From the NCBI RefSeq assembly GCF_002571225.1, contig NZ_NVEC01000001.1, forward strand, positions 46,018 through 110,017: a DNA stretch of 64,000 nt, read 5' to 3'. The position numbers were made by a program, and so were the translations under genes. This DNA comes from Bacillus sp. AFS059628 (GTDB lineage Bacteria > Bacillota > Bacilli > Bacillales > Bacillaceae_G). This document shows positions 1 through 64,000 of the stretch, in pieces (positions within the stretch are counted from its first letter, which is position 1; each line of letters starts with the position of its first letter). The notes below the pieces were generated by a model, which worked only from the letters and a program-made list of their open reading frames with translations, had not been told where the DNA came from and made no database searches.

Positions 1-997
1 ATACAATATGTCCATCTAAAATACCACGTGCTAAATCTGGTACAGGTCCGTTTAAATCATCCCCATCGACGAGTACTGTATATATACCTGTTATGGATCC
101 CTTTTGTGTTTTTCCAGACCGCTCTAACAGCTTCTTCATATAACTTTCCATTAATAGTGTCTTACCACCAATCGGCAACTCTTTAACAGCAATATCAACA
201 CTTCTACGCGCGTCAGCAAAACGAGTAACAGAGTCCATCATAAGTAGTACGTTATTACCTTGATCACGGAAATATTCAGCAATAGATGTCGCAAGCTTCG
301 CTGCACGAAGTTGCATTAGGTGACTTTCATCTGATGTCGCTACAACAACGACGCTTTTTCGCATTCCTTCTTCACCTAATTCTTTTCGAATAAAGTCTTT
401 TACTTCTCGGCCACGTTCTCCTACTAAACTAATAACATTAATGTCAGCTTTTGCGTTTTTCGCAACCATTCCGAGTAAAGTAGATTTACCAACACCAGAG
501 CCTGCAAAAATACCAATCTTTTGACCGATGCCAATTGTTAGCATAGAATCAATAGATTTGATTCCCGTTTCAAATACATCGGTAATTTCTTCACGTTCAA
601 ATGCATGAATAGGTGGGGAATCTAGTTTTATTTTCTGTAGTGGAATATTCTCTGCATCCTCATTTAGTACTTCGCCATTTGCACTTAACACTTTTCCGAG
701 TAAATGATTGCCACGAGGTATAACAACATCTTCTGCAATTAATGTAACGGAATCTCCGTAGCATACTTTTTCTGTCTGTTCAAATGGTAATAACATATTG
801 TTTTCTTTTTCAATCGCAATCACTTCACATAAAACATTATGTTCTCCAACGAGACAAACATCACCGATTTTCGCCTTTGGCCCTTTCGCTACAAAAAACT
901 GCTCTTGCACACTATGAACTTTACCAACTTTCGTATAAAACGGCGTTTCAATAAATGTATTCCATTTTTGGTTTTCATTCATTAATAGTTGATTCAT
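1..997 (-). CDS. fliI: Flagellum-specific ATPase FliI (partial, C-terminus off the window)
   Basis: This is the hexameric ATPase that energises the flagellar type III export apparatus at the cytoplasmic base of the basal body. The 332 readable codons include a Walker A motif AGSGVGKS at about residues 165-172 and a Walker B stretch LLMMDS near residue 250, in the F1-beta-like arrangement of FliI/YscN ATPases. The ATG at 997 overlaps the fliH stop by 4 bases (ATGA), so the two are translationally coupled. The frame stays open to base 1, so the C-terminal part (about 100 residues in the family) lies outside the window. Identity is very secure. Confidence 0.97.
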   Translation of the reverse strand, partial: MNQLLMNENQKWNTFIETPFYTKVGKVHSVQEQFFVAKGPKAKIGDVCLVGEHNVLCEVIAIEKENNMLLPFEQTEKVCYGDSVTLIAEDVVIPRGNHLLGKVLSANGEVLNEDAENIPLQKIKLDSPPIHAFEREEITDVFETGIKSIDSMLTIGIGQKIGIFAGSGVGKSTLLGMVAKNAKADINVISLVGERGREVKDFIRKELGEEGMRKSVVVVATSDESHLMQLRAAKLATSIAEYFRDQGNNVLLMMDSVTRFADARRSVDIAVKELPIGGKTLLMESYMKKLLERSGKTQKGSITGIYTVLVDGDDLNGPVPDLARGILDGHIV

Positions 998-1683
998 ACA
1001 TTTTGCTCCTCAAATAACTTCTCTTCTTCCCATTTCTCGCGAAGTTTCGCAAATATAGGTGCAAATTTAAATTCAAAGAACTCTTTCTCTTCTTCTAGAA
1101 CAAATTCACCGAACTGTAAGGAGAAATCGTATTTCCATTCTACTAATTGTAGTAACCAATATTCTTTCGTATTTTCCTTCTCTTCTTGAATACGTTCAAA
1201 TGTTTCTGGATGTACGGTAATAACTAGTTTTTCAAACGAAGTCGGCAACGTTTGAACGATGCCAGTTAAAATAGGTAACACATCAAGCAATCTAGCATCT
1301 ACTGCTTGATTCACAATTTTTTCTGCTAGTTGAAAAGATTGATCCCATAATAATTCCATCCATTCGTATGCTGTTTCTTGTTGTTCTTTTTGAAACTGTA
1401 TACGTGCCGATTCTATCTCTTTCATCTGCCGCTGTACATGTATTTGAAAGTGTTCTTGATCATGTAATAACTGCTGACGTTCTCGTTCTAACATTTGTTG
1501 TTCTTGCCTTAGTTGATTCAGTTCAGTATGTAATGATTGTTGCTGTGCAAGAAGCTCTTCATGGTTCACCTGTATTTCTTCTTCTACTTGAACTGGTATT
1601 GGTTTTGGAAATTGTAATTCATACGTTTCTTCAGAAAAAGAAACAGAATTCTTCGGAATTCTGTTTTTAAATAAGGACATCAT
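994..1683 (-). CDS. fliH: Flagellar assembly protein FliH
   Basis: FliH binds FliI as a dimer, restrains its ATPase and delivers it to the export gate. The 229-residue product is rich in Q, E and L and has a long central coiled coil (about residues 35-120), as in FliH/YscL stators. It lies between fliG and fliI as in other Firmicutes. The start chosen is the ATG at 1683, with AGAGGTG five bases upstream; a GTG two codons earlier falls within that ribosome site. The start lies inside the last codons of fliG (17-base overlap), indicating tight coupling. The sequence is fast-evolving, so identity rests partly on position. Confidence 0.9.
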   Translation of the reverse strand: MMSLFKNRIPKNSVSFSEETYELQFPKPIPVQVEEEIQVNHEELLAQQQSLHTELNQLRQEQQMLERERQQLLHDQEHFQIHVQRQMKEIESARIQFQKEQQETAYEWMELLWDQSFQLAEKIVNQAVDARLLDVLPILTGIVQTLPTSFEKLVITVHPETFERIQEEKENTKEYWLLQLVEWKYDFSLQFGEFVLEEEKEFFEFKFAPIFAKLREKWEEEKLFEEQNV

Positions 1684-2671
1684 CTTCACCTCTTTGAACG
1701 ATAATTCTTCCTTCCTTCTCTAGCTTTTTCACTGTACCTGTAATTGTTTGCTGAGCTTTTTCAGCATCCGTCATCTTAAGCGGTCCTAAGCCATCTAATT
1801 CTTCTAGAATCATCTCTTTACGGTTTGAAGACATACATGTAAATAATTTTTCTTTAATCTCTTCTTTTGCAATTTTAAGTGCTTTCGCAATAACACCGTT
1901 ATCTGTAATTTCTTCTAATACACGACGAAGTGCAAGATCTTCAAGTCCGAGTAAGTCTTCAAATACAAACATATTTTCTTTAATTTTCTCAGATAACTCA
2001 TAATCCATTTCATCCAGCTTTTGAAAGACTGTTTTTTCAACACCTCGTGAAACGTTATTTAAAATGTTTACTATTGTTTTCAAGCCATCTGTTTTATTAA
2101 TTGCATTAAACGCCATATTATTTAATTTTGATTTTAATAAATCCCCAATTTGATTTATTAATTCACCATCTACTTGCTCTAGCTTCGCAATCCCCATTAC
2201 CGTTTCTACTCGCTTATGATCTGGTAATCTCTCAATTAATTGAGAAGCAAGCTGCGGTTTAATATAAGAAGCGATAATTGCAATCGTTTGTGGCGATTCA
2301 TCATTAAGTACAGTAAGAAGTGGTTCTAAATCTGTAAGTGAATTTAAGAATTCAAACGGATTATCTTTGTTATACCAAAGATCTTCCAATAATTTTTCTA
2401 GTTCGTCTTCTGGCATATTTTTAAATATGCGACGAATATATTCTTTATCTGGAGTCACTAGGTTTAATTCTTTTACATTTAATTCATACAAGAACTCCCC
2501 TAGTACATTTTCTAACGTTTCCGGTTTATATACACGAAACTTCGCGATTTCACGAAGTAATACTTCTTTTTCCTCAGCCGTCATATATTCAATGACTTTT
2601 GCTGCCACCCCTTCTTCTAATGTACGAATAAGGATGGCAGCTTTTTCTTTGGAGGAGATTTCATCTAACAT
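1667..2671 (-). CDS. fliG: Flagellar motor switch protein FliG
   Basis: FliG forms the cytoplasmic ring on FliF and carries the charged torque helix that meets MotA. The 334 residues show the FliG signatures: an N-terminal KAAILIRTL-type FliF-binding part, the middle armadillo domain, and a C-terminal domain with FVFEDLLGL, LALRRVLEE and a charged stretch typical of the torque helix. The start is the ATG at 2671 preceded by AAGGGAGGAAC; the ORF extends eight codons further upstream, but those cover the ribosome site. It lies 13 bases after fliF in one operon. Confidence 0.97.
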   Translation of the reverse strand: MLDEISSKEKAAILIRTLEEGVAAKVIEYMTAEEKEVLLREIAKFRVYKPETLENVLGEFLYELNVKELNLVTPDKEYIRRIFKNMPEDELEKLLEDLWYNKDNPFEFLNSLTDLEPLLTVLNDESPQTIAIIASYIKPQLASQLIERLPDHKRVETVMGIAKLEQVDGELINQIGDLLKSKLNNMAFNAINKTDGLKTIVNILNNVSRGVEKTVFQKLDEMDYELSEKIKENMFVFEDLLGLEDLALRRVLEEITDNGVIAKALKIAKEEIKEKLFTCMSSNRKEMILEELDGLGPLKMTDAEKAQQTITGTVKKLEKEGRIIVQRGEDDVLI

Positions 2672-2684
2672 CGTTGTTCCTCCC

Positions 2685-4259
2685 TTACTGTCCATTTAAC
2701 CATTTTTTAATGACTTTTGCAGTACCTTCTACATGTTCTTTCGTAGCATCCTGCACTTGTTCATCTAACGTTGGTTCTTTCGGTTCTTCTGGTTCAGGTT
2801 TTGGTTCTGGTACTATTTTTTCTTCAGGAATTTCCATAATACTTTCATTACTTGCAGCAATTTCCTCTTCTGCTAAGTATTCTTCATATTCCTCTTCTTC
2901 TTTCTTTCTCTTACGTCTTGCTAAGAAGAACCATACTAGACCACCAATCGCTAATAAACCAGCTGGAATCCCACCGAATAACCACCAGTTTATACCACTT
3001 TCTTCTGGTTCTTTCTTCTTCTCTTCTTTCGGCTGATCAAACTGAACAGTTACAACGTTAACTTGACCGTTTGTAAAGTTTCCATTGGGATCAGCTTGAA
3101 GCCCAGCAGCTGTGCCGATTGCTTCTTTGAAAGTAGTCATATCTATTTTTCGTTTTACTAACGTATCGTTGTCTACCCATACTACCACATTTGTTTTCGT
3201 TAATTCTGGGTGTTTCTTAATTGTTTCAACTGTTTTATCTATTTCATAGTTTTCAATTTTATTACCATTTTTATTATCGTAGACGATTTTACCATTTTGA
3301 TTATTGTTCGTACCGTAGTTTGGCACTTCGCCGTTCGCTGTAATACCAGCGCCTTGCTTCGGCTCTGCTCCTTCTTGTGCAGTAGAGCTTTCTTCTTGCT
3401 CTTGTTTACTACGAAGTACACCTTTATCACCATACTTTTCTGACTGACGTGTAACTTCATCATAGTTTACAGATACTTTCGTATTCACTTTATATTCATT
3501 CGGTTTAAACATCGTCATTAACGTTGCATCAATATCTTGCTTTAATTTACCTTCAATTTGATGCTGCATCTCAACTTCTTTTTCATAAGAAGAGGAACTA
3601 GTAGAATGCGCTTCATCTGCCCCTTTTGAGATGACACCTTTTTTACTATCAATTACACTTACTTCTTCTGCTTTCACGCCAGGAACTGCTGCGCTAATCA
3701 TTTGCTGTACACCCGCAACTTGATCAGCCGTTAATAGTTGACCACGTTTCACACCAACTGTAATTGCTGCTGTTCCCTTTGCTTTCTCTTCATCAAAAAT
3801 TGTCTCTTTTTCAGGTAATGTAATTTGAACATTCGCCGTTTCAACTGTCGCAAAGTTTCTTACAATATCTTGCTCCAATTGCTTTTTCGTACCGACAATT
3901 TGCTTCATTTTTTTATCTTGCTCACTTGAACCGAGCGAGCTTTCTAATAAAATTTCCTCACCGCTTTTAGAATTAAACGGTAAGCCCATCCCATTCATTT
4001 CTTTTCGAACCCATGGAGCATCATTCTTTTGCACACGAATCGATCCATCGGCCGCTAACTGATAATCGACACCTAACTTTGATAATTCTGCTGTAATCTC
4101 TTGCTTATCTGCATCATTTAAATTTTGATATACAACAACATATTTATCTGGCAAGGTGAAGTATAAAAGTGCTCCTGTTACAATCGCTAAAAGCGCAGCA
4201 CCGATTACTAACTTATGCCACGTTTTTAACGATTGGATAACATTTTTCATCTTTTCCAT
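2685..4259 (-). CDS. fliF: Flagellar MS-ring protein FliF
   Basis: FliF polymerises in the membrane into the MS ring on which switch and export gate assemble. The 524-residue product has an N-terminal membrane segment (about residues 19-35), two periplasmic ring-building domains with the YscJ-like signature (KQLEQDIVRNFATVETANVQ region), a Ser/Thr/Gln-rich linker, a second membrane helix (WWLFGGIPAGLLAIGGLVWF, about residues 425-445) and an acidic cytoplasmic tail that binds FliG. Length and topology match the family. The ribosome site before the ATG at 4259 is weak (GGGTG). Confidence 0.97.
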   Translation of the reverse strand: MEKMKNVIQSLKTWHKLVIGAALLAIVTGALLYFTLPDKYVVVYQNLNDADKQEITAELSKLGVDYQLAADGSIRVQKNDAPWVRKEMNGMGLPFNSKSGEEILLESSLGSSEQDKKMKQIVGTKKQLEQDIVRNFATVETANVQITLPEKETIFDEEKAKGTAAITVGVKRGQLLTADQVAGVQQMISAAVPGVKAEEVSVIDSKKGVISKGADEAHSTSSSSYEKEVEMQHQIEGKLKQDIDATLMTMFKPNEYKVNTKVSVNYDEVTRQSEKYGDKGVLRSKQEQEESSTAQEGAEPKQGAGITANGEVPNYGTNNNQNGKIVYDNKNGNKIENYEIDKTVETIKKHPELTKTNVVVWVDNDTLVKRKIDMTTFKEAIGTAAGLQADPNGNFTNGQVNVVTVQFDQPKEEKKKEPEESGINWWLFGGIPAGLLAIGGLVWFFLARRKRKKEEEEYEEYLAEEEIAASNESIMEIPEEKIVPEPKPEPEEPKEPTLDEQVQDATKEHVEGTAKVIKKWLNGQ

Positions 4260-4281
4260 TTAAACACACCCGTCCACTTTC

Positions 4282-4581
4282 CTAAATTTGCATATTAATT
4301 AGTGACTTATAATTTTCAATAAGATTATCACGTACGAGAGCAGCCGTTTTCATTTGAGACTCAGCCTTCTTCTGCTGAATTAAAACGTCATGCGTTTCTC
4401 CTACCCCTTTAGTTAGTAAATCATATACCGCTGTTTGCGCATTGTTTTGTGTTTGATTCATATCTTCCAATAAATCAATAAACTTTTTCCCCTCAACTAC
4501 AGATGTTTGGGAAGTTTTCGGTGCACCAATTGACTGAATTGCCCCAAATGGTTGCGTATTTAGCATTGGTTGGATTTTCAT
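4282..4581 (-). CDS. fliE: Flagellar hook-basal body protein FliE
   Basis: FliE links the MS ring to the proximal rod. The 99-residue protein has the family features: a variable N-terminus, then a helical C-terminal half with QKKAESQMKTAALVRDNLIENYKSL, close to the conserved FliE end. AAGGGGGAA stands eight bases before the ATG at 4581. It sits in the conserved flgB-flgC-fliE-fliF order with 15-22 base gaps, so it is part of one transcript. Confidence 0.95.
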   Translation of the reverse strand: MKIQPMLNTQPFGAIQSIGAPKTSQTSVVEGKKFIDLLEDMNQTQNNAQTAVYDLLTKGVGETHDVLIQQKKAESQMKTAALVRDNLIENYKSLINMQI

Positions 4582-4596
4582 ATACTATGTTCCCCC

Positions 4597-5010
4597 TTAT
4601 CCTCGGCCGATTTCTAAATCTTTATCAAGCATTTTTTTATTCGCATTTAATACACTTGTATTTGCTTCGTACATTTTTTGGGCAACCATTACATTCGTCA
4701 TTTCAGCAGTCACATCAATATTTGGATAACGTACATATCCTTCTTCATTTGCATGCGGATGTGTTGGGTCATACACTAAGTTTTCAGTTTTATCTGCTTC
4801 AATACTTTTTATTTTTACCCCATTAGTAGGAGACCCATCTAACATATTTGCAAAACTATTGTTTGATTCTAGCACTACACTACGACGCTCATATAAATCT
4901 GCCCCCGGAGCCGCCGTTGTATTTGCATTTACAATATTATTTGAAGTAACTTCCATCCACTTTCTCGCTGTCGTTAGTCCTGAGCCACTTGCATTAATCG
5001 CCTGAAACAT
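4597..5010 (-). CDS. flgC: Flagellar basal-body rod protein FlgC
   Basis: This is a proximal rod subunit. The 137 residues contain the N-terminal rod motif (GLTTARKWMEVTSNNIVNANT), the conserved YPNIDVTAEMTNVMVAQKMYEAN core and the C-terminal rod helix (NANKKMLDKDLEIGRG). AGAAGGAGAGAC precedes the ATG at 5010. It is a standard-length FlgC between flgB and fliE. Confidence 0.96.
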   Translation of the reverse strand: MFQAINASGSGLTTARKWMEVTSNNIVNANTTAAPGADLYERRSVVLESNNSFANMLDGSPTNGVKIKSIEADKTENLVYDPTHPHANEEGYVRYPNIDVTAEMTNVMVAQKMYEANTSVLNANKKMLDKDLEIGRG

Positions 5011-5030
5011 CGTTGTCTCTCCTTCTACTT

Positions 5031-5438
5031 TTAACGTCCGCGTGCCGCTTGGTTAATTGCATATTGTGTATTTATCGCGTTAATTGAAATGCCGTATAAC
5101 TGATTTGCTTTCATTAAATCTAGCATTTCTGTCGTTACATCCACACTATTTCCATCTTTATTCGTTTGCATTGATTTTGTTTGAATCTTTGCATATGTAT
5201 TTTTCGTATTTACTGTCGGTAAGTGCATTTCATTCGTTTGATATAAATCTGGATTGCTCTTTAAGTCTGCAGCATTGTTCTTATATAATGCACTACTTTT
5301 ATTCATTTGCTCAGCAAATGTTACATCTTGCGCTTTATAGCCGGGTGTATTCGCATTTGCAATATTACTAGAAACAGTATTTCGTTTCGTCACTAAATAA
5401 TTCATATAATGGCCTACATCACTCACTAAATCTGGCAT
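5031..5438 (-). CDS. flgB: Flagellar basal-body rod protein FlgB
   Basis: This is the first rod gene of the flgB-to-fliI operon. It carries the rod signature RNTVSSNIANANTPGYKAQDV near the N-terminus and a C-terminal TEMLDLMKANQLYGISINAIN helix. I start it at the ATG at 5438 (MPDLV, 135 aa), which has AAAGGGTG upstream and gives the usual family length. The open frame runs 33 codons further upstream, but that extension has no rod-protein character and no ribosome site. Promoter elements in the A/T-rich sequence above 5540 are not convincing. Confidence 0.93.
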   Translation of the reverse strand: MPDLVSDVGHYMNYLVTKRNTVSSNIANANTPGYKAQDVTFAEQMNKSSALYKNNAADLKSNPDLYQTNEMHLPTVNTKNTYAKIQTKSMQTNKDGNSVDVTTEMLDLMKANQLYGISINAINTQYAINQAARGR

Positions 5439-5539
5439 ATTCCACACCCTTTCTTTTCTAATTTCATGATCCACTGATGGAAGTTTCACTTCATTATTCA
5501 TTTCCTTATATGCGTTTATTAAAATATTAACAATCATGT

Positions 5540-5806
5540 ACCCTTACATATTTTATTCCATTTTTCCATTGTTGTCTTTAGAAAAATACAAAAATATAAA
5601 AAAGAATACAAAAAAACTGTATACACGCAATAATCTATGAAACATTTAAAGTTATGATCTACAAACTAAAGTTCATTTTTACATTATTTAGATTACTACT
5701 ATTTTTCATTACAGTCATAAAATGAAACCTCAATCAGCGGAAGTCTTTATTTAAACAAAGGAATGGATCCCCTCTTAAAAGGGGAATCCGTTTCTAAACT
5801 CTATCA
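5540..5806. other. Intergenic region between flgB and the fliT-like gene
   Basis: This 267-base, very A/T-rich gap separates the two halves of the flagellar late/early gene run. It holds one hairpin (listed separately) just after the fliT-like gene and presumably the flgB promoter. A possible minus-strand pair is TTGCGT and TATTCT about 16 bases apart near 5605-5635, but it is weak. No coding potential was seen. Confidence 0.5.
5765..5789 (-). terminator. Hairpin downstream of the fliT-like gene
   Basis: GGATCCCC pairs with GGGGAATCC with one bulged A and a short loop. It lies 18 bases past the fliT-like stop. There is no good T run on either strand, so it may be a weak terminator or an mRNA-processing or stabilising stem between the fliD-fliS-fliT and flgB-fliI segments. 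Confidence 0.45.
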
Positions 5807-6079
5807 TTAAAATTTACCGTAAAACGAATTAGCTTTCATGCGTCCATCATTTGTCATAATCATTTCTTCCAAAATCTTTTGCTTATCTCGAATATGCTGT
5901 GCCGCCTTAATAATGAATGGACTTACTTCTGCAGCAACTCGCGCACGCGTTTCCTCATCCAATGTCATCATCCAGCGATTTAACATTTCACTCTTCTCAG
6001 CAAACTCTCCATCTGACACTTGCAATTCACCGATTTCATTAAAACAACCAACAAACGTCCGATAAATATCATTGTTCAT
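5807..6079 (-). CDS. FliT-like small flagellar protein
   Basis: This 90-residue, mainly helical protein directly follows fliS and overlaps its 3' end by 11 bases, the position of fliT in fliD-fliS-fliT operons. FliT proteins are chaperones of the FliD cap and can act on flagellar regulators. The sequence (FNEIGELQVSDGEFAEKSEM; WMMTLDEETRARVAAEVSPF) shows no motif I can assign firmly, so the call rests on size, helicity and context. The start is the ATG at 6079, nine bases after GGAG. Confidence 0.6.
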   Translation of the reverse strand: MNNDIYRTFVGCFNEIGELQVSDGEFAEKSEMLNRWMMTLDEETRARVAAEVSPFIIKAAQHIRDKQKILEEMIMTNDGRMKANSFYGKF

Positions 6080-6437
6080 TTTCAAGTGCTCCGCGGTAAC
6101 CGTCTATTAAATCTTGTAACACTTTCACAATCGCATCAATGTCTTTTGCTTCACGTGTTACTTTCATCGTTTGAATTTGAATGCTAATCCAATCGTATAA
6201 GCCATATAAACTATCATATAAATCTTTCGTAATTTCAGGATTTAACTGAAGCTTTAATTCTTCAAAAATACGTTCTAACTTTTCAAGAAGTGCATCTCCT
6301 TCTTGTAGTTTAAAAGCATGTAACAGTTCTTCTAAATTACGAAACTCTACAATGCATCTTTCATAAATAAAAATTGTATTTTTAATTGGATTACTCGTCA
6401 TAATATCATTTTGCATATAACGTTGCCATGCTTGCAT
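6069..6437 (-). CDS. fliS: Flagellar export chaperone FliS
   Basis: FliS binds the C-terminus of flagellin in the cytosol to prevent premature polymerisation. The 122 residues match the family: YMQNDIMTSNPIKNTIFIYERCI at the N-terminus (FliS proteins begin with a YxxN..nta.P..li.mLYdg.i-like segment), a four-helix body, and LYDWISIQIQ. TAAGGAAGTG precedes the ATG. It lies 22 bases after fliD. Confidence 0.93.
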   Translation of the reverse strand: MQAWQRYMQNDIMTSNPIKNTIFIYERCIVEFRNLEELLHAFKLQEGDALLEKLERIFEELKLQLNPEITKDLYDSLYGLYDWISIQIQTMKVTREAKDIDAIVKVLQDLIDGYRGALENEQ

Positions 6438-6459
6438 ACAATCACTTCCTTACTTTTCA

Positions 6460-7836
6460 TTAATCATCACTTTTTTGTTTTGTCATTGCTTTAATTGTTT
6501 TCAGTTGGCTATCAAGCGCCGCCAATGTACTCTCTAGCTTTTGATACTTCTTCACAATTTCATTTTGTTTATCCAAATTTTGCTTTTCAATATCTTGAAT
6601 CTTTTTATCTAGATCACTTACACGTGAGTCAATGTTTTTTACTCGTTCTCCAACTACACCTTTATCACCAAATAGCTTATCAAGTGGCTCTTCCATCATT
6701 TTTCCTAAACCGTTAGAACTAAAGAAAAATTGCTTCGCTGCATCCGGTTTTTCTTTTAACGCTTTCGTTAATGCTTCGTCATTAACTTCCATCGTTCCAT
6801 CTTGCTTTAATTGAATACCAAATGAGAATAAGTAATTGCCATCTTGTGAAAATGTTACAACATTGTTCATCGCTTGACGCACACTTTGCATAATAGCTTG
6901 TCCTTGAAAGGCTCCACCTTTACCAGCAAAGATATCCACTGTAGAAACAGCTTTATTATAATCTGCAACCATCTTTTTAATAATATTTGATGCGTCTGTT
7001 ACGTTTGAGTCACTTACTGTGAATTTTAGATCTATACCTTTTGCTTTTGGTTCTGTTGTACCTGCATCTGGTGTTCCTTCTACTTTCGGCTCAGTTACTT
7101 TTAGCAATTCAATTTTCACGCCTGGAAGAGCTTCAATTGTATTGGTAGAACTTTCAGCTTCAATACCATTAATACTATATTTAGCATTTTGCGCTTCATT
7201 AATTGTATTAAGCGCTGTGCCATCTGCCTTGGCTAAACCCATATCTTGAAATAGTGTAGATGTGTTCGCTTCAAACTTAATCTGTCCATCTGTTCCCTCT
7301 TTTTTCGAGGTCATGAAAATTTTATTTCCAAGTGTATAAGCCGATACACCATAATCTCCGTCATTAATTTTGTTAATTAAATCTTTATATGTCATATCAG
7401 TTGTTATTTTTAGATCTTTACCACCTAGTTTTAACGTTTCATTTCTTGGAAGCTTCGCATTTATATCAGTAATATCATTAGAAGCTATTTGATGACGCTG
7501 CGCAAGCTGTGTAATTGTCATATTAAAAGTTCCTGCAATCGCACCCCCATCAGCTTTTACATTTATATATCCATCTTGCGTTGTCGTTACTTTTTTCTCG
7601 TTGCCTTTAAAATCCGCTAAGTTTTTAAAAGTTTGTGTGAAAGAGCTAAATTCTGATTTTAAACTTGTATATAATAGTTTATCTTGCGAAAGTTGATTCT
7701 TTTCATTTGTATACGGTGTTTTTCTCATATCTAACGCATTCAGTTCTAATTCAACGAAGTTAGAAGTATCGATCATATTATTTCCGAGGTTCCATATTTG
7801 TTGTCTACCACCAATACCTGTTAACGTTCCTGCCAT
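6460..7836 (-). CDS. fliD: Flagellar filament cap protein FliD
   Basis: FliD caps the filament tip and guides flagellin folding. The 458-residue product has the FliD N-terminal region (GNNMIDTSNFVELELNA; LKSEFSSFTQTFKNLADF), a variable centre, and a C-terminal coiled coil (RVSDLDKKIQDIEKQ...YQKLESTLAALDSQ). The start is the ATG at 7836 (MAGTLTG), eight bases after AAGGAG; a GTG three codons upstream lies within the spacing and is not needed. The central region is less conserved than in enteric homologues but the ends are clear. Confidence 0.95.
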   Translation of the reverse strand: MAGTLTGIGGRQQIWNLGNNMIDTSNFVELELNALDMRKTPYTNEKNQLSQDKLLYTSLKSEFSSFTQTFKNLADFKGNEKKVTTTQDGYINVKADGGAIAGTFNMTITQLAQRHQIASNDITDINAKLPRNETLKLGGKDLKITTDMTYKDLINKINDGDYGVSAYTLGNKIFMTSKKEGTDGQIKFEANTSTLFQDMGLAKADGTALNTINEAQNAKYSINGIEAESSTNTIEALPGVKIELLKVTEPKVEGTPDAGTTEPKAKGIDLKFTVSDSNVTDASNIIKKMVADYNKAVSTVDIFAGKGGAFQGQAIMQSVRQAMNNVVTFSQDGNYLFSFGIQLKQDGTMEVNDEALTKALKEKPDAAKQFFFSSNGLGKMMEEPLDKLFGDKGVVGERVKNIDSRVSDLDKKIQDIEKQNLDKQNEIVKKYQKLESTLAALDSQLKTIKAMTKQKSDD

Positions 7837-7856
7837 ATTTCTCACTCCTTATTTAT

Positions 7857-8720
7857 TTACATATAATCTAAAATACTCGTTTTACTCATCGTACTAACAG
7901 CTTTTAACGTAGCTTCATACGTTGCGTTTATATAAGCTAAATCAGAAATGGCTACCGCTAAATCAACATCTTCAATTTCTTTACGGTTTTCTTGAAGTGC
8001 TAAGTTTTGTTCGCTTAAAATTGTTTTAAACGTCTCCATTGTGTTCATTGTCGAACCAACTTCAGTTGTACGATTAATGATGCCATCTAAATTTTTCTTA
8101 TTTTCTCCTAATAAAGGCTGTAACGCTTTTTGGTCACCTTTTTGCATCGCTTCACTTATCTGTTTTAACGTTTTTATAACAGGGGATAATAACGCTTCGC
8201 CGTTACGAAATGCTTTTAATTCATAACCGTCATTTAGCTGCCAGTTCACATCATTTTTTCCACCTTGATATGTACCATCTTCTGTAAATGGTGGATTTTC
8301 TGCACTATCACCACCGAAAATATAACGACCTTGCTCTTTCGTATTTGCTAAATATACAACTTGTTTTAAAATTTGATCGATCTCTGCACCGATAGCCTTT
8401 AATTCTTTTTCACCATTTTGCTCACTTAGTGCCTGCACCATTAATTGATCTGCTCTTGTTACAGACTTTAAAACACCTTGTAAAGTATTTTCAGTTTGTG
8501 TTAATACATTTTTCGAATCCGCTATATCTTTTTGCATTTGTTCAATATTCGCTAATGAATGTTGAATCGCAAATGATTTACTTGCCGCAAGTGGATCTTC
8601 ACTCATAAGAAGGTTTTTCTTCCCTGAAGTTACTTGGTTTCGATGGTATTGCTGTTGCACATTCAAATCCATTAACTGATTCTTTGCCCAGCTTGCATTT
8701 TGAAATGTAGATACTCTCAT
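7857..8720 (-). CDS. flgL: Flagellar hook-associated protein 3 FlgL
   Basis: FlgL joins hook and filament. The protein (287 aa) has the flagellin-type N-terminus (MRVSTFQNASWAKNQLMDLN; GKKNLLMSEDPLAAS) and C-terminal helix (DVDLAVAISDLAYINATYEATLKAV) that build the D0 core. AAGGAGGAG stands before the ATG at 8720; the ORF start nine codons upstream covers this site and is unlikely. It follows flgK by 41 bases. Confidence 0.95.
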   Translation of the reverse strand: MRVSTFQNASWAKNQLMDLNVQQQYHRNQVTSGKKNLLMSEDPLAASKSFAIQHSLANIEQMQKDIADSKNVLTQTENTLQGVLKSVTRADQLMVQALSEQNGEKELKAIGAEIDQILKQVVYLANTKEQGRYIFGGDSAENPPFTEDGTYQGGKNDVNWQLNDGYELKAFRNGEALLSPVIKTLKQISEAMQKGDQKALQPLLGENKKNLDGIINRTTEVGSTMNTMETFKTILSEQNLALQENRKEIEDVDLAVAISDLAYINATYEATLKAVSTMSKTSILDYM

Positions 8721-8761
8721 TTCTATCTCCTCCTTATATATTTCCAATCAATTACTATCAT

Positions 8762-10060
8762 TTATCGAATAATCGAAAACAGACTATCAAACACTTCATT
8801 CATCGTAGTAATAGCTTTAGAGTTTGCAACGAAATATTTTTGGAAGGCCATTAAATTAACCATTTCCTCTTCCATATTAACGCCTTCGACACCCATCTTT
8901 TCTTCCTGAATCCCCTCTAATAAATCCCCATGAATTTTTTGATATGCATTCACTGCACTTTTATCAGATGCAATACCAACTACGAATTGGTCTAATGCTT
9001 GTTTATAAGAAAGACCTTCTTTATAATCTCCATCTGTAATCGCTGCTAGTTTATTTGCTGTTTCAGCTGATATTTTCATTTTCGAAACATCTTTTGCAAA
9101 TTCCGGGTTTAATTTCATATCTTTCGCTTGATCTCCAACGAAGAACTCTTTCCCCATTACTGTGTTCACTTCATTCTTTACAGAACCCATTAATTCTTCA
9201 AGGTTTTTCTTATAACTAACAATCTTTGCTTTCGTATCGATTGCTGATTGGATCGCTCCACTAGCTAAGGGAATTTCCGAACCATAAATCTCAACTGACA
9301 TTGGTTCTTTTTCTTTATTTAATTGAAGTGGATATGTATCTTGTCCATTTACTGTTAAAACACCATTCATTCTAACACTCGTGATATTAGGATTCATAGA
9401 TTCATAAGACACTTCTATATTTGCATACTTAGACATTTCTGTAATGATACGATCACGTTCATCTAAAAGCTGATTTGGTACTTGTGTACCTGCTTGTCCA
9501 ATTTTTTTATTCGCTTCCGCTAAACTAGCAGCAAGACGATTAAATTCATTGACATGCGCTCCAATATCTTCTGTCGTTTGTGCTTCTGCTGTATCTAAGC
9601 TTTTCGCCAGACGATTTACCTGACTTGTAAACTTCCCAGTTTCAGAAATTAATGTATCGTAGTAATTTGGTTGTTCTGGATTCTTTGCAACTTCACGAAA
9701 GGCATTGAAGAAGCCATCCATTAAACTAGATAATGAATTCTTTCCTGTCGTTCCAGCCATAGACTCTACACGTGATAAAGTCGAATTCATGTAGTTGTAG
9801 TAAGAGAGTTGAGATAATTGATCGTTAAACTGTTTCGTCTTCACTTCATCTGTAATACGATCAACGCCTAACGTTTGTACACCGTAACCTATTTTTTGTT
9901 CCGGTGAATAGCCATGACTTGCTCCAGCCGATCCGTAATTCACCATTTGACGCACATAACCAGGCGTATGAATGTTTGATAAATTTTGTTTCGTCGTTTG
10001 TAATCCCATTTGTGCCGCTAACAAACCCGATAGCGGCGTATTATAATCAGATAGTCTCAT
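8762..10060 (-). CDS. flgK: Flagellar hook-associated protein 1 FlgK
   Basis: FlgK is the first junction protein on the hook. The 432 residues carry the N-terminal motif (LSGLLAAQMGLQTTKQNLSNI, TPGYVRQ) and the C-terminal GVNMEEEMVNLMAFQKYFVANSKAI helix ending in FDSLFSIIR, both typical. AGGGGAAG precedes the ATG. It heads the flgK-flgL-fliD-fliS-fliT run and follows the FlgN-like chaperone by 17 bases. Confidence 0.96.
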   Translation of the reverse strand: MRLSDYNTPLSGLLAAQMGLQTTKQNLSNIHTPGYVRQMVNYGSAGASHGYSPEQKIGYGVQTLGVDRITDEVKTKQFNDQLSQLSYYNYMNSTLSRVESMAGTTGKNSLSSLMDGFFNAFREVAKNPEQPNYYDTLISETGKFTSQVNRLAKSLDTAEAQTTEDIGAHVNEFNRLAASLAEANKKIGQAGTQVPNQLLDERDRIITEMSKYANIEVSYESMNPNITSVRMNGVLTVNGQDTYPLQLNKEKEPMSVEIYGSEIPLASGAIQSAIDTKAKIVSYKKNLEELMGSVKNEVNTVMGKEFFVGDQAKDMKLNPEFAKDVSKMKISAETANKLAAITDGDYKEGLSYKQALDQFVVGIASDKSAVNAYQKIHGDLLEGIQEEKMGVEGVNMEEEMVNLMAFQKYFVANSKAITTMNEVFDSLFSIIR

Positions 10061-10077
10061 AATGTTTCACTTCCCCT

Positions 10078-10530
10078 TTACAATAGTTCGTTCATAAAGA
10101 TTTGTGAATTATTGTTTCGTTCTAAATTATATTCAGAAACGGAATCCACAATACTTTCTGTAGTTTTTAATAGTACGTTTAAGTAATATTGATTTTTCAA
10201 AAGAATCATTTTTACATTCTCTTCTAATTTAGCTACATTTTTTTGTAATTCTTCCATTTTTTCAATTTCTTCGTTAGAAAAATGCGAAAATAATGCACTT
10301 ACGCGAAACGGTTCAATTCCCTTTTCTTTACAAAACTGAACAACCATTTCTTCAAACGAGCTTGATAACTTTTTTAAACCATCAATGTACTGCAATTGCT
10401 CTACTTGTAACTTTTGAACTGCATTTACATTTTTATGTTTTAAATTCTCATATATTTGTTCTCCAAGCGTTTGAATGTTTTCATATGCTTTTTGAATAAT
10501 AACGAGCTTTTCATATAATTGTATGTACAT
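10078..10530 (-). CDS. FlgN-like flagellar chaperone
   Basis: This 150-residue all-helical protein lies directly before flgK, where flgN is found in many bacteria; FlgN is the export chaperone of FlgK and FlgL. The pattern (LYEKLVIIQKAYENIQTLGEQ early, a central helix EEMVVQFCKEKGIEPFRVSAL, then a coiled coil EKMEELQKNVAKLEENVKMI) fits the FlgN fold of long antiparallel helices. Sequence conservation in this family is low, so context carries much of the weight. AAGGAAAGG precedes the ATG. Confidence 0.75.
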   Translation of the reverse strand: MYIQLYEKLVIIQKAYENIQTLGEQIYENLKHKNVNAVQKLQVEQLQYIDGLKKLSSSFEEMVVQFCKEKGIEPFRVSALFSHFSNEEIEKMEELQKNVAKLEENVKMILLKNQYYLNVLLKTTESIVDSVSEYNLERNNNSQIFMNELL

Positions 10531-10546
10531 ATCGTTTCCTTTCCTT

Positions 10547-11011
10547 TTACAAGACTAAATTTACAATTAAACCGTGGATTTCTCCAATCTGATTTAACAT
10601 TTCTAAATGTCCCGTTTTCGTATTAATTAAATTCATAACATCTTCTAACTCATTTAATCCCATTTCCGCCTGTTTCACAATCGTCATTTTCTGTGAATAG
10701 CCATAACGTGGATGACGCGACATGACATCTTTATATTGCAATACATTATCTACGTAAAAATTCAAAAATGATTTTACTGTATTTTTGTATTCCATTACGT
10801 TATCAAGCGTTAATTCCATTTCAATTTTCTCTTTAATTTCTCCAATGTTATCGACAAATGCTTCCATTTGTTCTAGCAATTTATCTTTTTTCGGATCTGC
10901 ATGCAAATTATCCGAAAATGCAAGTCCTGTCCTGACATTTGCTTCTTTCGGCATTTGAGTAGCAGGCGGTATATGCGATAAAATTGGATTATGCGAGATC
11001 GAACGCAGCAT
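10547..11011 (-). CDS. YaaR-like (DUF327) protein
   Basis: The 154 residues resemble the YaaR/DUF327 family: a disordered N-terminus, a helical body (LLEQMEAFVDNIGEIKEKIE), the conserved core VMEYKNTVKSFLNFYVDNVLQYK and a C-terminal NLINTKTGHLEMLNQIGEIHGLIVNLV. The family's role is unknown. Here it is the first gene of the flgN-flgK run, suggesting a role in late flagellar assembly. The start is the ATG at 11011 after AGGTGA; the GTG three codons earlier lies inside that site. Confidence 0.8.
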   Translation of the reverse strand: MLRSISHNPILSHIPPATQMPKEANVRTGLAFSDNLHADPKKDKLLEQMEAFVDNIGEIKEKIEMELTLDNVMEYKNTVKSFLNFYVDNVLQYKDVMSRHPRYGYSQKMTIVKQAEMGLNELEDVMNLINTKTGHLEMLNQIGEIHGLIVNLVL

Positions 11012-11158
11012 ATATATCACCTATTTATTTATTTTTTTATTTCTCCCTAAACTTAATCGTAAAATCCAGTTATTTATAATTATACTCTGAACACTAACAT
11101 TTTGCAGTTATTTTTTATAAAAGATATGTTACAATTTAGCATGAGGTGGCACAAATCT

Positions 11159-11656
11159 ATGAATATTTTTCTTTGTGGTTCAAATCAATTAACAGCATTA
11201 GATCAGGAAGAAATAAAAAAATTTTTAACTGACTATGCTCACAAACATAAAATTTACATATTATGTTATAAATCTATTGAAAATGAGATTCTTCGTTTTT
11301 TCATCGAAAACGAAAGACTCGCTCAAAATTTATGCCTTTACACGCTACAGCCGTTACAAGCATTAACAGATGAATTTCAAGAGGTCGTTGATTACTTAAA
11401 AAAACACGGAGCCGAGTATGTCGCTTTTGATCATCCTTCCGACTCCATTTACCGATCAGATTATATGTTTTTTGTAAAACAAATAATCGAAGATACCGAT
11501 TTAGTTCTCTGTTTTTATAATGGGGACAAGCATACATCTGTCATTCCCGTTGACGTTGCAAAAGAAGCAGGAATTGATGCTGTTATTTATGATTTACCAG
11601 GTTTACATGAAAAACAGATGAAAAAAAACTTTGAACAAAAAATCCGTATGATGTAA
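11159..11656 (+). CDS. Rossmann-like protein of unknown function, upstream of cheR
   Basis: I do not recognise a named family. The 165-residue product opens with a beta strand and Gly turn (MNIFLCGSNQ) and ends with TDLVLCFYNGDKHTSVIPVDVAKEAG, an acidic-strand/Thr/Ala-Gly pattern like nucleotide- or sugar-binding Rossmann proteins of the SLOG/deoxyribosyltransferase type; that link is my inference. The start is the ATG at 11159, nine bases after GAGGTGG; the ORF is open 19 codons further. It is on the opposite strand from the surrounding flagellar genes and forms a pair with cheR 24 bases downstream. Confidence 0.75.
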   Translation: MNIFLCGSNQLTALDQEEIKKFLTDYAHKHKIYILCYKSIENEILRFFIENERLAQNLCLYTLQPLQALTDEFQEVVDYLKKHGAEYVAFDHPSDSIYRSDYMFFVKQIIEDTDLVLCFYNGDKHTSVIPVDVAKEAGIDAVIYDLPGLHEKQMKKNFEQKIRMM

Positions 11657-11662
11657 AGGGGG

Positions 11663-11686
11663 AGGCACAATATCGTTATTGTGCCT
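11663..11686 (+). promoter_or_regulatory. Perfect hairpin over the cheR ribosome site and GTG start
   Basis: AGGCACAATA at 11663-11672 is the exact complement of TATTGTGCCT at 11677-11686, with loop TCGT. The left arm takes the AGG of the cheR Shine-Dalgarno (GGGGGAGG, 11658-11665) and the right arm contains the GTG at 11681. No T run follows, so it is not a classic terminator. It could repress cheR translation, or fold away to bring the G-rich site close to the ATG at 11696. Confidence 0.7.
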
Positions 11687-12478
11687 ATTATAAATATGAT
11701 AATTGAACAAGATTATGATCATTTTATCGCGAGTTTTAAACAACAATTCAATATGGATATCGCTTCATATAAACAAGATAGAATGCGTCGTAGAATCGAT
11801 GCTTTTATTTCGAGAAAGGGCTTTGAGAACTACACTAGTTTTCTAAGCAATTTACGTACCGATCAAAAGTTATTTTTAAGTTTTATTGACTATATTACAA
11901 TTAACGTTTCAGAGTTTTTTAGAAATAAAGAACGTTGGCAAACGTTAGAGACGAAAGCACTACCAAAATTACTCGAACAAAATAACGGAAAATTAAAAGC
12001 ATGGAGTGCCGCTTGCGCTGCCGGTGAAGAACCATATACACTCTCTTTAATTTTATCGAAGCACCTAGCTCCATATCGTTTTGAAATACAAGCAACAGAT
12101 CTTGATTTTCACATTTTAGAAACTGCAAAACGCGGTCAATATACAGAACGTTCTTTAAAAGAATTACCTGCCGATTTAAAAGAGCGTCATTTCACAAAAG
12201 AGAATGATATATATTCATTACACCAAAACATTAAACAAAACGTCACGTTCAAGCAGCATGACCTGTTAATGCAGTCGTTCGATACAAATTACGATTTAAT
12301 CATTTGTCGCAACGTAATGATATACTTTACTGAAGAAGCAAGGGTAAAACTTTATGAAAAGTTTAGTCGTGCTTTACGAAAAGGCGGCGTATTATTTGTT
12401 GGTAGTACTGAACAAATTTTAACACCTGAACGTTATAATCTTCAGCGCTTCGATACATTCTTCTACGAAAAAATATAA
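11681..12478 (+). CDS. cheR: Chemotaxis protein methyltransferase CheR
   Basis: CheR methylates glutamates of chemoreceptors using S-adenosylmethionine. The product (265 aa from GTG) has the N-terminal helical domain (MDIASYKQDRMRRRIDAFI), then the SAM-binding fold with LKAWSAACAAGEEPYTLSL, the D at EIQATDLDF, and NYDLIICRNVMIYF. The start is unclear: GTG 11681 lies in a hairpin, ATG 11696 (MIIEQDYDHF, 260 aa) lies just after it. It is transcribed against the flagellar operon, and no cheB is present nearby, so receptor demethylation must be encoded elsewhere or absent. Confidence 0.95.
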   Translation: MPIINMIIEQDYDHFIASFKQQFNMDIASYKQDRMRRRIDAFISRKGFENYTSFLSNLRTDQKLFLSFIDYITINVSEFFRNKERWQTLETKALPKLLEQNNGKLKAWSAACAAGEEPYTLSLILSKHLAPYRFEIQATDLDFHILETAKRGQYTERSLKELPADLKERHFTKENDIYSLHQNIKQNVTFKQHDLLMQSFDTNYDLIICRNVMIYFTEEARVKLYEKFSRALRKGGVLFVGSTEQILTPERYNLQRFDTFFYEKI

Positions 12479-12511
12479 AAGAGGTCGTCACAATGTAAAG
12501 TGACGACCTTT

Positions 12512-13228
12512 TTATATAACTCGAATTAAAATAATAGCAACAATCCATACAAAGAGAAAGAGAAACGTCATAGACCATTTATGTTCTTGCATCGTATGTT
12601 TCAAAGCCTGTGATAATTGTGTCATATTCATTTCTGCAAGTGCTCTCCATACGCTTACATCCCGCTCTTTAGCAGTGCGATCTGTAACGCTAATTAAAAT
12701 GGTTTCGTTAGACAATTTTGTTATATAAGCAGTAATAACCGTTACCATTAAATTTATATTTCCTTCTGAAGAATCACTTTCCACTCTAGAAAGGAGTGCA
12801 CTTACATCTAGTAACGGAATATGTACCTTTCTACCAAATGATAGTTGTACTTCTGCGAAATCATACGTCCCATCTAACAAAGGAAGCTCTTTTATATGCG
12901 CCTGCTTCACAAGTCCTTGCAAGCTTTTCATTACTTGTTCAAATATTTTTTCTGTTTGCTTTCCTTCTCCAGATAATGTATGTAACTTCTTAAAGAGTTG
13001 TAATACTGTATCCATCTCTTTAGAAAGCATTTCCTTCATAACCTTTCCATCGCCTAAACTCGCAAGTAAAATCCCTATTTCATTATTCTTCGAAATAATT
13101 TTAGACTGTCCAGTAAACACTAGATTACTATGCTTTCGTTCTTTCTGGATTTCATGTTCTGAAATAGCTGCAGGCTGTTTTAATGGTTGTAGCGTCTTAT
13201 TTTCAATTGTTGTACGTTTAATCTCCAT
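12512..13228 (-). CDS. Membrane-anchored flagellar-cluster protein of unknown function
   Basis: The 238-residue protein has a cytosolic body and a single hydrophobic C-terminal segment (SMTFLFLFVWIVAIILIRVI), so it looks tail-anchored. No signal peptide is visible. The middle (MDTVLQLFKKLHTL..., ELPLLDGTYDFAEVQLSF, KVHIPLLDVSALL) faintly recalls the D1 part of flagellins (LLDG, then a Q-V/A-x-x-G strand); this is my own impression only. It lies between fliY, the secreted protein and the cheR pair. GTGGAGG precedes the ATG at eight bases. Conserved position suggests a motility role, unproven. Confidence 0.7.
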   Translation of the reverse strand: MEIKRTTIENKTLQPLKQPAAISEHEIQKERKHSNLVFTGQSKIISKNNEIGILLASLGDGKVMKEMLSKEMDTVLQLFKKLHTLSGEGKQTEKIFEQVMKSLQGLVKQAHIKELPLLDGTYDFAEVQLSFGRKVHIPLLDVSALLSRVESDSSEGNINLMVTVITAYITKLSNETILISVTDRTAKERDVSVWRALAEMNMTQLSQALKHTMQEHKWSMTFLFLFVWIVAIILIRVI

Positions 13229-13255
13229 CTAAGCGCCTCCACTACTATGAAATTA

Positions 13256-14614
13256 TTAGCCCCATTCTTTATTACTTTTTAAAACTAAAAACAATACGAA
13301 TAAACCTGACATAATAGCAAATACATTAGAAGCTTGTATTCCCTCGTCACTTTTAGCTTCTTTCTGATCTGCTGGCTCTTCTTTTTTCTCTTTCTTTTTA
13401 GAAACGTCTTGATTGTTATTTTTATTATCTTTATCTTTTTGAGTCGTCGCTTTATTTACTTCCTTGTTGTCTGTGAGAGGCTCTTTTATAACATAAGTAA
13501 TTCTTTCTTTCTCTTTCAATGGTTCTTTTATAAGATCGTTTACTTTCTCTTCTTTTTTTGGAATTTGAACAACTGGTGGTTTTTCTTCCTGAAGCGGGAT
13601 TTCTACTTTCGAGTCTTCCTGCTTCTCAGTTTCTTTCTTATCTTCTAATTTATTTTCTAATTTATCTTCATTCTCTCGTTCATCTATCTTTTTATCCTCT
13701 TCTGTTTTTTGCTCCAAAACAGAAACGACATACTCACTTGCTTCAATCAATTTATTTCCAGCCGCATCTACTACCTCTACAAATAGTTCGTATGTCCCAT
13801 TTGGCAACGCATCCGTTATTTCAAATACCTTTTGCCAATCCATATCGCGCTTATTGTAATCTAACAAAAATGTAATCTCTTTATTTTCTTTTCCTTTTAA
13901 TGTAACACGAACTTCTTTCACAACCGATTCCATGTCTGCCGCCTTCACTCTTACACGTATAGAATCGCCTTGTTTTCGTTCGAGTACGTTCTCCTTCACC
14001 TCGTCAATCGTAACCTTATGCAACTTCGGCATCTCTTTATCCATTGTTGGCATTTCATTATTTATACGAATAAAAGGGACTTTCACTTCATTTTCTAAGA
14101 GCTCTTCTTTCTCATTTTCTTTGTAATTTTGAATGAGCTGAAGGTTCCAATCACCTTGCAAATCAAAAGTCTCAACCTTGTAGTTAGCAATCCATCGCTT
14201 CGTTTCCTCTTCATACTTAAACGATAGCATTCTTTCTTGTTCATACTGATCGCCGTTTTTTGGCAAGCGCAAAATACCTTTTATACTTTGAACATTTTTC
14301 TCTTTCGGCTCTACAATAACCAGCACTTCTTCGCCAACTTTTAATTCCGGCTTATTTACTGTAATAACCCCTTGATCCGTCTCTATCTTCTTTTCGGTTT
14401 CTTGTTCATTTTTTGCTTCTTGTTGTTCTTCTTTATCTTGCTTCATTTCCACTTGTTCTGGCTGTTCTTGAACTTCCTTATTCTCTTCTTGCACATTCAC
14501 TTCATTTATATTTTGTTCTGGCACATTTTGCTCTTCCGCCTTACTTTGTAGCGTGAAGAGCAAGCACACATGTATGCATAACCAGCTCATTAGAAAAAAC
14601 TTTACGTTTTTCAT
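13256..14614 (-). CDS. Secreted or membrane-anchored Ig-like protein with Glu/Lys-rich stalk
   Basis: A 452-residue protein with a signal peptide (KNVKFFLMSWLCIHVCLLF, likely cut after SKA at about residue 26), a Glu/Gln-rich spacer, two beta-rich Ig-like regions (about residues 80-190 and 195-300; the second has NGTYELFVEVVDAAGN typical of bacterial Ig folds), a very charged Glu/Lys stalk (about 305-420) and a C-terminal hydrophobic segment (VFAIMSGLFVLFLVLK). It is therefore probably displayed outside and anchored at its C-terminus. It lies between fliY and a tail-anchored protein in the flagellar operon. Function unknown; a structural role near the basal body or envelope is possible. Confidence 0.75.
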   Translation of the reverse strand: MKNVKFFLMSWLCIHVCLLFTLQSKAEEQNVPEQNINEVNVQEENKEVQEQPEQVEMKQDKEEQQEAKNEQETEKKIETDQGVITVNKPELKVGEEVLVIVEPKEKNVQSIKGILRLPKNGDQYEQERMLSFKYEEETKRWIANYKVETFDLQGDWNLQLIQNYKENEKEELLENEVKVPFIRINNEMPTMDKEMPKLHKVTIDEVKENVLERKQGDSIRVRVKAADMESVVKEVRVTLKGKENKEITFLLDYNKRDMDWQKVFEITDALPNGTYELFVEVVDAAGNKLIEASEYVVSVLEQKTEEDKKIDERENEDKLENKLEDKKETEKQEDSKVEIPLQEEKPPVVQIPKKEEKVNDLIKEPLKEKERITYVIKEPLTDNKEVNKATTQKDKDNKNNNQDVSKKKEKKEEPADQKEAKSDEGIQASNVFAIMSGLFVLFLVLKSNKEWG

Positions 14615-14643
14615 CTACTAGCTCAAACTCCTATTTCAACGAC

Positions 14644-16287
14644 TTATAGCGATTTCGTCACTTTTACTCCGAAAAATCCATCTACATTTACAAGTTCACC
14701 ATACGCCACCAATACATCATTTACATAAATACGAATTGGTTCGTCAATATCTTCATCTAGTACAACCGCTTCATTCTCTTGTAAACTTAAAATATCTTGA
14801 ATGGTTTTCACTGTGCTTCCAAATACAAATTTCACGTTCATTTCTACATTTTGTAGAATGGATGTGTCCATGTATACTGGTTCCATTTGTTTTACTTCTT
14901 TAAATTCAATAGGTTGCACAACAGGTTCTACAACTTTTTCTTCTTCTATTTCTTCCGTAACAATCTCTTCTTCCTCTTCCACCATTGGATATAGAAGTCT
15001 TCTTACCATTTCTTTCGCTTCTGTAATCGGTAAAATTTGATACATTTTTGATTGAAGCAGGTCGCCAATTTCAAGGTTAAACGTAATTTGAACGAGTTCG
15101 TCCACTTCCATTGACTCTCCCAAATATTCCATTTCTTCTTTTAAGGTTACAAATTTAACATTTGGTGGTGTCATGTCCATTTTTTCTTGAAACATTTCTG
15201 ACATCGCTGTTGCCGCATGCCCCATCATTTGGTTCATGATTTCTTTAATACCGCTCAGTTCTAATTCACTAAGTTCTTTCTCAGAATCAACTTCCCCTGT
15301 CCCCATCATCATTAAATCTACCATTGTTAAAGCGACATCTTTCGTAAATACGAATACATTCTCATTCTTTAGTCCTTCAACAAAATCAACATTTAAAATA
15401 ACAAACGGGACTGGTACTCCATCATAATGACGAACATTGATCGCTTCTACATTCGGTGTACTAATTGAAACTGGCTGATTTAAAAGCGTTGACAATACTG
15501 TTGAAGCGGAACCAATTGAAATATTTGCAATTTCACCAAGGACATCTTTCTCTTCTTGCGTTAAATGTTCTTTTTCAACTTGTTCTTCTACAATCTCAGT
15601 TTCCACTACTTCTGCTGGCTCGTCTTGCTCTTCTACTCCACCAGATAATTGCATTAATTTATTTATCATTTGTTTCGCATGTTCAACTGAAACAATTTGC
15701 ACAAGTTTAGAGTTTACAAGATTATCTATCTTTAAATCAAACGATACTTTAACAATCGTTTGATTCCCATCGATTTCCGAGATTTTCTCCATTTCTTCTG
15801 ATAGCTTTACAACTTTAATTGTCGGCGGAGACATATCTACTGTATCTTGGAAGAATTCAGACATAGATGTAGCTGCGAACCCCATCATTTGATTCATCGC
15901 TTCTTGTACAGCACTTAGCTCTAATTCACCAAGTTCTTTTCCGTCCTCCACTTCACCTGTTCCCATCATCATTAAATCAGCAATGGATAATGCAACATCT
16001 TGCTTAAGGACAAGAAGGTTTTCCATATCTAATCCTTTTGTAAAATGAATGTTTAGTACAACGTGTGGAACTTCGACGTCGCTTGAATCATATAAATCTA
16101 CCAATTCGATGCGAGGAGCAGTAATGCTTACTTGCCTATTTAAGATTGTTGATAATACAGTCGAAGCTGAACCAAATGATATATTTGCAATTTCGCCAAG
16201 AATATCGCATTCTTGAGGCGTTAAATGCTCATTTTCTTTTTCTAGCACAATTGTGCTCGTATCCCCTTTTGTGTGTTGCTCAGGCAT
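14644..16287 (-). CDS. fliY: Flagellar switch phosphatase FliY with duplicated CheC module
   Basis: FliY sits in the C ring and dephosphorylates CheY-P. This version has 547 residues: CheC module 1 (about 21-215), a second CheC module exactly 220 residues later (about 241-435), an acidic linker, and a C-terminal SpoA/FliN domain (about 478-547). B. subtilis FliY has one CheC module and about 380 residues. All four phosphatase motifs (D/S-x3-E-x2-N-x22-P) are intact: D28-E32-N35-P58, S125-E129-N132-P155, D248-E252-N255-P278, S345-E349-N352-P375. The usual N-terminal CheY-binding peptide of FliM/FliY is not obvious. GAGGAGG precedes the ATG. Confidence 0.92.
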   Translation of the reverse strand: MPEQHTKGDTSTIVLEKENEHLTPQECDILGEIANISFGSASTVLSTILNRQVSITAPRIELVDLYDSSDVEVPHVVLNIHFTKGLDMENLLVLKQDVALSIADLMMMGTGEVEDGKELGELELSAVQEAMNQMMGFAATSMSEFFQDTVDMSPPTIKVVKLSEEMEKISEIDGNQTIVKVSFDLKIDNLVNSKLVQIVSVEHAKQMINKLMQLSGGVEEQDEPAEVVETEIVEEQVEKEHLTQEEKDVLGEIANISIGSASTVLSTLLNQPVSISTPNVEAINVRHYDGVPVPFVILNVDFVEGLKNENVFVFTKDVALTMVDLMMMGTGEVDSEKELSELELSGIKEIMNQMMGHAATAMSEMFQEKMDMTPPNVKFVTLKEEMEYLGESMEVDELVQITFNLEIGDLLQSKMYQILPITEAKEMVRRLLYPMVEEEEEIVTEEIEEEKVVEPVVQPIEFKEVKQMEPVYMDTSILQNVEMNVKFVFGSTVKTIQDILSLQENEAVVLDEDIDEPIRIYVNDVLVAYGELVNVDGFFGVKVTKSL

Positions 16288-16414
16288 TTTCTCTGCCTCC
16301 TCATTTCTGTTTTTCTATCAAATGATATAAACTCTCATTTTATTTTAACAAACTTATTATATAAAACGTTAATATGTATTTATTCCCATTTTCAGCTTAG
16401 TAACAATTAACCAA

Positions 16415-16448
16415 AAAGCTCCCCAATTGTATACAAGTGGGGAGCTTT
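16415..16448 (-). terminator. Rho-independent terminator after cheA
   Basis: AAAGCTCCCCA pairs with TGGGGAGCTTT; read on the minus strand the stem is followed by a T run. It starts 13 bases past the cheA stop and precedes fliY, so cheY-cheA and fliY may be partly separate transcripts. The gap 16288-16414 is otherwise A/T-rich and may hold the fliY promoter. Confidence 0.85.
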
Positions 16449-16460
16449 CCTTCATTCCTA

Positions 16461-18464
16461 TTATAAACCTTCTGGGTTTAAAATGAGGACCACTCGTCCA
16501 TCACCGAGAATTGTCGCACCAGAGAAATAATTAGAACTCTCTGCAAAGAAGTCACCTAATGACTTTAAGACTATTTCTCTTTGACCGATAATTGTGTTTA
16601 CAATAAGTCCATAGCTGCGATGTGTATTACGAACAATTAACACAGGAACCATTTGACCATCATATGACGCAAACGCCTCATCTGCTGTTTTCTCACCAAA
16701 TACCGTACTTAAATGCTTCACTTCAATAATTTGATTACGGTAATTTAACACATCTTTTCCTTGTATGGATTGGATGTCTTCTCTCTTGATTCGAATTGCT
16801 TCAACAATATTACCAAGAGGTAAAGCATAACGTTTATCATTCGTTTGAACAAGCATAGATTGTATAATAGACAACGTTAATGGAAGTTCAATTCTGAATG
16901 TACTGCCTTTTCCTTCTTCAGAATCAATAATTAAATGTCCACCTAAACTATGGATTGTATGTTTCACTACATCTAATCCAACCCCGCGCCCAGAAAGATC
17001 TGATACAACTTCAGCTGTACTAAATCCTGGTTGGAAGATCAAATCAAATATTTCACGGTCTGTTAATTTATTTGCCTCAGATTCTGTTACAACACCATTT
17101 TTAATCGCTTTTTCTAATACTTTCCCTTTATGAATTCCATTTCCATCATCCGTAATTTGAATTACGACATGATTTCCACTATGGAACGCTTCTAATTTAA
17201 TCGTACCTGTCTCATTTTTACCTGCATCACGACGTTGTTCAACAGTTTCAACCCCATGATCAATTGCATTACGAATTAAATGAACAAGCGGATCACCGAT
17301 TTCATCAATAACAATCTTATCGACTTCAGTATCTTCACCTGTAATTTGTAAATCGATTTTTTTCCCTAAATCTTTCGCTAACATACGTACCATACGCGGG
17401 AAACGATTAAAGACTGTTTCAATCGGCACCATACGCATGTTTAGAAGTACATTTTGAATATCTTTTGAAATATCGCCTAATCGATTTAAATGCTCAATTA
17501 ATTCTTTGTTTTGAATTGCTTGTGCCAATTCATCTATACGACCACGCTCAATTACACTTTCTTCAAACATGTTCATTAATCTTTCAATTTTTTCTAATTG
17601 AACACGTATGGAACGATTTTCTACTTTACCATTTTTCGTTTTTGCAGTGCTTTTAGCTGGTGTAGCATTAGCAGATTGTTTAGATACTTCTTTAGTTGAT
17701 TCCACATGCGTAGCCGCTTGTATAACTTCTTGTACGACTTCTTGTGTAACCAATTTTTCCGAAACTACTTCTTTTGATGTATGTCCTTGCTTCACTTCTA
17801 CTTTCTCAATTTCAGAAACATGAAGCACTACTTGTTTTAATTCTTCTTCACTTTGATCAGTATCCATAAATACTGTGAACTCAAACCCGAAAGCATCTGC
17901 TTCAATTTCTTCAATACTTGGAACTGTTCTTTGTACATTACCTACATTTTGCAGCGCTTCAATACACATAATGGCACGTACTGCTTTTAAAATAGCTTGT
18001 TGCTCAACAGTTATATGCACTTCATGTGAAGCTGCATCATCGTTATTTATAGTTTCTTGTTCTATATGTTCAGTAGGAATTTCTATATTGCCGTTCAATA
18101 ATGCTTCTAATTTCTGTTTCGTTGCAATTACATCAATATTGCCCATTCCACCTTGCTGCACATCTGCAACCATCTTCTCTAGATTATCAATGCATTCAAA
18201 AATCACATCAATAATCTCCGCATTTACAACTATATTCCCATGACGAATTTCATCTAAAACGTTTTCCATTTTATGCGTTAAATCCGCCATTTCCGTAAAT
18301 TCCATACTCGCTGACATACCTTTAAACGTATGGGCTGAGCGGAATATTTCTCCCACAACATCCATATCAGTGGGATTTTGTTCTAAAGTTAGCACATTTT
18401 CATTTAGCGATTGTAAATGTTCTTCTGATTCCTCAAAAAATATATTTAATAGATCTGTTTGCAT
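16461..18464 (-). CDS. cheA: Chemotaxis sensor histidine kinase CheA
   Basis: CheA takes receptor signals and phosphorylates CheY. The 667 residues show, in order, an HPt domain with phospho-accepting H45 (FRSAHTFKGMS), a CheY-binding P2 region (about 160-235), a low-complexity linker, a dimerisation domain (IRVQLEKIERLMNMFEESV, about 285), the ATP domain (DPLVHLIRNAIDHGVE; DDGNGI; GRGVGLDVVK), and a CheW-like P5 domain at the C-terminus (about 530-667). The architecture is complete. AGGGGATT precedes the ATG. The cheY-cheA order and strand suggest co-transcription, although a terminator-like hairpin lies between. Confidence 0.97.
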   Translation of the reverse strand: MQTDLLNIFFEESEEHLQSLNENVLTLEQNPTDMDVVGEIFRSAHTFKGMSASMEFTEMADLTHKMENVLDEIRHGNIVVNAEIIDVIFECIDNLEKMVADVQQGGMGNIDVIATKQKLEALLNGNIEIPTEHIEQETINNDDAASHEVHITVEQQAILKAVRAIMCIEALQNVGNVQRTVPSIEEIEADAFGFEFTVFMDTDQSEEELKQVVLHVSEIEKVEVKQGHTSKEVVSEKLVTQEVVQEVIQAATHVESTKEVSKQSANATPAKSTAKTKNGKVENRSIRVQLEKIERLMNMFEESVIERGRIDELAQAIQNKELIEHLNRLGDISKDIQNVLLNMRMVPIETVFNRFPRMVRMLAKDLGKKIDLQITGEDTEVDKIVIDEIGDPLVHLIRNAIDHGVETVEQRRDAGKNETGTIKLEAFHSGNHVVIQITDDGNGIHKGKVLEKAIKNGVVTESEANKLTDREIFDLIFQPGFSTAEVVSDLSGRGVGLDVVKHTIHSLGGHLIIDSEEGKGSTFRIELPLTLSIIQSMLVQTNDKRYALPLGNIVEAIRIKREDIQSIQGKDVLNYRNQIIEVKHLSTVFGEKTADEAFASYDGQMVPVLIVRNTHRSYGLIVNTIIGQREIVLKSLGDFFAESSNYFSGATILGDGRVVLILNPEGL

Positions 18465-18533
18465 TTTAATCCCCTACCTGTCTAACAAACATTTCATTTA
18501 TGTATAACAATTTAGTGTTTTAAAGCAAGAAAA

Positions 18534-18588
18534 AAGGGGGCCACACGCATATCCGCTATCAATGTTTAGATTCCTTGTGGCACCCCTT
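18534..18588 (-). terminator. Terminator hairpin after cheY
   Basis: Arms at 18534-18545 (AAGGGGGCCACA) and 18576-18588 (TGTGGCACCCCTT) pair with one bulge and enclose about 30 bases; on the minus strand the stem runs into CTTTTTTC. It lies 6 bases past the cheY stop and about 70 bases before cheA, so it may attenuate rather than stop cheA transcription. Confidence 0.75.
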
Positions 18589-18593
18589 CTATA

Positions 18594-18962
18594 TTAGCTG
18601 TTTGCTACTTTTGTTAAAGCTTCGATTACACGATCTGCTTGGAATGGCTTTACAATAAAGTCTTTTGCTCCACCCTTAATTGCATCTAATACCATACCTT
18701 GTTGTCCCATTGCAGAACAAATAACAACTTTTGCACTTGCATCAATTTTAATAATTTCTTTTAATGCTTCAAGTCCGTCCATTTCTGGCATAGTAATATC
18801 TAATGTAACAATATCAGGTTGAAGTTCTTTATACTTTTGAATTGCCTCTACTCCATTTTCCGCTTCTCCGATTACTTCAAATTCAGAATTACTTTTTAAT
18901 AAGTTTTTAATCATTGTTCGCATGAACATCGCATCGTCTACAACTAAAATTTTATGTGCCAT
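18594..18962 (-). CDS. cheY: Chemotaxis response regulator CheY
   Basis: A single-domain receiver of 122 residues. The acidic pocket D9-D10, phospho-acceptor D55 (VTLDITMPEMDG), the conserved Ser/Thr (ICSAMG) and Lys (FIVKPF) are all present. Phosphorylated CheY binds the FliM/FliY switch. The ribosome site AAGGAGAG is rather far (13 bases) from the ATG. The 149-base A/T-rich gap upstream (18963-19111) probably holds its promoter; no clear consensus was seen. Confidence 0.97.
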   Translation of the reverse strand: MAHKILVVDDAMFMRTMIKNLLKSNSEFEVIGEAENGVEAIQKYKELQPDIVTLDITMPEMDGLEALKEIIKIDASAKVVICSAMGQQGMVLDAIKGGAKDFIVKPFQADRVIEALTKVANS

Positions 18963-19111
18963 TCTTTTTGATTCTCTCCTTCTATGTATAAATATATCTT
19001 AATATTTAACCTTATCATTCTCACTCATTATACAAAATAAAATGATAAAATTTAATATTTTTTTAAAAGAATTTTCGTATTTTTATTATTTATTATCAAA
19101 ATAACAATATA

Positions 19112-19795
19112 CTATTCTTTTATATAAATGACAACGCGACGATTTTTTTCCCAATTTTGCGGTGAATCATTTGGTACTACTGGCTTGGTATCTGCATATC
19201 CTACCGCAGCTAGCCTTTTATCATCCACATTATACACTTCAATTAAGTGATGAATCATATTTGCCGCTCGTGCGGAAGATAATTCCCAGTTTGAAGGGAA
19301 TTTGTCGTTATGAATCGGTCTACTGTCTGTATGTCCTTCTACAACAATGGGATTTGGTACCGATTGGAAAAATCCAACTAATTGGCTTATTATCTCTTTC
19401 GCCTCCGGTTTAACGTTCGCATCACCCGTATCGAATATTAAATTATCTACTATAACGACACTTACCCCTGTATCCTCTCGATATACATTCACTTGACTAA
19501 TACTGTTATTATCCACATATACTTTTAACTTCTTATATAATTCATCCATTCTTTTTTTCGAAGTCATTTTTTCATCATTTTTTTCATGTGAAATATCTGG
19601 TATTGTATTTTCCATTACTTTTGCATCTACTTGCTCCGTATCACTAAACTTTTCAAGCATCTTTGACAATTTTACTGCATCCTGCTTTGAAGTAGCAACT
19701 AGTAATACAAAGAAAGTTAATAATAACATCGTTAAATCTGTAAAAGTCGTCATCCAACGAGGCGATCCCTTTTGCGGTCGTTTTATCATCACCAT
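19112..19795 (-). CDS. motB: Flagellar stator protein MotB
   Basis: MotB couples ion flow to rotation and anchors the stator to peptidoglycan. The 227-residue product has a basic N-terminus, one membrane helix with the ion-binding Asp (TTFTDLTMLLLTFFVLL, D20), a plug/linker, and an OmpA-like domain with EGHTDSRPI, NWELSSARA and NRRVVIYI. The start is ambiguous between the ATG at 19795 and another ATG two codons later; AAGGAG is 4 and 10 bases away respectively. It lies 17 bases after motA. Ion specificity (H+ versus Na+) cannot be read by eye. Confidence 0.95.
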   Translation of the reverse strand: MVMIKRPQKGSPRWMTTFTDLTMLLLTFFVLLVATSKQDAVKLSKMLEKFSDTEQVDAKVMENTIPDISHEKNDEKMTSKKRMDELYKKLKVYVDNNSISQVNVYREDTGVSVVIVDNLIFDTGDANVKPEAKEIISQLVGFFQSVPNPIVVEGHTDSRPIHNDKFPSNWELSSARAANMIHHLIEVYNVDDKRLAAVGYADTKPVVPNDSPQNWEKNRRVVIYIKE

Positions 19796-19811
19796 ACCAC
19801 TCCTTGCAATA

Positions 19812-20645
19812 TTAGGCTGCTCGTTTTACTTTTTTTATCTTTGTTTCGTATACGTATGTATCGAGTTTCAACTTTAATTTAGATGGAATTTGTCCACGAT
19901 ACAATTCTGAAATTGCTTCAATAACAAACTTCTTCTCTGTATATAAATCTTCAATACCACGATACACTTTTTCAGCAAGAGGGATTGCAATCATATTTGC
20001 AAGTACGGATCCATACAATGTCGTTAACATTGCAACTGCCATCCCTGTACCAATTTGCGATGTGTCTTGCAAGTTTTGAAGCATGATGATAAGACCAATT
20101 AAAGTTCCTATCATACCCCAAGCGGGGGCAAAATCACCAATTTTATCTAATAACGCTGCTCCTTTTCTTAACTCATACACTTCCGTTTCAACATCTTTCA
20201 TTAACACTTCTTTTAATTCCTCTTCATCATAACCGCTTAACATTAATCGAATTCCTTTTTGAATAAAAGGATTGTCTACTTGCTCTCCATCAACTTCTAA
20301 AGAAAGCAAACCGTGTTTTTTAGACTTTTTTGAAAAATCGACAAACAAATCTGTTAACTGTTCTAAATCTTCTTCTTTTCTATGTAAAACAGTAAAAATA
20401 CTTTTCGTATATTTTTTTATTTCTCCAAATCGATATGCCACAACAATTGTCGCTGTTGTTCCCCCTATAACAATTAAAATAGATGAAACATCTAAAAAGT
20501 TTTTAAAAGCTTTTATTCCACCGCCGCCAAGCATAATTGCCGCTATTACAATAGCAAAACCTACTATTATGCCCACTGGGCTAGAAATATCAAACTTCCT
20601 TTTTTTTCTTTCTGGTCTAGCAAATACTTGATTTTCGTCTCCCAT
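19812..20645 (-). CDS. motA: Flagellar stator protein MotA
   Basis: MotA forms the pentamer around MotB and contacts FliG. The 277 residues have four membrane helices: two near the N-terminus (VGIIVGFAIVIAAIMLGG; FLDVSSILIVIGGTTATIVVAY) and two near 170-225 (DFAPAWGMIGTLIGLIIML; GMAVAMLTTLYGSVLANMIAIP), with the cytoplasmic torque loop between. GxxxPxWGMIGTLIGLI is the family hallmark. The start is the ATG at 20645 (MGDENQ) after GGAAGGG; seven further upstream codons overlap that site. Confidence 0.96.
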   Translation of the reverse strand: MGDENQVFARPERKKRKFDISSPVGIIVGFAIVIAAIMLGGGGIKAFKNFLDVSSILIVIGGTTATIVVAYRFGEIKKYTKSIFTVLHRKEEDLEQLTDLFVDFSKKSKKHGLLSLEVDGEQVDNPFIQKGIRLMLSGYDEEELKEVLMKDVETEVYELRKGAALLDKIGDFAPAWGMIGTLIGLIIMLQNLQDTSQIGTGMAVAMLTTLYGSVLANMIAIPLAEKVYRGIEDLYTEKKFVIEAISELYRGQIPSKLKLKLDTYVYETKIKKVKRAA

Positions 20646-20759
20646 ATTCCTGCCCTTCCTTTTCATTTTTATAAAACATTTTTTTATTTTAATAATGCGT
20701 TTTCACATATAATAAGTATTATACGCTTATCATCTATTTATCGCAATATACTCATAGAA

Positions 20760-20801
20760 TTGACACATTTCATTTCCATATTAGAATTGTAGTATGGAAA
20801 T
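20760..20801 (+). promoter_or_regulatory. Sigma-A promoter with operator-like palindrome for the HD hydrolase gene
   Basis: TTGACA at 20760-20765 and TAGAAT at 20782-20787 are 16 bases apart, a near-consensus vegetative promoter. A perfect 9-base inverted repeat, ATTTCCATA (20772-20780) and TATGGAAAT (20793-20801), straddles the -10 and start point, suggesting a repressor site or a 5' mRNA hairpin. Confidence 0.75.
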
Positions 20802-20816
20802 ATGAGGAGGATCACG

Positions 20817-21419
20817 ATGGAACATAACATTTTACAAGTCATTGCACTAGCAGAAAAACTAAAATATGAAATGCGACATAGCTGGCTTTCTAACGGCCGT
20901 CAAGAAAGCGTTGCTGAACATACGTGGCGCATGTCTCTAATGGCCATTTTAGTTGAACCTTATTTAGATCAAAAAGTAAATATTGAAAAATTACTTAAAA
21001 TGGTTATTATTCACGATCTAGTCGAGGCAGAAGCTGGTGATATTCCTGCTTTTGATACAATGAATAGTCATGAATTACAATTACAAAAACAAATAAATGA
21101 ACAAGAAGCCATTTTAAATATTAAACGAACATTAAAAGGTTCTCTCGGTGAGGAATTATATGATTTATGGATGGAGTTTGAAGCGAAAGAAACGTACGAA
21201 GCAAAAGTTGCTAACGCACTGGATAAGCTTGAGGTAAAAATTCAGCATAACGAAGCTGATATTGATACGTGGCTGCCAATTGAACATAAAATGACATTCC
21301 AAGTAGCAAAGCATACAAACTTTGATTCTTTCCTATCTAAATTACAAAAAATCATTGAGCAAGATGGTGAAAATAAATTATTAGCTGCTGGCATTGACGT
21401 TGAAGCTTGCAAGCAATAA
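20817..21419 (+). CDS. HD-domain hydrolase (YfbR/HDDC2-like)
   Basis: The 200-residue protein carries an HD metal-phosphohydrolase domain: H in SVAEHTWRMSLMA, the HD pair in IIHDLVEAEAGDIPAFD and a late D in NALDKLEVKIQHNE. This motif set is that of the YfbR/HDDC2 group, whose studied members are 5'-deoxynucleotidases acting on dNMPs. Substrate here is inferred from family only. GAGGAGG stands seven bases before the ATG at 20817. It is a single-gene unit with its own promoter and ends in a strong bidirectional terminator. Confidence 0.88.
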   Translation: MEHNILQVIALAEKLKYEMRHSWLSNGRQESVAEHTWRMSLMAILVEPYLDQKVNIEKLLKMVIIHDLVEAEAGDIPAFDTMNSHELQLQKQINEQEAILNIKRTLKGSLGEELYDLWMEFEAKETYEAKVANALDKLEVKIQHNEADIDTWLPIEHKMTFQVAKHTNFDSFLSKLQKIIEQDGENKLLAAGIDVEACKQ

Positions 21420-21456
21420 TGAAATAAGACACTCAGCACGAGTGTCTTATTTCATT
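21418..21456. terminator. Bidirectional terminator between HD hydrolase and Hfq-like genes
   Basis: A 17-bp perfect stem (arms 21418-21434 and 21440-21456, loop AGCAC) lies between convergent genes and includes the stop region of both. AATAAGAC/GTCTTATT flanks give A/T-rich ends for both directions. Confidence 0.9.
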
Positions 21457-21641
21457 ATTGTTGATACAGCCTGCTTGTAAATAAGTTGTTGTTTTCCATC
21501 AACTAACATTAAAACGGTAAATTTGTCTATTGCAACAATTTCTCCTACTATTCTAACGCCACTCTTTAAAAAAATTGTAACAATACCTTTTTCTTCTTTT
21601 ATTTGTTTATATAGCTCGTCTTGTAAATGTTCCAAATACAT
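21447..21641 (-). CDS. Hfq-like Sm protein (paralogue)
   Basis: At 64 residues this matches Hfq across its length: an N-terminal helix with LQDELYKQIKEEK, Sm1 with VTIFLKSGVRIVGEIVAIDKF and Sm2 with QQLIYKQAVSTI. Hfq forms hexamers that bind small RNAs and A-rich RNA. The usual YKHA of Sm2 reads YKQA here, replacing the conserved His on the proximal face. B. cereus-group genomes are known to carry more than one Hfq; this is not beside miaA, where canonical Bacillus hfq is found, so I treat it as the extra copy. AAAAGGAGAG precedes the ATG. Confidence 0.88.
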   Translation of the reverse strand: MYLEHLQDELYKQIKEEKGIVTIFLKSGVRIVGEIVAIDKFTVLMLVDGKQQLIYKQAVSTIMK

Positions 21642-21689
21642 CTCTCTCCTTTTTCGTTGAATATCTTAATATAAAAAACTACAAATTCT

Positions 21690-21908
21690 TTATTTATGTA
21701 CTTTATCTTTTACATTCATAAACTTATTAATAAGTATATCTAAATCTCGGCTAAATAACAAAACTTTATCATGATCCAATCCATGTCTAGCAACAAGTTG
21801 AATTAGCTCTTTCTTTTTGTTTTCTATTTTATTTTTTAATTGTCCCATCTCCATCTCTTCACTAAAACTCCCTTTTCCCATAATATTACTTGTAAAATTA
21901 TAGTACAA
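21690..21908 (-). CDS. Spo0E-like aspartyl-phosphate phosphatase
   Basis: These small two-helix proteins dephosphorylate Spo0A-P and delay sporulation. The product ends with the family pattern: LKNKIENKKKELIQL, a turn, HDKVLLFSRDLDILINKF, where S-R-D-L-D matches the SQELD-type catalytic signature. The start is uncertain: the long frame gives 72 residues, but an internal ATG (MEMGQLKNK, about 51 aa) is closer to family size. It lies 49 bases upstream of the Hfq-like gene on the same strand. Confidence 0.85.
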   Translation of the reverse strand: MYYNFTSNIMGKGSFSEEMEMGQLKNKIENKKKELIQLVARHGLDHDKVLLFSRDLDILINKFMNVKDKVHK

Positions 21909-22086
21909 ATTCTCTCATAAAAAAATATAAAAATGGTTTTTTTTACAATTTATATATTTTTTTATGAACAAATCGCAAAATATATAACGATTCATCCCCA
22001 TATCCGTAGCTCTATATACAATTAGAATGACCATACAGGCGTTTGTCTAATTACAAAAGAGACTGGCTCCTTTTCTATACAAAAAA

Positions 22087-22095
22087 CATACTGTA
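22087..22095 (+). promoter_or_regulatory. Possible late-sporulation sigma -10 upstream of the YjcZ-like gene
   Basis: CATACTGTA fits the CATAnnnTA -10 pattern of sigma-K (and partly sigma-E), 52 bases before the start codon of a sporulation-type miniprotein. No convincing -35 was found at the right distance, so this is tentative. Confidence 0.35.
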
Positions 22096-22147
22096 TATAG
22101 TAGTCCATGAATTATATAGATTAACTTACTCAAAAGGAGGAACACAT

Positions 22148-22267
22148 ATGAGTTATGGTGGAAGTTGCGCTGGTTTCGGCGGTGGATTTGCTTTGCTTAT
22201 CGTACTATTCATCCTTCTAATCATCATCGGATGTAGCTGTTGGGGTGGCGGCGGATACGGATACTAA
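22148..22267 (+). CDS. YjcZ-family sporulation miniprotein
   Basis: A 39-residue protein with a Gly/Ser/Tyr-rich N-terminus (MSYGGSCAGFGGGF), one hydrophobic helix (ALLIVLFILLIIIG) and a Cys/Gly tail (CSCWGGGGYGY), the layout of the YjcZ/sporulation small membrane proteins that occur in many copies in B. cereus. AAAGGAGG precedes the ATG at 22148; the frame is open 35 codons upstream but without that site. Function is not known; homologues are linked to spores. Confidence 0.9.
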   Translation: MSYGGSCAGFGGGFALLIVLFILLIIIGCSCWGGGGYGY

Positions 22268-22306
22268 TATATCCTATCCTTAACAAATGAACGAAAAACT
22301 ATAAGA

Positions 22307-22336
22307 AAACAGCTCATATTTGAGCTGTTTTTTCAT
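22307..22336 (+). terminator. Terminator after the YjcZ-like gene
   Basis: AAACAGCTCA and TGAGCTGTTT form a perfect 10-bp stem around TATT, followed by TTT. Confidence 0.92.
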
Positions 22337-22433
22337 ACTTTCGTATGAAATTATGTCCCTCTTTTTTCTGATTTCAACTCATAAAAAAATGTTTACTATG
22401 AAATAAGAAGCATTTTTACTTAGGAGGATTACA

Positions 22434-22892
22434 ATGATTAAAGGCCTTTACGAAGCTCATTTACCTGTACGTAACTTAGAAGTATCAATATCTTTTTATG
22501 AATCACTTGGACTAAAATTATATAAAAGAGGAAATGATATTGCTTTCTTTTGGATTAAAGAAAATGAAAGCTGGCTGGGTCTTTGGGAAGGCACAGAATA
22601 CAAAGTGAATTATCATCCCTCTTTACGACACATCGCCTTTCAAGTAAGTTTACATGATTTAGAAAATGCGATTCATTGGCTAAATCAAAAAGGAATTTCA
22701 GCACGAAAAGACTTTGGAATGGAACCAATTGTTTTTCCTGAATTAGCACATGCCGCTGTATACTTTAACGATCCTGATGGAAATAGTTTAGAATTGATTG
22801 CACAATTACCTGTTGGACTTCCTTCAGAAAAGAAAGTGTATTTAAGTGAATGGAAAAAACAAATTCAAGCATCATCATTACATAAGGGTTGA
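22434..22892 (+). CDS. VOC-superfamily (glyoxalase/dioxygenase fold) protein
   Basis: The 152 residues show two beta-alpha-beta-beta-beta modules of the vicinal-oxygen-chelate fold. Likely metal ligands are H9 (EAHLPV), H66 (LRHIAFQV) and E120 (NSLELIAQ), with FNDPDGNSLEL as the family signature. Members include glyoxalase I, fosfomycin-resistance enzymes and dioxygenases; no residue here fixes the substrate. It shares an operon with an MFS exporter 7 bases downstream, which suggests detoxification, an inference only. AGGAGG stands before the ATG. Confidence 0.88.
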   Translation: MIKGLYEAHLPVRNLEVSISFYESLGLKLYKRGNDIAFFWIKENESWLGLWEGTEYKVNYHPSLRHIAFQVSLHDLENAIHWLNQKGISARKDFGMEPIVFPELAHAAVYFNDPDGNSLELIAQLPVGLPSEKKVYLSEWKKQIQASSLHKG

Positions 22893-22899
22893 GCTTTTT

Positions 22900-24114
22900 A
22901 TGTCAGTTTCTTATTCCGCACTTCTTAAAACAAATAAAAACTTCAATAAACTATTTTACGGACAAACATTAAGTGTACTTGGAGATTGGTTTCATACAGT
23001 AGCTTTATTAACATTCGTCTATAGCATTACGAAATCACCGTTTATGATCGCACTTACTTTTATAAGTAAAGGTTTACCACAGCTTCTTCTTAGTCCATTC
23101 ATAGGCGGAATTGTAGATCGTTTTTCTAAAAAGAATATTATGATTTTTACCGATATTACACGGGGAATTCTAGTCCTTACATACACACTCGCAAGCTATA
23201 AAATTGAAATCATTTTTATTACCAATATATGTTTATCTGTACTTTCTTGCTTATTTGAGCCGGCTAAACAAGCAACCTTAAAAAACATCATACACCAAAA
23301 TCATTTCGTCACTGCTAACTCTCTTTCTAGTACAATGAATGGTTTTATGTCTATTATGGGAGCTTCTTTAGGCGGAATAATTGCACAGTCTTTACATATT
23401 GAATTCGCTTTTTTAGTAAATAGCCTTTCCTACTTTGTTTCAGCCTATTTTATTTATAATATGAGCGTCCCTACTCATGATACTCGTAACGAAAAGAAAG
23501 CATTTTTTACTGATATAAAAGATGGTTATACATACATATTACAAACAAAAATTATTTTAACGTTAATTCTTGTCGGCATTTCATGGGGCATGATTGGCGG
23601 CGCTTATCAGCTACTTCTAACGATCTATGCCGAAAGAATTTTCCACACGAATATAGGAATTTTATATACGGTTCAAGGGGCTGGACTTATGATTGGAAGC
23701 CTCTTCATTACTCTTTATATGTCTCATAATAAAGAAAAAATGAAACAAGCATTTGGTTGGGCCTATTTCCTACAAGGCATTTTCTTTCTCGGATTTATTT
23801 TGTCTAATCAACTTATAATTGGTATCATTACATTGCTCTGTATGCGCATAGCAGGAGGAATCATCGTTCCACTTGATACGACATTACTTCAAACTTACAC
23901 GAAGGACGATATGATGGGTAAAATTTTTTCATTCCATTATTCCATTTACGGATCTCTTATTCAGTTATCCATGTTTTTTACAGGAGCGCTTTTAGAAATT
24001 CTTTCTCCACAAGTTATTGGTACCTTACTAGCTATATGCTGTATTTTTGTTAGTTTTATATGGCTTTACCTGTTTTATCGCGGGAAACTGAATGAAGAAT
24101 CTACTGTCACTTAA
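22900..24114 (+). CDS. MFS efflux transporter
   Basis: A 404-residue protein with about 12 membrane segments. Typical MFS marks include the N-terminal LGDWFHTVALLTFVYSITKSP and the loop motif GGIVDRFSKKNIMIFTD (motif A) between helices 2 and 3. Closest in style to the macrolide-efflux-like MFS_3 group. The start is the ATG at 22900 (MSVSYSAL) after AAGGG; the frame extends upstream into the VOC gene. Substrate unknown. A second transporter of the same group lies at 24712, so two related exporters flank an ArsR regulator. Confidence 0.9.
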   Translation: MSVSYSALLKTNKNFNKLFYGQTLSVLGDWFHTVALLTFVYSITKSPFMIALTFISKGLPQLLLSPFIGGIVDRFSKKNIMIFTDITRGILVLTYTLASYKIEIIFITNICLSVLSCLFEPAKQATLKNIIHQNHFVTANSLSSTMNGFMSIMGASLGGIIAQSLHIEFAFLVNSLSYFVSAYFIYNMSVPTHDTRNEKKAFFTDIKDGYTYILQTKIILTLILVGISWGMIGGAYQLLLTIYAERIFHTNIGILYTVQGAGLMIGSLFITLYMSHNKEKMKQAFGWAYFLQGIFFLGFILSNQLIIGIITLLCMRIAGGIIVPLDTTLLQTYTKDDMMGKIFSFHYSIYGSLIQLSMFFTGALLEILSPQVIGTLLAICCIFVSFIWLYLFYRGKLNEESTVT

Positions 24115-24147
24115 TAGCATGTTTATGTAGATGCTATTTTTATTTAT
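24113..24147 (+). terminator. Terminator after the first MFS gene
   Basis: AATAGCAT and ATGCTATT form a stem with a 10-base loop, followed by TTTATTTAT; the stem begins at the MFS stop codon. Confidence 0.75.
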
Positions 24148-24242
24148 GTCGAAATACAGAGGAAAAAGGCGATTTATTTTCCTTATGTTCTAATTTTTTA
24201 AAATGTACAATAAATTTAGATTATAAGAAAGGAGATGTCATA

Positions 24243-24692
24243 ATGTTTGAAGATAGACTTACTATTTCAGCTGAGCAACAGAAGCTTATTTCCAATGCAA
24301 CTCGCATTCAAATTCTTCACCTTTTAAAAGACGAAGCACTCACTGCAAAGCAAGTAGCTACTAAACTAAACAAATCTACTGGTAGCGTACATTATCACGT
24401 TCAAATTTTATACGATGGAGGGTTACTTGAATTAGTAGACACGAAAGAAAAACGAGGAATTATTGAAAAATATTACAAGGTAAAATCTGCTCATTTCTAT
24501 ATTGAAGAAAGCAGCACAGAAGGAACGAATACAGGCAGTCATATTGTATCTCATTTATTTTTAACTCCAGAGGAATTACAACAGCTTACTTGGGAGGTTA
24601 CACAAGTTTTATTACGCTGGGAAAACAAAACCGCTCGTCAATCAAACTCCGAAGAGGAATACGCTATTTCCTGCAGAATTAAAAAACAATGA
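24243..24692 (+). CDS. ArsR-type winged-helix regulator
   Basis: The 149-residue protein has an N-terminal winged helix (RIQILHLLKDEALTAKQVATKL, recognition helix NKSTGSVHYHVQILYDGGLL, wing VDTKEKRGIIEKYYKV). This is the HTH_20/ArsR layout with no metal-binding CxC, so it probably does not sense metals. The C-terminal half is helical. It precedes an MFS gene by 19 bases and is likely its local regulator. AAAGGAGATG precedes the ATG. Confidence 0.88.
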   Translation: MFEDRLTISAEQQKLISNATRIQILHLLKDEALTAKQVATKLNKSTGSVHYHVQILYDGGLLELVDTKEKRGIIEKYYKVKSAHFYIEESSTEGTNTGSHIVSHLFLTPEELQQLTWEVTQVLLRWENKTARQSNSEEEYAISCRIKKQ

Positions 24693-24711
24693 AAGAAAGG
24701 TCCAGCTACTC

Positions 24712-25932
24712 ATGAAAAATAAATTATTATTATTGGCCGGAACAGGAATTTCTCGTTTAGGTGATTTTATGTATCTTATCGCCCTAAACTTAATGGTGTT
24801 AAATAGCACAAACTCCCCTGCTGCTGTAGCAGGATTATGGATTGTAGGTCCAATTGCCACCGTATTTACGAAAATATGGTCTGGTAGCATAGTAGATCGA
24901 TTAAACAAACGGTCCATTATGCTTATCACAGATATCATTCGGGCAGCTCTCATTGGCTGTATACCACTATTTGATTCTATTTGGGCCATTTACATTTTTA
25001 TCTTTTTGACTCGCATTGCTACATCATTTTTCGATCCAGCTTCATTTTCTTATAAAACAATGCTCATACGTGCTGAAGAACGCGCGCAATTCAACGCTTG
25101 GAGTAGCTTTTGTACAAGCGGAGCTTTTATTATCGGTCCAGCTCTTGCTGGAATACTTCTCACCACGTACTCAGCAGCCTTTGTTATTTACTGCAACTCA
25201 CTTTCCTTTCTACTTTCTACCATTCTCATTTACTTCTTGCCAAACATTACATTACAAACAAAGCAAAACGAAGAAGTTGCAAATACTTTCGTACAAACAT
25301 TACGAAATGATTGGAAACAAGTTTTTTCATTTGCTCGAACAGAAACTTACATTATTCTCATATTCGTTTTATTTCAAGCGACTATGCTTGTCGCTATGGC
25401 ACTCGATTCACAAGAAGTTGTTTTCACAAATCAAGTACTGTTTTTATCCGATATAGAATACAGTATGCTTGTTAGTATAACTGGAGCTGCTTATGTTTCC
25501 GGTTCATTTCTTGTCTCTCTCTTTGCCAAACGATTACCAATTCAATATGGTATCGGATTAGGGACAATTTTCACAGCAATAGGTTATGTAATTTTCGCCT
25601 TTTCAAATTCATTTATAGTCGCAGCGAGCGGTTTCATTTTACTTGGCATTTCTTCATCATTTGCTGGTACTGGCTTTATAACATTTTATCAAAATAACAT
25701 CCCTGTACATATGATAGGACGTATTGATAGCGTGTTTGATTCCATAAAAAGTTTTATCCAAGTCTTTTTCATTTTAGCAATTGGGGCATCGGCTCAATTT
25801 ATTTCCGTTCAAATCACTGTAATCAGTAGCTCATTACTCATTCTTTTCCTTTCTTGTTTATTAGCAATCCGGGTAATGGCGCCTTCACGAGAAAAATATT
25901 TTAAAGCGACAGAATCATCATTGGAATATTAA
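24712..25932 (+). CDS. MFS efflux transporter
   Basis: A 406-residue MFS protein with about 12 membrane segments. Motif A is seen as SGSIVDRLNKRSIMLITD, and the N-terminus GTGISRLGDFMYLIALNLMVL resembles that of the other MFS gene at 22900 (G-D-W/F pattern). It is co-transcribed with the ArsR-type regulator. Likely drug or metabolite efflux; the substrate cannot be read. The ribosome site AAAGG is 13 bases from the ATG, longer than usual. Confidence 0.9.
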   Translation: MKNKLLLLAGTGISRLGDFMYLIALNLMVLNSTNSPAAVAGLWIVGPIATVFTKIWSGSIVDRLNKRSIMLITDIIRAALIGCIPLFDSIWAIYIFIFLTRIATSFFDPASFSYKTMLIRAEERAQFNAWSSFCTSGAFIIGPALAGILLTTYSAAFVIYCNSLSFLLSTILIYFLPNITLQTKQNEEVANTFVQTLRNDWKQVFSFARTETYIILIFVLFQATMLVAMALDSQEVVFTNQVLFLSDIEYSMLVSITGAAYVSGSFLVSLFAKRLPIQYGIGLGTIFTAIGYVIFAFSNSFIVAASGFILLGISSSFAGTGFITFYQNNIPVHMIGRIDSVFDSIKSFIQVFFILAIGASAQFISVQITVISSSLLILFLSCLLAIRVMAPSREKYFKATESSLEY

Positions 25933-25941
25933 TTGCAACAT

Positions 25942-25968
25942 AAAAAGCGGCTATTTTGCCGCTTTTTT
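25942..25968 (+). terminator. Terminator after the second MFS gene
   Basis: AAAAAGCGGC and GCCGCTTTTTT pair around TATTTT. The same hairpin, two loop bases different, recurs at 26844 after the next gene. Confidence 0.93.
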
Positions 25969-26057
25969 CCCGTATTAAAGAGCAGCAAGCCCCACTGATT
26001 AAAGTATCACTTTATGTTAAAATATGTATTGGACCTAATTATATGTGGAGGGCTATT

Positions 26058-26783
26058 TTGGAGATTATATTCACTTTCATATGTATTATATTAGTAGCTT
26101 CTATTTTACAAACAAGTACAGGTTTTGGCTTTTCTATTATGGCAACACCTTTCTTACTCATGCTATTTCTACCACAAGAAGCTATACAAATAAATATCAT
26201 TTTATCATTAATTATTTCCATATCACTCATCTGGAAAATAAGAACAGACATTGATTTTATTCTACTGAAAAGATTAATTTTTGGAAGTATAATTGGTGTT
26301 CCTTTTGGTATTATCATTTTCACTTCCATTAACATCAACACGTTTAAATTAGCAATTAGCATCCTTCTCTTACTATTAACGTTGATGCTAATATGCAACT
26401 TTAAGATTCAATCAACAAAATCTAGAGATTTCATAGTTGGCGGATTATCTGGTCTTTTAACGACAAGTATCGGTATGCCAGGACCTCCCCTGTTACTTTA
26501 TTTTACAGGAACTGATACGAAAAAGGAGAAGTTACGAGCAACTACATTGGCTTTTTATCTATTTATATATTTCATTAGCCTACTAACTCAAATACTCTTT
26601 ACTGGCACAAACAAAACAATTTGGGAATCAAGTTTTTATGCTATTCCAATCGTATTTCTAGGTTTGTATATAGGTCAAATTATTTTCAAATGGCTTAATC
26701 AACGCATTTTTAAAATATTTACGTACATCCTTTTGAGTTGTACGGGTATGTATCTTCTTATTGAAAGTTTGCATTTGTTATAA
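26058..26783 (+). CDS. TauE/SafE-family membrane exporter
   Basis: A polytopic protein (241 aa, about 8 membrane segments) of the TauE/SafE (DUF81) family, proposed to export sulfite, sulfonates or other anions. Family marks are the early TSTGFGFSIMATPFLLMLF and the internal repeat GLLTTSIGMPGPPLLLYF. I choose the TTG at 26058 (MEIIFTF), six bases after GGAGGG; the open frame reaches back to 25956, but that lies inside the preceding terminator. It is a single-gene unit bounded by near-identical terminators. Confidence 0.87.
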   Translation: MEIIFTFICIILVASILQTSTGFGFSIMATPFLLMLFLPQEAIQINIILSLIISISLIWKIRTDIDFILLKRLIFGSIIGVPFGIIIFTSININTFKLAISILLLLLTLMLICNFKIQSTKSRDFIVGGLSGLLTTSIGMPGPPLLLYFTGTDTKKEKLRATTLAFYLFIYFISLLTQILFTGTNKTIWESSFYAIPIVFLGLYIGQIIFKWLNQRIFKIFTYILLSCTGMYLLIESLHLL

Positions 26784-26843
26784 GTAAACTTTTCAAGACA
26801 ATAGATGCTTTAAATTGTACAAAAACTCTTAGATTTAAACGAT

Positions 26844-26869
26844 AAAAAGCGGCTATTAAGCCGCTTTTT
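26844..26869 (+). terminator. Terminator after the TauE-like gene
   Basis: AAAAAGCGGC and GCCGCTTTTT form a perfect stem around TATTAA. It also serves the minus-strand small frame at 26878, as both ends are A/T tracts. Confidence 0.93.
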
Positions 26870-26877
26870 ATATTCAC

Positions 26878-27020
26878 TTAAACTAACGTTTCATCACACA
26901 GCTCTGTTACATTTTTAAAATATTGCAAGTTCTCTTTCGCTTCAGCTTCATTAAATAAATTGAGCTGCTTCATTATTTCAGCAGCAAATTCAACGTACGC
27001 AGGTCTGCCTTTTTACTCAT
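26878..27020 (-). pseudogene. 47-aa small protein gene split by a one-base shift at an A5G run
   Basis: The ATG at 27020 overlaps the nitroreductase stop (ATGA) and reads MSKK, then its own frame stops after 15 codons. The -1 frame entered at the AAAAAG run (27010-27014 on the plus strand) continues as GRPAYVEFAAEIMKQLNLF...CDETLV for 43 codons to a TAA at 26878. The continuation looks like real protein, so this is either a decayed gene, a sequencing or assembly indel, or a programmed -1 shift at T-AAA-AAG. Product unknown. The terminator at 26844 follows it directly. Confidence 0.55.
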
Positions 27021-27751
27021 TTCTTATTAAGTCCTTTTTCACTTAAAAACTCTTTCATATGCATTCTTTTTTCTTTAGACATAAACGAACTCATTGATTC
27101 CGTCCATGTTACGTTTTTCTTGTTTGATGATCTTTCTTTGTAATACGAGCTCATCGTTTCATCGTATTCGTTTAATAATTCATCATATTTCTTTTCATCA
27201 TACCCATTTTCATGAAGGATTGCCGCTACTGGTAAACGTGGTTTCACTCCGTGATCTTCATCTGGTACACCAACTGTCATTCCGAATACAGGATATACTT
27301 TATCAGGTAAATGAAGCAATTCACTTACTTCCCTCGGATTATTGCGAATACCACCAATATAACAAATACCGTATCCTAACGATTCTGCTGCTAGCGCTAA
27401 GTTTTGCGCGAAAAGTGAAGCATCTACCGTCGCAACGATAAAGTCTTCTACTCCTTCATGCTTTATTTCTGTACCATGTTTTTCACATGCCATTTCAAGA
27501 CGTTTTAAATCTGCACAACAAACAAAGAATGCTGCGCAGTCCTTCACGTGACGATTTCCGGATAACTCTGCTAGTTTAGCCTTTAAGTCTTGATCGGTTA
27601 CATATATAACAGAATACGCTTGTACAAAATGCGAGGAAGCGGCATGCTGCGCAGCTTGCACCATTCTTTCCACTACATCTTTCGGAATTGATTCTTCTTT
27701 ATATTTACGAACTGAAACGTGTTGCTCCATTTTATGTATGATTTCATTCAT
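27017..27751 (-). CDS. NADPH-dependent nitroreductase (NfsA/Frp family)
   Basis: A flavoprotein of 244 residues in the NfsA/Frp group (B. subtilis NfrA/YcnD type), which reduces nitro-aromatics, flavins or disulfides with NAD(P)H. Evidence: N-terminal HVSVRKYKEESIPKDVVERMV with the FMN-binding SVRKY arginine, QAAQHAASSHFVQAYS, the core ALAAESLGYGICYIGGIRNNP, and GMTVGVPDEDHGVKPRLP. The start is the ATG at 27751 after AAAAGGAGTG; the GTG three codons upstream overlaps the ribosome site. It is followed by an overlapping small frame. Confidence 0.93.
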   Translation of the reverse strand: MNEIIHKMEQHVSVRKYKEESIPKDVVERMVQAAQHAASSHFVQAYSVIYVTDQDLKAKLAELSGNRHVKDCAAFFVCCADLKRLEMACEKHGTEIKHEGVEDFIVATVDASLFAQNLALAAESLGYGICYIGGIRNNPREVSELLHLPDKVYPVFGMTVGVPDEDHGVKPRLPVAAILHENGYDEKKYDELLNEYDETMSSYYKERSSNKKNVTWTESMSSFMSKEKRMHMKEFLSEKGLNKK

Positions 27752-27823
27752 GAAAAACACTCCTTTTTCTCTTCATAATGAAAAATTAACATATCTTTTC
27801 CAATATTCACAACTTATAAGCAC

Positions 27824-27857
27824 AAAAAGAGCAATTCTTTTTTGAATTGCTCTTTTT
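27824..27857. terminator. Bidirectional-looking terminator upstream of the nitroreductase gene
   Basis: AAAAAGAGCAATTC and GAATTGCTCTTTTT form a 14-bp perfect stem around TTTTTT. It most likely terminates the minus-strand DUF4870 gene at 27986, about 130 bases upstream; no gene lies in between. Confidence 0.9.
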
Positions 27858-27985
27858 AACATATATATTATTACGATAAATGAAATTATATCAACGATTC
27901 CTTGCACTATATCGACGATTCGACAAGGGATATCGACTTACCGACAAATAAAGACAAGCTCACATCAAATTATGCCCTTATCTTA

Positions 27986-28303
27986 TTACGCTGTTTTCAG
28001 AACTTTAATACCTTTTACGATATTCCAAATGAAGTAATAAATCCCCACAAGAATGAACACCGCATATGTGATCATCATGCCAATTCCAGCACCATCAGAT
28101 TGATTGAAGCTTAAACCATATATGCCCGATACTGCTAATCCACTAACTAAAATCGCATACGGGAAAATATGTGACCAAAATGCTTTTTTCGCGTGATATT
28201 TCACTTCATCCTCCGCAACGAAGTACACGATAATTGGTAGTAAAAATGGTGCAAAAAAGATACTAAAGTAACATAGGGAAGATAATATATTATTTCCTTT
28301 CAT
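27986..28303 (-). CDS. DUF4870-like membrane protein
   Basis: A 105-residue integral membrane protein with three hydrophobic segments. The pattern LCYFSIFFAPFLLPIIVYFVAEDEVKYHAKKAFWSH, a helix hairpin followed by a conserved charged loop with VKYHAKKA, and a C-terminal IYYFIWNIVKGIKVL are those of DUF4870/Tic20-like small proteins. Function unknown. The start is the ATG at 28303 after AGAGGTGA. Confidence 0.8.
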   Translation of the reverse strand: MKGNNILSSLCYFSIFFAPFLLPIIVYFVAEDEVKYHAKKAFWSHIFPYAILVSGLAVSGIYGLSFNQSDGAGIGMMITYAVFILVGIYYFIWNIVKGIKVLKTA

Positions 28304-28410
28304 CCGATTCACCTCTAAATAGTTTTGTTATCTTCATTATGTCAGGAATCCGTTGAAGAAACTATCGCTTTACCTTTCATGAACATGACATATTTGTAAG
28401 ATTTCCATCA

Positions 28411-28448
28411 AAAATAATCCCGCTTAGATTTCGAGGCGGGATTATTTT
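28411..28448 (-). terminator. Terminator after the DUF218 gene
   Basis: AAAATAATCCCGC and GCGGGATTATTTT form a 13-bp perfect stem with a 12-base loop, starting three bases past the stop codon. Confidence 0.9.
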
Positions 28449-28450
28449 CT

Positions 28451-29029
28451 CTATATTCGATTCATAAACCAATATTGCGTAATAGCTAAATACTCTCTTA
28501 TATTCGATGGAATGACAATTCGCTTCGGCGTTTCGGCCGGAAGACCTTCTAATTGTAAACCTTGCTTTGCTGCTATTTTTTTCGCTCTAAACATATGGAA
28601 GTCATTTGTTACGATCATGCCCTTTTTCATATTGTCCGGAATTAAAGGTTTTGAGAATTTAATATTTTCATCTGTACTCGTTGACTTATCTTCCATTATA
28701 ATGCGGTCTTCTGCAATTTTTAGTTTCATTAATCCATGTTTCATTGCTAATGCTTCTGAAATATCTTCTCCTTTTCCTTTCCCTCCAGACACAATAGCAA
28801 TTGTTTTCTCATGTGATTGTAAATAGTCAGCTGCTTTATCAATACGATATTGCAATGAGTACGATGGTTTCGTTCCGTTTACTTTCGATCCTAATACAAT
28901 TATATAATCCGCATCATAGGTCGCATTCATTTGCCCATGCTTATAAATGTTATATTGTAAAAATCCCACATAAACGGCGCAAACCATTATAATGCCCATC
29001 ATATACTTCATTATTTTCTTCTTTTTCAT
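28451..29029 (-). CDS. DUF218 (YdcF/SanA-like) membrane-anchored protein
   Basis: The 192-residue protein has an N-terminal membrane anchor after a Lys-rich start (MKKKKIMKYMMGIIMVCAVYV) and a DUF218 domain: DADYIIVLGSKVNG, IVSGGKGKGEDISEA, a Glu/Asp-rich IIMEDKSTSTDENI and VTNDFHMFRAKKIA. SanA, ElyC and YdcF of this family affect envelope integrity, but the reaction is unsettled. The preferred start is the second ATG at 29029, nine bases after AGGAG. Confidence 0.9.
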   Translation of the reverse strand: MKKKKIMKYMMGIIMVCAVYVGFLQYNIYKHGQMNATYDADYIIVLGSKVNGTKPSYSLQYRIDKAADYLQSHEKTIAIVSGGKGKGEDISEALAMKHGLMKLKIAEDRIIMEDKSTSTDENIKFSKPLIPDNMKKGMIVTNDFHMFRAKKIAAKQGLQLEGLPAETPKRIVIPSNIREYLAITQYWFMNRI

Positions 29030-29189
29030 CTCCATATACTCCTATGTTCTTTGCTTCTTTCATGATAATATCCATTTATTTGTTTGTATACAGACAAATT
29101 CCAACTCATCCTAATTTATCCTCTGGAATGTAATATTTATATTTCTTTCGGGAACAGTAAGTACAACTTTGCACGAAGGAGTGTCTCTA

Positions 29190-29855
29190 TTGCTTCTCTT
29201 TTTATGTAACGTATCGTTCTTTTTCATCTTATTTTTACTATCACTCAAGTTACTCGGTAAATCAGCTTTAGCACAACTAACGCCTCATGATTTTGGTGCT
29301 ATTATCTTTTTATCTTATTTAGCTTTTCAGGCTATACCAGTCTCAGGTGCTTTACAAGCTTTTCTCGGTATGATCGTTATTACATGTTTGCATTTGCTTC
29401 TTACAAAATTAAGCTTACTAAACAAACTGAATCGTTTTATTCTTGGGCACCCGATTATTTTAATTAAACATGGTGACATTATTTTTGAAAACTTACAAAA
29501 AAGTAGATATCCAATCGCTGAACTTCTTTCTAACCTTCGCGTCGCAGGATATCCAAGTGTTCACGAAATTGAATATGCTATTTTAGAAGCGAATGGCGCC
29601 ATTAGTATTTTACCAAAGCGTGAACTTGTACCATTAACTCCGAAAGATTTGAACATAGATGTTACATATGCCGGATTACCAATTGCCCTTATCGTTGATT
29701 CACAAATTCAATACGATAACTTAAAGCTAATTCATAAGGACAAAAAGTGGTTATATAAAGAGTTAAAAGAAAAAGGAATTACAAATATTAAAAACGTTGC
29801 TTTCGCGTCTGTTCAAGAAACAGATGGATCTTTTGCTATTAGTTTAAAAAAATAG
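29190..29855 (+). CDS. DUF421 (YetF-like) membrane protein
   Basis: A 221-residue protein with three N-terminal membrane helices followed by two small cytoplasmic YetF domains. Family marks are LLGKSALAQLTPHDFGAIIFLSYLA, PIILIKHGDIIFENLQKSRYPIAELLSNLR and the middle YAILEANGAISILPKRE. Some homologues are linked to spores or germination, but the activity is unknown. The best start is the TTG at 29190, eight bases after GAAGGAG; the frame starts seven codons earlier over that site. Confidence 0.85.
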   Translation: MLLFLCNVSFFFILFLLSLKLLGKSALAQLTPHDFGAIIFLSYLAFQAIPVSGALQAFLGMIVITCLHLLLTKLSLLNKLNRFILGHPIILIKHGDIIFENLQKSRYPIAELLSNLRVAGYPSVHEIEYAILEANGAISILPKRELVPLTPKDLNIDVTYAGLPIALIVDSQIQYDNLKLIHKDKKWLYKELKEKGITNIKNVAFASVQETDGSFAISLKK

Positions 29856-29886
29856 AAAATCCCCTTCATTTCTTAAGGGGATTTTC
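29855..29886. terminator. Bidirectional terminator between DUF421 and MATE genes
   Basis: GAAAATCCCCTT and AAGGGGATTTTC form a 12-bp stem with an 8-base loop between two convergent genes. Confidence 0.9.
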
Positions 29887-29890
29887 TTCA

Positions 29891-31246
29891 TTATATCGCT
29901 TCTTTCTTTCCCGCCATATTTAATGGAACAGGGTGTTTCATACGATTCATCGTAAATACGATAATCGCTGTCAATACTTCCGCTACTGGCATAACGAGCC
30001 AAATTCCGTTTATCCCAAATAATTTCGGCATAATCCATAATAATGGAATAATGAATAGCAACCCTCGGCTCATTATAATAAGTACTGATTTCGTCGTTTG
30101 TCGCACTGATTGGAAGTACTCTCCATACACAATGTTATAGCCTAAAAATACATATTGGATAAAGAACAAGCTCATACCCGTTAATGTTAATTCCAATAAC
30201 TCTGGAGATTGAACATCAAATAAACCAATAATATATTTCCCGAAGAATAATCCGACAATTATTGCCACTCCTCCAAGTACAACTGCAATTTTCACAGCGA
30301 ACTGCAATCCTTCGCGCAATCTTTCTGATAAATTGGCACCGTAGTGGAAACTAGCAATTGGTTGTAACGCTGCTCCAACGCCGAAGAATAGTAGTAATGT
30401 CATCGCATGGATACTATTTACCATCGCATAGGACGCAACCCCTACTTCCCCTGCATATTGAACGAACGCAATATTAAAACCGATTGTTACAATTGCAACC
30501 GTACTTTCAGCTGTAAAACTTGGAAAACCTATAATCATAATTTGTTTCACTGTATCCCACTCAAAATGGAATTTCGTCCATTTTAAAATACTACTTTTTC
30601 TAAAGAAGTGAGTTAATAATACAAGGAAACCAATCGCTGCCGAAAGAATAGTCGCTGAAGCAGCACCAGTTACGCCCCATCCAAAGATGAAAATAAAGAT
30701 ATAGTCAAACACTATATTTAATACAGCCGTTACAACTAAACCTGCCATTGCTAAATTAGGATTTCCATCATTTCGAATAAATGTACTTAAAATATTTTCT
30801 AAAACGTATATCATTCCAAATGTTAATAATACGTGTAAATAGTCTAACGCATACGGTAAAATTACTTCGTTTGCTCCGAATAAATATGCTAAATCTTCTA
30901 TTCTCCATAAGCAAATCGCTGCTAATACACCTACGATAATTACTGCTACTGTCATGGATTGAGTAAAAATAGACCTTGCTCTTTCTATTTTATTTTCACC
31001 TAATGCAATGGAATATAACGTTGCCCCGCCCATTCCAATCCATAACGAAATTGAAAAGAAAATTGAAAACGCTGGAATAGCCACGTTTACTCCTGCTAAT
31101 CCGTTTGCTCCAACTCCCCTACTAATCATAACCGCATCAATTACAATATTAACTGACATTAATACCATTCCTAGAACGGCTGGTATTAAATACGAAATAA
31201 ATAAGCTCTTTATCGGTTTTTCTCTTAACTTTTCTGTTGCTTCCAT
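29891..31246 (-). CDS. MATE-family multidrug efflux transporter
   Basis: A 451-residue, 12-helix MATE antiporter of the MepA/DinF-like branch. The N-terminal IKSLFISYLIPAVLGMVLMSVNIVIDAVMISRGVG and the second-half mirror (IGFPSFTAESTVAIVTIGFNIAF) are the two symmetrical MATE cores. It is preceded by a MerR-type promoter with 19-base spacing and by a BmrR-like regulator gene on the same strand, so it is very likely induced by a drug or cation through that regulator. Confidence 0.93.
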   Translation of the reverse strand: MEATEKLREKPIKSLFISYLIPAVLGMVLMSVNIVIDAVMISRGVGANGLAGVNVAIPAFSIFFSISLWIGMGGATLYSIALGENKIERARSIFTQSMTVAVIIVGVLAAICLWRIEDLAYLFGANEVILPYALDYLHVLLTFGMIYVLENILSTFIRNDGNPNLAMAGLVVTAVLNIVFDYIFIFIFGWGVTGAASATILSAAIGFLVLLTHFFRKSSILKWTKFHFEWDTVKQIMIIGFPSFTAESTVAIVTIGFNIAFVQYAGEVGVASYAMVNSIHAMTLLLFFGVGAALQPIASFHYGANLSERLREGLQFAVKIAVVLGGVAIIVGLFFGKYIIGLFDVQSPELLELTLTGMSLFFIQYVFLGYNIVYGEYFQSVRQTTKSVLIIMSRGLLFIIPLLWIMPKLFGINGIWLVMPVAEVLTAIIVFTMNRMKHPVPLNMAGKKEAI

Positions 31247-31281
31247 ACTATTTTGCTCCTTTTTTTCAACTCTCTTTTCTC

Positions 31282-31312
31282 AGTTTAAACCTTAAAGTAA
31301 CTTGAAGGTCAA
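31282..31312 (-). promoter_or_regulatory. MerR-type promoter and operator of the MATE gene
   Basis: On the minus strand TTGACC (31307-31312) and TAAACT (31282-31287) are separated by 19 bases, the long spacing that needs a MerR activator. The spacer is filled by a near-perfect 21-bp dyad (ACCTTAAAG...CTTGAAGGT, 31289-31309). Confidence 0.88.
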
Positions 31313-31392
31313 TAGAGAATTTAAAAAATAGGTAACTTACTTATCGTGTTTCATGCCAATTTGTAATGATACGATCCCTACAACTAATTGCT

Positions 31393-32223
31393 TTATTTTT
31401 TCATGATAGGAATTTGAATTTCTGTTACTTGTTCCTCTGGATTTTCTGTTACAGACCAATCAATTAATGCAATCTCAATTGCATCTCCACTTATTTCATA
31501 TCCTTCTTGATCAATATATTGCATTAGCTTCTTATATGTTTCATCCGTTTCTTCATATGGTCCATGATGATATACACAGGCAAACATACCTTCTTTAATT
31601 TCATCTGAACTCTGTACTTCAAAAGGCATGTAATCCAAAAGAATAAATACACTGCTATATGCTTGAAACTCATTTTGCATTAATCCTTTTTTCGCGACTG
31701 TTACACCGATATCTCCAGAAAATAAGCTATCATCCATTTGCCTCATATTTTTTTGCAACGAATGAATGTAGTACTCAAACATATCATCCGTCGTATTCGG
31801 GGCGACCGCAATAGCTGTTATTTTTCGCTGCGGGATCTCTTTTATTACCATTTGTTCAGCTTTTGCTTTTGTTGCTTCCTTAATTAAATGAATTCTATGC
31901 TCCATTTTCGCCAAAGCATACTCAATTTCTCTGTGTTTTTTCAACATCATCTCTTGTTGTTTTTCCAGTAAATTGAGTGCATATGCTGGATTTCTTTCAT
32001 CAATATATTTTTTAATTTCCTTTAATGGAATGTTTAATTGGCGTAAAAACTTAATCGTATCTAATAGTGAAAATTGATCGATTGTGTAATAGCGATAATT
32101 TGTTTGCGGGTCGACAGTAGACGGATGAAAAATCCCCTTCTCATCATAATAGCGTAAAGTAGATTCCGCTATATTATGCATTTTTGCCATTTCTCCAATT
32201 GTAAAGCGTTTATTTAATAACAT
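31393..32223 (-). CDS. MerR-family regulator with GyrI-like effector domain (BmrR type)
   Basis: The 276-residue protein has the MerR DNA-binding domain (FTIGEMAKMHNIAESTLRYYDEKGI; YYTIDQFSLLDTIKFLRQLNIPLKEIKKYI), a long dimerisation helix (about 80-115) and a C-terminal GyrI/effector-binding domain (ITAIAVAPNT..., GMFACVYHHGPYEETDETYKKL). This is the BmrR layout that binds lipophilic cations. The MerR-type promoter just downstream drives the MATE transporter, so the pair is a regulator-pump module. Confidence 0.92.
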   Translation of the reverse strand: MLLNKRFTIGEMAKMHNIAESTLRYYDEKGIFHPSTVDPQTNYRYYTIDQFSLLDTIKFLRQLNIPLKEIKKYIDERNPAYALNLLEKQQEMMLKKHREIEYALAKMEHRIHLIKEATKAKAEQMVIKEIPQRKITAIAVAPNTTDDMFEYYIHSLQKNMRQMDDSLFSGDIGVTVAKKGLMQNEFQAYSSVFILLDYMPFEVQSSDEIKEGMFACVYHHGPYEETDETYKKLMQYIDQEGYEISGDAIEIALIDWSVTENPEEQVTEIQIPIMKK

Positions 32224-32281
32224 CTTTTATTTCCTTCCATTTCTATTTATTTCATTATATGTTCATTCTGTCTTCAAAACA

Positions 32282-32311
32282 AAAAAGAATTCCCCTACGA
32301 GAATTCTTTTT
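32282..32311 (-). terminator. Terminator after the RNase J gene
   Basis: AAAAAGAATTC and GAATTCTTTTT form an 11-bp perfect stem around an 8-base loop, 9 bases past the stop. Confidence 0.9.
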
Positions 32312-32319
32312 ATTAACTC

Positions 32320-33993
32320 TTAAACCTCTATTATTATAGGAAGGATCATCGGTTTTCTTTTCGTATTAGTATATATAAACTTCCCTAAAGCCTCTCTTAC
32401 TTCTCTTTTCAAAATACCCCAGCTATTCACATTCTCTTTCTTCAAATTATTAATTGTAATAACAGCTAATTTATTTAATTCCTTCAAAAACTCTTCTGAA
32501 TCACGAACATAGACAAATCCACGAGAGATAATATCAGGACCGGAAATAATTTCTCCATCCACTTTATTAAAGGTAATAACTATTACGAGCATTCCATCTT
32601 CTGAAAGTTGTTTTCGATCACGTAATAAGGCATTTCCAACATCACCAATTCCTAATCCATCTACATATATATTTCCAGCCTGTATTTTTCTAGATTGAAC
32701 GGCCACTTCATTACTAATATCTACAACATCTCCATTACGAACGATAAAGATATTTTCTTTTTCGACACCAATTGATTCTGCTAACAAACTATGGTGATGT
32801 AGCATTCTAAACTCCCCATGAATTGGGATAAAATATTTAGGTTTCATTAAAGTGAGCATTAATTTCAATTCTTCTTGATACGCATGACCAGATACATGGA
32901 CTCCAGTAGAACTACCTGATCCATATATTACTTTTGCTCCTAAAGCAAATAAATTATCTATAATTCTTGAAACGTTACGTTCATTTCCTGGAATCGGAGT
33001 CGCGGCTATAATAACCGTGTCTTCTGGTAAAACATCAACTTGTCTATAGTTTCCACTCGCTAAACGCGCTAAAGCTGCCATCGGTTCTCCTTGACTTCCT
33101 GTACAAAGTATCGCTACCTGCTTTGGATCTAAACGATTTACCTCACTCGCTTCAATTAACATGCCGTCTGGAATATGTAAATATCCTTTCTCTAGAGCAA
33201 CTTCTACTACATTTACCATACTTCTCCCGAGCAAAGCTAATTTTCGATTTGTTTTTATGCAAGCTTCAACTATTTGCTGAACACGATTCACATTAGAAGC
33301 AAATGTAGAAATAATTACTTTTCTATTTGCTTTCATAAATATTTCCTCTATCCGTTCTCCTACCGATCTCTCTGATGGAGTAAAACCTGGTCGTTCTGCA
33401 TTTGTACTTTCAGATAGTAAAGCTAGTACACCTTCACTACCTATTTTAGCCATTTTATGAATATCAGGATGTTGGTTATTTACTGGTGTTAAATCAAATT
33501 TAAAATCTCCGGTATGTACTACATTACCTTCTCGAGTATGAAACACAATACCGAGGCAATCTGGAATACTATGATTCGTTTTAAAAAATATCGTCTTAAT
33601 AGAACCGAGATCAATTTCTGATTCTGCGTGAATGACGATTAATTCTGTATCATTTTGAAGATTATGCTCTTTTAATTTAATTTCAATTAAACCTAACGTT
33701 AACTTCGTCGCATAGATTGGTACGTTTAGTTGTTTTAAAAAATATGGTATTCCGCCAATATGGTCCTCATGCCCATGCGTGACGACTAACCCGCGAATTT
33801 TTTCTTTATTTTCTTGTAAGTATGTGATGTCTGGAATTATTAAATCAATTCCTAATAAACTTTCATCTGGAAATTTAGATCCACAATCAATAACGACAAT
33901 ATCATTTTCATATTGAATAGCGTACATATTTTTTCCTATTTCATTTACTCCACCTAAAGCAACGATAGACAAGTTGTTTTTTAATGACTTCAA
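32320..33993 (-). CDS. Ribonuclease J family protein
   Basis: RNase J is a metallo-beta-lactamase/beta-CASP nuclease with 5'-3' exo- and endonuclease activity in mRNA decay. The 557-residue protein has the zinc motif HGHEDH (about residues 73-78), HTGDFKFD, the beta-CASP LLSESTNAERPGFTPSE, and the C-terminal IHGEFRML and KRKPMILPIIIEV. Length matches B. subtilis RNase J1 (555). The best start is the TTG at 33993 (MKSLKNN), nine bases after AAAGGGAGG. B. subtilis has two forms; whether this is J1, J2 or an extra paralogue cannot be told here. Confidence 0.93.
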   Translation of the reverse strand: MKSLKNNLSIVALGGVNEIGKNMYAIQYENDIVVIDCGSKFPDESLLGIDLIIPDITYLQENKEKIRGLVVTHGHEDHIGGIPYFLKQLNVPIYATKLTLGLIEIKLKEHNLQNDTELIVIHAESEIDLGSIKTIFFKTNHSIPDCLGIVFHTREGNVVHTGDFKFDLTPVNNQHPDIHKMAKIGSEGVLALLSESTNAERPGFTPSERSVGERIEEIFMKANRKVIISTFASNVNRVQQIVEACIKTNRKLALLGRSMVNVVEVALEKGYLHIPDGMLIEASEVNRLDPKQVAILCTGSQGEPMAALARLASGNYRQVDVLPEDTVIIAATPIPGNERNVSRIIDNLFALGAKVIYGSGSSTGVHVSGHAYQEELKLMLTLMKPKYFIPIHGEFRMLHHHSLLAESIGVEKENIFIVRNGDVVDISNEVAVQSRKIQAGNIYVDGLGIGDVGNALLRDRKQLSEDGMLVIVITFNKVDGEIISGPDIISRGFVYVRDSEEFLKELNKLAVITINNLKKENVNSWGILKREVREALGKFIYTNTKRKPMILPIIIEV

Positions 33994-34014
33994 ATGATAA
34001 AACCTCCCTTTCAC

Positions 34015-34325
34015 ATTTATAATTCGTGAAATCGTATTTAGGCTTTATTATTTGTAATGAAAAAGGACTTCATACTATTTCATACATATAAAAATTCACA
34101 CACTATTCTTATATGTATATCCCTAATAACACAGCCTCTCTCTAAAAAAGCTCCCATTTTTTCATTGATTTTTTATAAAATCTATTATATATTAATTACA
34201 GGTTCAAATTACGAGTTCAAAAGAACTTGTAATCAGACCCTTTATTTAATGGGTTTTACATATTTTCATTAGGCAAATTCCGAGAAATCGTATGATAAAA
34301 ATAAAAATGATGAGGAGAGGATCCG
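34015..34325. other. Intergenic region between RNase J and GerN genes
   Basis: A 311-base A/T-rich gap between divergent genes. A minus-strand TATAAA near 34020 could be the -10 of the RNase J gene, but no matching -35 is clear. No promoter consensus for the plus-strand gene was found. A 71-codon frame in it has no ribosome site and biased composition, so I see no gene here. Confidence 0.5.
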
Positions 34326-35489
34326 ATGGAATTCGAATTTTTCTTTCAAATTGCACTTATTTTATTAAGTACAAAGCTTGCTGGTGATCTTAGTGTTAGA
34401 TTAGGCCAACCTTCTGTACTCGGTAAATTAATTGTCGGTATCGTTATCGGTCCAGCTGTATTAGGTTGGATTGAGAATTCAGAACTTCTAACACAATTAA
34501 GTAATGTTGGGGTTATTCTTTTAATGTTTATGGCCGGTCTTGAAACAGACTTAGAGGAATTAAACGCAAACCGTAATTCTTCTTTAGCTGTTGCACTTGG
34601 AGGTATTATTCTTCCATTCGTAGGTGGTTACGTTTCTGGTCTTGTTATGGGAATGGAACAAGGAAATGCTGTATTTTTAGGATTACTTCTATGTGCGACA
34701 AGTGTTAGTATTTCCGTACAAACACTTCGCGATTTAGGAAAGATGAAAACACGTGAAAGTACAACTATGCTGGGCGCAGCTGTATTTGATGACATTCTTG
34801 TCGTTATTTTATTAGCATTTGCAATGAGCTTCTTAGGTACGGACGATGTTAACTTAACAATGATTATCTTGAAGAAAGTTGTATTCTTCGCTTCTATTAT
34901 TTTAATCGGATGGAAAGGTGTTCCTGCGATTATGCGCTGGTTATCACCACTACGCGTATCTGAGTCTATCGTGAGCGCGGCTCTTATCATCTGTTTCTCA
35001 TTCGCATATTTCGGCGAATTATTAGGAATTGCTGGTATTATCGGTGCTTTCGCAGCTGGTATTGCGATTTCTCAAACGAATTACAAACATGAAGTAGAAA
35101 AGAAAGTAGAACCAATCGCTTACGCTATGTTCGTTCCAGTATTCTTCGTAAGTATCGGTATGAATATTACATTTGACGGTATTGGCAATCAAATTTGGTT
35201 CATCTTAGCATTAACTGTTATCGCTGTATTAACGAAACTAATCGGTTGTGGATTGGGTGCACGAATGACTGGATTTGATGCGAAGTCTTCTGCAATTATC
35301 GGTGCTGGAATGGTTTCTCGTGGTGAAGTTGCACTTATCATTGCTGGAACAGGACTTTCTTCAGGTCTACTAGCACAAGATTACTTTACAGCTATCGTTA
35401 TTGTCGTTATTTTAACTACAATGATTACACCACCAATGTTAAAATACACTTTTGGTGCAAAAGATAAAGCAATGAAAGCAAGTAAATAA
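34326..35489 (+). CDS. gerN: GerN-type Na+/H+-K+ antiporter (CPA2)
   Basis: A 387-residue cation:proton antiporter with about 12 membrane helices. CPA2 marks include STKLAGDLSVRLGQPSVLGKLIVGI, LLMFMAGLETDLEEL, the tandem Asp region AAVFDDILVVILLAF and MVSRGEVALI. Length and N-terminus agree with what I recall of B. cereus GerN, which exchanges Na+ for H+/K+ and is needed for inosine-triggered spore germination. A paralogue (GerT) also exists in this group, so the exact name is probable rather than certain. GAGGAGAGG precedes the ATG. Confidence 0.85.
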   Translation: MEFEFFFQIALILLSTKLAGDLSVRLGQPSVLGKLIVGIVIGPAVLGWIENSELLTQLSNVGVILLMFMAGLETDLEELNANRNSSLAVALGGIILPFVGGYVSGLVMGMEQGNAVFLGLLLCATSVSISVQTLRDLGKMKTRESTTMLGAAVFDDILVVILLAFAMSFLGTDDVNLTMIILKKVVFFASIILIGWKGVPAIMRWLSPLRVSESIVSAALIICFSFAYFGELLGIAGIIGAFAAGIAISQTNYKHEVEKKVEPIAYAMFVPVFFVSIGMNITFDGIGNQIWFILALTVIAVLTKLIGCGLGARMTGFDAKSSAIIGAGMVSRGEVALIIAGTGLSSGLLAQDYFTAIVIVVILTTMITPPMLKYTFGAKDKAMKASK

Positions 35490-35497
35490 GTTTCATA

Positions 35498-35539
35498 AAA
35501 AAGAAGATTACTATCTTATAAGATAGTAATCTTCTTTTT
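35498..35539. terminator. Long perfect terminator hairpin after gerN
   Basis: A 42-base palindrome centred at 35518/35519, with A-rich left and T-rich right ends. It lies between gerN and the convergent 40-aa gene and can serve both. Confidence 0.93.
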
Positions 35540-35549
35540 CGCTTTATTT

Positions 35550-35672
35550 CTAAACAATTTTATTCGTTTTTAACCATTTTTCAAAAATAATTCGTGCTTC
35601 TTCATCATCCATATCAATACTAAATGAATACACCTTAATGCCGTAATCATCTATATATTCACCTAGCTTCAT
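35550..35672 (-). CDS. Small acidic hypothetical protein (40 aa)
   Basis: The ATG at 35672 overlaps the stop of the upstream 52-aa gene (ATGA) and has AAAGGTGGAG three bases upstream. The product, MKLGEYIDDYGIKVYSFSID followed by an acidic helix with EEARIIFEKWLKTNKIV, is acidic with no membrane segment or known motif. Coupled translation and a good ribosome site make it a credible gene. It could form a complex with its 52-aa neighbour; this is inference. Confidence 0.7.
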   Translation of the reverse strand: MKLGEYIDDYGIKVYSFSIDMDDEEARIIFEKWLKTNKIV

Positions 35673-35827
35673 TTCTCCACCTTTTTGTAAAAATCGCCTG
35701 CCTCATCTTGCGGAATATACGCATCCCAAACTGGTTCCTTTATTCTTTTGTACGCCGTCACTTCTAAATCATATCCATCTTCATAATATCCGATGTGATA
35801 ATGTTGATTAGAATCATATTTCTTCAT
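35669..35827 (-). CDS. Small Tyr/Asp-rich hypothetical protein (52 aa)
   Basis: The ATG at 35827 follows AAAGGGAGGGG at the right distance; the open frame continues 28 codons upstream through a terminator and is not used. The product begins MKKYDSNQHYHIGYYEDGYD, continues LEVTAYKRIKEPVWDAYIPQ and ends charged (DEAGDFYKKVEK). It looks like a small soluble beta-rich protein; I recognise no family. It overlaps the 40-aa gene by 4 bases. Confidence 0.7.
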   Translation of the reverse strand: MKKYDSNQHYHIGYYEDGYDLEVTAYKRIKEPVWDAYIPQDEAGDFYKKVEK

Positions 35828-35877
35828 AATAAATTCCCCTCCCTTTGAAAATGTATCACCTTTCACATAATAAACAA

Positions 35878-35904
35878 AAGCGAGCTGTATATTACAGCTC
35901 GCTT
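35878..35904 (-). terminator. Terminator after the aminotransferase gene
   Basis: AAGCGAGCTGTA and TACAGCTCGCTT pair perfectly around a 3-base loop; on the minus strand a TTTTGTTT run follows. Confidence 0.9.
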
Positions 35905-35910
35905 CATTCA

Positions 35911-37263
35911 TTAAATACGTTCCATCGCTGTCTTCAACGTTCCAACAACAAAGGCAATTTCTTCACTTGAAATAACAAGTGGTGGTGCTAATGTTAAGAC
36001 GTTATTATAACCTGCTGTTGTCATACCGTTCCGTCCTATAATTAACCCTTTTTCTTTACAAGCATTTACAACGCTTGCAATTTTGTCGTTATCAATTGGC
36101 TCTTTCGTCTTTTTATCATTTACTAGTTCAATTCCAACTAGTAGACCTTTTCCTCTAATATCCCCTACAAGTGGATGCTCTCCAATTTCTTCTTTTAATT
36201 GCTCTAATAAAAGCGAACCCATTTGTGCAGATCGCTCAATTAAATTTTCATTTTCCATAATTTCTAAGTTTTTAAGCGCTAATGCACAAGCCGCTGGATT
36301 TCCACCAAATGTATTAATATGACGGAAGAATTCATAATCTCCCTTTCCTTTAAATGCTTCATATATTTCTTTTTTCACAGCTGTTGCTGATAATGGTAAA
36401 TACGCGCTCGTAATCCCTTTTGCCATCGTAATAATATCTGGCTTCACATCATAATTCATAAATCCAAATGCTTTTCCTGTACGTCCGAAACCACAAATAA
36501 CTTCATCGCTAATGAGCAATGCACCGTGTTTTTGACACATTTCATGAACAGCTTTCATATAGTCCTGTGGCGGCATTAAAATGCCTCCGCCCGTAATAAT
36601 TGGTTCCATAATAAAAGCTGCAATCGTTTCACTTAATTCCCATGTCATAACGCGATCTACTTCTTTTACACATTCCACATCATAAATGTTCTGTCTTTCT
36701 ATTCCAGGCATACGATAACAATCTGGCGGTGTTACATGTAAAAAGCCTGAAGCAAATGGCTCATATTGATATCTACGCTGTGCTTGTCCCGTCGCTGCCA
36801 TCGTTGCCATTGTATTTCCATGATACCCGCGGTAACGTGACATAAATTTATAACGATGCGGTTCACCTTTTTGCGCATAGTATTGTCTTGCTATTTTAAA
36901 AGCTGTTTCGTTCGCTTCCGAACCACTATTAGAGAAGAAAATAACATACTCTCCTCCAAGCCACTCATTTAATTTTTCTGCAAGTTTTATAGCCGGTTCA
37001 TGCGATTGTGACATTGGAAAGTATGATAATGTTTGCAATTGCTCATATGCCGCCTCTGCAAGCTCTTTTCTGCCATATCCACTATTCACACACCAAAGAC
37101 CACTCATACCATCTAAATATCTTTTTCCTTGTATATCCTCAACCCAGCACCCTTCTGCTTTTGCCCCTACCATTGTACTATTTGGACTAAAGGGACGCAT
37201 TCCGTGCCAAACATATTGCTCATCTTTTGCTAATAGTTCATCAGTCTGTTTCGTTTTCATCAT
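35911..37263 (-). CDS. Class III (omega) aminotransferase
   Basis: A PLP enzyme of 450 residues. The cofactor pocket is visible: NSGSEANETAFKIAR, ISDEVICGFGRTG with D253, and the Schiff-base lysine K282 in ITMAKGITS. The sequence is of the omega-amino acid:pyruvate type (beta-alanine, taurine, GABA or amine donors); the donor cannot be fixed by eye. The start is the ATG at 37263, five bases after AAGGTGG; the frame starts 11 codons upstream without a site. A sodium/solute symporter lies upstream on the same strand. Confidence 0.92.
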   Translation of the reverse strand: MMKTKQTDELLAKDEQYVWHGMRPFSPNSTMVGAKAEGCWVEDIQGKRYLDGMSGLWCVNSGYGRKELAEAAYEQLQTLSYFPMSQSHEPAIKLAEKLNEWLGGEYVIFFSNSGSEANETAFKIARQYYAQKGEPHRYKFMSRYRGYHGNTMATMAATGQAQRRYQYEPFASGFLHVTPPDCYRMPGIERQNIYDVECVKEVDRVMTWELSETIAAFIMEPIITGGGILMPPQDYMKAVHEMCQKHGALLISDEVICGFGRTGKAFGFMNYDVKPDIITMAKGITSAYLPLSATAVKKEIYEAFKGKGDYEFFRHINTFGGNPAACALALKNLEIMENENLIERSAQMGSLLLEQLKEEIGEHPLVGDIRGKGLLVGIELVNDKKTKEPIDNDKIASVVNACKEKGLIIGRNGMTTAGYNNVLTLAPPLVISSEEIAFVVGTLKTAMERI

Positions 37264-37414
37264 TTCTTCCACCTTCCATAACAACTTATTTTTCACAAAA
37301 GCTGTGCTGGTGCCATGATGATTTAAATTTCTCCCTGCTTATTTTCATTCCACAAAATTAAGACAAATCCTACTTACAAAGCAGTATTATTTACAAGAAA
37401 ATGACAAAAGAAAA

Positions 37415-37445
37415 AGGAGCTTTTCTTATATATCGAAAAGCTCCT
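37415..37445 (-). terminator. Terminator after the SSS symporter gene
   Basis: AGGAGCTTTTC and GAAAAGCTCCT form an 11-bp stem around 9 bases, then on the minus strand TTTTTC. Confidence 0.88.
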
Positions 37446-37450
37446 CTTTC

Positions 37451-39001
37451 TTAATGCGAAGACGCATCACTAATACCATGACCAGTATTAGATTTCACAA
37501 GAATTTCATCAAACTTCGCCGCATCTTCTTTCTTACTAGATAACACGGTTCCTAAATATGCTGCAAGGAATCCGAGCGGAATTGAAATAATTCCAGGTGT
37601 CGTATACGGGAATATCGCTTCCCCAACAAATATAGCTTTGCCAGCTACAGGGTTCCAAACATTTGGACTTAACGCTACGAGAACAATGGCTGATACAAGA
37701 CCAACAATCATACCGGAGATAGCACCTGTCGTATTGAAGCGCTTCCAATAGATTGTGAATAATATAACTGGCAAGTTTGCACTCGCCGCTACTGCAAATG
37801 CTAATGAAACTAAAAACGCTACGTTCAATGTTTGAGCAAATAACGCAAGTATAATGGATAATACCGCTACTCCAATAGACGCATAGCGAGCCATTGACAC
37901 TTGCTCTTTTTCCGTTGATTTCCCCTTGCGAATAATTTCATTATAAAAATCATGTGCAAATGCTGATGCTGCTGTTAATACAAGGCCTGCCACTACAGCC
38001 AAAATCGTTGCAAAAGCAATGGCTGATACGAAAGCAAATAAGAAATCTCCACCTAACGCTTTCGCTAATAAAGGTGCTGCCATATTACCAGCAAGATTCG
38101 CTTTAATAATTGCTTCATTCCCTACAAATGCCGCTGCTCCAAATCCTAAGAAAATTGTCATAATATAAAATGCGCCAATTAGCCACGTAGCATATACAAC
38201 AGATTGACGTGCTGTTTTCGCATCACGTACTGTAAAAAAGCGAACAAGAATATGTGGTAATCCTGCAGTACCAAGGACTAGTCCTAAATTTAAAGATAGT
38301 GTATCAAGACCATCTTTATACTTTACACCGGGATTTAAAAACGACTCTTTTAACGGAGTAGCTGTTTTCATTTGCGCGAACATTTCCGTCACACTGAAAT
38401 TAAATTTGGCGAAAACGATTACAGAAATAATAAATGTACCCGCCATAAGTAATACAGCCTTAACAATTTGTACCCAGCTCGTCGCAGTCATTCCGCCAAA
38501 AATAACGTACACTGTCATTAATGTACCAACGATTAAAACGGATGTCGTATATTCAATCCCTAATAATAATTTAATAAGTGCACCCGCACCAACTAATTGC
38601 GCAATCATATAAAAAATCGAAATCGTCATTGTATTAAGCGCTGCAACTCCGCGAACTTTTTTCGCATCAAAACGCGCCGCAATCATATCTGCTAGCGTGT
38701 ACTTTCCTAAATTTCTAAGTGGCTCTGCAACTAAGTATAATACAACTAAGTAAGCAACTAAGAAACCGATACTATAAAAGAATCCATCAAAACCAGTTAA
38801 CGCGATCGCTCCGGCTATACCAAGAAAGGATGCAGCAGACATGTAATCTCCCGCAATGGCCAGACCATTTTGCCAACCAGTTAATCCCCCTCCAGCTGTA
38901 TAAAACTCACTCGCATTTTTCGTTTTCTTCGATGCAAAATAAGTTATGACGAGTGTACCAAGTACGATGATTAAAAATAGTGCAAAAGCGGTTGTATTCA
39001 A
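37451..39001 (-). CDS. Sodium:solute symporter, ActP/YwcA-like
   Basis: A 516-residue SSS-family transporter with about 13 membrane helices. Signatures include ASEFYTAGGGLTGWQNGLAIAGDYMSAASFLGIAG, which is typical of ActP-like acetate or short carboxylate permeases, and the Na+-site region TILAVVAGLVLTAASAFAHDFY. It is translated 2 bases after a DUF485 gene, the same pair as B. subtilis ywcB-ywcA and E. coli yjcH-actP. Acetate or another monocarboxylate is the probable substrate by family and context. Confidence 0.93.
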   Translation of the reverse strand: MNTTAFALFLIIVLGTLVITYFASKKTKNASEFYTAGGGLTGWQNGLAIAGDYMSAASFLGIAGAIALTGFDGFFYSIGFLVAYLVVLYLVAEPLRNLGKYTLADMIAARFDAKKVRGVAALNTMTISIFYMIAQLVGAGALIKLLLGIEYTTSVLIVGTLMTVYVIFGGMTATSWVQIVKAVLLMAGTFIISVIVFAKFNFSVTEMFAQMKTATPLKESFLNPGVKYKDGLDTLSLNLGLVLGTAGLPHILVRFFTVRDAKTARQSVVYATWLIGAFYIMTIFLGFGAAAFVGNEAIIKANLAGNMAAPLLAKALGGDFLFAFVSAIAFATILAVVAGLVLTAASAFAHDFYNEIIRKGKSTEKEQVSMARYASIGVAVLSIILALFAQTLNVAFLVSLAFAVAASANLPVILFTIYWKRFNTTGAISGMIVGLVSAIVLVALSPNVWNPVAGKAIFVGEAIFPYTTPGIISIPLGFLAAYLGTVLSSKKEDAAKFDEILVKSNTGHGISDASSH

Positions 39002-39003
39002 AG

Positions 39004-39345
39004 TCAGCCCCTCCCTTTTTGCATATCTTGCAGAATGTTTTGTGAGATTTTATCAAAGGATTCAGCTTTTTTGCTGTAAATCATACATAATGACCACGTC
39101 ATGATAAATTGTGCAAAAGCAAATATCCACGCCCACGTAACATCACCAAATGCTGGTGTATTGAGTACCTTTGAGTACGATGTTAAAATAGGTAACGCAA
39201 TAAAAAAGCTTAAAAAGAAAATACTCATTGGAACGATGAACTTCTTTTTCGTATTTAATAACAATTGAAATTCTTCTGACTGAACAACCTCTGTATAATT
39301 CACCTCATTTTGTAACTTACGCGCTGACGTATCATCTCGTTTCAT
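39004..39345 (-). CDS. DUF485 membrane protein (YwcB/YjcH-like)
   Basis: The 113-residue protein has two membrane helices (KKFIVPMSIFFLSFFIALPIL and TWAWIFAFAQFIMTWSLCMIY) after a polar N-terminus with VVQSEEFQLLLNTKKK, the DUF485 signature. DUF485 genes almost always precede an ActP-type symporter; the role is unknown but is probably accessory. The ATG at 39345 lacks a strong ribosome site (only GAGGGGATTAG at long range). Confidence 0.88.
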   Translation of the reverse strand: MKRDDTSARKLQNEVNYTEVVQSEEFQLLLNTKKKFIVPMSIFFLSFFIALPILTSYSKVLNTPAFGDVTWAWIFAFAQFIMTWSLCMIYSKKAESFDKISQNILQDMQKGRG

Positions 39346-39583
39346 TCTCTAATCCCCTCTCTTACTAGAAATACAATTCCCCCTTGTATACCTAAAGACT
39401 AAATTTTATAAATATTCAGAAACTTATTTTCATTTTAGACAATCCATACATTCCTGCAAAGATTTTTCGATAGACATTTTTCGGCAATTTCCCCTAAATT
39501 TTTAATATACTTTTTCAACATACAATTTATGAACTTCAATCCCGTATCAGCGAAGCTTTCATACTCGTTATAACAAAATAAAA

Positions 39584-39606
39584 AAGCAGTGCTTATCGCA
39601 CCACTT
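39584..39606 (-). terminator. Probable terminator of the fatty-acid hydroxylase-like gene
   Basis: AAGCAGTGC pairs with GCACCACTT using two G-U wobbles around TTATC; on the minus strand it runs into TTTTTTATTTT. It overlaps the last codons of the gene. Confidence 0.6.
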
Positions 39607-40222
39607 CTGTTTTTTTCTCTTTTTCTAAATTACGAGCTGTTTCGCTTAATTCAACATCTTTTCCATCTTTAAGCGTTCCAAATAGGAAATCAAATACTGG
39701 ATTGGAAACACCAAACCAAAACCTTTCATTTTTATAATGGTGTAGTATGTGCTGTTTTTTTAGCCATCTTCCAAACTTAGTAACAGGACGAATTGGCTTA
39801 TGTGCAATATAATGTTTCCATTCATAAACGAGAAGCATGATAATCATTCCGATTCCGAATGAAAGTGTAACAGTAACACTTTTTGTTATAGCGTACGATA
39901 TTAGTAAATATATAGTAAAGCTCGGTATACTAAACCATACAGGCAAAAATAAAAGCTTTAAATCATCTGGATATACGTGATGATCATAATGTAATCTTCT
40001 TAACATTTTTAATAAAAATACGTTTTTAGGTGGTTTTAAGTGAAATAAAAAACGGTGTGTCATATATTCGTTAAGCATATAAAAAACAATCCCAAACAAA
40101 CAGGCTAACATACCGATCCATGTAAAAAATTGCATTTTTAAAATAATAATGAAAACAAATAATATACTATACATAATAACGATATCATGTTGTAAAAAGA
40201 ACTCTTTCCCCACTCTCTTCAT
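39593..40222 (-). CDS. Fatty-acid hydroxylase/sterol desaturase-family protein
   Basis: A 209-residue membrane protein with the eight-histidine di-iron pattern of this superfamily: HRFLFH, HYDHH, WKHYIAHK and HILHHYK, spread over about four hydrophobic segments. Members use O2 to hydroxylate or desaturate lipids. The natural lipid here is unknown. It is a single-gene unit; the ATG at 40222 follows GAAGGGG-like sequence. Confidence 0.88.
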   Translation of the reverse strand: MKRVGKEFFLQHDIVIMYSILFVFIIILKMQFFTWIGMLACLFGIVFYMLNEYMTHRFLFHLKPPKNVFLLKMLRRLHYDHHVYPDDLKLLFLPVWFSIPSFTIYLLISYAITKSVTVTLSFGIGMIIMLLVYEWKHYIAHKPIRPVTKFGRWLKKQHILHHYKNERFWFGVSNPVFDFLFGTLKDGKDVELSETARNLEKEKKTEVVR

Positions 40223-40247
40223 GTTCCTTCCCCCTTTTCCAAAAAAA

Positions 40248-40272
40248 CAGCCGCAACATATCGTTACGACTA
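40248..40272 (-). terminator. Probable terminator after the 97-aa gene
   Basis: CAGCCGCAAC pairs with GTTACGACT using two wobbles; on the minus strand a run of seven T follows. Confidence 0.7.
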
Positions 40273-40305
40273 CTTCTTTTATTTTCTATTCTTATTCTAT
40301 TCGCT

Positions 40306-40599
40306 TTACAAATTTGCCTGCTGCTCTATTGTCGAGAAAAAATTGTTCGATTCAAATATATTTTGCTTTGGAATAATATGTTCCACCGCAAACACTGTTA
40401 CTTCTCCTCTTTGTACCTCTCCAATAATGAGTCCAAATACTTCATGATTTACCGCAAAAGTTGGTTGCTTTGTTTGTAGTAATCTCGCTGCAGTATGAAG
40501 TACCGCTTCATATAGTGGATTCCTATCAGTAATTTCTTTTCGGATTTTTGGTGCTAACGTAATAATAATTTCTTTTCCGTCAATAGTGGTTCGATACAT
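40306..40599 (-). CDS. Hypothetical protein (97 aa)
   Basis: Starts at the ATG at 40599 (MYRTTIDGKEIIITLAPKIR), five bases after AAGGGGAGA; the frame continues upstream into lysE. The product is soluble, alpha/beta, with a helix EAVLHTAARLLQTKQ, a beta-rich middle and a polar C-terminus. I recognise no family. It lies 19 bases after the LysE-type gene and is probably co-transcribed with it. Confidence 0.7.
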   Translation of the reverse strand: MYRTTIDGKEIIITLAPKIRKEITDRNPLYEAVLHTAARLLQTKQPTFAVNHEVFGLIIGEVQRGEVTVFAVEHIIPKQNIFESNNFFSTIEQQANL

Positions 40600-40618
40600 A
40601 AAAATCTCCCCTTCAATC

Positions 40619-41251
40619 TTATGTGAACAACTGTAAAGCTTTGTATGCAACATGGATAGAATATCCTACTAAAATAATACCCGCTCCGGCTGTTATATAG
40701 CCTATTGCTTTTTGCTTTAATAAAGTTCTGCCAAAATGGACAGAAAATGCGATATTTACATTCCATAAAATAATACCAACGATAATACAAAGACTGTACA
40801 AAAAGGCTTCTTGTTTCGTTACCTTCGTGAGCAATGAGCTAAGTGTACTTCCGTATATACCAAACCAAAAAACAAGATTTAATGGATTGGATATCGCAAT
40901 TAAAAAACCTGCCATAAACGATTGTTTCAGGCCACTTACCTCTTCTTTTTTATATTCCATATTCGACTTAGAAATTCCTTGTTTTACACTTTGAAATCCT
41001 AAATAAAATAATAAGAAAAACCCTGTACAATACATAAAAGCTTGTACATATGTATACATAAACAAAGAAGATAAACCGAAATAAATGAGAAGCATAAACA
41101 AAATATCTGCAGTCATTCCACCAATTCCAACAACCCACGCATGCCAAAAACCTCGTTCAATTCCTCGTTTTAACATTTCAATATTAATCGGACCTACTGG
41201 CGCAGCTAATGAAATACCTAATACAATTTGTTGTATAATTGCTCCAAACAT
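40619..41251 (-). CDS. LysE-family amino acid exporter (YcgF-like)
   Basis: A 210-residue exporter with six membrane helices. The signature GISLAAPVGPINIEMLKRGIERGFWHAWVVGIGGMTAD is that of LysE/RhtB translocators. The start is the ATG at 41251 (MFGAIIQQ) after AAAGGA; the ORF runs 40 codons further, into leader sequence. B. subtilis has LysE-like ycgF next to ycgG, the same pair as here with the following entry. Substrate unknown. Confidence 0.9.
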   Translation of the reverse strand: MFGAIIQQIVLGISLAAPVGPINIEMLKRGIERGFWHAWVVGIGGMTADILFMLLIYFGLSSLFMYTYVQAFMYCTGFFLLFYLGFQSVKQGISKSNMEYKKEEVSGLKQSFMAGFLIAISNPLNLVFWFGIYGSTLSSLLTKVTKQEAFLYSLCIIVGIILWNVNIAFSVHFGRTLLKQKAIGYITAGAGIILVGYSIHVAYKALQLFT

Positions 41252-41362
41252 CGCTCTATCCTTTCTACTTCCTTTACTATTAAGTAATGATGTAATAATT
41301 AAAAATAGACTAGCTTTCATCAAACCACTTACTAAAATACCCTTTTTATCCAAAATATGCAA

Positions 41363-41387
41363 AAGAGCCATCTAGATGATGACTCTT
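41363..41387 (-). terminator. Terminator or attenuator between ycgG-like and lysE-like genes
   Basis: AAGAGCCATC pairs with GATGACTCTT (one G-U) around 5 bases; on the minus strand TTTTGCATATTTT follows. It overlaps the ycgG-like stop and leaves a leader of about 110 bases before the LysE start. Confidence 0.7.
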
Positions 41388-42114
41388 ACTTTTCTATTTT
41401 ATGAAGAAAAGGACATTTTCCCTTTATCGGTTCTACATCGTCCCCTATGAAGTATTGTTTCCATTCACGATGATCCGGATCACCATAATGACTAATGTTG
41501 GGATGTTTCGGCAACTGATCCCACTTTTCAACTCGCTCTCGGACCGTTTGTCTTGAATATGCTCCTTTTAGACGATCACCTTCTAATCCATCAAAGATGG
41601 TGCGTGGTTGAAACCCAATAACGAGAGAATTTCCTAAATGCCTAGTTTTTCGTTGTTTATAAGCTGGTGCATTTCCAAATGCGAATATCGGTTCACCACC
41701 AAATGAAAATTCCCATAAGTAATGGTCTGGGTCTTCAGGAATTTGCTTCGGCCATGTTTGGTCATCTTGTTCATGTAAATATTGTAATACTTTCCAAAAG
41801 TAATCCCGATAATATTCCAGTGATTGTTCCTCACATTCTGGTTCCACAAAAAGAAAAAATCCTCTTCTTACAATTGGCCGCTCTTTCATTAACTCTAAAA
41901 AAGATAACATTGTATGTGGCAAATGGCTCCAATCATTATGAGAGAGAAAGGAATAACGAAGCTCATTCTTTTTCAAAGCAGTTAAACCAAAATAACATGG
42001 GAAAGTTGGTTCTAATACGATGTTTGAAAAATTTTCAAATTCTTGTGCAACCCAATTCGGTATATCCGTTCTCATTCTCATTCCGTCATTATCTAATAAA
42101 TAAGACTCATTCAT
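41386..42114 (-). CDS. YqcI/YcgG-family protein
   Basis: The 242-residue protein matches the YqcI/YcgG family: CYFGLTALKKNELRYSF, FFLFVEPE, DPDHYLWEFSFGGEPIFAFGNAPAYKQRKTRHLGNSLVIGFQPRTIFDGL, and a late Cys (GKCPF). The motif set resembles haem- or metal-dependent enzymes by the conserved His and Cys, but the activity is unknown. It precedes a LysE-type exporter as in B. subtilis ycgG-ycgF. Confidence 0.88.
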   Translation of the reverse strand: MNESYLLDNDGMRMRTDIPNWVAQEFENFSNIVLEPTFPCYFGLTALKKNELRYSFLSHNDWSHLPHTMLSFLELMKERPIVRRGFFLFVEPECEEQSLEYYRDYFWKVLQYLHEQDDQTWPKQIPEDPDHYLWEFSFGGEPIFAFGNAPAYKQRKTRHLGNSLVIGFQPRTIFDGLEGDRLKGAYSRQTVRERVEKWDQLPKHPNISHYGDPDHREWKQYFIGDDVEPIKGKCPFLHKIEK

Positions 42115-42234
42115 TCTTTCACCTCATTATGTATAGCATTCAATTAAGACTATTACATACTCGGCCTGTCCTATACCTATTTAAAAATTTGACTGAAAAA
42201 TTATTTAAAAATACAAAAAAATAAAATCGCTTAC

Positions 42235-42264
42235 TTGACTAAATTCTCCCAATTCGTGTATATT
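42235..42264 (+). promoter_or_regulatory. Promoter of the cold-shock gene with long leader
   Basis: TTGACT (42235-42240) and TATATT (42259-42264) with 18-base spacing. The implied 5' leader is about 107 bases, as is usual for csp mRNAs whose leader mediates cold induction. Confidence 0.7.
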
Positions 42265-42377
42265 TAAATTAATCATTTAGCAGAATATTCAAGATTATAG
42301 CATTTTTAGTTTATATTATCTTTTCAAATGAATTTCACTAAATGAAAAACGTAAATGTTTTTAGGAGGAATTGTAAC

Positions 42378-42575
42378 ATGCAAGGAAAAGTAAAATGGTT
42401 TAACAACGAAAAAGGTTTTGGATTTATCGAAATGGAAGGCGCTGACGATGTATTCGTACATTTCTCTGCTATTCAAGGCGAAGGTTACAAAGCTTTAGAG
42501 GAAGGTCAAGAAGTATCTTTCGATATCACTGAAGGAAACCGCGGACCTCAAGCTGCTAACGTAGTAAAACTTTAA
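42378..42575 (+). CDS. Cold-shock protein (Csp family)
   Basis: A 65-residue OB-fold RNA chaperone. RNP1 (KGFGFIEM) and RNP2 (VFVHFSAI) and the family frame ([13 protein letters not shown]... [11 protein letters not shown]) are complete. Csp proteins bind single-stranded RNA and prevent secondary structure in the cold. B. cereus has five or more csp genes and I cannot say which this is. TTAGGAGGAA precedes the ATG at 42378; twelve in-frame upstream codons are in the leader. Confidence 0.96.
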
Positions 42576-42588
42576 TCCAACATATGAC

Positions 42589-42616
42589 AGGAGGTTACCT
42601 TACTTGGTAACCTCCT
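42589..42616 (+). terminator. Terminator after the csp gene
   Basis: AGGAGGTTACC and GGTAACCTCCT pair perfectly around TTACTT, followed by TTGTTATT. Confidence 0.9.
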
Positions 42617-42694
42617 TTGTTATTCCTTTGTATATTTCCGTTTTCCAGAGCAAAAACTATGTGAAATGCGCAATATACAAAGGAGGAATTAGCA

Positions 42695-42943
42695 ATGGGA
42701 TCAGAAGTAAATGATTTTGAAGAAGTAAAATTCCGTGTAGAAACAGCACAAAAAATGGTAGGATCAGCGACAATTTCAATGGATCCAGATACATTAGAGC
42801 ATGCGACTACTGCTGTAGAAGCCGCTCGCTCTCAGCTTGAAATTATGAGATCTGTTGCAACAGATTTAGATGAGCCATTTCTGATGAATGAGGAAAAGAA
42901 ATTAAGCGAGTGCGAGCATCAATTAAATGAAGCGAAGCACTAA
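42695..42943 (+). CDS. Small helical protein (DUF2524-like)
   Basis: An 82-residue, acidic, entirely helical protein (FEEVKFRVETAQKMVGSA, ATTAVEAARSQLEIMRS, NEEKKLSECEHQLNEAKH). It resembles the Bacillus DUF2524 family as I remember it; no function is known. AAAGGAGG stands nine bases before the ATG, an excellent site. It follows the csp terminator and has its own terminator shared with the convergent zinc-finger gene. Confidence 0.75.
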   Translation: MGSEVNDFEEVKFRVETAQKMVGSATISMDPDTLEHATTAVEAARSQLEIMRSVATDLDEPFLMNEEKKLSECEHQLNEAKH

Positions 42944-42944
42944 A

Positions 42945-42979
42945 AAAAACATCCAGAGAATTTTCTCTGGATGTTTTTT
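42945..42979. terminator. Shared terminator of two convergent small genes
   Basis: AAACATCCAGAGAA pairs with TTCTCTGGATGTTT, with A and T runs on both sides. It serves the DUF2524-like gene (plus) and the zinc-finger gene (minus). Confidence 0.9.
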
Positions 42980-43155
42980 CATGACAACTGCTCTCCATAC
43001 TTTTTCAATGTTTCTCCAACTGTACATTGTCTTATACAAAAGGAATGAGCATAATACTTACTATTCGTCTTTCGGTTATGTTCTCGCAAAAAACACCCTT
43101 CACAATACGTTTCTAATAAGTCATTTACCTCCGTAATGAGTTGCTTTTTATCCAC
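42979..43155 (-). CDS. Small zinc-finger protein (C2HCIx2C type, 58 aa)
   Basis: A 58-residue protein from a GTG at 43155, five bases after AGAGGTG. Zinc ligands fit the zf-C2HCIx2C pattern known from Bacillus: C18-x2-C21 (YCEGC), then H37 and C40-I-x2-C44 (HSFCIRQC). The ends are helical and charged. Probable nucleic-acid or protein binding; partners unknown. It lies 12 bases after the RNase H-like gene on the same strand and may share its transcript. Confidence 0.85.
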   Translation of the reverse strand: MDKKQLITEVNDLLETYCEGCFLREHNRKTNSKYYAHSFCIRQCTVGETLKKYGEQLS

Positions 43156-43167
43156 CTTTGCACCTCT

Positions 43168-43827
43168 CTATTCGGTTATTTCTTTATGACTATCTATAAC
43201 TGTTCCTTCTAATGCTTGCGTAGCTAATTGGTGTGCTTCTTTATTTTGTTTTCTAGATATCGGCTCGCACACTAGTTTTAATTTCATTTGTTTCGCCTTT
43301 TGTTCAATTTGATCTAAGTAATGATTTAAATGCTCATCATAGCAAGGCCATTCTCCAGCCAATTGCTGCAGTACAACTTGCGAATCGCCGCGAAGCGTGA
43401 CCGCTTCATACTTAATCCCTAATTCCTCGAGTATATTCATACCGTATAGTAATGATGCATATTCCGCTTCATTATTATCATATATACCTTCTATATATGC
43501 ATTACGGCGAATTCGGTATTGTTTATTCCCTTTTTTATAGTATACACATATACCTACTCCAGCTTCTTTCGTCTGAACATCATACCCCCCATCAAAATAA
43601 ACGTGTACTTCTTGGGGCTCTTCCTCCACTTGTTTACTCAGCTTTTTCATTTCCTTTAGCGACCATTCCGCATCCATTTCATCATAAAATGATAGTTCTT
43701 TCACTCTTCCTGTTTTCTCGAAATCCTCTGCAAATTGCAGTACTTCTTCTATGTTCATATAATCTGTCGTTAATTCCGTCTGCAAACCGCGCTTCGTTTT
43801 ATACAACCAATGAATTTTATATTTCAT
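43168..43827 (-). CDS. RNase H-like protein with N-terminal extension (YpeP-like)
   Basis: The 219 residues comprise a 70-residue N-terminal region and an RNase HI fold with D79 (VYFDGGYD), E122 (NNEAEYASL) and D148 (LRGDSQVV). The fourth acidic residue of the DEDD set is replaced by His (H199 in NKEAHQLA), so activity on RNA-DNA hybrids is doubtful or altered. B. subtilis YpeP has a similar layout. A second, complete RNase H-like gene is at 45590. Confidence 0.85.
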   Translation of the reverse strand: MKYKIHWLYKTKRGLQTELTTDYMNIEEVLQFAEDFEKTGRVKELSFYDEMDAEWSLKEMKKLSKQVEEEPQEVHVYFDGGYDVQTKEAGVGICVYYKKGNKQYRIRRNAYIEGIYDNNEAEYASLLYGMNILEELGIKYEAVTLRGDSQVVLQQLAGEWPCYDEHLNHYLDQIEQKAKQMKLKLVCEPISRKQNKEAHQLATQALEGTVIDSHKEITE

Positions 43828-43942
43828 ACTAGATTCCCCTTATATAAGACTTCTTATATGTAGCCAGCTAATGAAAGCCTCACTTTATTTTATTATATTG
43901 TATCAATAGTCACAGCATTATATTCAATTTGCTTACATACAA

Positions 43943-43972
43943 AAAGAGCTATCCCTATAGGAATAGCTCTTT
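43943..43972 (-). terminator. Terminator after queT
   Basis: AAAGAGCTATCCC and GGAATAGCTCTTT pair (one wobble) around TATA; on the minus strand TTTTTG follows. Confidence 0.9.
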
Positions 43973-43978
43973 CATCTA

Positions 43979-44464
43979 TTACATAAATCTTTCAAATTGT
44001 ACTCGTTTATTAATCCAGTACATTACAGGCATACCAATTGCCATGACAACAAATTCACCGATTGCACATGTTAACCAAGTCAACATAAATGGTAAATCAA
44101 ATGCAAGATGAAGTTCAATTGCAATCATAAACATTGTAATTGTAAAAATAACTGTATTAAAAATCATACGAGCCCAAACACCTTTAATAAATCGCATAGA
44201 AATAATCGTTGCAACTAACGCAAGAATAGATTGTCCTACTCCAAATACTAAATCATACGCGATCATAGGTGAGAAAAAGAGATTCGTTAAAAATACACCT
44301 AATACAATTCCGTAAATTGCTTTCTTATTAAATACAACAAGATGATTAAACATCTCTGAAATACGAAACTGTACATTCGTAAAGCCAAATGGCTGAATAA
44401 GCATAGAAACAGCAATATATAATGCCGCTAAAATACCATTACCGACTAAAGTTCTAATATTCAT
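43979..44464 (-). CDS. queT: QueT-family queuosine-precursor transporter subunit
   Basis: A 161-residue membrane protein with five to six hydrophobic segments, of the QueT S-component family of ECF transporters that take up queuosine precursors such as preQ1. Marks: GILAALYIAVSMLIQPFGFTNVQFRISEMFNHLVVFNKKAIYG and a conserved C-terminal half. The assignment is strengthened by a preQ1-I riboswitch directly overlapping its ribosome site. The shared ECF ATPases are presumably encoded elsewhere. Confidence 0.93.
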   Translation of the reverse strand: MNIRTLVGNGILAALYIAVSMLIQPFGFTNVQFRISEMFNHLVVFNKKAIYGIVLGVFLTNLFFSPMIAYDLVFGVGQSILALVATIISMRFIKGVWARMIFNTVIFTITMFMIAIELHLAFDLPFMLTWLTCAIGEFVVMAIGMPVMYWINKRVQFERFM

Positions 44465-44472
44465 GACAAAAT

Positions 44473-44511
44473 CTCCTTAGTTTTTTTACGTGGGATGGTT
44501 TCGAACCACGT
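44473..44511 (-). promoter_or_regulatory. preQ1-I riboswitch controlling queT translation
   Basis: On the minus strand: stem ACGTGG...CCACGT, loop beginning with the hallmark GGTTC, then an A-rich tail AAAAAAACTAAGGAG. The tail contains the queT Shine-Dalgarno (AAGGAG), so ligand-dependent pseudoknot formation would hide it. Size and motifs fit the class I preQ1 aptamer, about 35 bases. Confidence 0.92.
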
Positions 44512-44647
44512 TATTCATTTTTTAAGCAACAAGATTATATTTTACGCAATACACACTCTTTCGTCAATAGATTCCTATCATTAACTACCTTTTTTCTTTT
44601 AGACAACGTATAATAAAATATATGAAAGTTTTAGGAGGTTTCACTTC

Positions 44648-45520
44648 ATGACAGCAACAATTCAAAATGAAAAAGTGATCGTTTCCATTTCTGACAAAGG
44701 TGCAGAATTACAAAGCGTTCGCTTAAAAGAAGATAACACTGAATACTTATGGCAAGGCGATTCTACTTATTGGGGGCGCCGCGCACCAATTTTATTCCCA
44801 ATTGTCGGCCGATTAGTAGATAATACATACTACGTAGATGGTAAACCATATTCTTTAACACAACACGGCTTTGCTCGTGACCTTACATTCTCTGTAAAAG
44901 AACAAAGTGAAACGAAAATCACTTACATTGTAACTAGTAATGAAGAAACATTAAAAAAATACCCATACGAATTCGAATTACTCGTTTCTTATGAGCTAGA
45001 CGGACAAATCGTTCATGTAACATATGAAGTACATAACCCTGCTTCAAAAGAGATGTTCTTCTCAATCGGAGCACATCCTGGTTTCAACTTCCCCCTATTA
45101 GAGGGCGAATCATTTACAGATTATCATTTATCATTTAACGGTTCTGAACGCTTAGAAACAAGCGTATTAGAAGGACCTTACCTTTCAAGCAAAAAGCAAG
45201 TAATCGCTGAAAATGCAACTGAATTACCACTTACATACGATTTATTCAAAAATGATGCACTTATTTTTGAAAATATGAATACGGATGAAATCTCTATTCG
45301 TTCTCATAAACATAATAAATTTGTAAAAGTAGAATTTGACGGATTCCCATTTGTCGGCGTATGGACACCAGGCGAGAATGCTCCCTTCTTATGTATCGAA
45401 CCTTGGTACGGAATTGCTGATGGAGTAACTCCAGCAAAAGATTTCAAAGAAAAAAAAGGAATTCAATCTTTACAAGCGAATGAAACATTTACATGTCGTT
45501 ATAGCATTACAATTGGCTAA
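44648..45520 (+). CDS. Aldose 1-epimerase family protein (LacX-like)
   Basis: A 290-residue galactose mutarotase-like beta-sandwich enzyme. Family marks: RRAPILFPIVGRLVDN, LTQHGFARDLTF with the catalytic-type His, SIGAHPGFNFPLL with the second His, and a late Glu in FLCIEPWYGIADG. It probably interconverts alpha and beta anomers of a hexose or hexose-6-phosphate. TTAGGAGG stands before the ATG. Single-gene unit. Confidence 0.9.
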   Translation: MTATIQNEKVIVSISDKGAELQSVRLKEDNTEYLWQGDSTYWGRRAPILFPIVGRLVDNTYYVDGKPYSLTQHGFARDLTFSVKEQSETKITYIVTSNEETLKKYPYEFELLVSYELDGQIVHVTYEVHNPASKEMFFSIGAHPGFNFPLLEGESFTDYHLSFNGSERLETSVLEGPYLSSKKQVIAENATELPLTYDLFKNDALIFENMNTDEISIRSHKHNKFVKVEFDGFPFVGVWTPGENAPFLCIEPWYGIADGVTPAKDFKEKKGIQSLQANETFTCRYSITIG

Positions 45521-45527
45521 TTACTCT

Positions 45528-45562
45528 ATCCCCTACTTCAATGAAACATATAAGTAGGGGAT
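45528..45562 (+). terminator. Hairpin after the epimerase gene
   Basis: ATCCCCTACTT and AAGTAGGGGAT pair perfectly around 13 bases. The T run is weak (CATCTTATCATTT). Confidence 0.6.
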
Positions 45563-45589
45563 CATCTTATCATTTGGAGGTTTCTCATT

Positions 45590-45976
45590 TTGATTGAAGT
45601 ATATATTGATGGTGCATCAAAAGGAAATCCTGGTCCTTCTGGTGCAGGCGTATTTATTAAAGGGGTTCAACCAGCTGTACAATTATCATTACCCCTTGGG
45701 ACAATGTCCAATCATGAAGCAGAATACCACGCTTTACTTGCGGCATTAAAATATTGCATGGAGCATAATTATAACATTGTCTCTTTCCGTACAGATTCGC
45801 AACTTGTCGAGCGGGCTGTTGAAAAAGAATACGCAAAAAATAAAATGTTTGCACCACTATTAGAAGAAGCACTGCAGTACATAAAAAGTTTCGATCTCTT
45901 TTTTATTAAGTGGATTCCAAGTAGTCAAAATAAAGTTGCTGATGAGTTAGCTAGAAAGGCTATCTTACAAAATTAA
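45590..45976 (+). CDS. RNase HI-like ribonuclease (YpdQ-like)
   Basis: A 128-residue RNase H fold with the full DEDD set: D7 (YIDGASKGNPGPSGAG), E45 (NHEAEYHAL), D69 (FRTDSQLVE) and D118 (NKVADELARKA). It lacks the basic handle of E. coli RNase HI, as in Bacillus YpdQ. It begins at a TTG, nine bases after TGGAGG, and lies 7 bases before an EamA transporter gene, so the two are one operon. Confidence 0.9.
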   Translation: MIEVYIDGASKGNPGPSGAGVFIKGVQPAVQLSLPLGTMSNHEAEYHALLAALKYCMEHNYNIVSFRTDSQLVERAVEKEYAKNKMFAPLLEEALQYIKSFDLFFIKWIPSSQNKVADELARKAILQN

Positions 45977-45983
45977 CGGGGGT

Positions 45984-46895
45984 ATGAGTGTGAAAAAAGA
46001 TTGGATCGCTCCTCTTGCTTTATTATTTGTCTCTTTTATTTGGGGAGCTACGTTTGTCGTCGTTCAAAATGCTATGTCTTTCGTTGGTCCATTTACTTTT
46101 AATGGTATTCGTTTTTTATTCGCTGGAATTATTTTATTATTCGTTCAAATGATTTTCTCAAAAAAAACTTCAAAACAAGATATTAAACAAAGTAGTCTCG
46201 CTGGATTAATCGTTGGGTTCTTTTTATGCGTTGGATACGTGTTACAAACATTTGGCTTACTTTATACAACTTCTTCAAAAGCAGGTTTCTTAACAGGACT
46301 TAGTATCGTTATGGTACCCATTTTGTCTTTTATCTTTTTAAAACAAAAAGCTACCATTTTTATCGTAATGGGCATTGCTGTAGCAACAGCAGGTTTATAC
46401 TTATTAACAGCTGGTGATTCTTTTCAATTAAACATGGGAGATATACTCGTTCTCGGTTGTGCAGTTGCTTTCGCTGCTCATATTCTTGTTAACGGCTTCT
46501 TCTCTAAGAAAATATCACCTTTATTATTAAGCACGTCGCAAATATTAGCTGTCGGTATGTTTTCTTCTATTTGCGCTTTTTTGTTTGAAGATTGGGAAAA
46601 ATTATTCTCAGCAGCACTATGGACGAATTCTTCCTTTTTATTCGCCCTATTTCTAACTTCCCTATTCGCAACATCCATTGCTTTTTTCATTCAAACATCA
46701 GCGCAAAAGCATACATCTCCAACGAGAGTAGCCATTATTTTCGCAATGGAGCCCGTTTTTGCTGCCTTAACAGGCGTTCTCGTGGCAAACGAACAACTTT
46801 CTGTTTCCGCTATTATCGGATGCCTATGTATTTTTCTAGGCATGGTTTTTGTTGAATTACCTTCCAAAACAAAAAAAGAAGCGCAGGCCGCGTGA
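45984..46895 (+). CDS. EamA/DMT-family transporter
   Basis: A 303-residue protein with ten membrane helices in two EamA halves: LLFVSFIWGATFVVVQNAMSFVGP... at the start, and the second half with ILVLGCAVAFAAHILVNGFF and AIIFAMEPVFAALTGVLVANEQL. Probable metabolite exporter; substrate unknown. The ATG at 45984 is only two bases after GGGGG, whereas the GTG at 45990 is better spaced, so translation may begin there. Confidence 0.9.
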   Translation: MSVKKDWIAPLALLFVSFIWGATFVVVQNAMSFVGPFTFNGIRFLFAGIILLFVQMIFSKKTSKQDIKQSSLAGLIVGFFLCVGYVLQTFGLLYTTSSKAGFLTGLSIVMVPILSFIFLKQKATIFIVMGIAVATAGLYLLTAGDSFQLNMGDILVLGCAVAFAAHILVNGFFSKKISPLLLSTSQILAVGMFSSICAFLFEDWEKLFSAALWTNSSFLFALFLTSLFATSIAFFIQTSAQKHTSPTRVAIIFAMEPVFAALTGVLVANEQLSVSAIIGCLCIFLGMVFVELPSKTKKEAQAA

Positions 46896-46940
46896 AGTTA
46901 CGATTGTAACTTCCGCATAAAAGCCTTAGCGCTTTTTTTA
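46879..46940. terminator. Compound hairpin between EamA and DUF6123-like genes
   Basis: An outer stem AAGCGCAGGC / GCCTTAGCGCTT and an inner perfect stem GAAGTTAC / GTAACTTC lie over the stops of two convergent genes; a run of T ends the plus-strand form. Confidence 0.75.
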
Positions 46941-47158
46941 TCTGTAATCTCTTCTTCTTTCAATCGTTCTAATAACGCAACAAAATAACTCCCATCAAAC
47001 TGTAATTGATGTTTAATTGTCGCTTCTATTGCCGCGTTCACAATTCCATCAGATGCACCCGTATATCCTTGTCCAAACATAATAAATCCTTGTGCCTCTT
47101 CTGATAGTTTAAATCCTTTCGTATGTAAGAATGAAAGATAATCTTCTACTGTTTGCAT
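46898..47158 (-). CDS. DUF6123-like small protein
   Basis: An 86-residue helical protein (MQTVEDYLSFLHTKGFKLSE, EAQGFIMFGQGYTGASDGIV, FDGSYFVALLERLKEEEI). It resembles the DUF6123 family of Bacillaceae as I remember it; the function is unknown. It converges on the EamA gene with only 2 bases between stops. GTGGGAAT precedes the ATG at 47158, a weak site. Confidence 0.75.
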   Translation of the reverse strand: MQTVEDYLSFLHTKGFKLSEEAQGFIMFGQGYTGASDGIVNAAIEATIKHQLQFDGSYFVALLERLKEEEITDKKSAKAFMRKLQS

Positions 47159-47340
47159 GATATTCCCACCTACTCAAAAATTCTCCATCTCCTATCATAC
47201 ATGTTTTTACACGCTATGAGAATGAAATTTCTTTGACAACTTTGTAAATCTATCGTCTACTGCATAGACAATAAAGGATTTCCTTGCAATATGAATGAAT
47301 ATGTATAGGGGAACTTATTTCATATTAAAGGAGAGACACA

Positions 47341-47901
47341 ATGAAGCAAGCACTATTAATTATCGATGCGCAACAAGAATTAATGGATGGAAATGAAAAA
47401 GAAAATGCAGTTTTTCGTAAAAAAGAGCTACTATCTACACTAAATACAGCCGTACAGAACGCAATCGATTCAAATGCCCTTATTGTTTTCGTAAGAGATA
47501 TCGATGTTGCTTCTGGTAGTGGAGAAGGATTTGAAGTACATAATGAAATTCAAGTACCTCAGTCCGCAATCCTTATTAATAAAGCAGCAACAAACGCATT
47601 CTATGCCACTTCTTTACTAGAACTTTTAAAAGAAGAGAAGATTGGTCATATCGTTATCGGTGGATGTAAAACAGAGCATTGTATCGACACCGCTGTTAGA
47701 ACTGCTACTGTACAAGGATTTGACGTTACATTAATTAAAAATGGTCATTCCACAACTGATTCTAACGTATTATCTGCAGAGCAAATTATTGCTCATCATA
47801 ATAAAATTCTACATGGACATTATAACGTGGATCATTTTTCTATGGTGAGAAATATTGAGGAAGACCTCTTTCAACCAACTCACGACCAATATCGTGATTA
47901 A
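47341..47901 (+). CDS. Isochorismatase-family cysteine hydrolase
   Basis: A 186-residue alpha/beta hydrolase-like enzyme with the D-K-C triad: D9 (LLIIDAQQEL), K81 (LINKAATNAF) and C114 (GGCKTEHCIDTAVR). Members include nicotinamidases and isochorismatase-like amidases; the missing metal-site histidines argue against nicotinamidase, so the substrate is open. AAAGGAGAGA precedes the ATG. A possible TTGACA at about 47234 lies upstream. Single-gene unit. Confidence 0.9.
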   Translation: MKQALLIIDAQQELMDGNEKENAVFRKKELLSTLNTAVQNAIDSNALIVFVRDIDVASGSGEGFEVHNEIQVPQSAILINKAATNAFYATSLLELLKEEKIGHIVIGGCKTEHCIDTAVRTATVQGFDVTLIKNGHSTTDSNVLSAEQIIAHHNKILHGHYNVDHFSMVRNIEEDLFQPTHDQYRD

Positions 47902-47903
47902 TA

Positions 47904-47936
47904 AAAAAATCCTTCATTCAGAAGGATTCTTTTTTA
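47904..47936. terminator. Shared terminator between isochorismatase-like and GNAT genes
   Basis: AATCCTTC and GAAGGATT pair around ATTCA with A and T runs on either side, between convergent genes. Confidence 0.88.
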
Positions 47937-48794
47937 TCCGAAAATTTGTGCTGCAATACTGTATAGTTCCCCATTTCTTTTCAAAAACCGATCACTATTT
48001 CTCATCATAATTGGTGGTGTATGAACCTTTTGAAAGCCAACAGACTCTAATTGATTCATAAAATCGTTTTTCCCCTCTGGTACATCAATTCTTAATTTAC
48101 CATGATGCTCTCTTGCTAAATAATGTACAATCCTCATTGCCATCGCATCATCTTCAGCAACGACCGGACCTATTATTTTATTTTCTGGTGTTTGTATACT
48201 TAAACCGTAACCTAATACATTTTGTTCCTTATCCTTTACAACGATACACTGTTCACTTTGCATAATTCTTTTCATTACAAACCCTTTTCTATTTGTTCCA
48301 AACGCATATTCATCTAATTTTATTATTTCTTTTAAATCACACTCCTCATAATTCATCATATAATCTTCATTTCTCATACAATAATTATTCACATTGTACG
48401 AGTTACATATGTATTTAGAAACATAGCTTACTGCTCTAAATCCCAATTTTTCATATAAAGGCTTTCCCTCGTCCGTAGCAATAAGCATAATGGGAGTTTG
48501 AGCTGATACGCTCTTAATACATGCATTCGTTATCGCCTTTCCAATCCCACTTCCCTTATAATCTGGATGTACAATGACCATTCCGATAGACGCTAATTTC
48601 TCCCCATATAATATAATTGCTGCGCTAGCAATGAGTTCCTTTCTCTCATTCCACACACCATATACAATACCTGAGTCAAAAATAGTCTCAATTTCTTCTT
48701 TATTATAATCCCACCCAATATAAGAAGATAATGCTACAATATCGCCTATTTGTTCTTTCCTAAGACGTTTCACCTTAATTTCCAATTCAAGCAT
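47934..48794 (-). CDS. GNAT-family acetyltransferase (two-domain)
   Basis: A 286-residue protein. The N-terminal GNAT domain has the acetyl-CoA loop in SIGMVIVHPDYKGSGIGKAITN (V-x-P-x-x-x-G-x-G-x-G/A) and LYEKLGF. The C-terminal part (about 150-286) resembles a second, degenerate GNAT-like domain of the YitH type. Acceptor substrate unknown. It lies divergent to the giant gene with a 122-base gap that must hold both promoters. Confidence 0.9.
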   Translation of the reverse strand: MLELEIKVKRLRKEQIGDIVALSSYIGWDYNKEEIETIFDSGIVYGVWNERKELIASAAIILYGEKLASIGMVIVHPDYKGSGIGKAITNACIKSVSAQTPIMLIATDEGKPLYEKLGFRAVSYVSKYICNSYNVNNYCMRNEDYMMNYEECDLKEIIKLDEYAFGTNRKGFVMKRIMQSEQCIVVKDKEQNVLGYGLSIQTPENKIIGPVVAEDDAMAMRIVHYLAREHHGKLRIDVPEGKNDFMNQLESVGFQKVHTPPIMMRNSDRFLKRNGELYSIAAQIFG

Positions 48795-48871
48795 AATCCA
48801 TCCCCTTATCTAGACATTTAAATCATTATTATCAAATCAACTTGTACATGTTTCCCTTTATTTGTCACACA

Positions 48872-48880
48872 CATATCCTA
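48872..48880 (+). promoter_or_regulatory. Possible sporulation sigma -10 for the giant repeat gene
   Basis: CATATCCTA fits CATAnnnTA (sigma-K type) 37 bases before the start codon. No clear -35 was found. The nearby TTGACC/TATATT pair is only 5 bases apart and cannot be a vegetative promoter. Confidence 0.35.
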
Positions 48881-48916
48881 TTTTGACCAAGACTATATTG
48901 GAAATGAGGTGACAAC

Positions 48917-51900
48917 ATGCCCATTACGAATCGATTTTCTACCACCACTAACGGCGCACTCGCAATTACTGGAAATACTTTAGGCTTAAGTAAAATTAGT
49001 AATCAAAACCGTGCTGGGACAATCGGGGCAATTGGTGCATTCGCAACTACGAATACCGCTTTACAAGTAACTTCTTTTCCTGCTGGGACAACGTTAAACT
49101 ATACACAAAATAGTTCTACCGCTCTTTTAAATATCCCTGCTGGTAGTACCATTCTTTACGCAGAACTCGTTTGGGGTGGAAACTATTTATCTCGTGATCA
49201 AAACATTACGAGCGTATTAGGAAACCCAGTTTCTTTTACAACACCTGTGTCAACATACTCAATTACTCCTTCAGCTGTTACAGCTTCTAATCAAACATTC
49301 GTTTCAAACTCTATTACATTTGGATTTTACACTCGTTCAGCAGACGTAACGACTCTTATTCAAGCAGGAGGGTCTGGCTCCTATACTACAGGATCTGTAC
49401 CTGGACTTGTTGATCCTTTAGATGCTTCTAATGGATCAATTAACTCGGCTGGATGGACACTTATCGTCGCATATCAAAATGGTTCCTTACCTGCAAGAAA
49501 TTTAACAATTTACGTAGCTGGTAACCGTGTTTCTGCAGAAACTGGTAGTGCCGATGTATCTGTTTCAGGATTTTTAACACCTTCAGGAGGACCTGTAAGC
49601 GGGAGATTGTTTTTAAGTTCTACCGAAGGAGACGCTGATTTAACCGGGGATCAAGCATTATTTGGACCAAATTTCAGTTCATTAAATGCTTTATCTGGGC
49701 CAAATAATGCTGTAAATAATTTCTTCGGTTCTCAAGTGAATAATGCGGCTGGAAATTTAGATACAACCGGGACATTTGGAACACGAAATCAAAGTGCTTC
49801 TACAGGTACAAATATATCTGCAGGGAGGCAAGGTTGGGACATTACTTCTATTGATATTTCTCCTTATTTAACAAATTCTCAAGTGTCCGCCGCAATCCGT
49901 TTAACAACTAACGGAGATGCATATATGTTAAATACAGTCGGATTACAAATTAATATAAACTCGCCTAACATACAAGCAACGAAAAGCGTGAATAAAAGCA
50001 TCGCAGCAATTGGAGATGTTCTCACTTATACCGTTACTATCCCTAATACCGGGCTCCTCCCCGCCAATAACGTTATTTTTATAGACAGTCTTCCTAACGG
50101 CACTTCCTTTATACCTGGCACTGTAACGGTAGATAACGTACCACAAACAAATGCAAACCCGGCTGCTGGTATATCTCTTGGAACAATTAATAACAGTGCT
50201 TCTCGTACAGTAACTTTCCAAGCAACTGTCGTTTCTCTCCCGAATCAAAATCCGATTTCTAACACCGCAAATATTACATTTCAATATACACCAATTGCCG
50301 GTGGAACGACTTTTAACGGTCTTGCAACAAGTAACTCTGCTGGAACACAAATTAATCTTGCAGATATTAATGGTACAAAATCAGTTAACAAACTCTTTAC
50401 CGATATTGGAGAAACGTTAACTTACAATATTGCCTTAGCTAATATAGGAAATATTGCGGCAACGAACGTTATGTATAAGGATCCGATTCCTAGCGGGACT
50501 ACTTTCATTCCAGGAAGTGTAACTGTTAACGGAGTTACGCAAGCTGGCGCAAATCCCGCTACTGGTATAGCAATTGGATCTATTGCTGCTAATTCTACGA
50601 CTACTGTTTCATTTCAAGTACTCGTTCCTTCTATCCCGCAAACAAATCCAATATTAAATAGTGGTACAACAACTTATCAATATATTCCTGTGCCAAATCA
50701 ACCCGCAGTAAGCGGGACTGATATAACTAATACCGTATCCACTCAAGTGAATAATGCTACTGTCACAATGACGAAAGCGGTAGATAAAAATTTTGCAGAT
50801 ATTGGTGATACACTAACGTACACTGTTTCCTTTACAGGTACAGGTAATACGAATGCGAATAACGTTATTTTTACGGATGTCATTCCTACTGGAACAACTT
50901 TTGTTCTCAACAGTTTAACAATAGATGGAACGACACAAGTTGGAGCAAATCCTACTACTGGTGTGAATATAGGATCTATTCCAACTGGCACAACAAAAAA
51001 TGTTTCATTTCAAGTAGTAGTAAATACCATTCCAGCGTCAAATACCGTATCTAATGGATCAAGCGCTTCTTATCAGTACACTGTCAATCCTAGCCAATCT
51101 CCCGTTACAAAAAACATTTCTTCTAATCTCGTTTCAACTCAAATTAACAATGCAAATTTAACAGTAACAAAATCAACAAATAAACAATTTGCTACAATTG
51201 GTGAAACAATCAGTTATACAATTCTTATTACAAACAGTGGAAATACAGCTGCAACTAACGTACAACTAACAGATCCACTTCCAAATGGAACGATATTGAC
51301 TCCTGGTACTGTAACACTAAACGGAGTTTTGCAAAATGTAGATTCTCTCGTTGCTTTACCTATCGGAACAATTCCTAGCGGAGCTACTTTTACTCTTTCT
51401 TTCCAAGTAACAGTCATCAATATTACCGCCCAAAATCCTATCATTAATAATGCATTCACTTCTTACCTATATACTGTAAATCCAAGTGTGCCACCAACTT
51501 CAAAAACAGCAAATTCTAATTCTGTTACATCAACAATTAGACTAGCAAACCTTCAGGCTACTAAGTCTGTAGATAAAACATTTGCAGAAGTTGGAGATGT
51601 TTTAACTTATACCTTCGCTCTTACAAACACTGGAAATGTTGCGGCGAACAATGTAGTACTATCCGATTCAATTGCGAATGGCACTTCCTTTGTACCAAAC
51701 AGTGTCATAGTTAACGGTGTTACTCAGCCGGGTGCTACACCAGCTAGCATTAATATTGGTAGTATCAATGCGAATACTACAATTACAGCTTCATTCCAAG
51801 TATTAATAACTAGCATCCCAAACCCAAATCCTATTTCGAATAATGCCTCCATTTCCTATAACTTTATCATTGATCCAAACGCTTCACCTGTAAATAAGAA

Positions 51901-54900
51901 CACTACTTCCACCACTACATTTACTCAAGTAAACGATGCAAATGTCATTTCAACCAAAGCAGTGGATCGAGCGTTCGCTACCGTAGGGGATATATTAACT
52001 TATACCGTTACTTTGGCGAATGCAGGGAGTGTTTCCGCTGATGGTCCTACTTTCGTTGATACGAATCCAGACGGTACTACCTTTATCCCAAACACTTTCC
52101 TTATTAATGGTGTCCTCCAAAGTAACGCCGATCCAAATGTCGGTGTTCCGTTACCTTCTATTCCTGCTAACGGCTCACTTACTGTCTCTTATCAAGTAAC
52201 TGTCACCTCTTTCCCAACACAAAATCCAACAATAAATTCATCTAGTACACAGTATAGTTTTATTTTGAATCCAGGAGATCCACCAACGATAGAAACCTCT
52301 TTAAGTAACACTGTAAGTACACAAATCAACTTAGCAAATGTCGTTATTGTCAAACAGGTAGATTTAACTATTGCTGATGTTGGGCAACCAATCACATATA
52401 CAATTGCGTTGGCTAACCCTGGGAATACTCCAGCGAATAATGTAGTTGTTACCGACATACTCCCTCCTGGTACGACTCTTGTACCAAATAGTATTTTTAT
52501 AGGCGGTGCTTTACAGCTAGGTGCAGATCCAAGTGCCGGCCTTCAAGTTGGTACGATTCCAGCTGGTGGCATTACAACAATTGTTTTCCAAATTAGTGCA
52601 AATAGTTTACCTTCACAAAATCCAGTTCAAAACAGCGCTGCACTTCAATATAGCTTTATCGCAGATCCAAATTTACCTGCTGTTGTGAGAAATGCTACTA
52701 GCAATATCGTATCGACACAAATTAATACTGCTAATATTGTTGCTACGAAACTAACGAGCACAAATTTCGCTGATATTGGTGATGTCATAACGTATGCAAC
52801 GATTTTAACAAATAGTGGCAATATCCCTGCCTCTAATGTAACGTTTACAGATATTATTCCAGCTGGGACCAACTTCATTCCTAATACTGTAACGATTAAC
52901 GGTGTCCCTATAGCTAATGCAAATCCCGCTAACGGCATTCTTATTGGTACGATAGGAGCGAATTCGTCACGTACTGTTTCATTCCAAGTTTTTGTACCAA
53001 CTATTCCTGCGGTAAATCCAATTACAAATCAATCGAGCACTACTTTCCAATACACATATGACCCATCTAAACCAGCCGTCATGCAGATGATTACTTCTAA
53101 CACTGTACAAACAGCTATTAATAACGCCTCGATTGTCGCTACAAAATCTGCAGATAAACAGTTTGGTAACATAAATGATATTATTACGTACACGACTACT
53201 TTAACGAATAATGGGAACACAATTGCATCAAATATAGTATTTACAGATGCTATTCCAAGCGGGACTTCTTTTATTCCAAATAGTGTAACAGTAAATGGTA
53301 CTACACTCTCTAATGTAAACCCTGCTAATGGTATAGCAATTGATCCGATAAATCCGAATACAAATACAATAATTTCGTTCCAAGTACAAGTAAATTCCAT
53401 CCCGAATCCGAATCCAATCCCTAATCAAAGTAATACCGCTTACCAATATGTCGTAAATCCTAACTTACCTCCAGTATCTTCCAATGCGTTAAGTAACGTA
53501 ATAACAACTCAAATTAACAATGCTACTATTGTCGCTACGAAGTCAGTGAATACACCGAATGCTACAATTGGGGATATCGTTACCTATACGATTGCAGTTA
53601 CAAACACAGGAAATATCCCTGCCAGTGCTACAGTTTTAACAGATGGACTTGGACCTGGTGCATCCTTCATCCCAAATTCCGTTACGATAAATAACGTTTC
53701 CCAACCCGGATTAGATCCTTCCTTAGGTATTCATTTAGACGATATTTCACAAGGAGGCACTACTTTTATTACATTCCAAGTGAAAATCCTCGCTATTCCA
53801 CCTAGTGGCACTTTAACGAATAATGCTCTTGTAAACTACGAATATGCAGTGAATCCAACTGAAACACCAGCTGTTGGTAGTACCGTTACAAACACAACAG
53901 TTACACCGATTATTGATGCTACTCTAGTAATAAATAAAAATGCTAGTACAACTTTCGCTACAATTGGTGATACGATTACATTCACTTCATCTGTTAGAAA
54001 CACAGGAAATACTACTGCTAATAACATTATTTTTACAGATACAATTCCAAATGGTACTGCCTTTGTCCCAAATAGCTTTAAAATAAACGGGGTAACCGTC
54101 CCGAATGCAAATCCACAAAACGGTATCAATATTGGTAACTTGAATACAAATGCATCGATTACACTCAGTTTTCAAGTAAACATTACAACGCTCCCAAACC
54201 CTAATCCAATTCCAAACCAATCATCACTTCAATATAGTTTTATTGTAGATATAAATGAACCGCCTGTTTCACGAACAGTTCAATCCAATACAACTTTTAC
54301 GCAAGTAAATTCGGCTTCCGTTATCGCAACGAAAACTGCAAGCAGTGCCTTTGCCGCTGTTGGAGATACAATTACGTATACAACTACGCTCACTAATAAC
54401 GGAAATACTACTGCTAACACACCCGTTTTTACCGATATATTACCAATTGAACTTTCATTCGTGCCTGATAGTGTACAAATTAATACTATCCCGCAACTTG
54501 GATTTAGACCAGATAACGGGATTTCTTTAGACGCAATTCCGGTTGGAGGAACGACAACAATTAGTTTTCAAGCGATTGTTGGCTCAATACCAACTACAAA
54601 TCCAACTTTGAATCAATCTAGCACGACATATTCTATCATTGTGGATCCTACCAAGCCACCAGTGACAGAAACAGCTACAAGTAATCCAACTTTAGTGCAA
54701 ATTAACGAAGCAATCATCCAATCAACGAAAAGCGTGGATCGACTATATTCTGACATCACACCTGGAAATTCATTTTTAACATATACAGTTTTATTAGAAA
54801 ATATCGGGAACACAACTGCTACGAATATCATTTTTACTGATCCAATTCCAAATAATACAGTATTTATAGAAGATAGCGTTCGAGTAGGTGGGGTTTTATT

Positions 54901-57900
54901 ACCTGGGGTAAATCCAGCAAACGGGATACAAATTGGGGATATTATTGCAGGAGATTTTATAAACGTTACCTTCCGCGTGCAAGTAGTTAGTATCCCAAAT
55001 CCTATTTTTACAATCGGACCTGGAGGACCAAACTCCCCAGTTGTAAACGGCGCTTCTGTTAATTATCAATTTATGACAGCACCTAATTTACCACTTGTTT
55101 CACGAAGCACGACATCTAATTCTGTTTCGACACAAATAAATGTCGGGGAAATCACACTCGTTAAATCTGTAAATAAACCTTTCGCAACAATTGGGGATAC
55201 ACTTTCTTATACAGTTTCATTAAGTAACCCTGGAAATGTCACTTCACAAAATATAATTTTCACGGATATTTTACCTGAAGGAACAACATTTATATCTGGC
55301 ACTCTTGTAAATGATTCTGGTTCGCTGCAAATCGGAAACCCAGCTACCGGAATTCAGATTGGAAATATAAATCCCGGTAGTACAGCTACGATTACGATAA
55401 ACGCACTTGTAACAAACATTCCAAGTATAAATCCAATCTCTAATTCTAGTTCTGTACAATTTCAGCATATTGTCGATCCGAGTCAACCACTTATCACTCA
55501 AACAGCTTCATCTAATACCGTTACTACGACAATAAACAGCGCAATATTAGCTACCACAAAAAGTGCCGATAAATCTATTATTTCTGTCGGAGATACGATT
55601 ACGTATACAACTGCGATTACAAATACAGGAAACACACCCGCAACGAATATTACTTTCACAAGCGCTATTCCATCTAACACTACCTTTATACCAAATTCAG
55701 TCACAATCAATGGTGTTCAGCAACTTGGTGCACGACCAGCACTCGGAGTAACTATACCAAATATCGCTCCTGGTGAAACAGTAACTGTTACTTTCCAAGT
55801 AAATGTTATTTCTGTGCCCCCTTCAAGTTCGATTATGGATAATGACACAATTTTATATTCTTATACTGTTGATCCAAACGGAACTCCTGTTACTACTTCT
55901 ACTTCAACGAATATTGTTACAAACCCCGTACTAGATGCTATAATAACGATGGTAAAATCAGTCGATCAAACACTTGTAACGCTAGGTGATACCATTACCT
56001 ATACAACCATTTTAACGAATAACGGCAATACAAATGCAACGAATATTACTTTCACTGATCTTATACCAGATGGTACAACGTTCGTTCCGAATAGTGTCAC
56101 AATCAATGGCAGTACACAAATCGGACTCAATCCTAATACAGGGATAACAATCGGATCAATTGCCCCTAACAGCTCAATATCTATAGCATTTCAAGTTACC
56201 GCTACTTCTACACCAATCCAAAATCCTATTGCCAATTCCGCTAGTGCGTCTTACACATTTATTGCTGATCCAAATGCACCCATTGTTTCACGAACCGCTT
56301 CTTCAAATACAGTGTTTACTACCATTAATACAGCTACCATTCTTTCATCAAAGCAGGTTGATAAATTATTTAGCCATATCGGAGACACACTCACCTATAC
56401 TGTCACTTTAACAAACAATGGAAACTCATCCGCACAAAATGTTATTTTCTCAGATACAATGCCGAGCGGAACTACATTTCTTACAAACACATTTTCTATT
56501 AATGGAATTCCCCAAATTGGTGCGGATCCATCCAATGGTGTAAATATCGGGACTATAACGGCTGGGAATACGGTAACTGTTGCGTTCCAAGTTACTGTAA
56601 CATCATTACCAACCGAAAACCCAATTGTAAATTTCTCATCGACATCATATCAATTAGTCTCACCGCCTGATCCAGAAACTTCAATTAGTAATCCTGTTTC
56701 AACACAAATTAAAGAAGCTATATTATCTATGACGAAAAACGAAAATACATCCTTTGCAGATATCGGGCAAACTGCTTTTTATACTACTTCTATTTCGAAT
56801 ATAGGAAATACGGATGCGACTAATATTGTATTCACGGATGTATTACCGAGTGGACTCACATTTGTTCCTAACACATTAACTGTTGATGGTGTTTTACAAC
56901 CTGACGCGAATCCAAATACAGGTGTATCGCTTGCAACACTTCCACCCAATGAAATATATAGTATCGTATTTCAAGTCACGGTGAACAGCATCCCACCTAT
57001 TAATCCGGCACCAAATACAGCATCAACGACATATGAGTTTACTGTTGATCCTGTTAACCCTCCCGTTTCAAATACAGCTAATTCTAACACGACGCTTCTT
57101 CAAATAAACAATGCAACTATTAATAGTACAAAAACAGCTAATCTTACTTTTGCGGATATCGGTAATACAATAACATTTACACTTAACCTTGCTAATACAG
57201 GGAATGTGGCTGCAACTGATGTTACCGTTATCGATGTACTCGATAGCAATTTAAATTTCGTTCCAAACAGTTTCACAGTTAATGGGCAAACTATTCCAAA
57301 CGCTGATTTATCTACTGGTGTAAATATCGGTTCAATTAATGGTGGAAGCACATCAATTGTCACATTCCAAGCCATTGTTTCAACCCTACCAAGCAACAAT
57401 CCTATTTCTAATTCAGCTCTTACCACTTACCGTTATGTCGTTGATCCTAGCCAAACACCTATTACAACTTCCAACCAATCTAATACAACGACAACACAGA
57501 TTAATAGCGCTATTCTTACTGCCAAAAAAAATTCAAATGTAGCAACAGTAGATATTGGGCAAGATATTGTCTATTCTATTACGATTACAAATAGCGGAAA
57601 TGCTAGTGCGACGAATGTTACTTTTACCGATTTGATTCCAGACGGAACTTCCTTTGAACCGAATAGTTTTACACTTAACGGAACTACCATCTCAAATGCA
57701 GACCTAATTACAGGCGTTCCAATTGGAGATATCGCGCCAAACCAATCTGTCATCGTAGCATTTCATATTAATGCCGATGAAATTCCGCCTATAAATCCAA
57801 TTACTAATCAAGCTAGCGTTAGTTTCCAACATATCGTCAATCCAGCTAATCCTCCAGTTCCAAAAAACATTACTTCAAATAGTGTTACAACAACAATTGA

Positions 57901-60900
57901 AAGTGCTATTTTAGCTACCACTAAAATTGGAGATAAAGCTTTTGCAACGATTGGTGATACGATTACGTATACAACTACGATTACGAATACAGGAAATATC
58001 CCTGCTAATAACGTTATTTTCTCAGACCCGATACCATCGTGGACACAATTTGTTGCAGGATCAGTTATTGTTGATGGCACTCCATTACCATCCGCTTCTA
58101 TCATTGACGGTATTGGCATAAATACGATCATTCCAAATCAAACTGTAACAATTGTATTCCAAGTTCAAATTGTAAGTAACCCAACAACATTCACTCCTGA
58201 ACTCCAAAACTTAGGATTTGTAAACTTCCAATATAACGTAGGAAATGCATTACAGGCTCAGCCTGGAAATGTGGAAACGAACGTTTTCGTTACTTCTATT
58301 AATTCAGCAATCCTTTCAGCTGTAAAAACTGTTAATACTGCCTTTGCGAATATTGACGATACAATCACTTATACAGTTTTAATTCAAAATAGCGGCAATA
58401 CAAACGCTACGAATGTAAATTTCTCAGACCTGGTTCCAGCAGGAACAACTTTTGTGGAAAATAGTTTTACTGTAAATGGAAGTACCCTTCCAGGTGCAAA
58501 TCCAAATAACGGAGTGAATATCGGAACCGTGAACACCGGTAGTTCCTTAACCGTTACGTTCCAAGTCATAGTTACATCTACTCCACCTTCGAACCCAATT
58601 ACAAACGTTGCATCTATTCAATACGAATTTATAGTTAGTCCGGCTTCTCCTCCTGTTACAGGCACAATAAACTCTAATAGTGCTTCCACACAAATTAATA
58701 ACGCGACTGTTATAACTATTTTAGAAGCAAATCGTACAATCGTATCTACCTTAGATATCATTACGTATACAGCAACATTAACGAATACTGGAAACTTCCC
58801 TGCAAATTCTGTATTACTCATTAACGGAGTTCCTGAAGGGGCATTATTTGTTCCCAATAGTGTCACGCTTAACGGGATTTCACTTCCAGATGCAAGTCCA
58901 ACTCTCGGCATTCCAGTTGGTATTATCGCACCAGGTGATTCTGCTACTATTACGTTCCAATTTCTTGCAAGTTCTATTCCACCGCAAGGAGCAATTATCA
59001 ATCAAGCTATTACAAGTTACACGTATATCGTCAATCCAAGTCAACCACCAGTTACAGCAACATCCTCATCTAATACGGTTACTACAGCTGTCGTTGATGC
59101 ATCGTTATCCGCGATTAAAAGTACAGATTCTCTCGTACAATCTACTGACGGTATAATCACTTACACAGTAGTCGTTCAAAATAACGGAAATACTACTGCA
59201 AATACAGTTACTTTAACAGATTTAGTCCCAGAAGGAACTGCATTTATTCCAAATAGCGTAACCATTAATGGTGTTTCAGCTCCAGGTGCTGACCCAAACG
59301 TAGGGATCTCCTTGAACGCTATTACACCTTCAGAAATCGTCATCGTCACATTCCAAGTTATCGTTCAATCCATTCCAAGCGTGAACCCAATTTCTAATAT
59401 AGCTCGTATTGACTATACTTTTATCGCCGATCCAACTGCTCCTATCATCTCTCGAACCATTACGTCTAATCCAGCTTTCACACAAATTTCGGATGCGAAT
59501 GTTCTTTCTTTAAAAGCAGTTAATGCACAACAAGCAACAACAGGTGATATTTTAACCTATACGATAACGCTAGAAAATACCGGAAATATTCCAGCTACGA
59601 ATCTCATATTTTCCGATACGATTCCAGAAGGAACTACATTCGTAGAAAATAGTTTTACACTTAACGGAACAGCTATACTTGGTGCAAATCCGAATGCAGG
59701 TGTTACTTTGCCTAACCTATCAGCAAACGCTACTCACCTTATTTCATTCCAAATTCTTATTAACGATCCTTTCTCACAACAATCGATTACAAATCAATCT
59801 AATACAATATATACAATTCAACCAGACCCAGGACAACCGCCCATTACTGAAACATCTACAAGTAATATTGTCATTACAAATTTCGTGCTAGCACAATTAA
59901 CAGTTACAAAAACGTCCAATCCAATAACTGTAGATATTGGTGGAACTATACTTTATATTTCTGAAGTAAAAAATATCGGCAATGTTGACGCAATAAATAT
60001 TACTTTTACAGATGCTATTCCAGCTGGGACTACATTCGTTCCAGACAGTGTCACAATTAACGGTGTAATTCAGCCTGGTGTAAGTCCAGAAAACGGAATA
60101 CCAATTGGAACGATTCCACCAAACAGTTCCAAAACAATACTATTTCAAGTACAAACAAATAATCCACCAACTGAAACCGAAATTGTAAATCAATCATCTG
60201 TAAATTACCAATATGTAAGTATTCCTACAGCTCCACCAGTGAATCGCACTGCAAATTCTAATATCGTAACAACATCACTTCAAAATGCAAATATTATTTC
60301 TGTTAAACAGGCGGATGTTACTTTCGTTGCCATCGGGCAAAATATCACTTACACAAATACACTACAAAATATAGGAACTGTTCCAGCTAACAATACGATG
60401 TTCATTGACAACATACCAGAAGGTACTATATTCATTGAAGATAGCTTGTCAATAAATAATGTAATTCAGCCTGGTGCGAACCCTGAAAATGGAGTAACTC
60501 TTGGCACGATACAACCAGATGAAACAGTCACTATTTCATTCCAAGTACAACTTATAAGTATACCAGAGGGCAACACAGTCATTAACATTTCAGACACTTC
60601 GTATGAATACCAAATCGACCCTAGTTCTCCTATTATTCAGCGCAGATCGTTATCAAATGCAGTAAATACTGAAGTGCGGACGGCAAATGTTAGTGCAATT
60701 AAATCCGCTAACAGATCTATTACACGTATCGGTCAAATCATCACATATACAATCGCAGTTACAAACGCTGGTACAGTACCTATTACAAATACTCTCCTCA
60801 TTGACGCAATTGCTGCTGGCACCACATTCGTTCCAAATAGCATTCTTGTAGATGGCATACCAAGGCCTAACGAAAATCCAATTACCGGAATCACCCTTGA

Positions 60901-63900
60901 TATTATCCTTCCAAACAATACAATTATCGTTACATTCCAAGTAAATGTAGTCTCTACACCTTCTCAAAATAACATTAATAATATCGCCGTCATCCACTAT
61001 GAGTATCAGCCAGACCCAAGCTTACCACCAATTTCAGAAACGACATCTTCCAATACTACAAATATACAATTTATTGATGCCATTCTTATCGCTACAAAAT
61101 CCGCTAATACAGTATTAGCAAATATTGATGAAACCATTGAATATACAGTACTCATTCAAAATAACGGATCCACCACAACTAACTCCATCTTTTTTACAGA
61201 TATCATAGAAGATGGAACCGTATTTATTCCGGGAAGTGTAACAGTTAACAACACTGTACTTCCTGCAGCAGATCCAAATATCGGTTTTTCCATTCCTAAT
61301 ATTACTTCAGGTCAATCAACAACAATAACATTCCAAGTTTCCGTTACGAATTTACCTGCTGTAAACCCAACACCTAATACTGCAAACATCGTTTACGACT
61401 TTATTTTCAACCCTGACTTTGCACCTATTCAAAAATCTACTACTTCTAATACTACTTTTGTTCAAATTAATGACGCTGATATTGTTTCACTTAAAACTGT
61501 TGATTTGACCTCTGCAGCAATTGGAGACAATTTAACTTATACAACAACTTTAACGAATACAGGGAATACAGATGCTACTGCTGTTTTATTTACAGACAAT
61601 ATTCCTGATGGAACAGCCTTTATAGATGGTAGCGTTTTAGTAAATAATATCCCTCAGCTTAACGCAAATCCAAGTACTGGCATACTTGTAGGAACGATTG
61701 CTCCTAACACTTCTATCCCAGTCACGTTTTCCGTTACTGTGGTATCTCTTCCAGCTAACAGTCGTATCCAAAACCAAGCTACTTCTCGTTATACAATTAA
61801 TGGCGAGCAACAAATATCAACTAGTAATATTACCTTCACTGAAGTTATTTCTGCTAATGTAATTGCAGCAAAAACAACGCCTATCCAATATGCTGACCTA
61901 CAAACGATTATTCCTTACACAATTTCCATTACAAACAACGGGAATATACAAGTAGAAAATATTATTGTTACAGATATCATTCCAGCGAATACGAGCTTTA
62001 TAGAAAATAGTGTTATTGTAAATGGAAACACCCGTCCAAATGACAATCCACTTAACGGAATACAAATTGATAACATTCCGCCTAATACAACAGCAACTAT
62101 TCTATTCCAAGTACGAGTTACTTCCATTCCGCAAACAAATCCAATCTCTAATACGAGTACAATTGAATACCAATACACTGTACCGAATCGACCACCTATT
62201 ACCGAAACTATTATTTCATCAGCTGCCGTAACAACAATTAATCACGCAAATTTGAATAGTAATAAAGCTGTTGACCTTGCATTTGCAACGGTTGGTGACA
62301 CGTTAACGTATACGATTACACTCAATCAAACTGGTAATATTGCAGCAAATGATGTAGTTATTCAAGATATGATTCCTCAAGGTACTACGTTTATAGAAAA
62401 TAGTGTCATTGTAAACGGCGAAACTCTTCCGGGAGTTAATCCAGTAAGTGGCATACCAATTGGTCCTATAACTGTTGGTGGAAATGCTATTGCTTCATTC
62501 CAAGTAACTGTAACCTCTATTCCAACACTAAATGAACTTACCAACCAAGCAACCACTACCTTTAACTATATAGTCAATCCAAATAACGTACCTGTTACGA
62601 ATACAACTATAACAAATACTGTTACAACTACTGTCCAAAATGATAATGTTTTTGCTATTAAGTCTGCTGATGTAACGCTTGCCTTACCTGGTCAAACTTT
62701 AACATATACAATTACAATTACGAATAGCGGTAATGTCACGATTGAAGATCTTCTTGCTATAGACACCGCACCAGCAGATACAACCTTCGTTACGGACAGC
62801 GTTACAGTTAACGGAATCAATCAACCTAATGCAAATCCTGAAAATGGTATTACATTAGGAAACCTTGCTCCTAATGAATCTACTATCATTACTTTCCAAG
62901 TAACAATATCTCCTTCAACTCTTCAACCAGCAATTAATAACGATGCTTCTGTTTCCTATACTGTTACCATTGATCCAAATGAACCACCTATTACAATTAC
63001 AAAGCAAACAAATGTCGTTACAACAACTGTAGTTGACCCGATGGTTAGCATTGAAAAAACAGCCGATAAATCTATTGTGGCGTCAGGCGACACCATAACT
63101 TTCACATTAGAAGTGATAAATCATTCACCAATTCCTACAATTAGTACCTCTGTCCTAGATATAATTCCAGCTAGTACAACATTTATAGAAAATAGCGTAA
63201 CCATTAACGGAACCCCGGTTCCAAATGTCCGTCCAGATACTGGTATTAATATCGGCACTTTATCTGCTGGCTCAGTAGCAACGATAACCTTTAAAGTTCT
63301 CGTCACGTCTATCCCTTCAAACAGTACCATTATCAATTCCGCTTCCGTCACAGCTGCCTTCCAATTGACACCACAGGACCCAATTATTACTTTTATAGTT
63401 AATTCAAATATCGTTCGTATACCAGTACAATTTATAACTGCGACAGTAGTAAAAAACGCTTCCGTCAGCTCAGCTTATTTAAACCAATATTTTGATTATA
63501 CGGTGCGTATTACGAATACTTCTGATATTTCACTTTCAAATATTTCGTTACAAGATACCATTCCAGCAGGTTTACAATTTATGAACGGTACGGTTTTTAT
63601 TAATGACGAACGTTCTCCACTAGCGAATCCGAATATCGGTTTCCTAGTTGCTACTAATTTGGAACCGAACGAAACAATTATCGTGTTATTCACAGTACAA
63701 GTAATAAGTCCACCTGTTAATAATGAATTTAAAAATACAACTAATATTTCGTTACAACTTCAAGTCTCGCCTACCGACCCACCAATTACAGTAACCGTTA
63801 CGAGTAACGAAAATATGGTCACCTTCGTTCCAGAAAATCCAGATGAAACACTTCCAAATTTTAATTGCTTCTTTGACGGGAAACGCTTCATACGTATTAC

Positions 63901-63949
63901 TCCTCGAAATGTACGAAATTACCTTTGGACTTGGATTTGGTGGGATTAA
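48917..63949 (+). CDS. Giant DUF11/B_ant_repeat surface-type protein (5,010 aa)
   Basis: One uninterrupted frame of 5,010 codons (about 510 kDa). Residues 1-351 are a Thr/Ser/Asn/Gly-rich beta domain (STILYAELVWGGNYLSRD; SAGWTLIVAYQNGSLPARNL) found before DUF11 repeats. Then come 35 tandem repeats of about 132 residues (352 to about 4972), of the kind TIGR01451 describes in three of the longest B. anthracis proteins. The last 30 residues are aromatic and basic (NCFFDGKRFIRI...LWTWIWWD). There is no signal peptide, LPXTG or transmembrane anchor. It probably builds a long fibrous structure, perhaps on spores; location and function are inference. GAGGTGAC stands before the ATG. Repeat 13 carries a 13-residue insertion. 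Confidence 0.93.
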   Translation: MPITNRFSTTTNGALAITGNTLGLSKISNQNRAGTIGAIGAFATTNTALQVTSFPAGTTLNYTQNSSTALLNIPAGSTILYAELVWGGNYLSRDQNITSVLGNPVSFTTPVSTYSITPSAVTASNQTFVSNSITFGFYTRSADVTTLIQAGGSGSYTTGSVPGLVDPLDASNGSINSAGWTLIVAYQNGSLPARNLTIYVAGNRVSAETGSADVSVSGFLTPSGGPVSGRLFLSSTEGDADLTGDQALFGPNFSSLNALSGPNNAVNNFFGSQVNNAAGNLDTTGTFGTRNQSASTGTNISAGRQGWDITSIDISPYLTNSQVSAAIRLTTNGDAYMLNTVGLQININSPNIQATKSVNKSIAAIGDVLTYTVTIPNTGLLPANNVIFIDSLPNGTSFIPGTVTVDNVPQTNANPAAGISLGTINNSASRTVTFQATVVSLPNQNPISNTANITFQYTPIAGGTTFNGLATSNSAGTQINLADINGTKSVNKLFTDIGETLTYNIALANIGNIAATNVMYKDPIPSGTTFIPGSVTVNGVTQAGANPATGIAIGSIAANSTTTVSFQVLVPSIPQTNPILNSGTTTYQYIPVPNQPAVSGTDITNTVSTQVNNATVTMTKAVDKNFADIGDTLTYTVSFTGTGNTNANNVIFTDVIPTGTTFVLNSLTIDGTTQVGANPTTGVNIGSIPTGTTKNVSFQVVVNTIPASNTVSNGSSASYQYTVNPSQSPVTKNISSNLVSTQINNANLTVTKSTNKQFATIGETISYTILITNSGNTAATNVQLTDPLPNGTILTPGTVTLNGVLQNVDSLVALPIGTIPSGATFTLSFQVTVINITAQNPIINNAFTSYLYTVNPSVPPTSKTANSNSVTSTIRLANLQATKSVDKTFAEVGDVLTYTFALTNTGNVAANNVVLSDSIANGTSFVPNSVIVNGVTQPGATPASINIGSINANTTITASFQVLITSIPNPNPISNNASISYNFIIDPNASPVNKNTTSTTTFTQVNDANVISTKAVDRAFATVGDILTYTVTLANAGSVSADGPTFVDTNPDGTTFIPNTFLINGVLQSNADPNVGVPLPSIPANGSLTVSYQVTVTSFPTQNPTINSSSTQYSFILNPGDPPTIETSLSNTVSTQINLANVVIVKQVDLTIADVGQPITYTIALANPGNTPANNVVVTDILPPGTTLVPNSIFIGGALQLGADPSAGLQVGTIPAGGITTIVFQISANSLPSQNPVQNSAALQYSFIADPNLPAVVRNATSNIVSTQINTANIVATKLTSTNFADIGDVITYATILTNSGNIPASNVTFTDIIPAGTNFIPNTVTINGVPIANANPANGILIGTIGANSSRTVSFQVFVPTIPAVNPITNQSSTTFQYTYDPSKPAVMQMITSNTVQTAINNASIVATKSADKQFGNINDIITYTTTLTNNGNTIASNIVFTDAIPSGTSFIPNSVTVNGTTLSNVNPANGIAIDPINPNTNTIISFQVQVNSIPNPNPIPNQSNTAYQYVVNPNLPPVSSNALSNVITTQINNATIVATKSVNTPNATIGDIVTYTIAVTNTGNIPASATVLTDGLGPGASFIPNSVTINNVSQPGLDPSLGIHLDDISQGGTTFITFQVKILAIPPSGTLTNNALVNYEYAVNPTETPAVGSTVTNTTVTPIIDATLVINKNASTTFATIGDTITFTSSVRNTGNTTANNIIFTDTIPNGTAFVPNSFKINGVTVPNANPQNGINIGNLNTNASITLSFQVNITTLPNPNPIPNQSSLQYSFIVDINEPPVSRTVQSNTTFTQVNSASVIATKTASSAFAAVGDTITYTTTLTNNGNTTANTPVFTDILPIELSFVPDSVQINTIPQLGFRPDNGISLDAIPVGGTTTISFQAIVGSIPTTNPTLNQSSTTYSIIVDPTKPPVTETATSNPTLVQINEAIIQSTKSVDRLYSDITPGNSFLTYTVLLENIGNTTATNIIFTDPIPNNTVFIEDSVRVGGVLLPGVNPANGIQIGDIIAGDFINVTFRVQVVSIPNPIFTIGPGGPNSPVVNGASVNYQFMTAPNLPLVSRSTTSNSVSTQINVGEITLVKSVNKPFATIGDTLSYTVSLSNPGNVTSQNIIFTDILPEGTTFISGTLVNDSGSLQIGNPATGIQIGNINPGSTATITINALVTNIPSINPISNSSSVQFQHIVDPSQPLITQTASSNTVTTTINSAILATTKSADKSIISVGDTITYTTAITNTGNTPATNITFTSAIPSNTTFIPNSVTINGVQQLGARPALGVTIPNIAPGETVTVTFQVNVISVPPSSSIMDNDTILYSYTVDPNGTPVTTSTSTNIVTNPVLDAIITMVKSVDQTLVTLGDTITYTTILTNNGNTNATNITFTDLIPDGTTFVPNSVTINGSTQIGLNPNTGITIGSIAPNSSISIAFQVTATSTPIQNPIANSASASYTFIADPNAPIVSRTASSNTVFTTINTATILSSKQVDKLFSHIGDTLTYTVTLTNNGNSSAQNVIFSDTMPSGTTFLTNTFSINGIPQIGADPSNGVNIGTITAGNTVTVAFQVTVTSLPTENPIVNFSSTSYQLVSPPDPETSISNPVSTQIKEAILSMTKNENTSFADIGQTAFYTTSISNIGNTDATNIVFTDVLPSGLTFVPNTLTVDGVLQPDANPNTGVSLATLPPNEIYSIVFQVTVNSIPPINPAPNTASTTYEFTVDPVNPPVSNTANSNTTLLQINNATINSTKTANLTFADIGNTITFTLNLANTGNVAATDVTVIDVLDSNLNFVPNSFTVNGQTIPNADLSTGVNIGSINGGSTSIVTFQAIVSTLPSNNPISNSALTTYRYVVDPSQTPITTSNQSNTTTTQINSAILTAKKNSNVATVDIGQDIVYSITITNSGNASATNVTFTDLIPDGTSFEPNSFTLNGTTISNADLITGVPIGDIAPNQSVIVAFHINADEIPPINPITNQASVSFQHIVNPANPPVPKNITSNSVTTTIESAILATTKIGDKAFATIGDTITYTTTITNTGNIPANNVIFSDPIPSWTQFVAGSVIVDGTPLPSASIIDGIGINTIIPNQTVTIVFQVQIVSNPTTFTPELQNLGFVNFQYNVGNALQAQPGNVETNVFVTSINSAILSAVKTVNTAFANIDDTITYTVLIQNSGNTNATNVNFSDLVPAGTTFVENSFTVNGSTLPGANPNNGVNIGTVNTGSSLTVTFQVIVTSTPPSNPITNVASIQYEFIVSPASPPVTGTINSNSASTQINNATVITILEANRTIVSTLDIITYTATLTNTGNFPANSVLLINGVPEGALFVPNSVTLNGISLPDASPTLGIPVGIIAPGDSATITFQFLASSIPPQGAIINQAITSYTYIVNPSQPPVTATSSSNTVTTAVVDASLSAIKSTDSLVQSTDGIITYTVVVQNNGNTTANTVTLTDLVPEGTAFIPNSVTINGVSAPGADPNVGISLNAITPSEIVIVTFQVIVQSIPSVNPISNIARIDYTFIADPTAPIISRTITSNPAFTQISDANVLSLKAVNAQQATTGDILTYTITLENTGNIPATNLIFSDTIPEGTTFVENSFTLNGTAILGANPNAGVTLPNLSANATHLISFQILINDPFSQQSITNQSNTIYTIQPDPGQPPITETSTSNIVITNFVLAQLTVTKTSNPITVDIGGTILYISEVKNIGNVDAINITFTDAIPAGTTFVPDSVTINGVIQPGVSPENGIPIGTIPPNSSKTILFQVQTNNPPTETEIVNQSSVNYQYVSIPTAPPVNRTANSNIVTTSLQNANIISVKQADVTFVAIGQNITYTNTLQNIGTVPANNTMFIDNIPEGTIFIEDSLSINNVIQPGANPENGVTLGTIQPDETVTISFQVQLISIPEGNTVINISDTSYEYQIDPSSPIIQRRSLSNAVNTEVRTANVSAIKSANRSITRIGQIITYTIAVTNAGTVPITNTLLIDAIAAGTTFVPNSILVDGIPRPNENPITGITLDIILPNNTIIVTFQVNVVSTPSQNNINNIAVIHYEYQPDPSLPPISETTSSNTTNIQFIDAILIATKSANTVLANIDETIEYTVLIQNNGSTTTNSIFFTDIIEDGTVFIPGSVTVNNTVLPAADPNIGFSIPNITSGQSTTITFQVSVTNLPAVNPTPNTANIVYDFIFNPDFAPIQKSTTSNTTFVQINDADIVSLKTVDLTSAAIGDNLTYTTTLTNTGNTDATAVLFTDNIPDGTAFIDGSVLVNNIPQLNANPSTGILVGTIAPNTSIPVTFSVTVVSLPANSRIQNQATSRYTINGEQQISTSNITFTEVISANVIAAKTTPIQYADLQTIIPYTISITNNGNIQVENIIVTDIIPANTSFIENSVIVNGNTRPNDNPLNGIQIDNIPPNTTATILFQVRVTSIPQTNPISNTSTIEYQYTVPNRPPITETIISSAAVTTINHANLNSNKAVDLAFATVGDTLTYTITLNQTGNIAANDVVIQDMIPQGTTFIENSVIVNGETLPGVNPVSGIPIGPITVGGNAIASFQVTVTSIPTLNELTNQATTTFNYIVNPNNVPVTNTTITNTVTTTVQNDNVFAIKSADVTLALPGQTLTYTITITNSGNVTIEDLLAIDTAPADTTFVTDSVTVNGINQPNANPENGITLGNLAPNESTIITFQVTISPSTLQPAINNDASVSYTVTIDPNEPPITITKQTNVVTTTVVDPMVSIEKTADKSIVASGDTITFTLEVINHSPIPTISTSVLDIIPASTTFIENSVTINGTPVPNVRPDTGINIGTLSAGSVATITFKVLVTSIPSNSTIINSASVTAAFQLTPQDPIITFIVNSNIVRIPVQFITATVVKNASVSSAYLNQYFDYTVRITNTSDISLSNISLQDTIPAGLQFMNGTVFINDERSPLANPNIGFLVATNLEPNETIIVLFTVQVISPPVNNEFKNTTNISLQLQVSPTDPPITVTVTSNENMVTFVPENPDETLPNFNCFFDGKRFIRITPRNVRNYLWTWIWWD
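49970..63832 (+). repeat. Array of 35 coding repeats of about 396 bp
   Basis: Repeat 1 begins at 49970 (IQATKS) and repeat 35 at 63434, exactly 34 x 396 bp apart although single units vary between 128 and 145 codons. The unit consensus is (L/I)xATKSxDKxFAxIGD, xxTYTxxLTNTGN, FTDxIPxGTTFVPNSVTxNG, SFQVxVxSIPxxNPIxN, DPxxPPVxxxxxSNxVxTxIN. Units are clearly diverged in DNA, so they are old copies rather than recent amplification. Selected starts: R5 51551, R13 54716, R15 55547, R23 58709, R31 61859. Confidence 0.9.
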
Positions 63950-63958
63950 ATGAAACAA

Positions 63959-64000
63959 AAAGAGATTGTAATTTGGTTGAAACCAAATTACAATCTCTTT
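63959..64000 (+). terminator. Terminator after the giant gene (reaches the window edge)
   Basis: A 20-bp perfect stem (arms 63959-63978 and 63981-64000) follows the stop by 9 bases; the expected T run would lie at and beyond the edge. Confidence 0.85.

Follow-up and report, generated by a model that had tools for sequence, protein, structure and literature searches.

Domains of the DUF11 family (PF01345) were renamed CLIPPER in a survey of 2025, which classes them as CnaA-like and, in the sections cited here, finds their arrays to be mostly the stalks of fibrillar adhesins (PMC12617251). In the 9IFR crystal of an Acinetobacter silvestris CLIPPER domain an isopeptide bond joins Lys715 to Asn806, with the putatively catalytic Asp748 adjacent. 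The K715A variant unfolds near 45 C, compared with 80 C, and is less resistant to proteinase K. Many DUF11 domains are reported to fold without this set of residues (all PMC12617251). Because the survey, as its methods are given there, drew on AlphaFold DB entries no longer than 1280 residues, the protein of 5010 amino acids described below lay outside it.

Gene and protein layout

The window, by which we mean the whole stretch of 64,000 nucleotides analysed from Bacillus sp. AFS059628, a host related to Priestia, has as its last gene an open reading frame on the + strand (48917-63949) that starts with ATG, is open throughout and encodes the 5010-aa protein. A probable ribosome-binding site, GAGGTGA (48906-48912, +), lies 4 bases ahead of the start codon. 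Farther upstream, at -45 from the ATG, is CATATCCTA (48872-48880, +), which resembles the -10 element of late mother-cell promoters read by sigma-K, and the counterpart gene in Priestia taiwanensis (genome G001) has the word CATATGCTA likewise at -45. There is no AC-type -35 element at the usual spacing from CATATCCTA, and with 40 sigma-K -10-like patterns against 58.9 expected the window shows no enrichment. A sigma-K promoter upstream of 48917 was considered and rejected, the -10-like word being weak evidence and uninformative by itself. Directly 3' of the stop codon is a terminator-like inverted repeat of 19 pairs (63959-64000; 1 found against 0.1 expected in shuffles), which was called on the - strand, the window stopping before any tail on the + strand. 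Elsewhere in the window two RNase H-like genes with RVT_3 and RNase_H matches (43168-43827, -, and 45590-45976, +) lie less than 3 kb apart on opposite strands.

The protein begins with a leaderless N-terminal domain (aa 1-349; 48917-49963, +) that matches nothing in Pfam or NCBIfam. It is followed by 35 tandem DUF11/CLIPPER beads (aa 350-4971; 49964-63829, +) and a C-terminal tail of 39 residues (aa 4972-5010; 63830-63949 including the stop, +), which contains the only cysteine of the protein, at 4984. The beads were delimited with a profile built from 25 of the repeats, in which unit position 1 lies six residues ahead of the conserved Lys. This profile detects 35 units, which together span residues 350 to about 4971. 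The weakest has an E-value of 9.1e-24, and their length is 126-145 residues, mostly 132. All 35 match DUF11 at E <= 0.001, and TIGR01451 scores above its cut-off in both stretches tested. An AlphaFold2 model of two beads, of which R08 (52730-53125, +; unit start at residue 1272) is the first, is all-beta and confident (pLDDT 97.4). Its structural matches include domains of BcpA and antigen I/II, and 9IFR is absent among the matches listed. The model has a CnaA-like beta-sandwich, a fold that is also found in bond-free domains.

The closest relative found is the P. taiwanensis protein, which has 6170 residues and 44 repeats and is 89% identical over the N-terminal 358 residues; the C-terminal tails are 38% identical. 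Beads R1-R30 align with it without gaps at 65-86% identity, and the extra beads of P. taiwanensis lie after R31 and ahead of the last two. This gap-free correspondence, bead by bead, argues that the array is old and that each bead has been kept and not overwritten by its neighbours. Similarity at the DNA level starts at 48871, with none upstream, and no plasmid copy of the window neighbourhood was matched.

The N-terminal domain and a possible spore setting

Forty positions of the N-terminal domain are invariant in 23 homologues. A search of these 23 against PDB sequences gave no match at E <= 5, and an AlphaFold2 model from three sequences reached a pLDDT of only 35.3. The domain of the window protein has no match to Pfam DUF3344 (PF11824) at E <= 5; for the Thermus homologue the score is 30.7, above the DUF3344 cut-off of 27.2. 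The domain occurs in 16 of the 299 genomes sampled from the order and in 5 of 398 from the phylum (P. taiwanensis counting in both), on 35 plasmid records, mostly of Priestia and Thermus, and in a Myxococcales MAG. Viral contigs carrying it were not found, and PHROGs yielded weak matches to unknown families and nothing else. A distant relative with 26-28% identity is present in the Enterococcus phage records OR846592.1 and PQ520000.1.

Genes with this domain come in two sizes. The long form, with frames of at least 2244 residues, is represented by 14 copies in 11 genomes, and the short form (480-555 residues) by 12 copies in nine. One stretch of 38 kb (G493:C1:2408879-2446579) holds four long genes with frames of 3404-5227 residues. 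On the Priestia megaterium plasmid p2_GEB3 (L062) the domain is part of a 14.9-kb gene annotated as a tandem-95 repeat protein. No DUF11 domain was detected in the fetched part of this gene, and some long copies have a different stalk: p2_GEB3 joins the same cap as that of the window protein to a stalk of another kind.

The short copies consist of the N-terminal domain, one DUF11 domain and, in most cases, a Cys-rich end. Five of the 12 (in G439, G476, G534, G535 and G592) lie at most 260 bases from a match to PF13157 (Enas), the domain of endospore-appendage (Ena) proteins. Of the remaining seven, three are in Ena-free genomes, three are in G476 and G534 away from Ena and one is at a contig end. 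This arrangement recurs on the P. megaterium plasmid pPmC-142-6, where three S-Ena genes are annotated and a short gene with all three parts stands directly beside Ena (PF13157) genes (L061:10077-13366). The short Ena-adjacent genes may be an unrecognised part of endospore-appendage clusters. None of the 14 long copies is near an Ena match, nor does any of the ten open reading frames tested upstream of 48917 contain an Ena domain; the window ends 51 bases past the gene.

Leaders were sought as a stretch of hydrophobic residues among the first 35 positions, rather than with SignalP, and start codons were picked by their likeness to ribosome sites. By this test a leader is absent from all 30 Bacillota copies, that of the window included, the highest score being a borderline 2.07 in G041, whereas the Thermus (3.26) and Myxococcales (2.78) copies carry one directly ahead of the same N-terminal domain. 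Instead of a spore protein, the product could be a conventional fibrillar adhesin that the vegetative cell secretes and attaches to its wall. Most surveyed DUF11 arrays are stalks of this type (PMC12617251, as far as cited), and Thermus secretes its version of the N-terminal domain, but the uniform lack of a hydrophobic leader in Bacillota tells against it, as does the C-terminus: inspection by eye revealed no LPXTG-type sorting motif or membrane tail in the window protein or in those of P. taiwanensis and G005. The window protein shows neither of these hallmarks of a secreted wall adhesin, and we give the adhesin a modest chance.

The coats of spore formers are supplied from the mother cell, a route with which leaderless surface proteins are compatible. 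Because the protein has no secretion leader and its short paralogues lie beside Ena genes, we infer that the mother cell makes it and deposits it on the spore surface, a location that seems moderately probable. One could go further and postulate that the N-terminal domain defines a family of leaderless fibre proteins on the spore surface, in which short members within Ena clusters would cap or couple the fibre and long members would form threads of 35-44 locked beads, self-standing or at the fibre tip. Such threads would be candidates for the tip fibrillae of S-ENA, of a non-collagen type, at least in Priestia and its relatives. The genes of these fibrillae are stated to be unidentified in the part of PMC12921279 used here, and our literature search found nothing linking DUF11 or the N-terminal domain with S-ENA. 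We think this extension unlikely.

The lysine, its acid and the candidate partner asparagines

The preliminary description had noted a Lys in 34 of the 35 repeats, an Asp in 33 and the Asn of an (S/T)N motif in 33, and proposed that they form the triad of CnaA/CnaB-type domains. A recount gave exactly these figures for K7, D41 and N124 (Lys1278, Asp1312 and Asn1395 in R08), and all three are present in 31 of the 35 beads. The Lys stands out, since of the 65 lysines in the whole protein 34 occupy position 7. The Asn does not: eleven columns are at least 90% conserved, and they include three asparagines, N28 (33/35), N100 (34/35; Asn1371 in R08) and N124 (33/35), the first two of which had gone unmentioned. 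The proposed triad is not distinguished by its conservation, and conservation alone cannot tell which Asn is the partner.

The choice can be made by comparison with 9IFR, the only match of the window-bead profile among PDB sequences (E 1.7e-5). K7 aligns with the bonded Lys715 and D41 with Asp748, which supports two members of the triad. A broader profile matches 9IFR at E 5.2e-8 in an alignment that reaches through Asn806, and Asn806 falls on N100. The spacing is consistent with this. In 9IFR the Asp lies 33 and the Asn 91 residues after the Lys, and the Asn 58 after the Asp; in the beads D41, N100 and N124 lie 34, 93 and 117 residues after K7, and N100 and N124 lie 59 and 83 after D41. The equivalent of N124 by spacing would be residue 830, yet the crystallised construct (708-828) ends earlier and nevertheless forms its bond. 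N28 was rejected as the bond Asn, the aligned residue in 9IFR being Val. The broader CLIPPER profile also matches residues 985-1114 of PDB 9flp, the grappling hook protein A (GhpA) of Aureispira (E 1.2e-8); a Lys, an Asp and an Asn occupy the corresponding positions there.

Further evidence comes from beads that have lost these residues. In 120 pooled domains (the 44 of P. taiwanensis, as near-copies of those in the window, and the 25 of G005 being excluded) K7 and D41 are lost together seven times, and each is lost on its own once (p=2.4e-9). Losses of N100 are linked to those of K7 and D41 (p=0.015 and 0.0096), and N124 is never lost together with any of the three. Gap cells were set aside. 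Collection was limited to domains with E-values of 1e-4 or better, a limit that may favour complete sets. Because pooled correlations of this kind could be caused by lineages, losses were also shuffled within proteins, using 145 domains from 21 reading frames and again excluding the 44 near-copies. The link between K7 and D41 persists (p=5e-5) and is strong, far exceeding the other pairs among the 16 tested; that of N100 is suggestive (p=0.036 with D41 and 0.068 with K7). Losses shared by the related proteins of L046 and L047 are not independent events. Co-losses of N124 number 0 against 0.5-0.8 expected. Some control pairs co-vary when pooled (G30-G69, p=2e-7; G69-P93, p=1e-8) but not within proteins (p=0.65 and 0.30). 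Alignment A4 comprises 8 of the 35 window beads and 25 of the 81 other domains, a selection made by locus. The invariance of D41 and N100 in it is partly due to this selection, as some of the omitted domains (e.g. L056 and one of L052) lack N100.

As spacing, alignment, the end of the construct at 828 and the losses all agree, N124 is very probably the wrong asparagine and N100 the partner; N124 of the SN motif is probably structural. The complete set K7-D41-N100 is present in 33 of the 35 beads, so that the count of bonds would be 33 and not the approximately 31 first suggested. The exceptions are R15 (55541-55936, +; D41 to Ser, N100 to Asp) and R23 (58703-59098, +; K7 to Leu, D41 to Asn). 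The set is complete in 42 of 44 beads of P. taiwanensis and in 20 of 25 of G005; in the P. taiwanensis bead aligned with R15 position 41 is Ser and position 100 is Gly, and the bead aligned with R23 shows both changes of R23. Some changes of N100 to Asp occur with K7 and D41 retained (e.g. L046/492-617), and such beads could still form a Lys-Asp bond.

We consider a K7-N100 bond in most beads very likely. The residues might instead be kept for a salt bridge, for hydrogen bonds or for folding only, with no bond formed. That other columns are equally conserved, and that many DUF11 domains fold without the set (PMC12617251, in part), would agree with this, but the residues bonded in 9IFR are located equivalently, the co-loss of K7 and D41 is well above that of the other tested pairs, and a salt bridge has no need of the acceptor Asn that N100 is in 34 of 35 beads; we regard the absence of a bond as quite improbable. 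Most improbable of all is the D41-catalysed K7-N124 bond first proposed: N124 is well conserved (33/35 in this array; 52 of 58 ungapped in the other loci) and classic CnaA/CnaB domains have their Asn late in the domain, but, beyond spacing and alignment to 9IFR, N124 is retained in beads without K7 and D41, in L050-L052 the DUF11 domains too short to reach its position mostly keep Lys, Asp and N100, and the two-bead model places it between two strands and not, as had been supposed, on the last, N100 ending a short strand.

The proposed stalk and known systems

The explanation that we favour, and hold to be likely as a whole, is a rigid and very long stalk of isopeptide-locked beads on the spore surface. 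The N-terminal domain would be followed by 35 CLIPPER beads. In 33 of these D41 would act as catalytic acid for a bond from K7, on the first strand, to N100, which lies on a late one; 33 such bonds would correspond to a loss of about 33 x 17 Da. The locked beads would confer resistance to heat, proteolysis and pulling, and make the chain stiff. The idea of isopeptide-locked CnaA-like beads thus survives, as the beads belong to a known family with the bond of 9IFR, though with another Asn.

In kind, then, the protein is ordinary: it is a giant new array built from an isopeptide domain already known, whose partner Asn is here corrected. What is new is the setting, a leaderless N-terminal-domain family tied to endospore appendages through its short members. 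If the bonds form, one chain with about 33 internal covalent locks offers a natural material for studying how bead strength adds up, with R15 and R23, which lack the set, as built-in controls. The Asn first proposed was one of three equally conserved, which illustrates a general trap of triads picked by conservation.

The beads share with the A. silvestris CLIPPER domain the family, the places of Lys, Asp and Asn, the CnaA-like sandwich and the tandem stalk, but that protein has a signal peptide and an OmpA-like anchor and the window protein neither. The XNA domain of the Bacillus cereus pilin BcpA (3kpt, 3rkp), in which a Lys and an Asn are bonded, differs in belonging to a sortase-built pilus subunit. 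'Sporesilk', with an alpha-helical intermolecular bond as cited in PMC12617251, is a different thing and was set aside. DUF11 repeats in spore or appendage proteins have precedents in CrdA-C of the B. cereus group, in CRD1 and CRD2 of Clostridium taeniosporum (PMC5749712) and in F-Anchor-3 of C. aceticum (PMC11952670); as far as these are described in the sources cited, they have few repeats and other partner domains, whereas the window protein has 35 beads. The tip fibrillae of endospore appendages (L-BclA, F-BclA) are likewise long, thin spore stalks, but collagen-like in the accounts used here, where the window protein is CLIPPER. If the spore reading is true, CLIPPER threads join the collagen-like threads of spore appendages.
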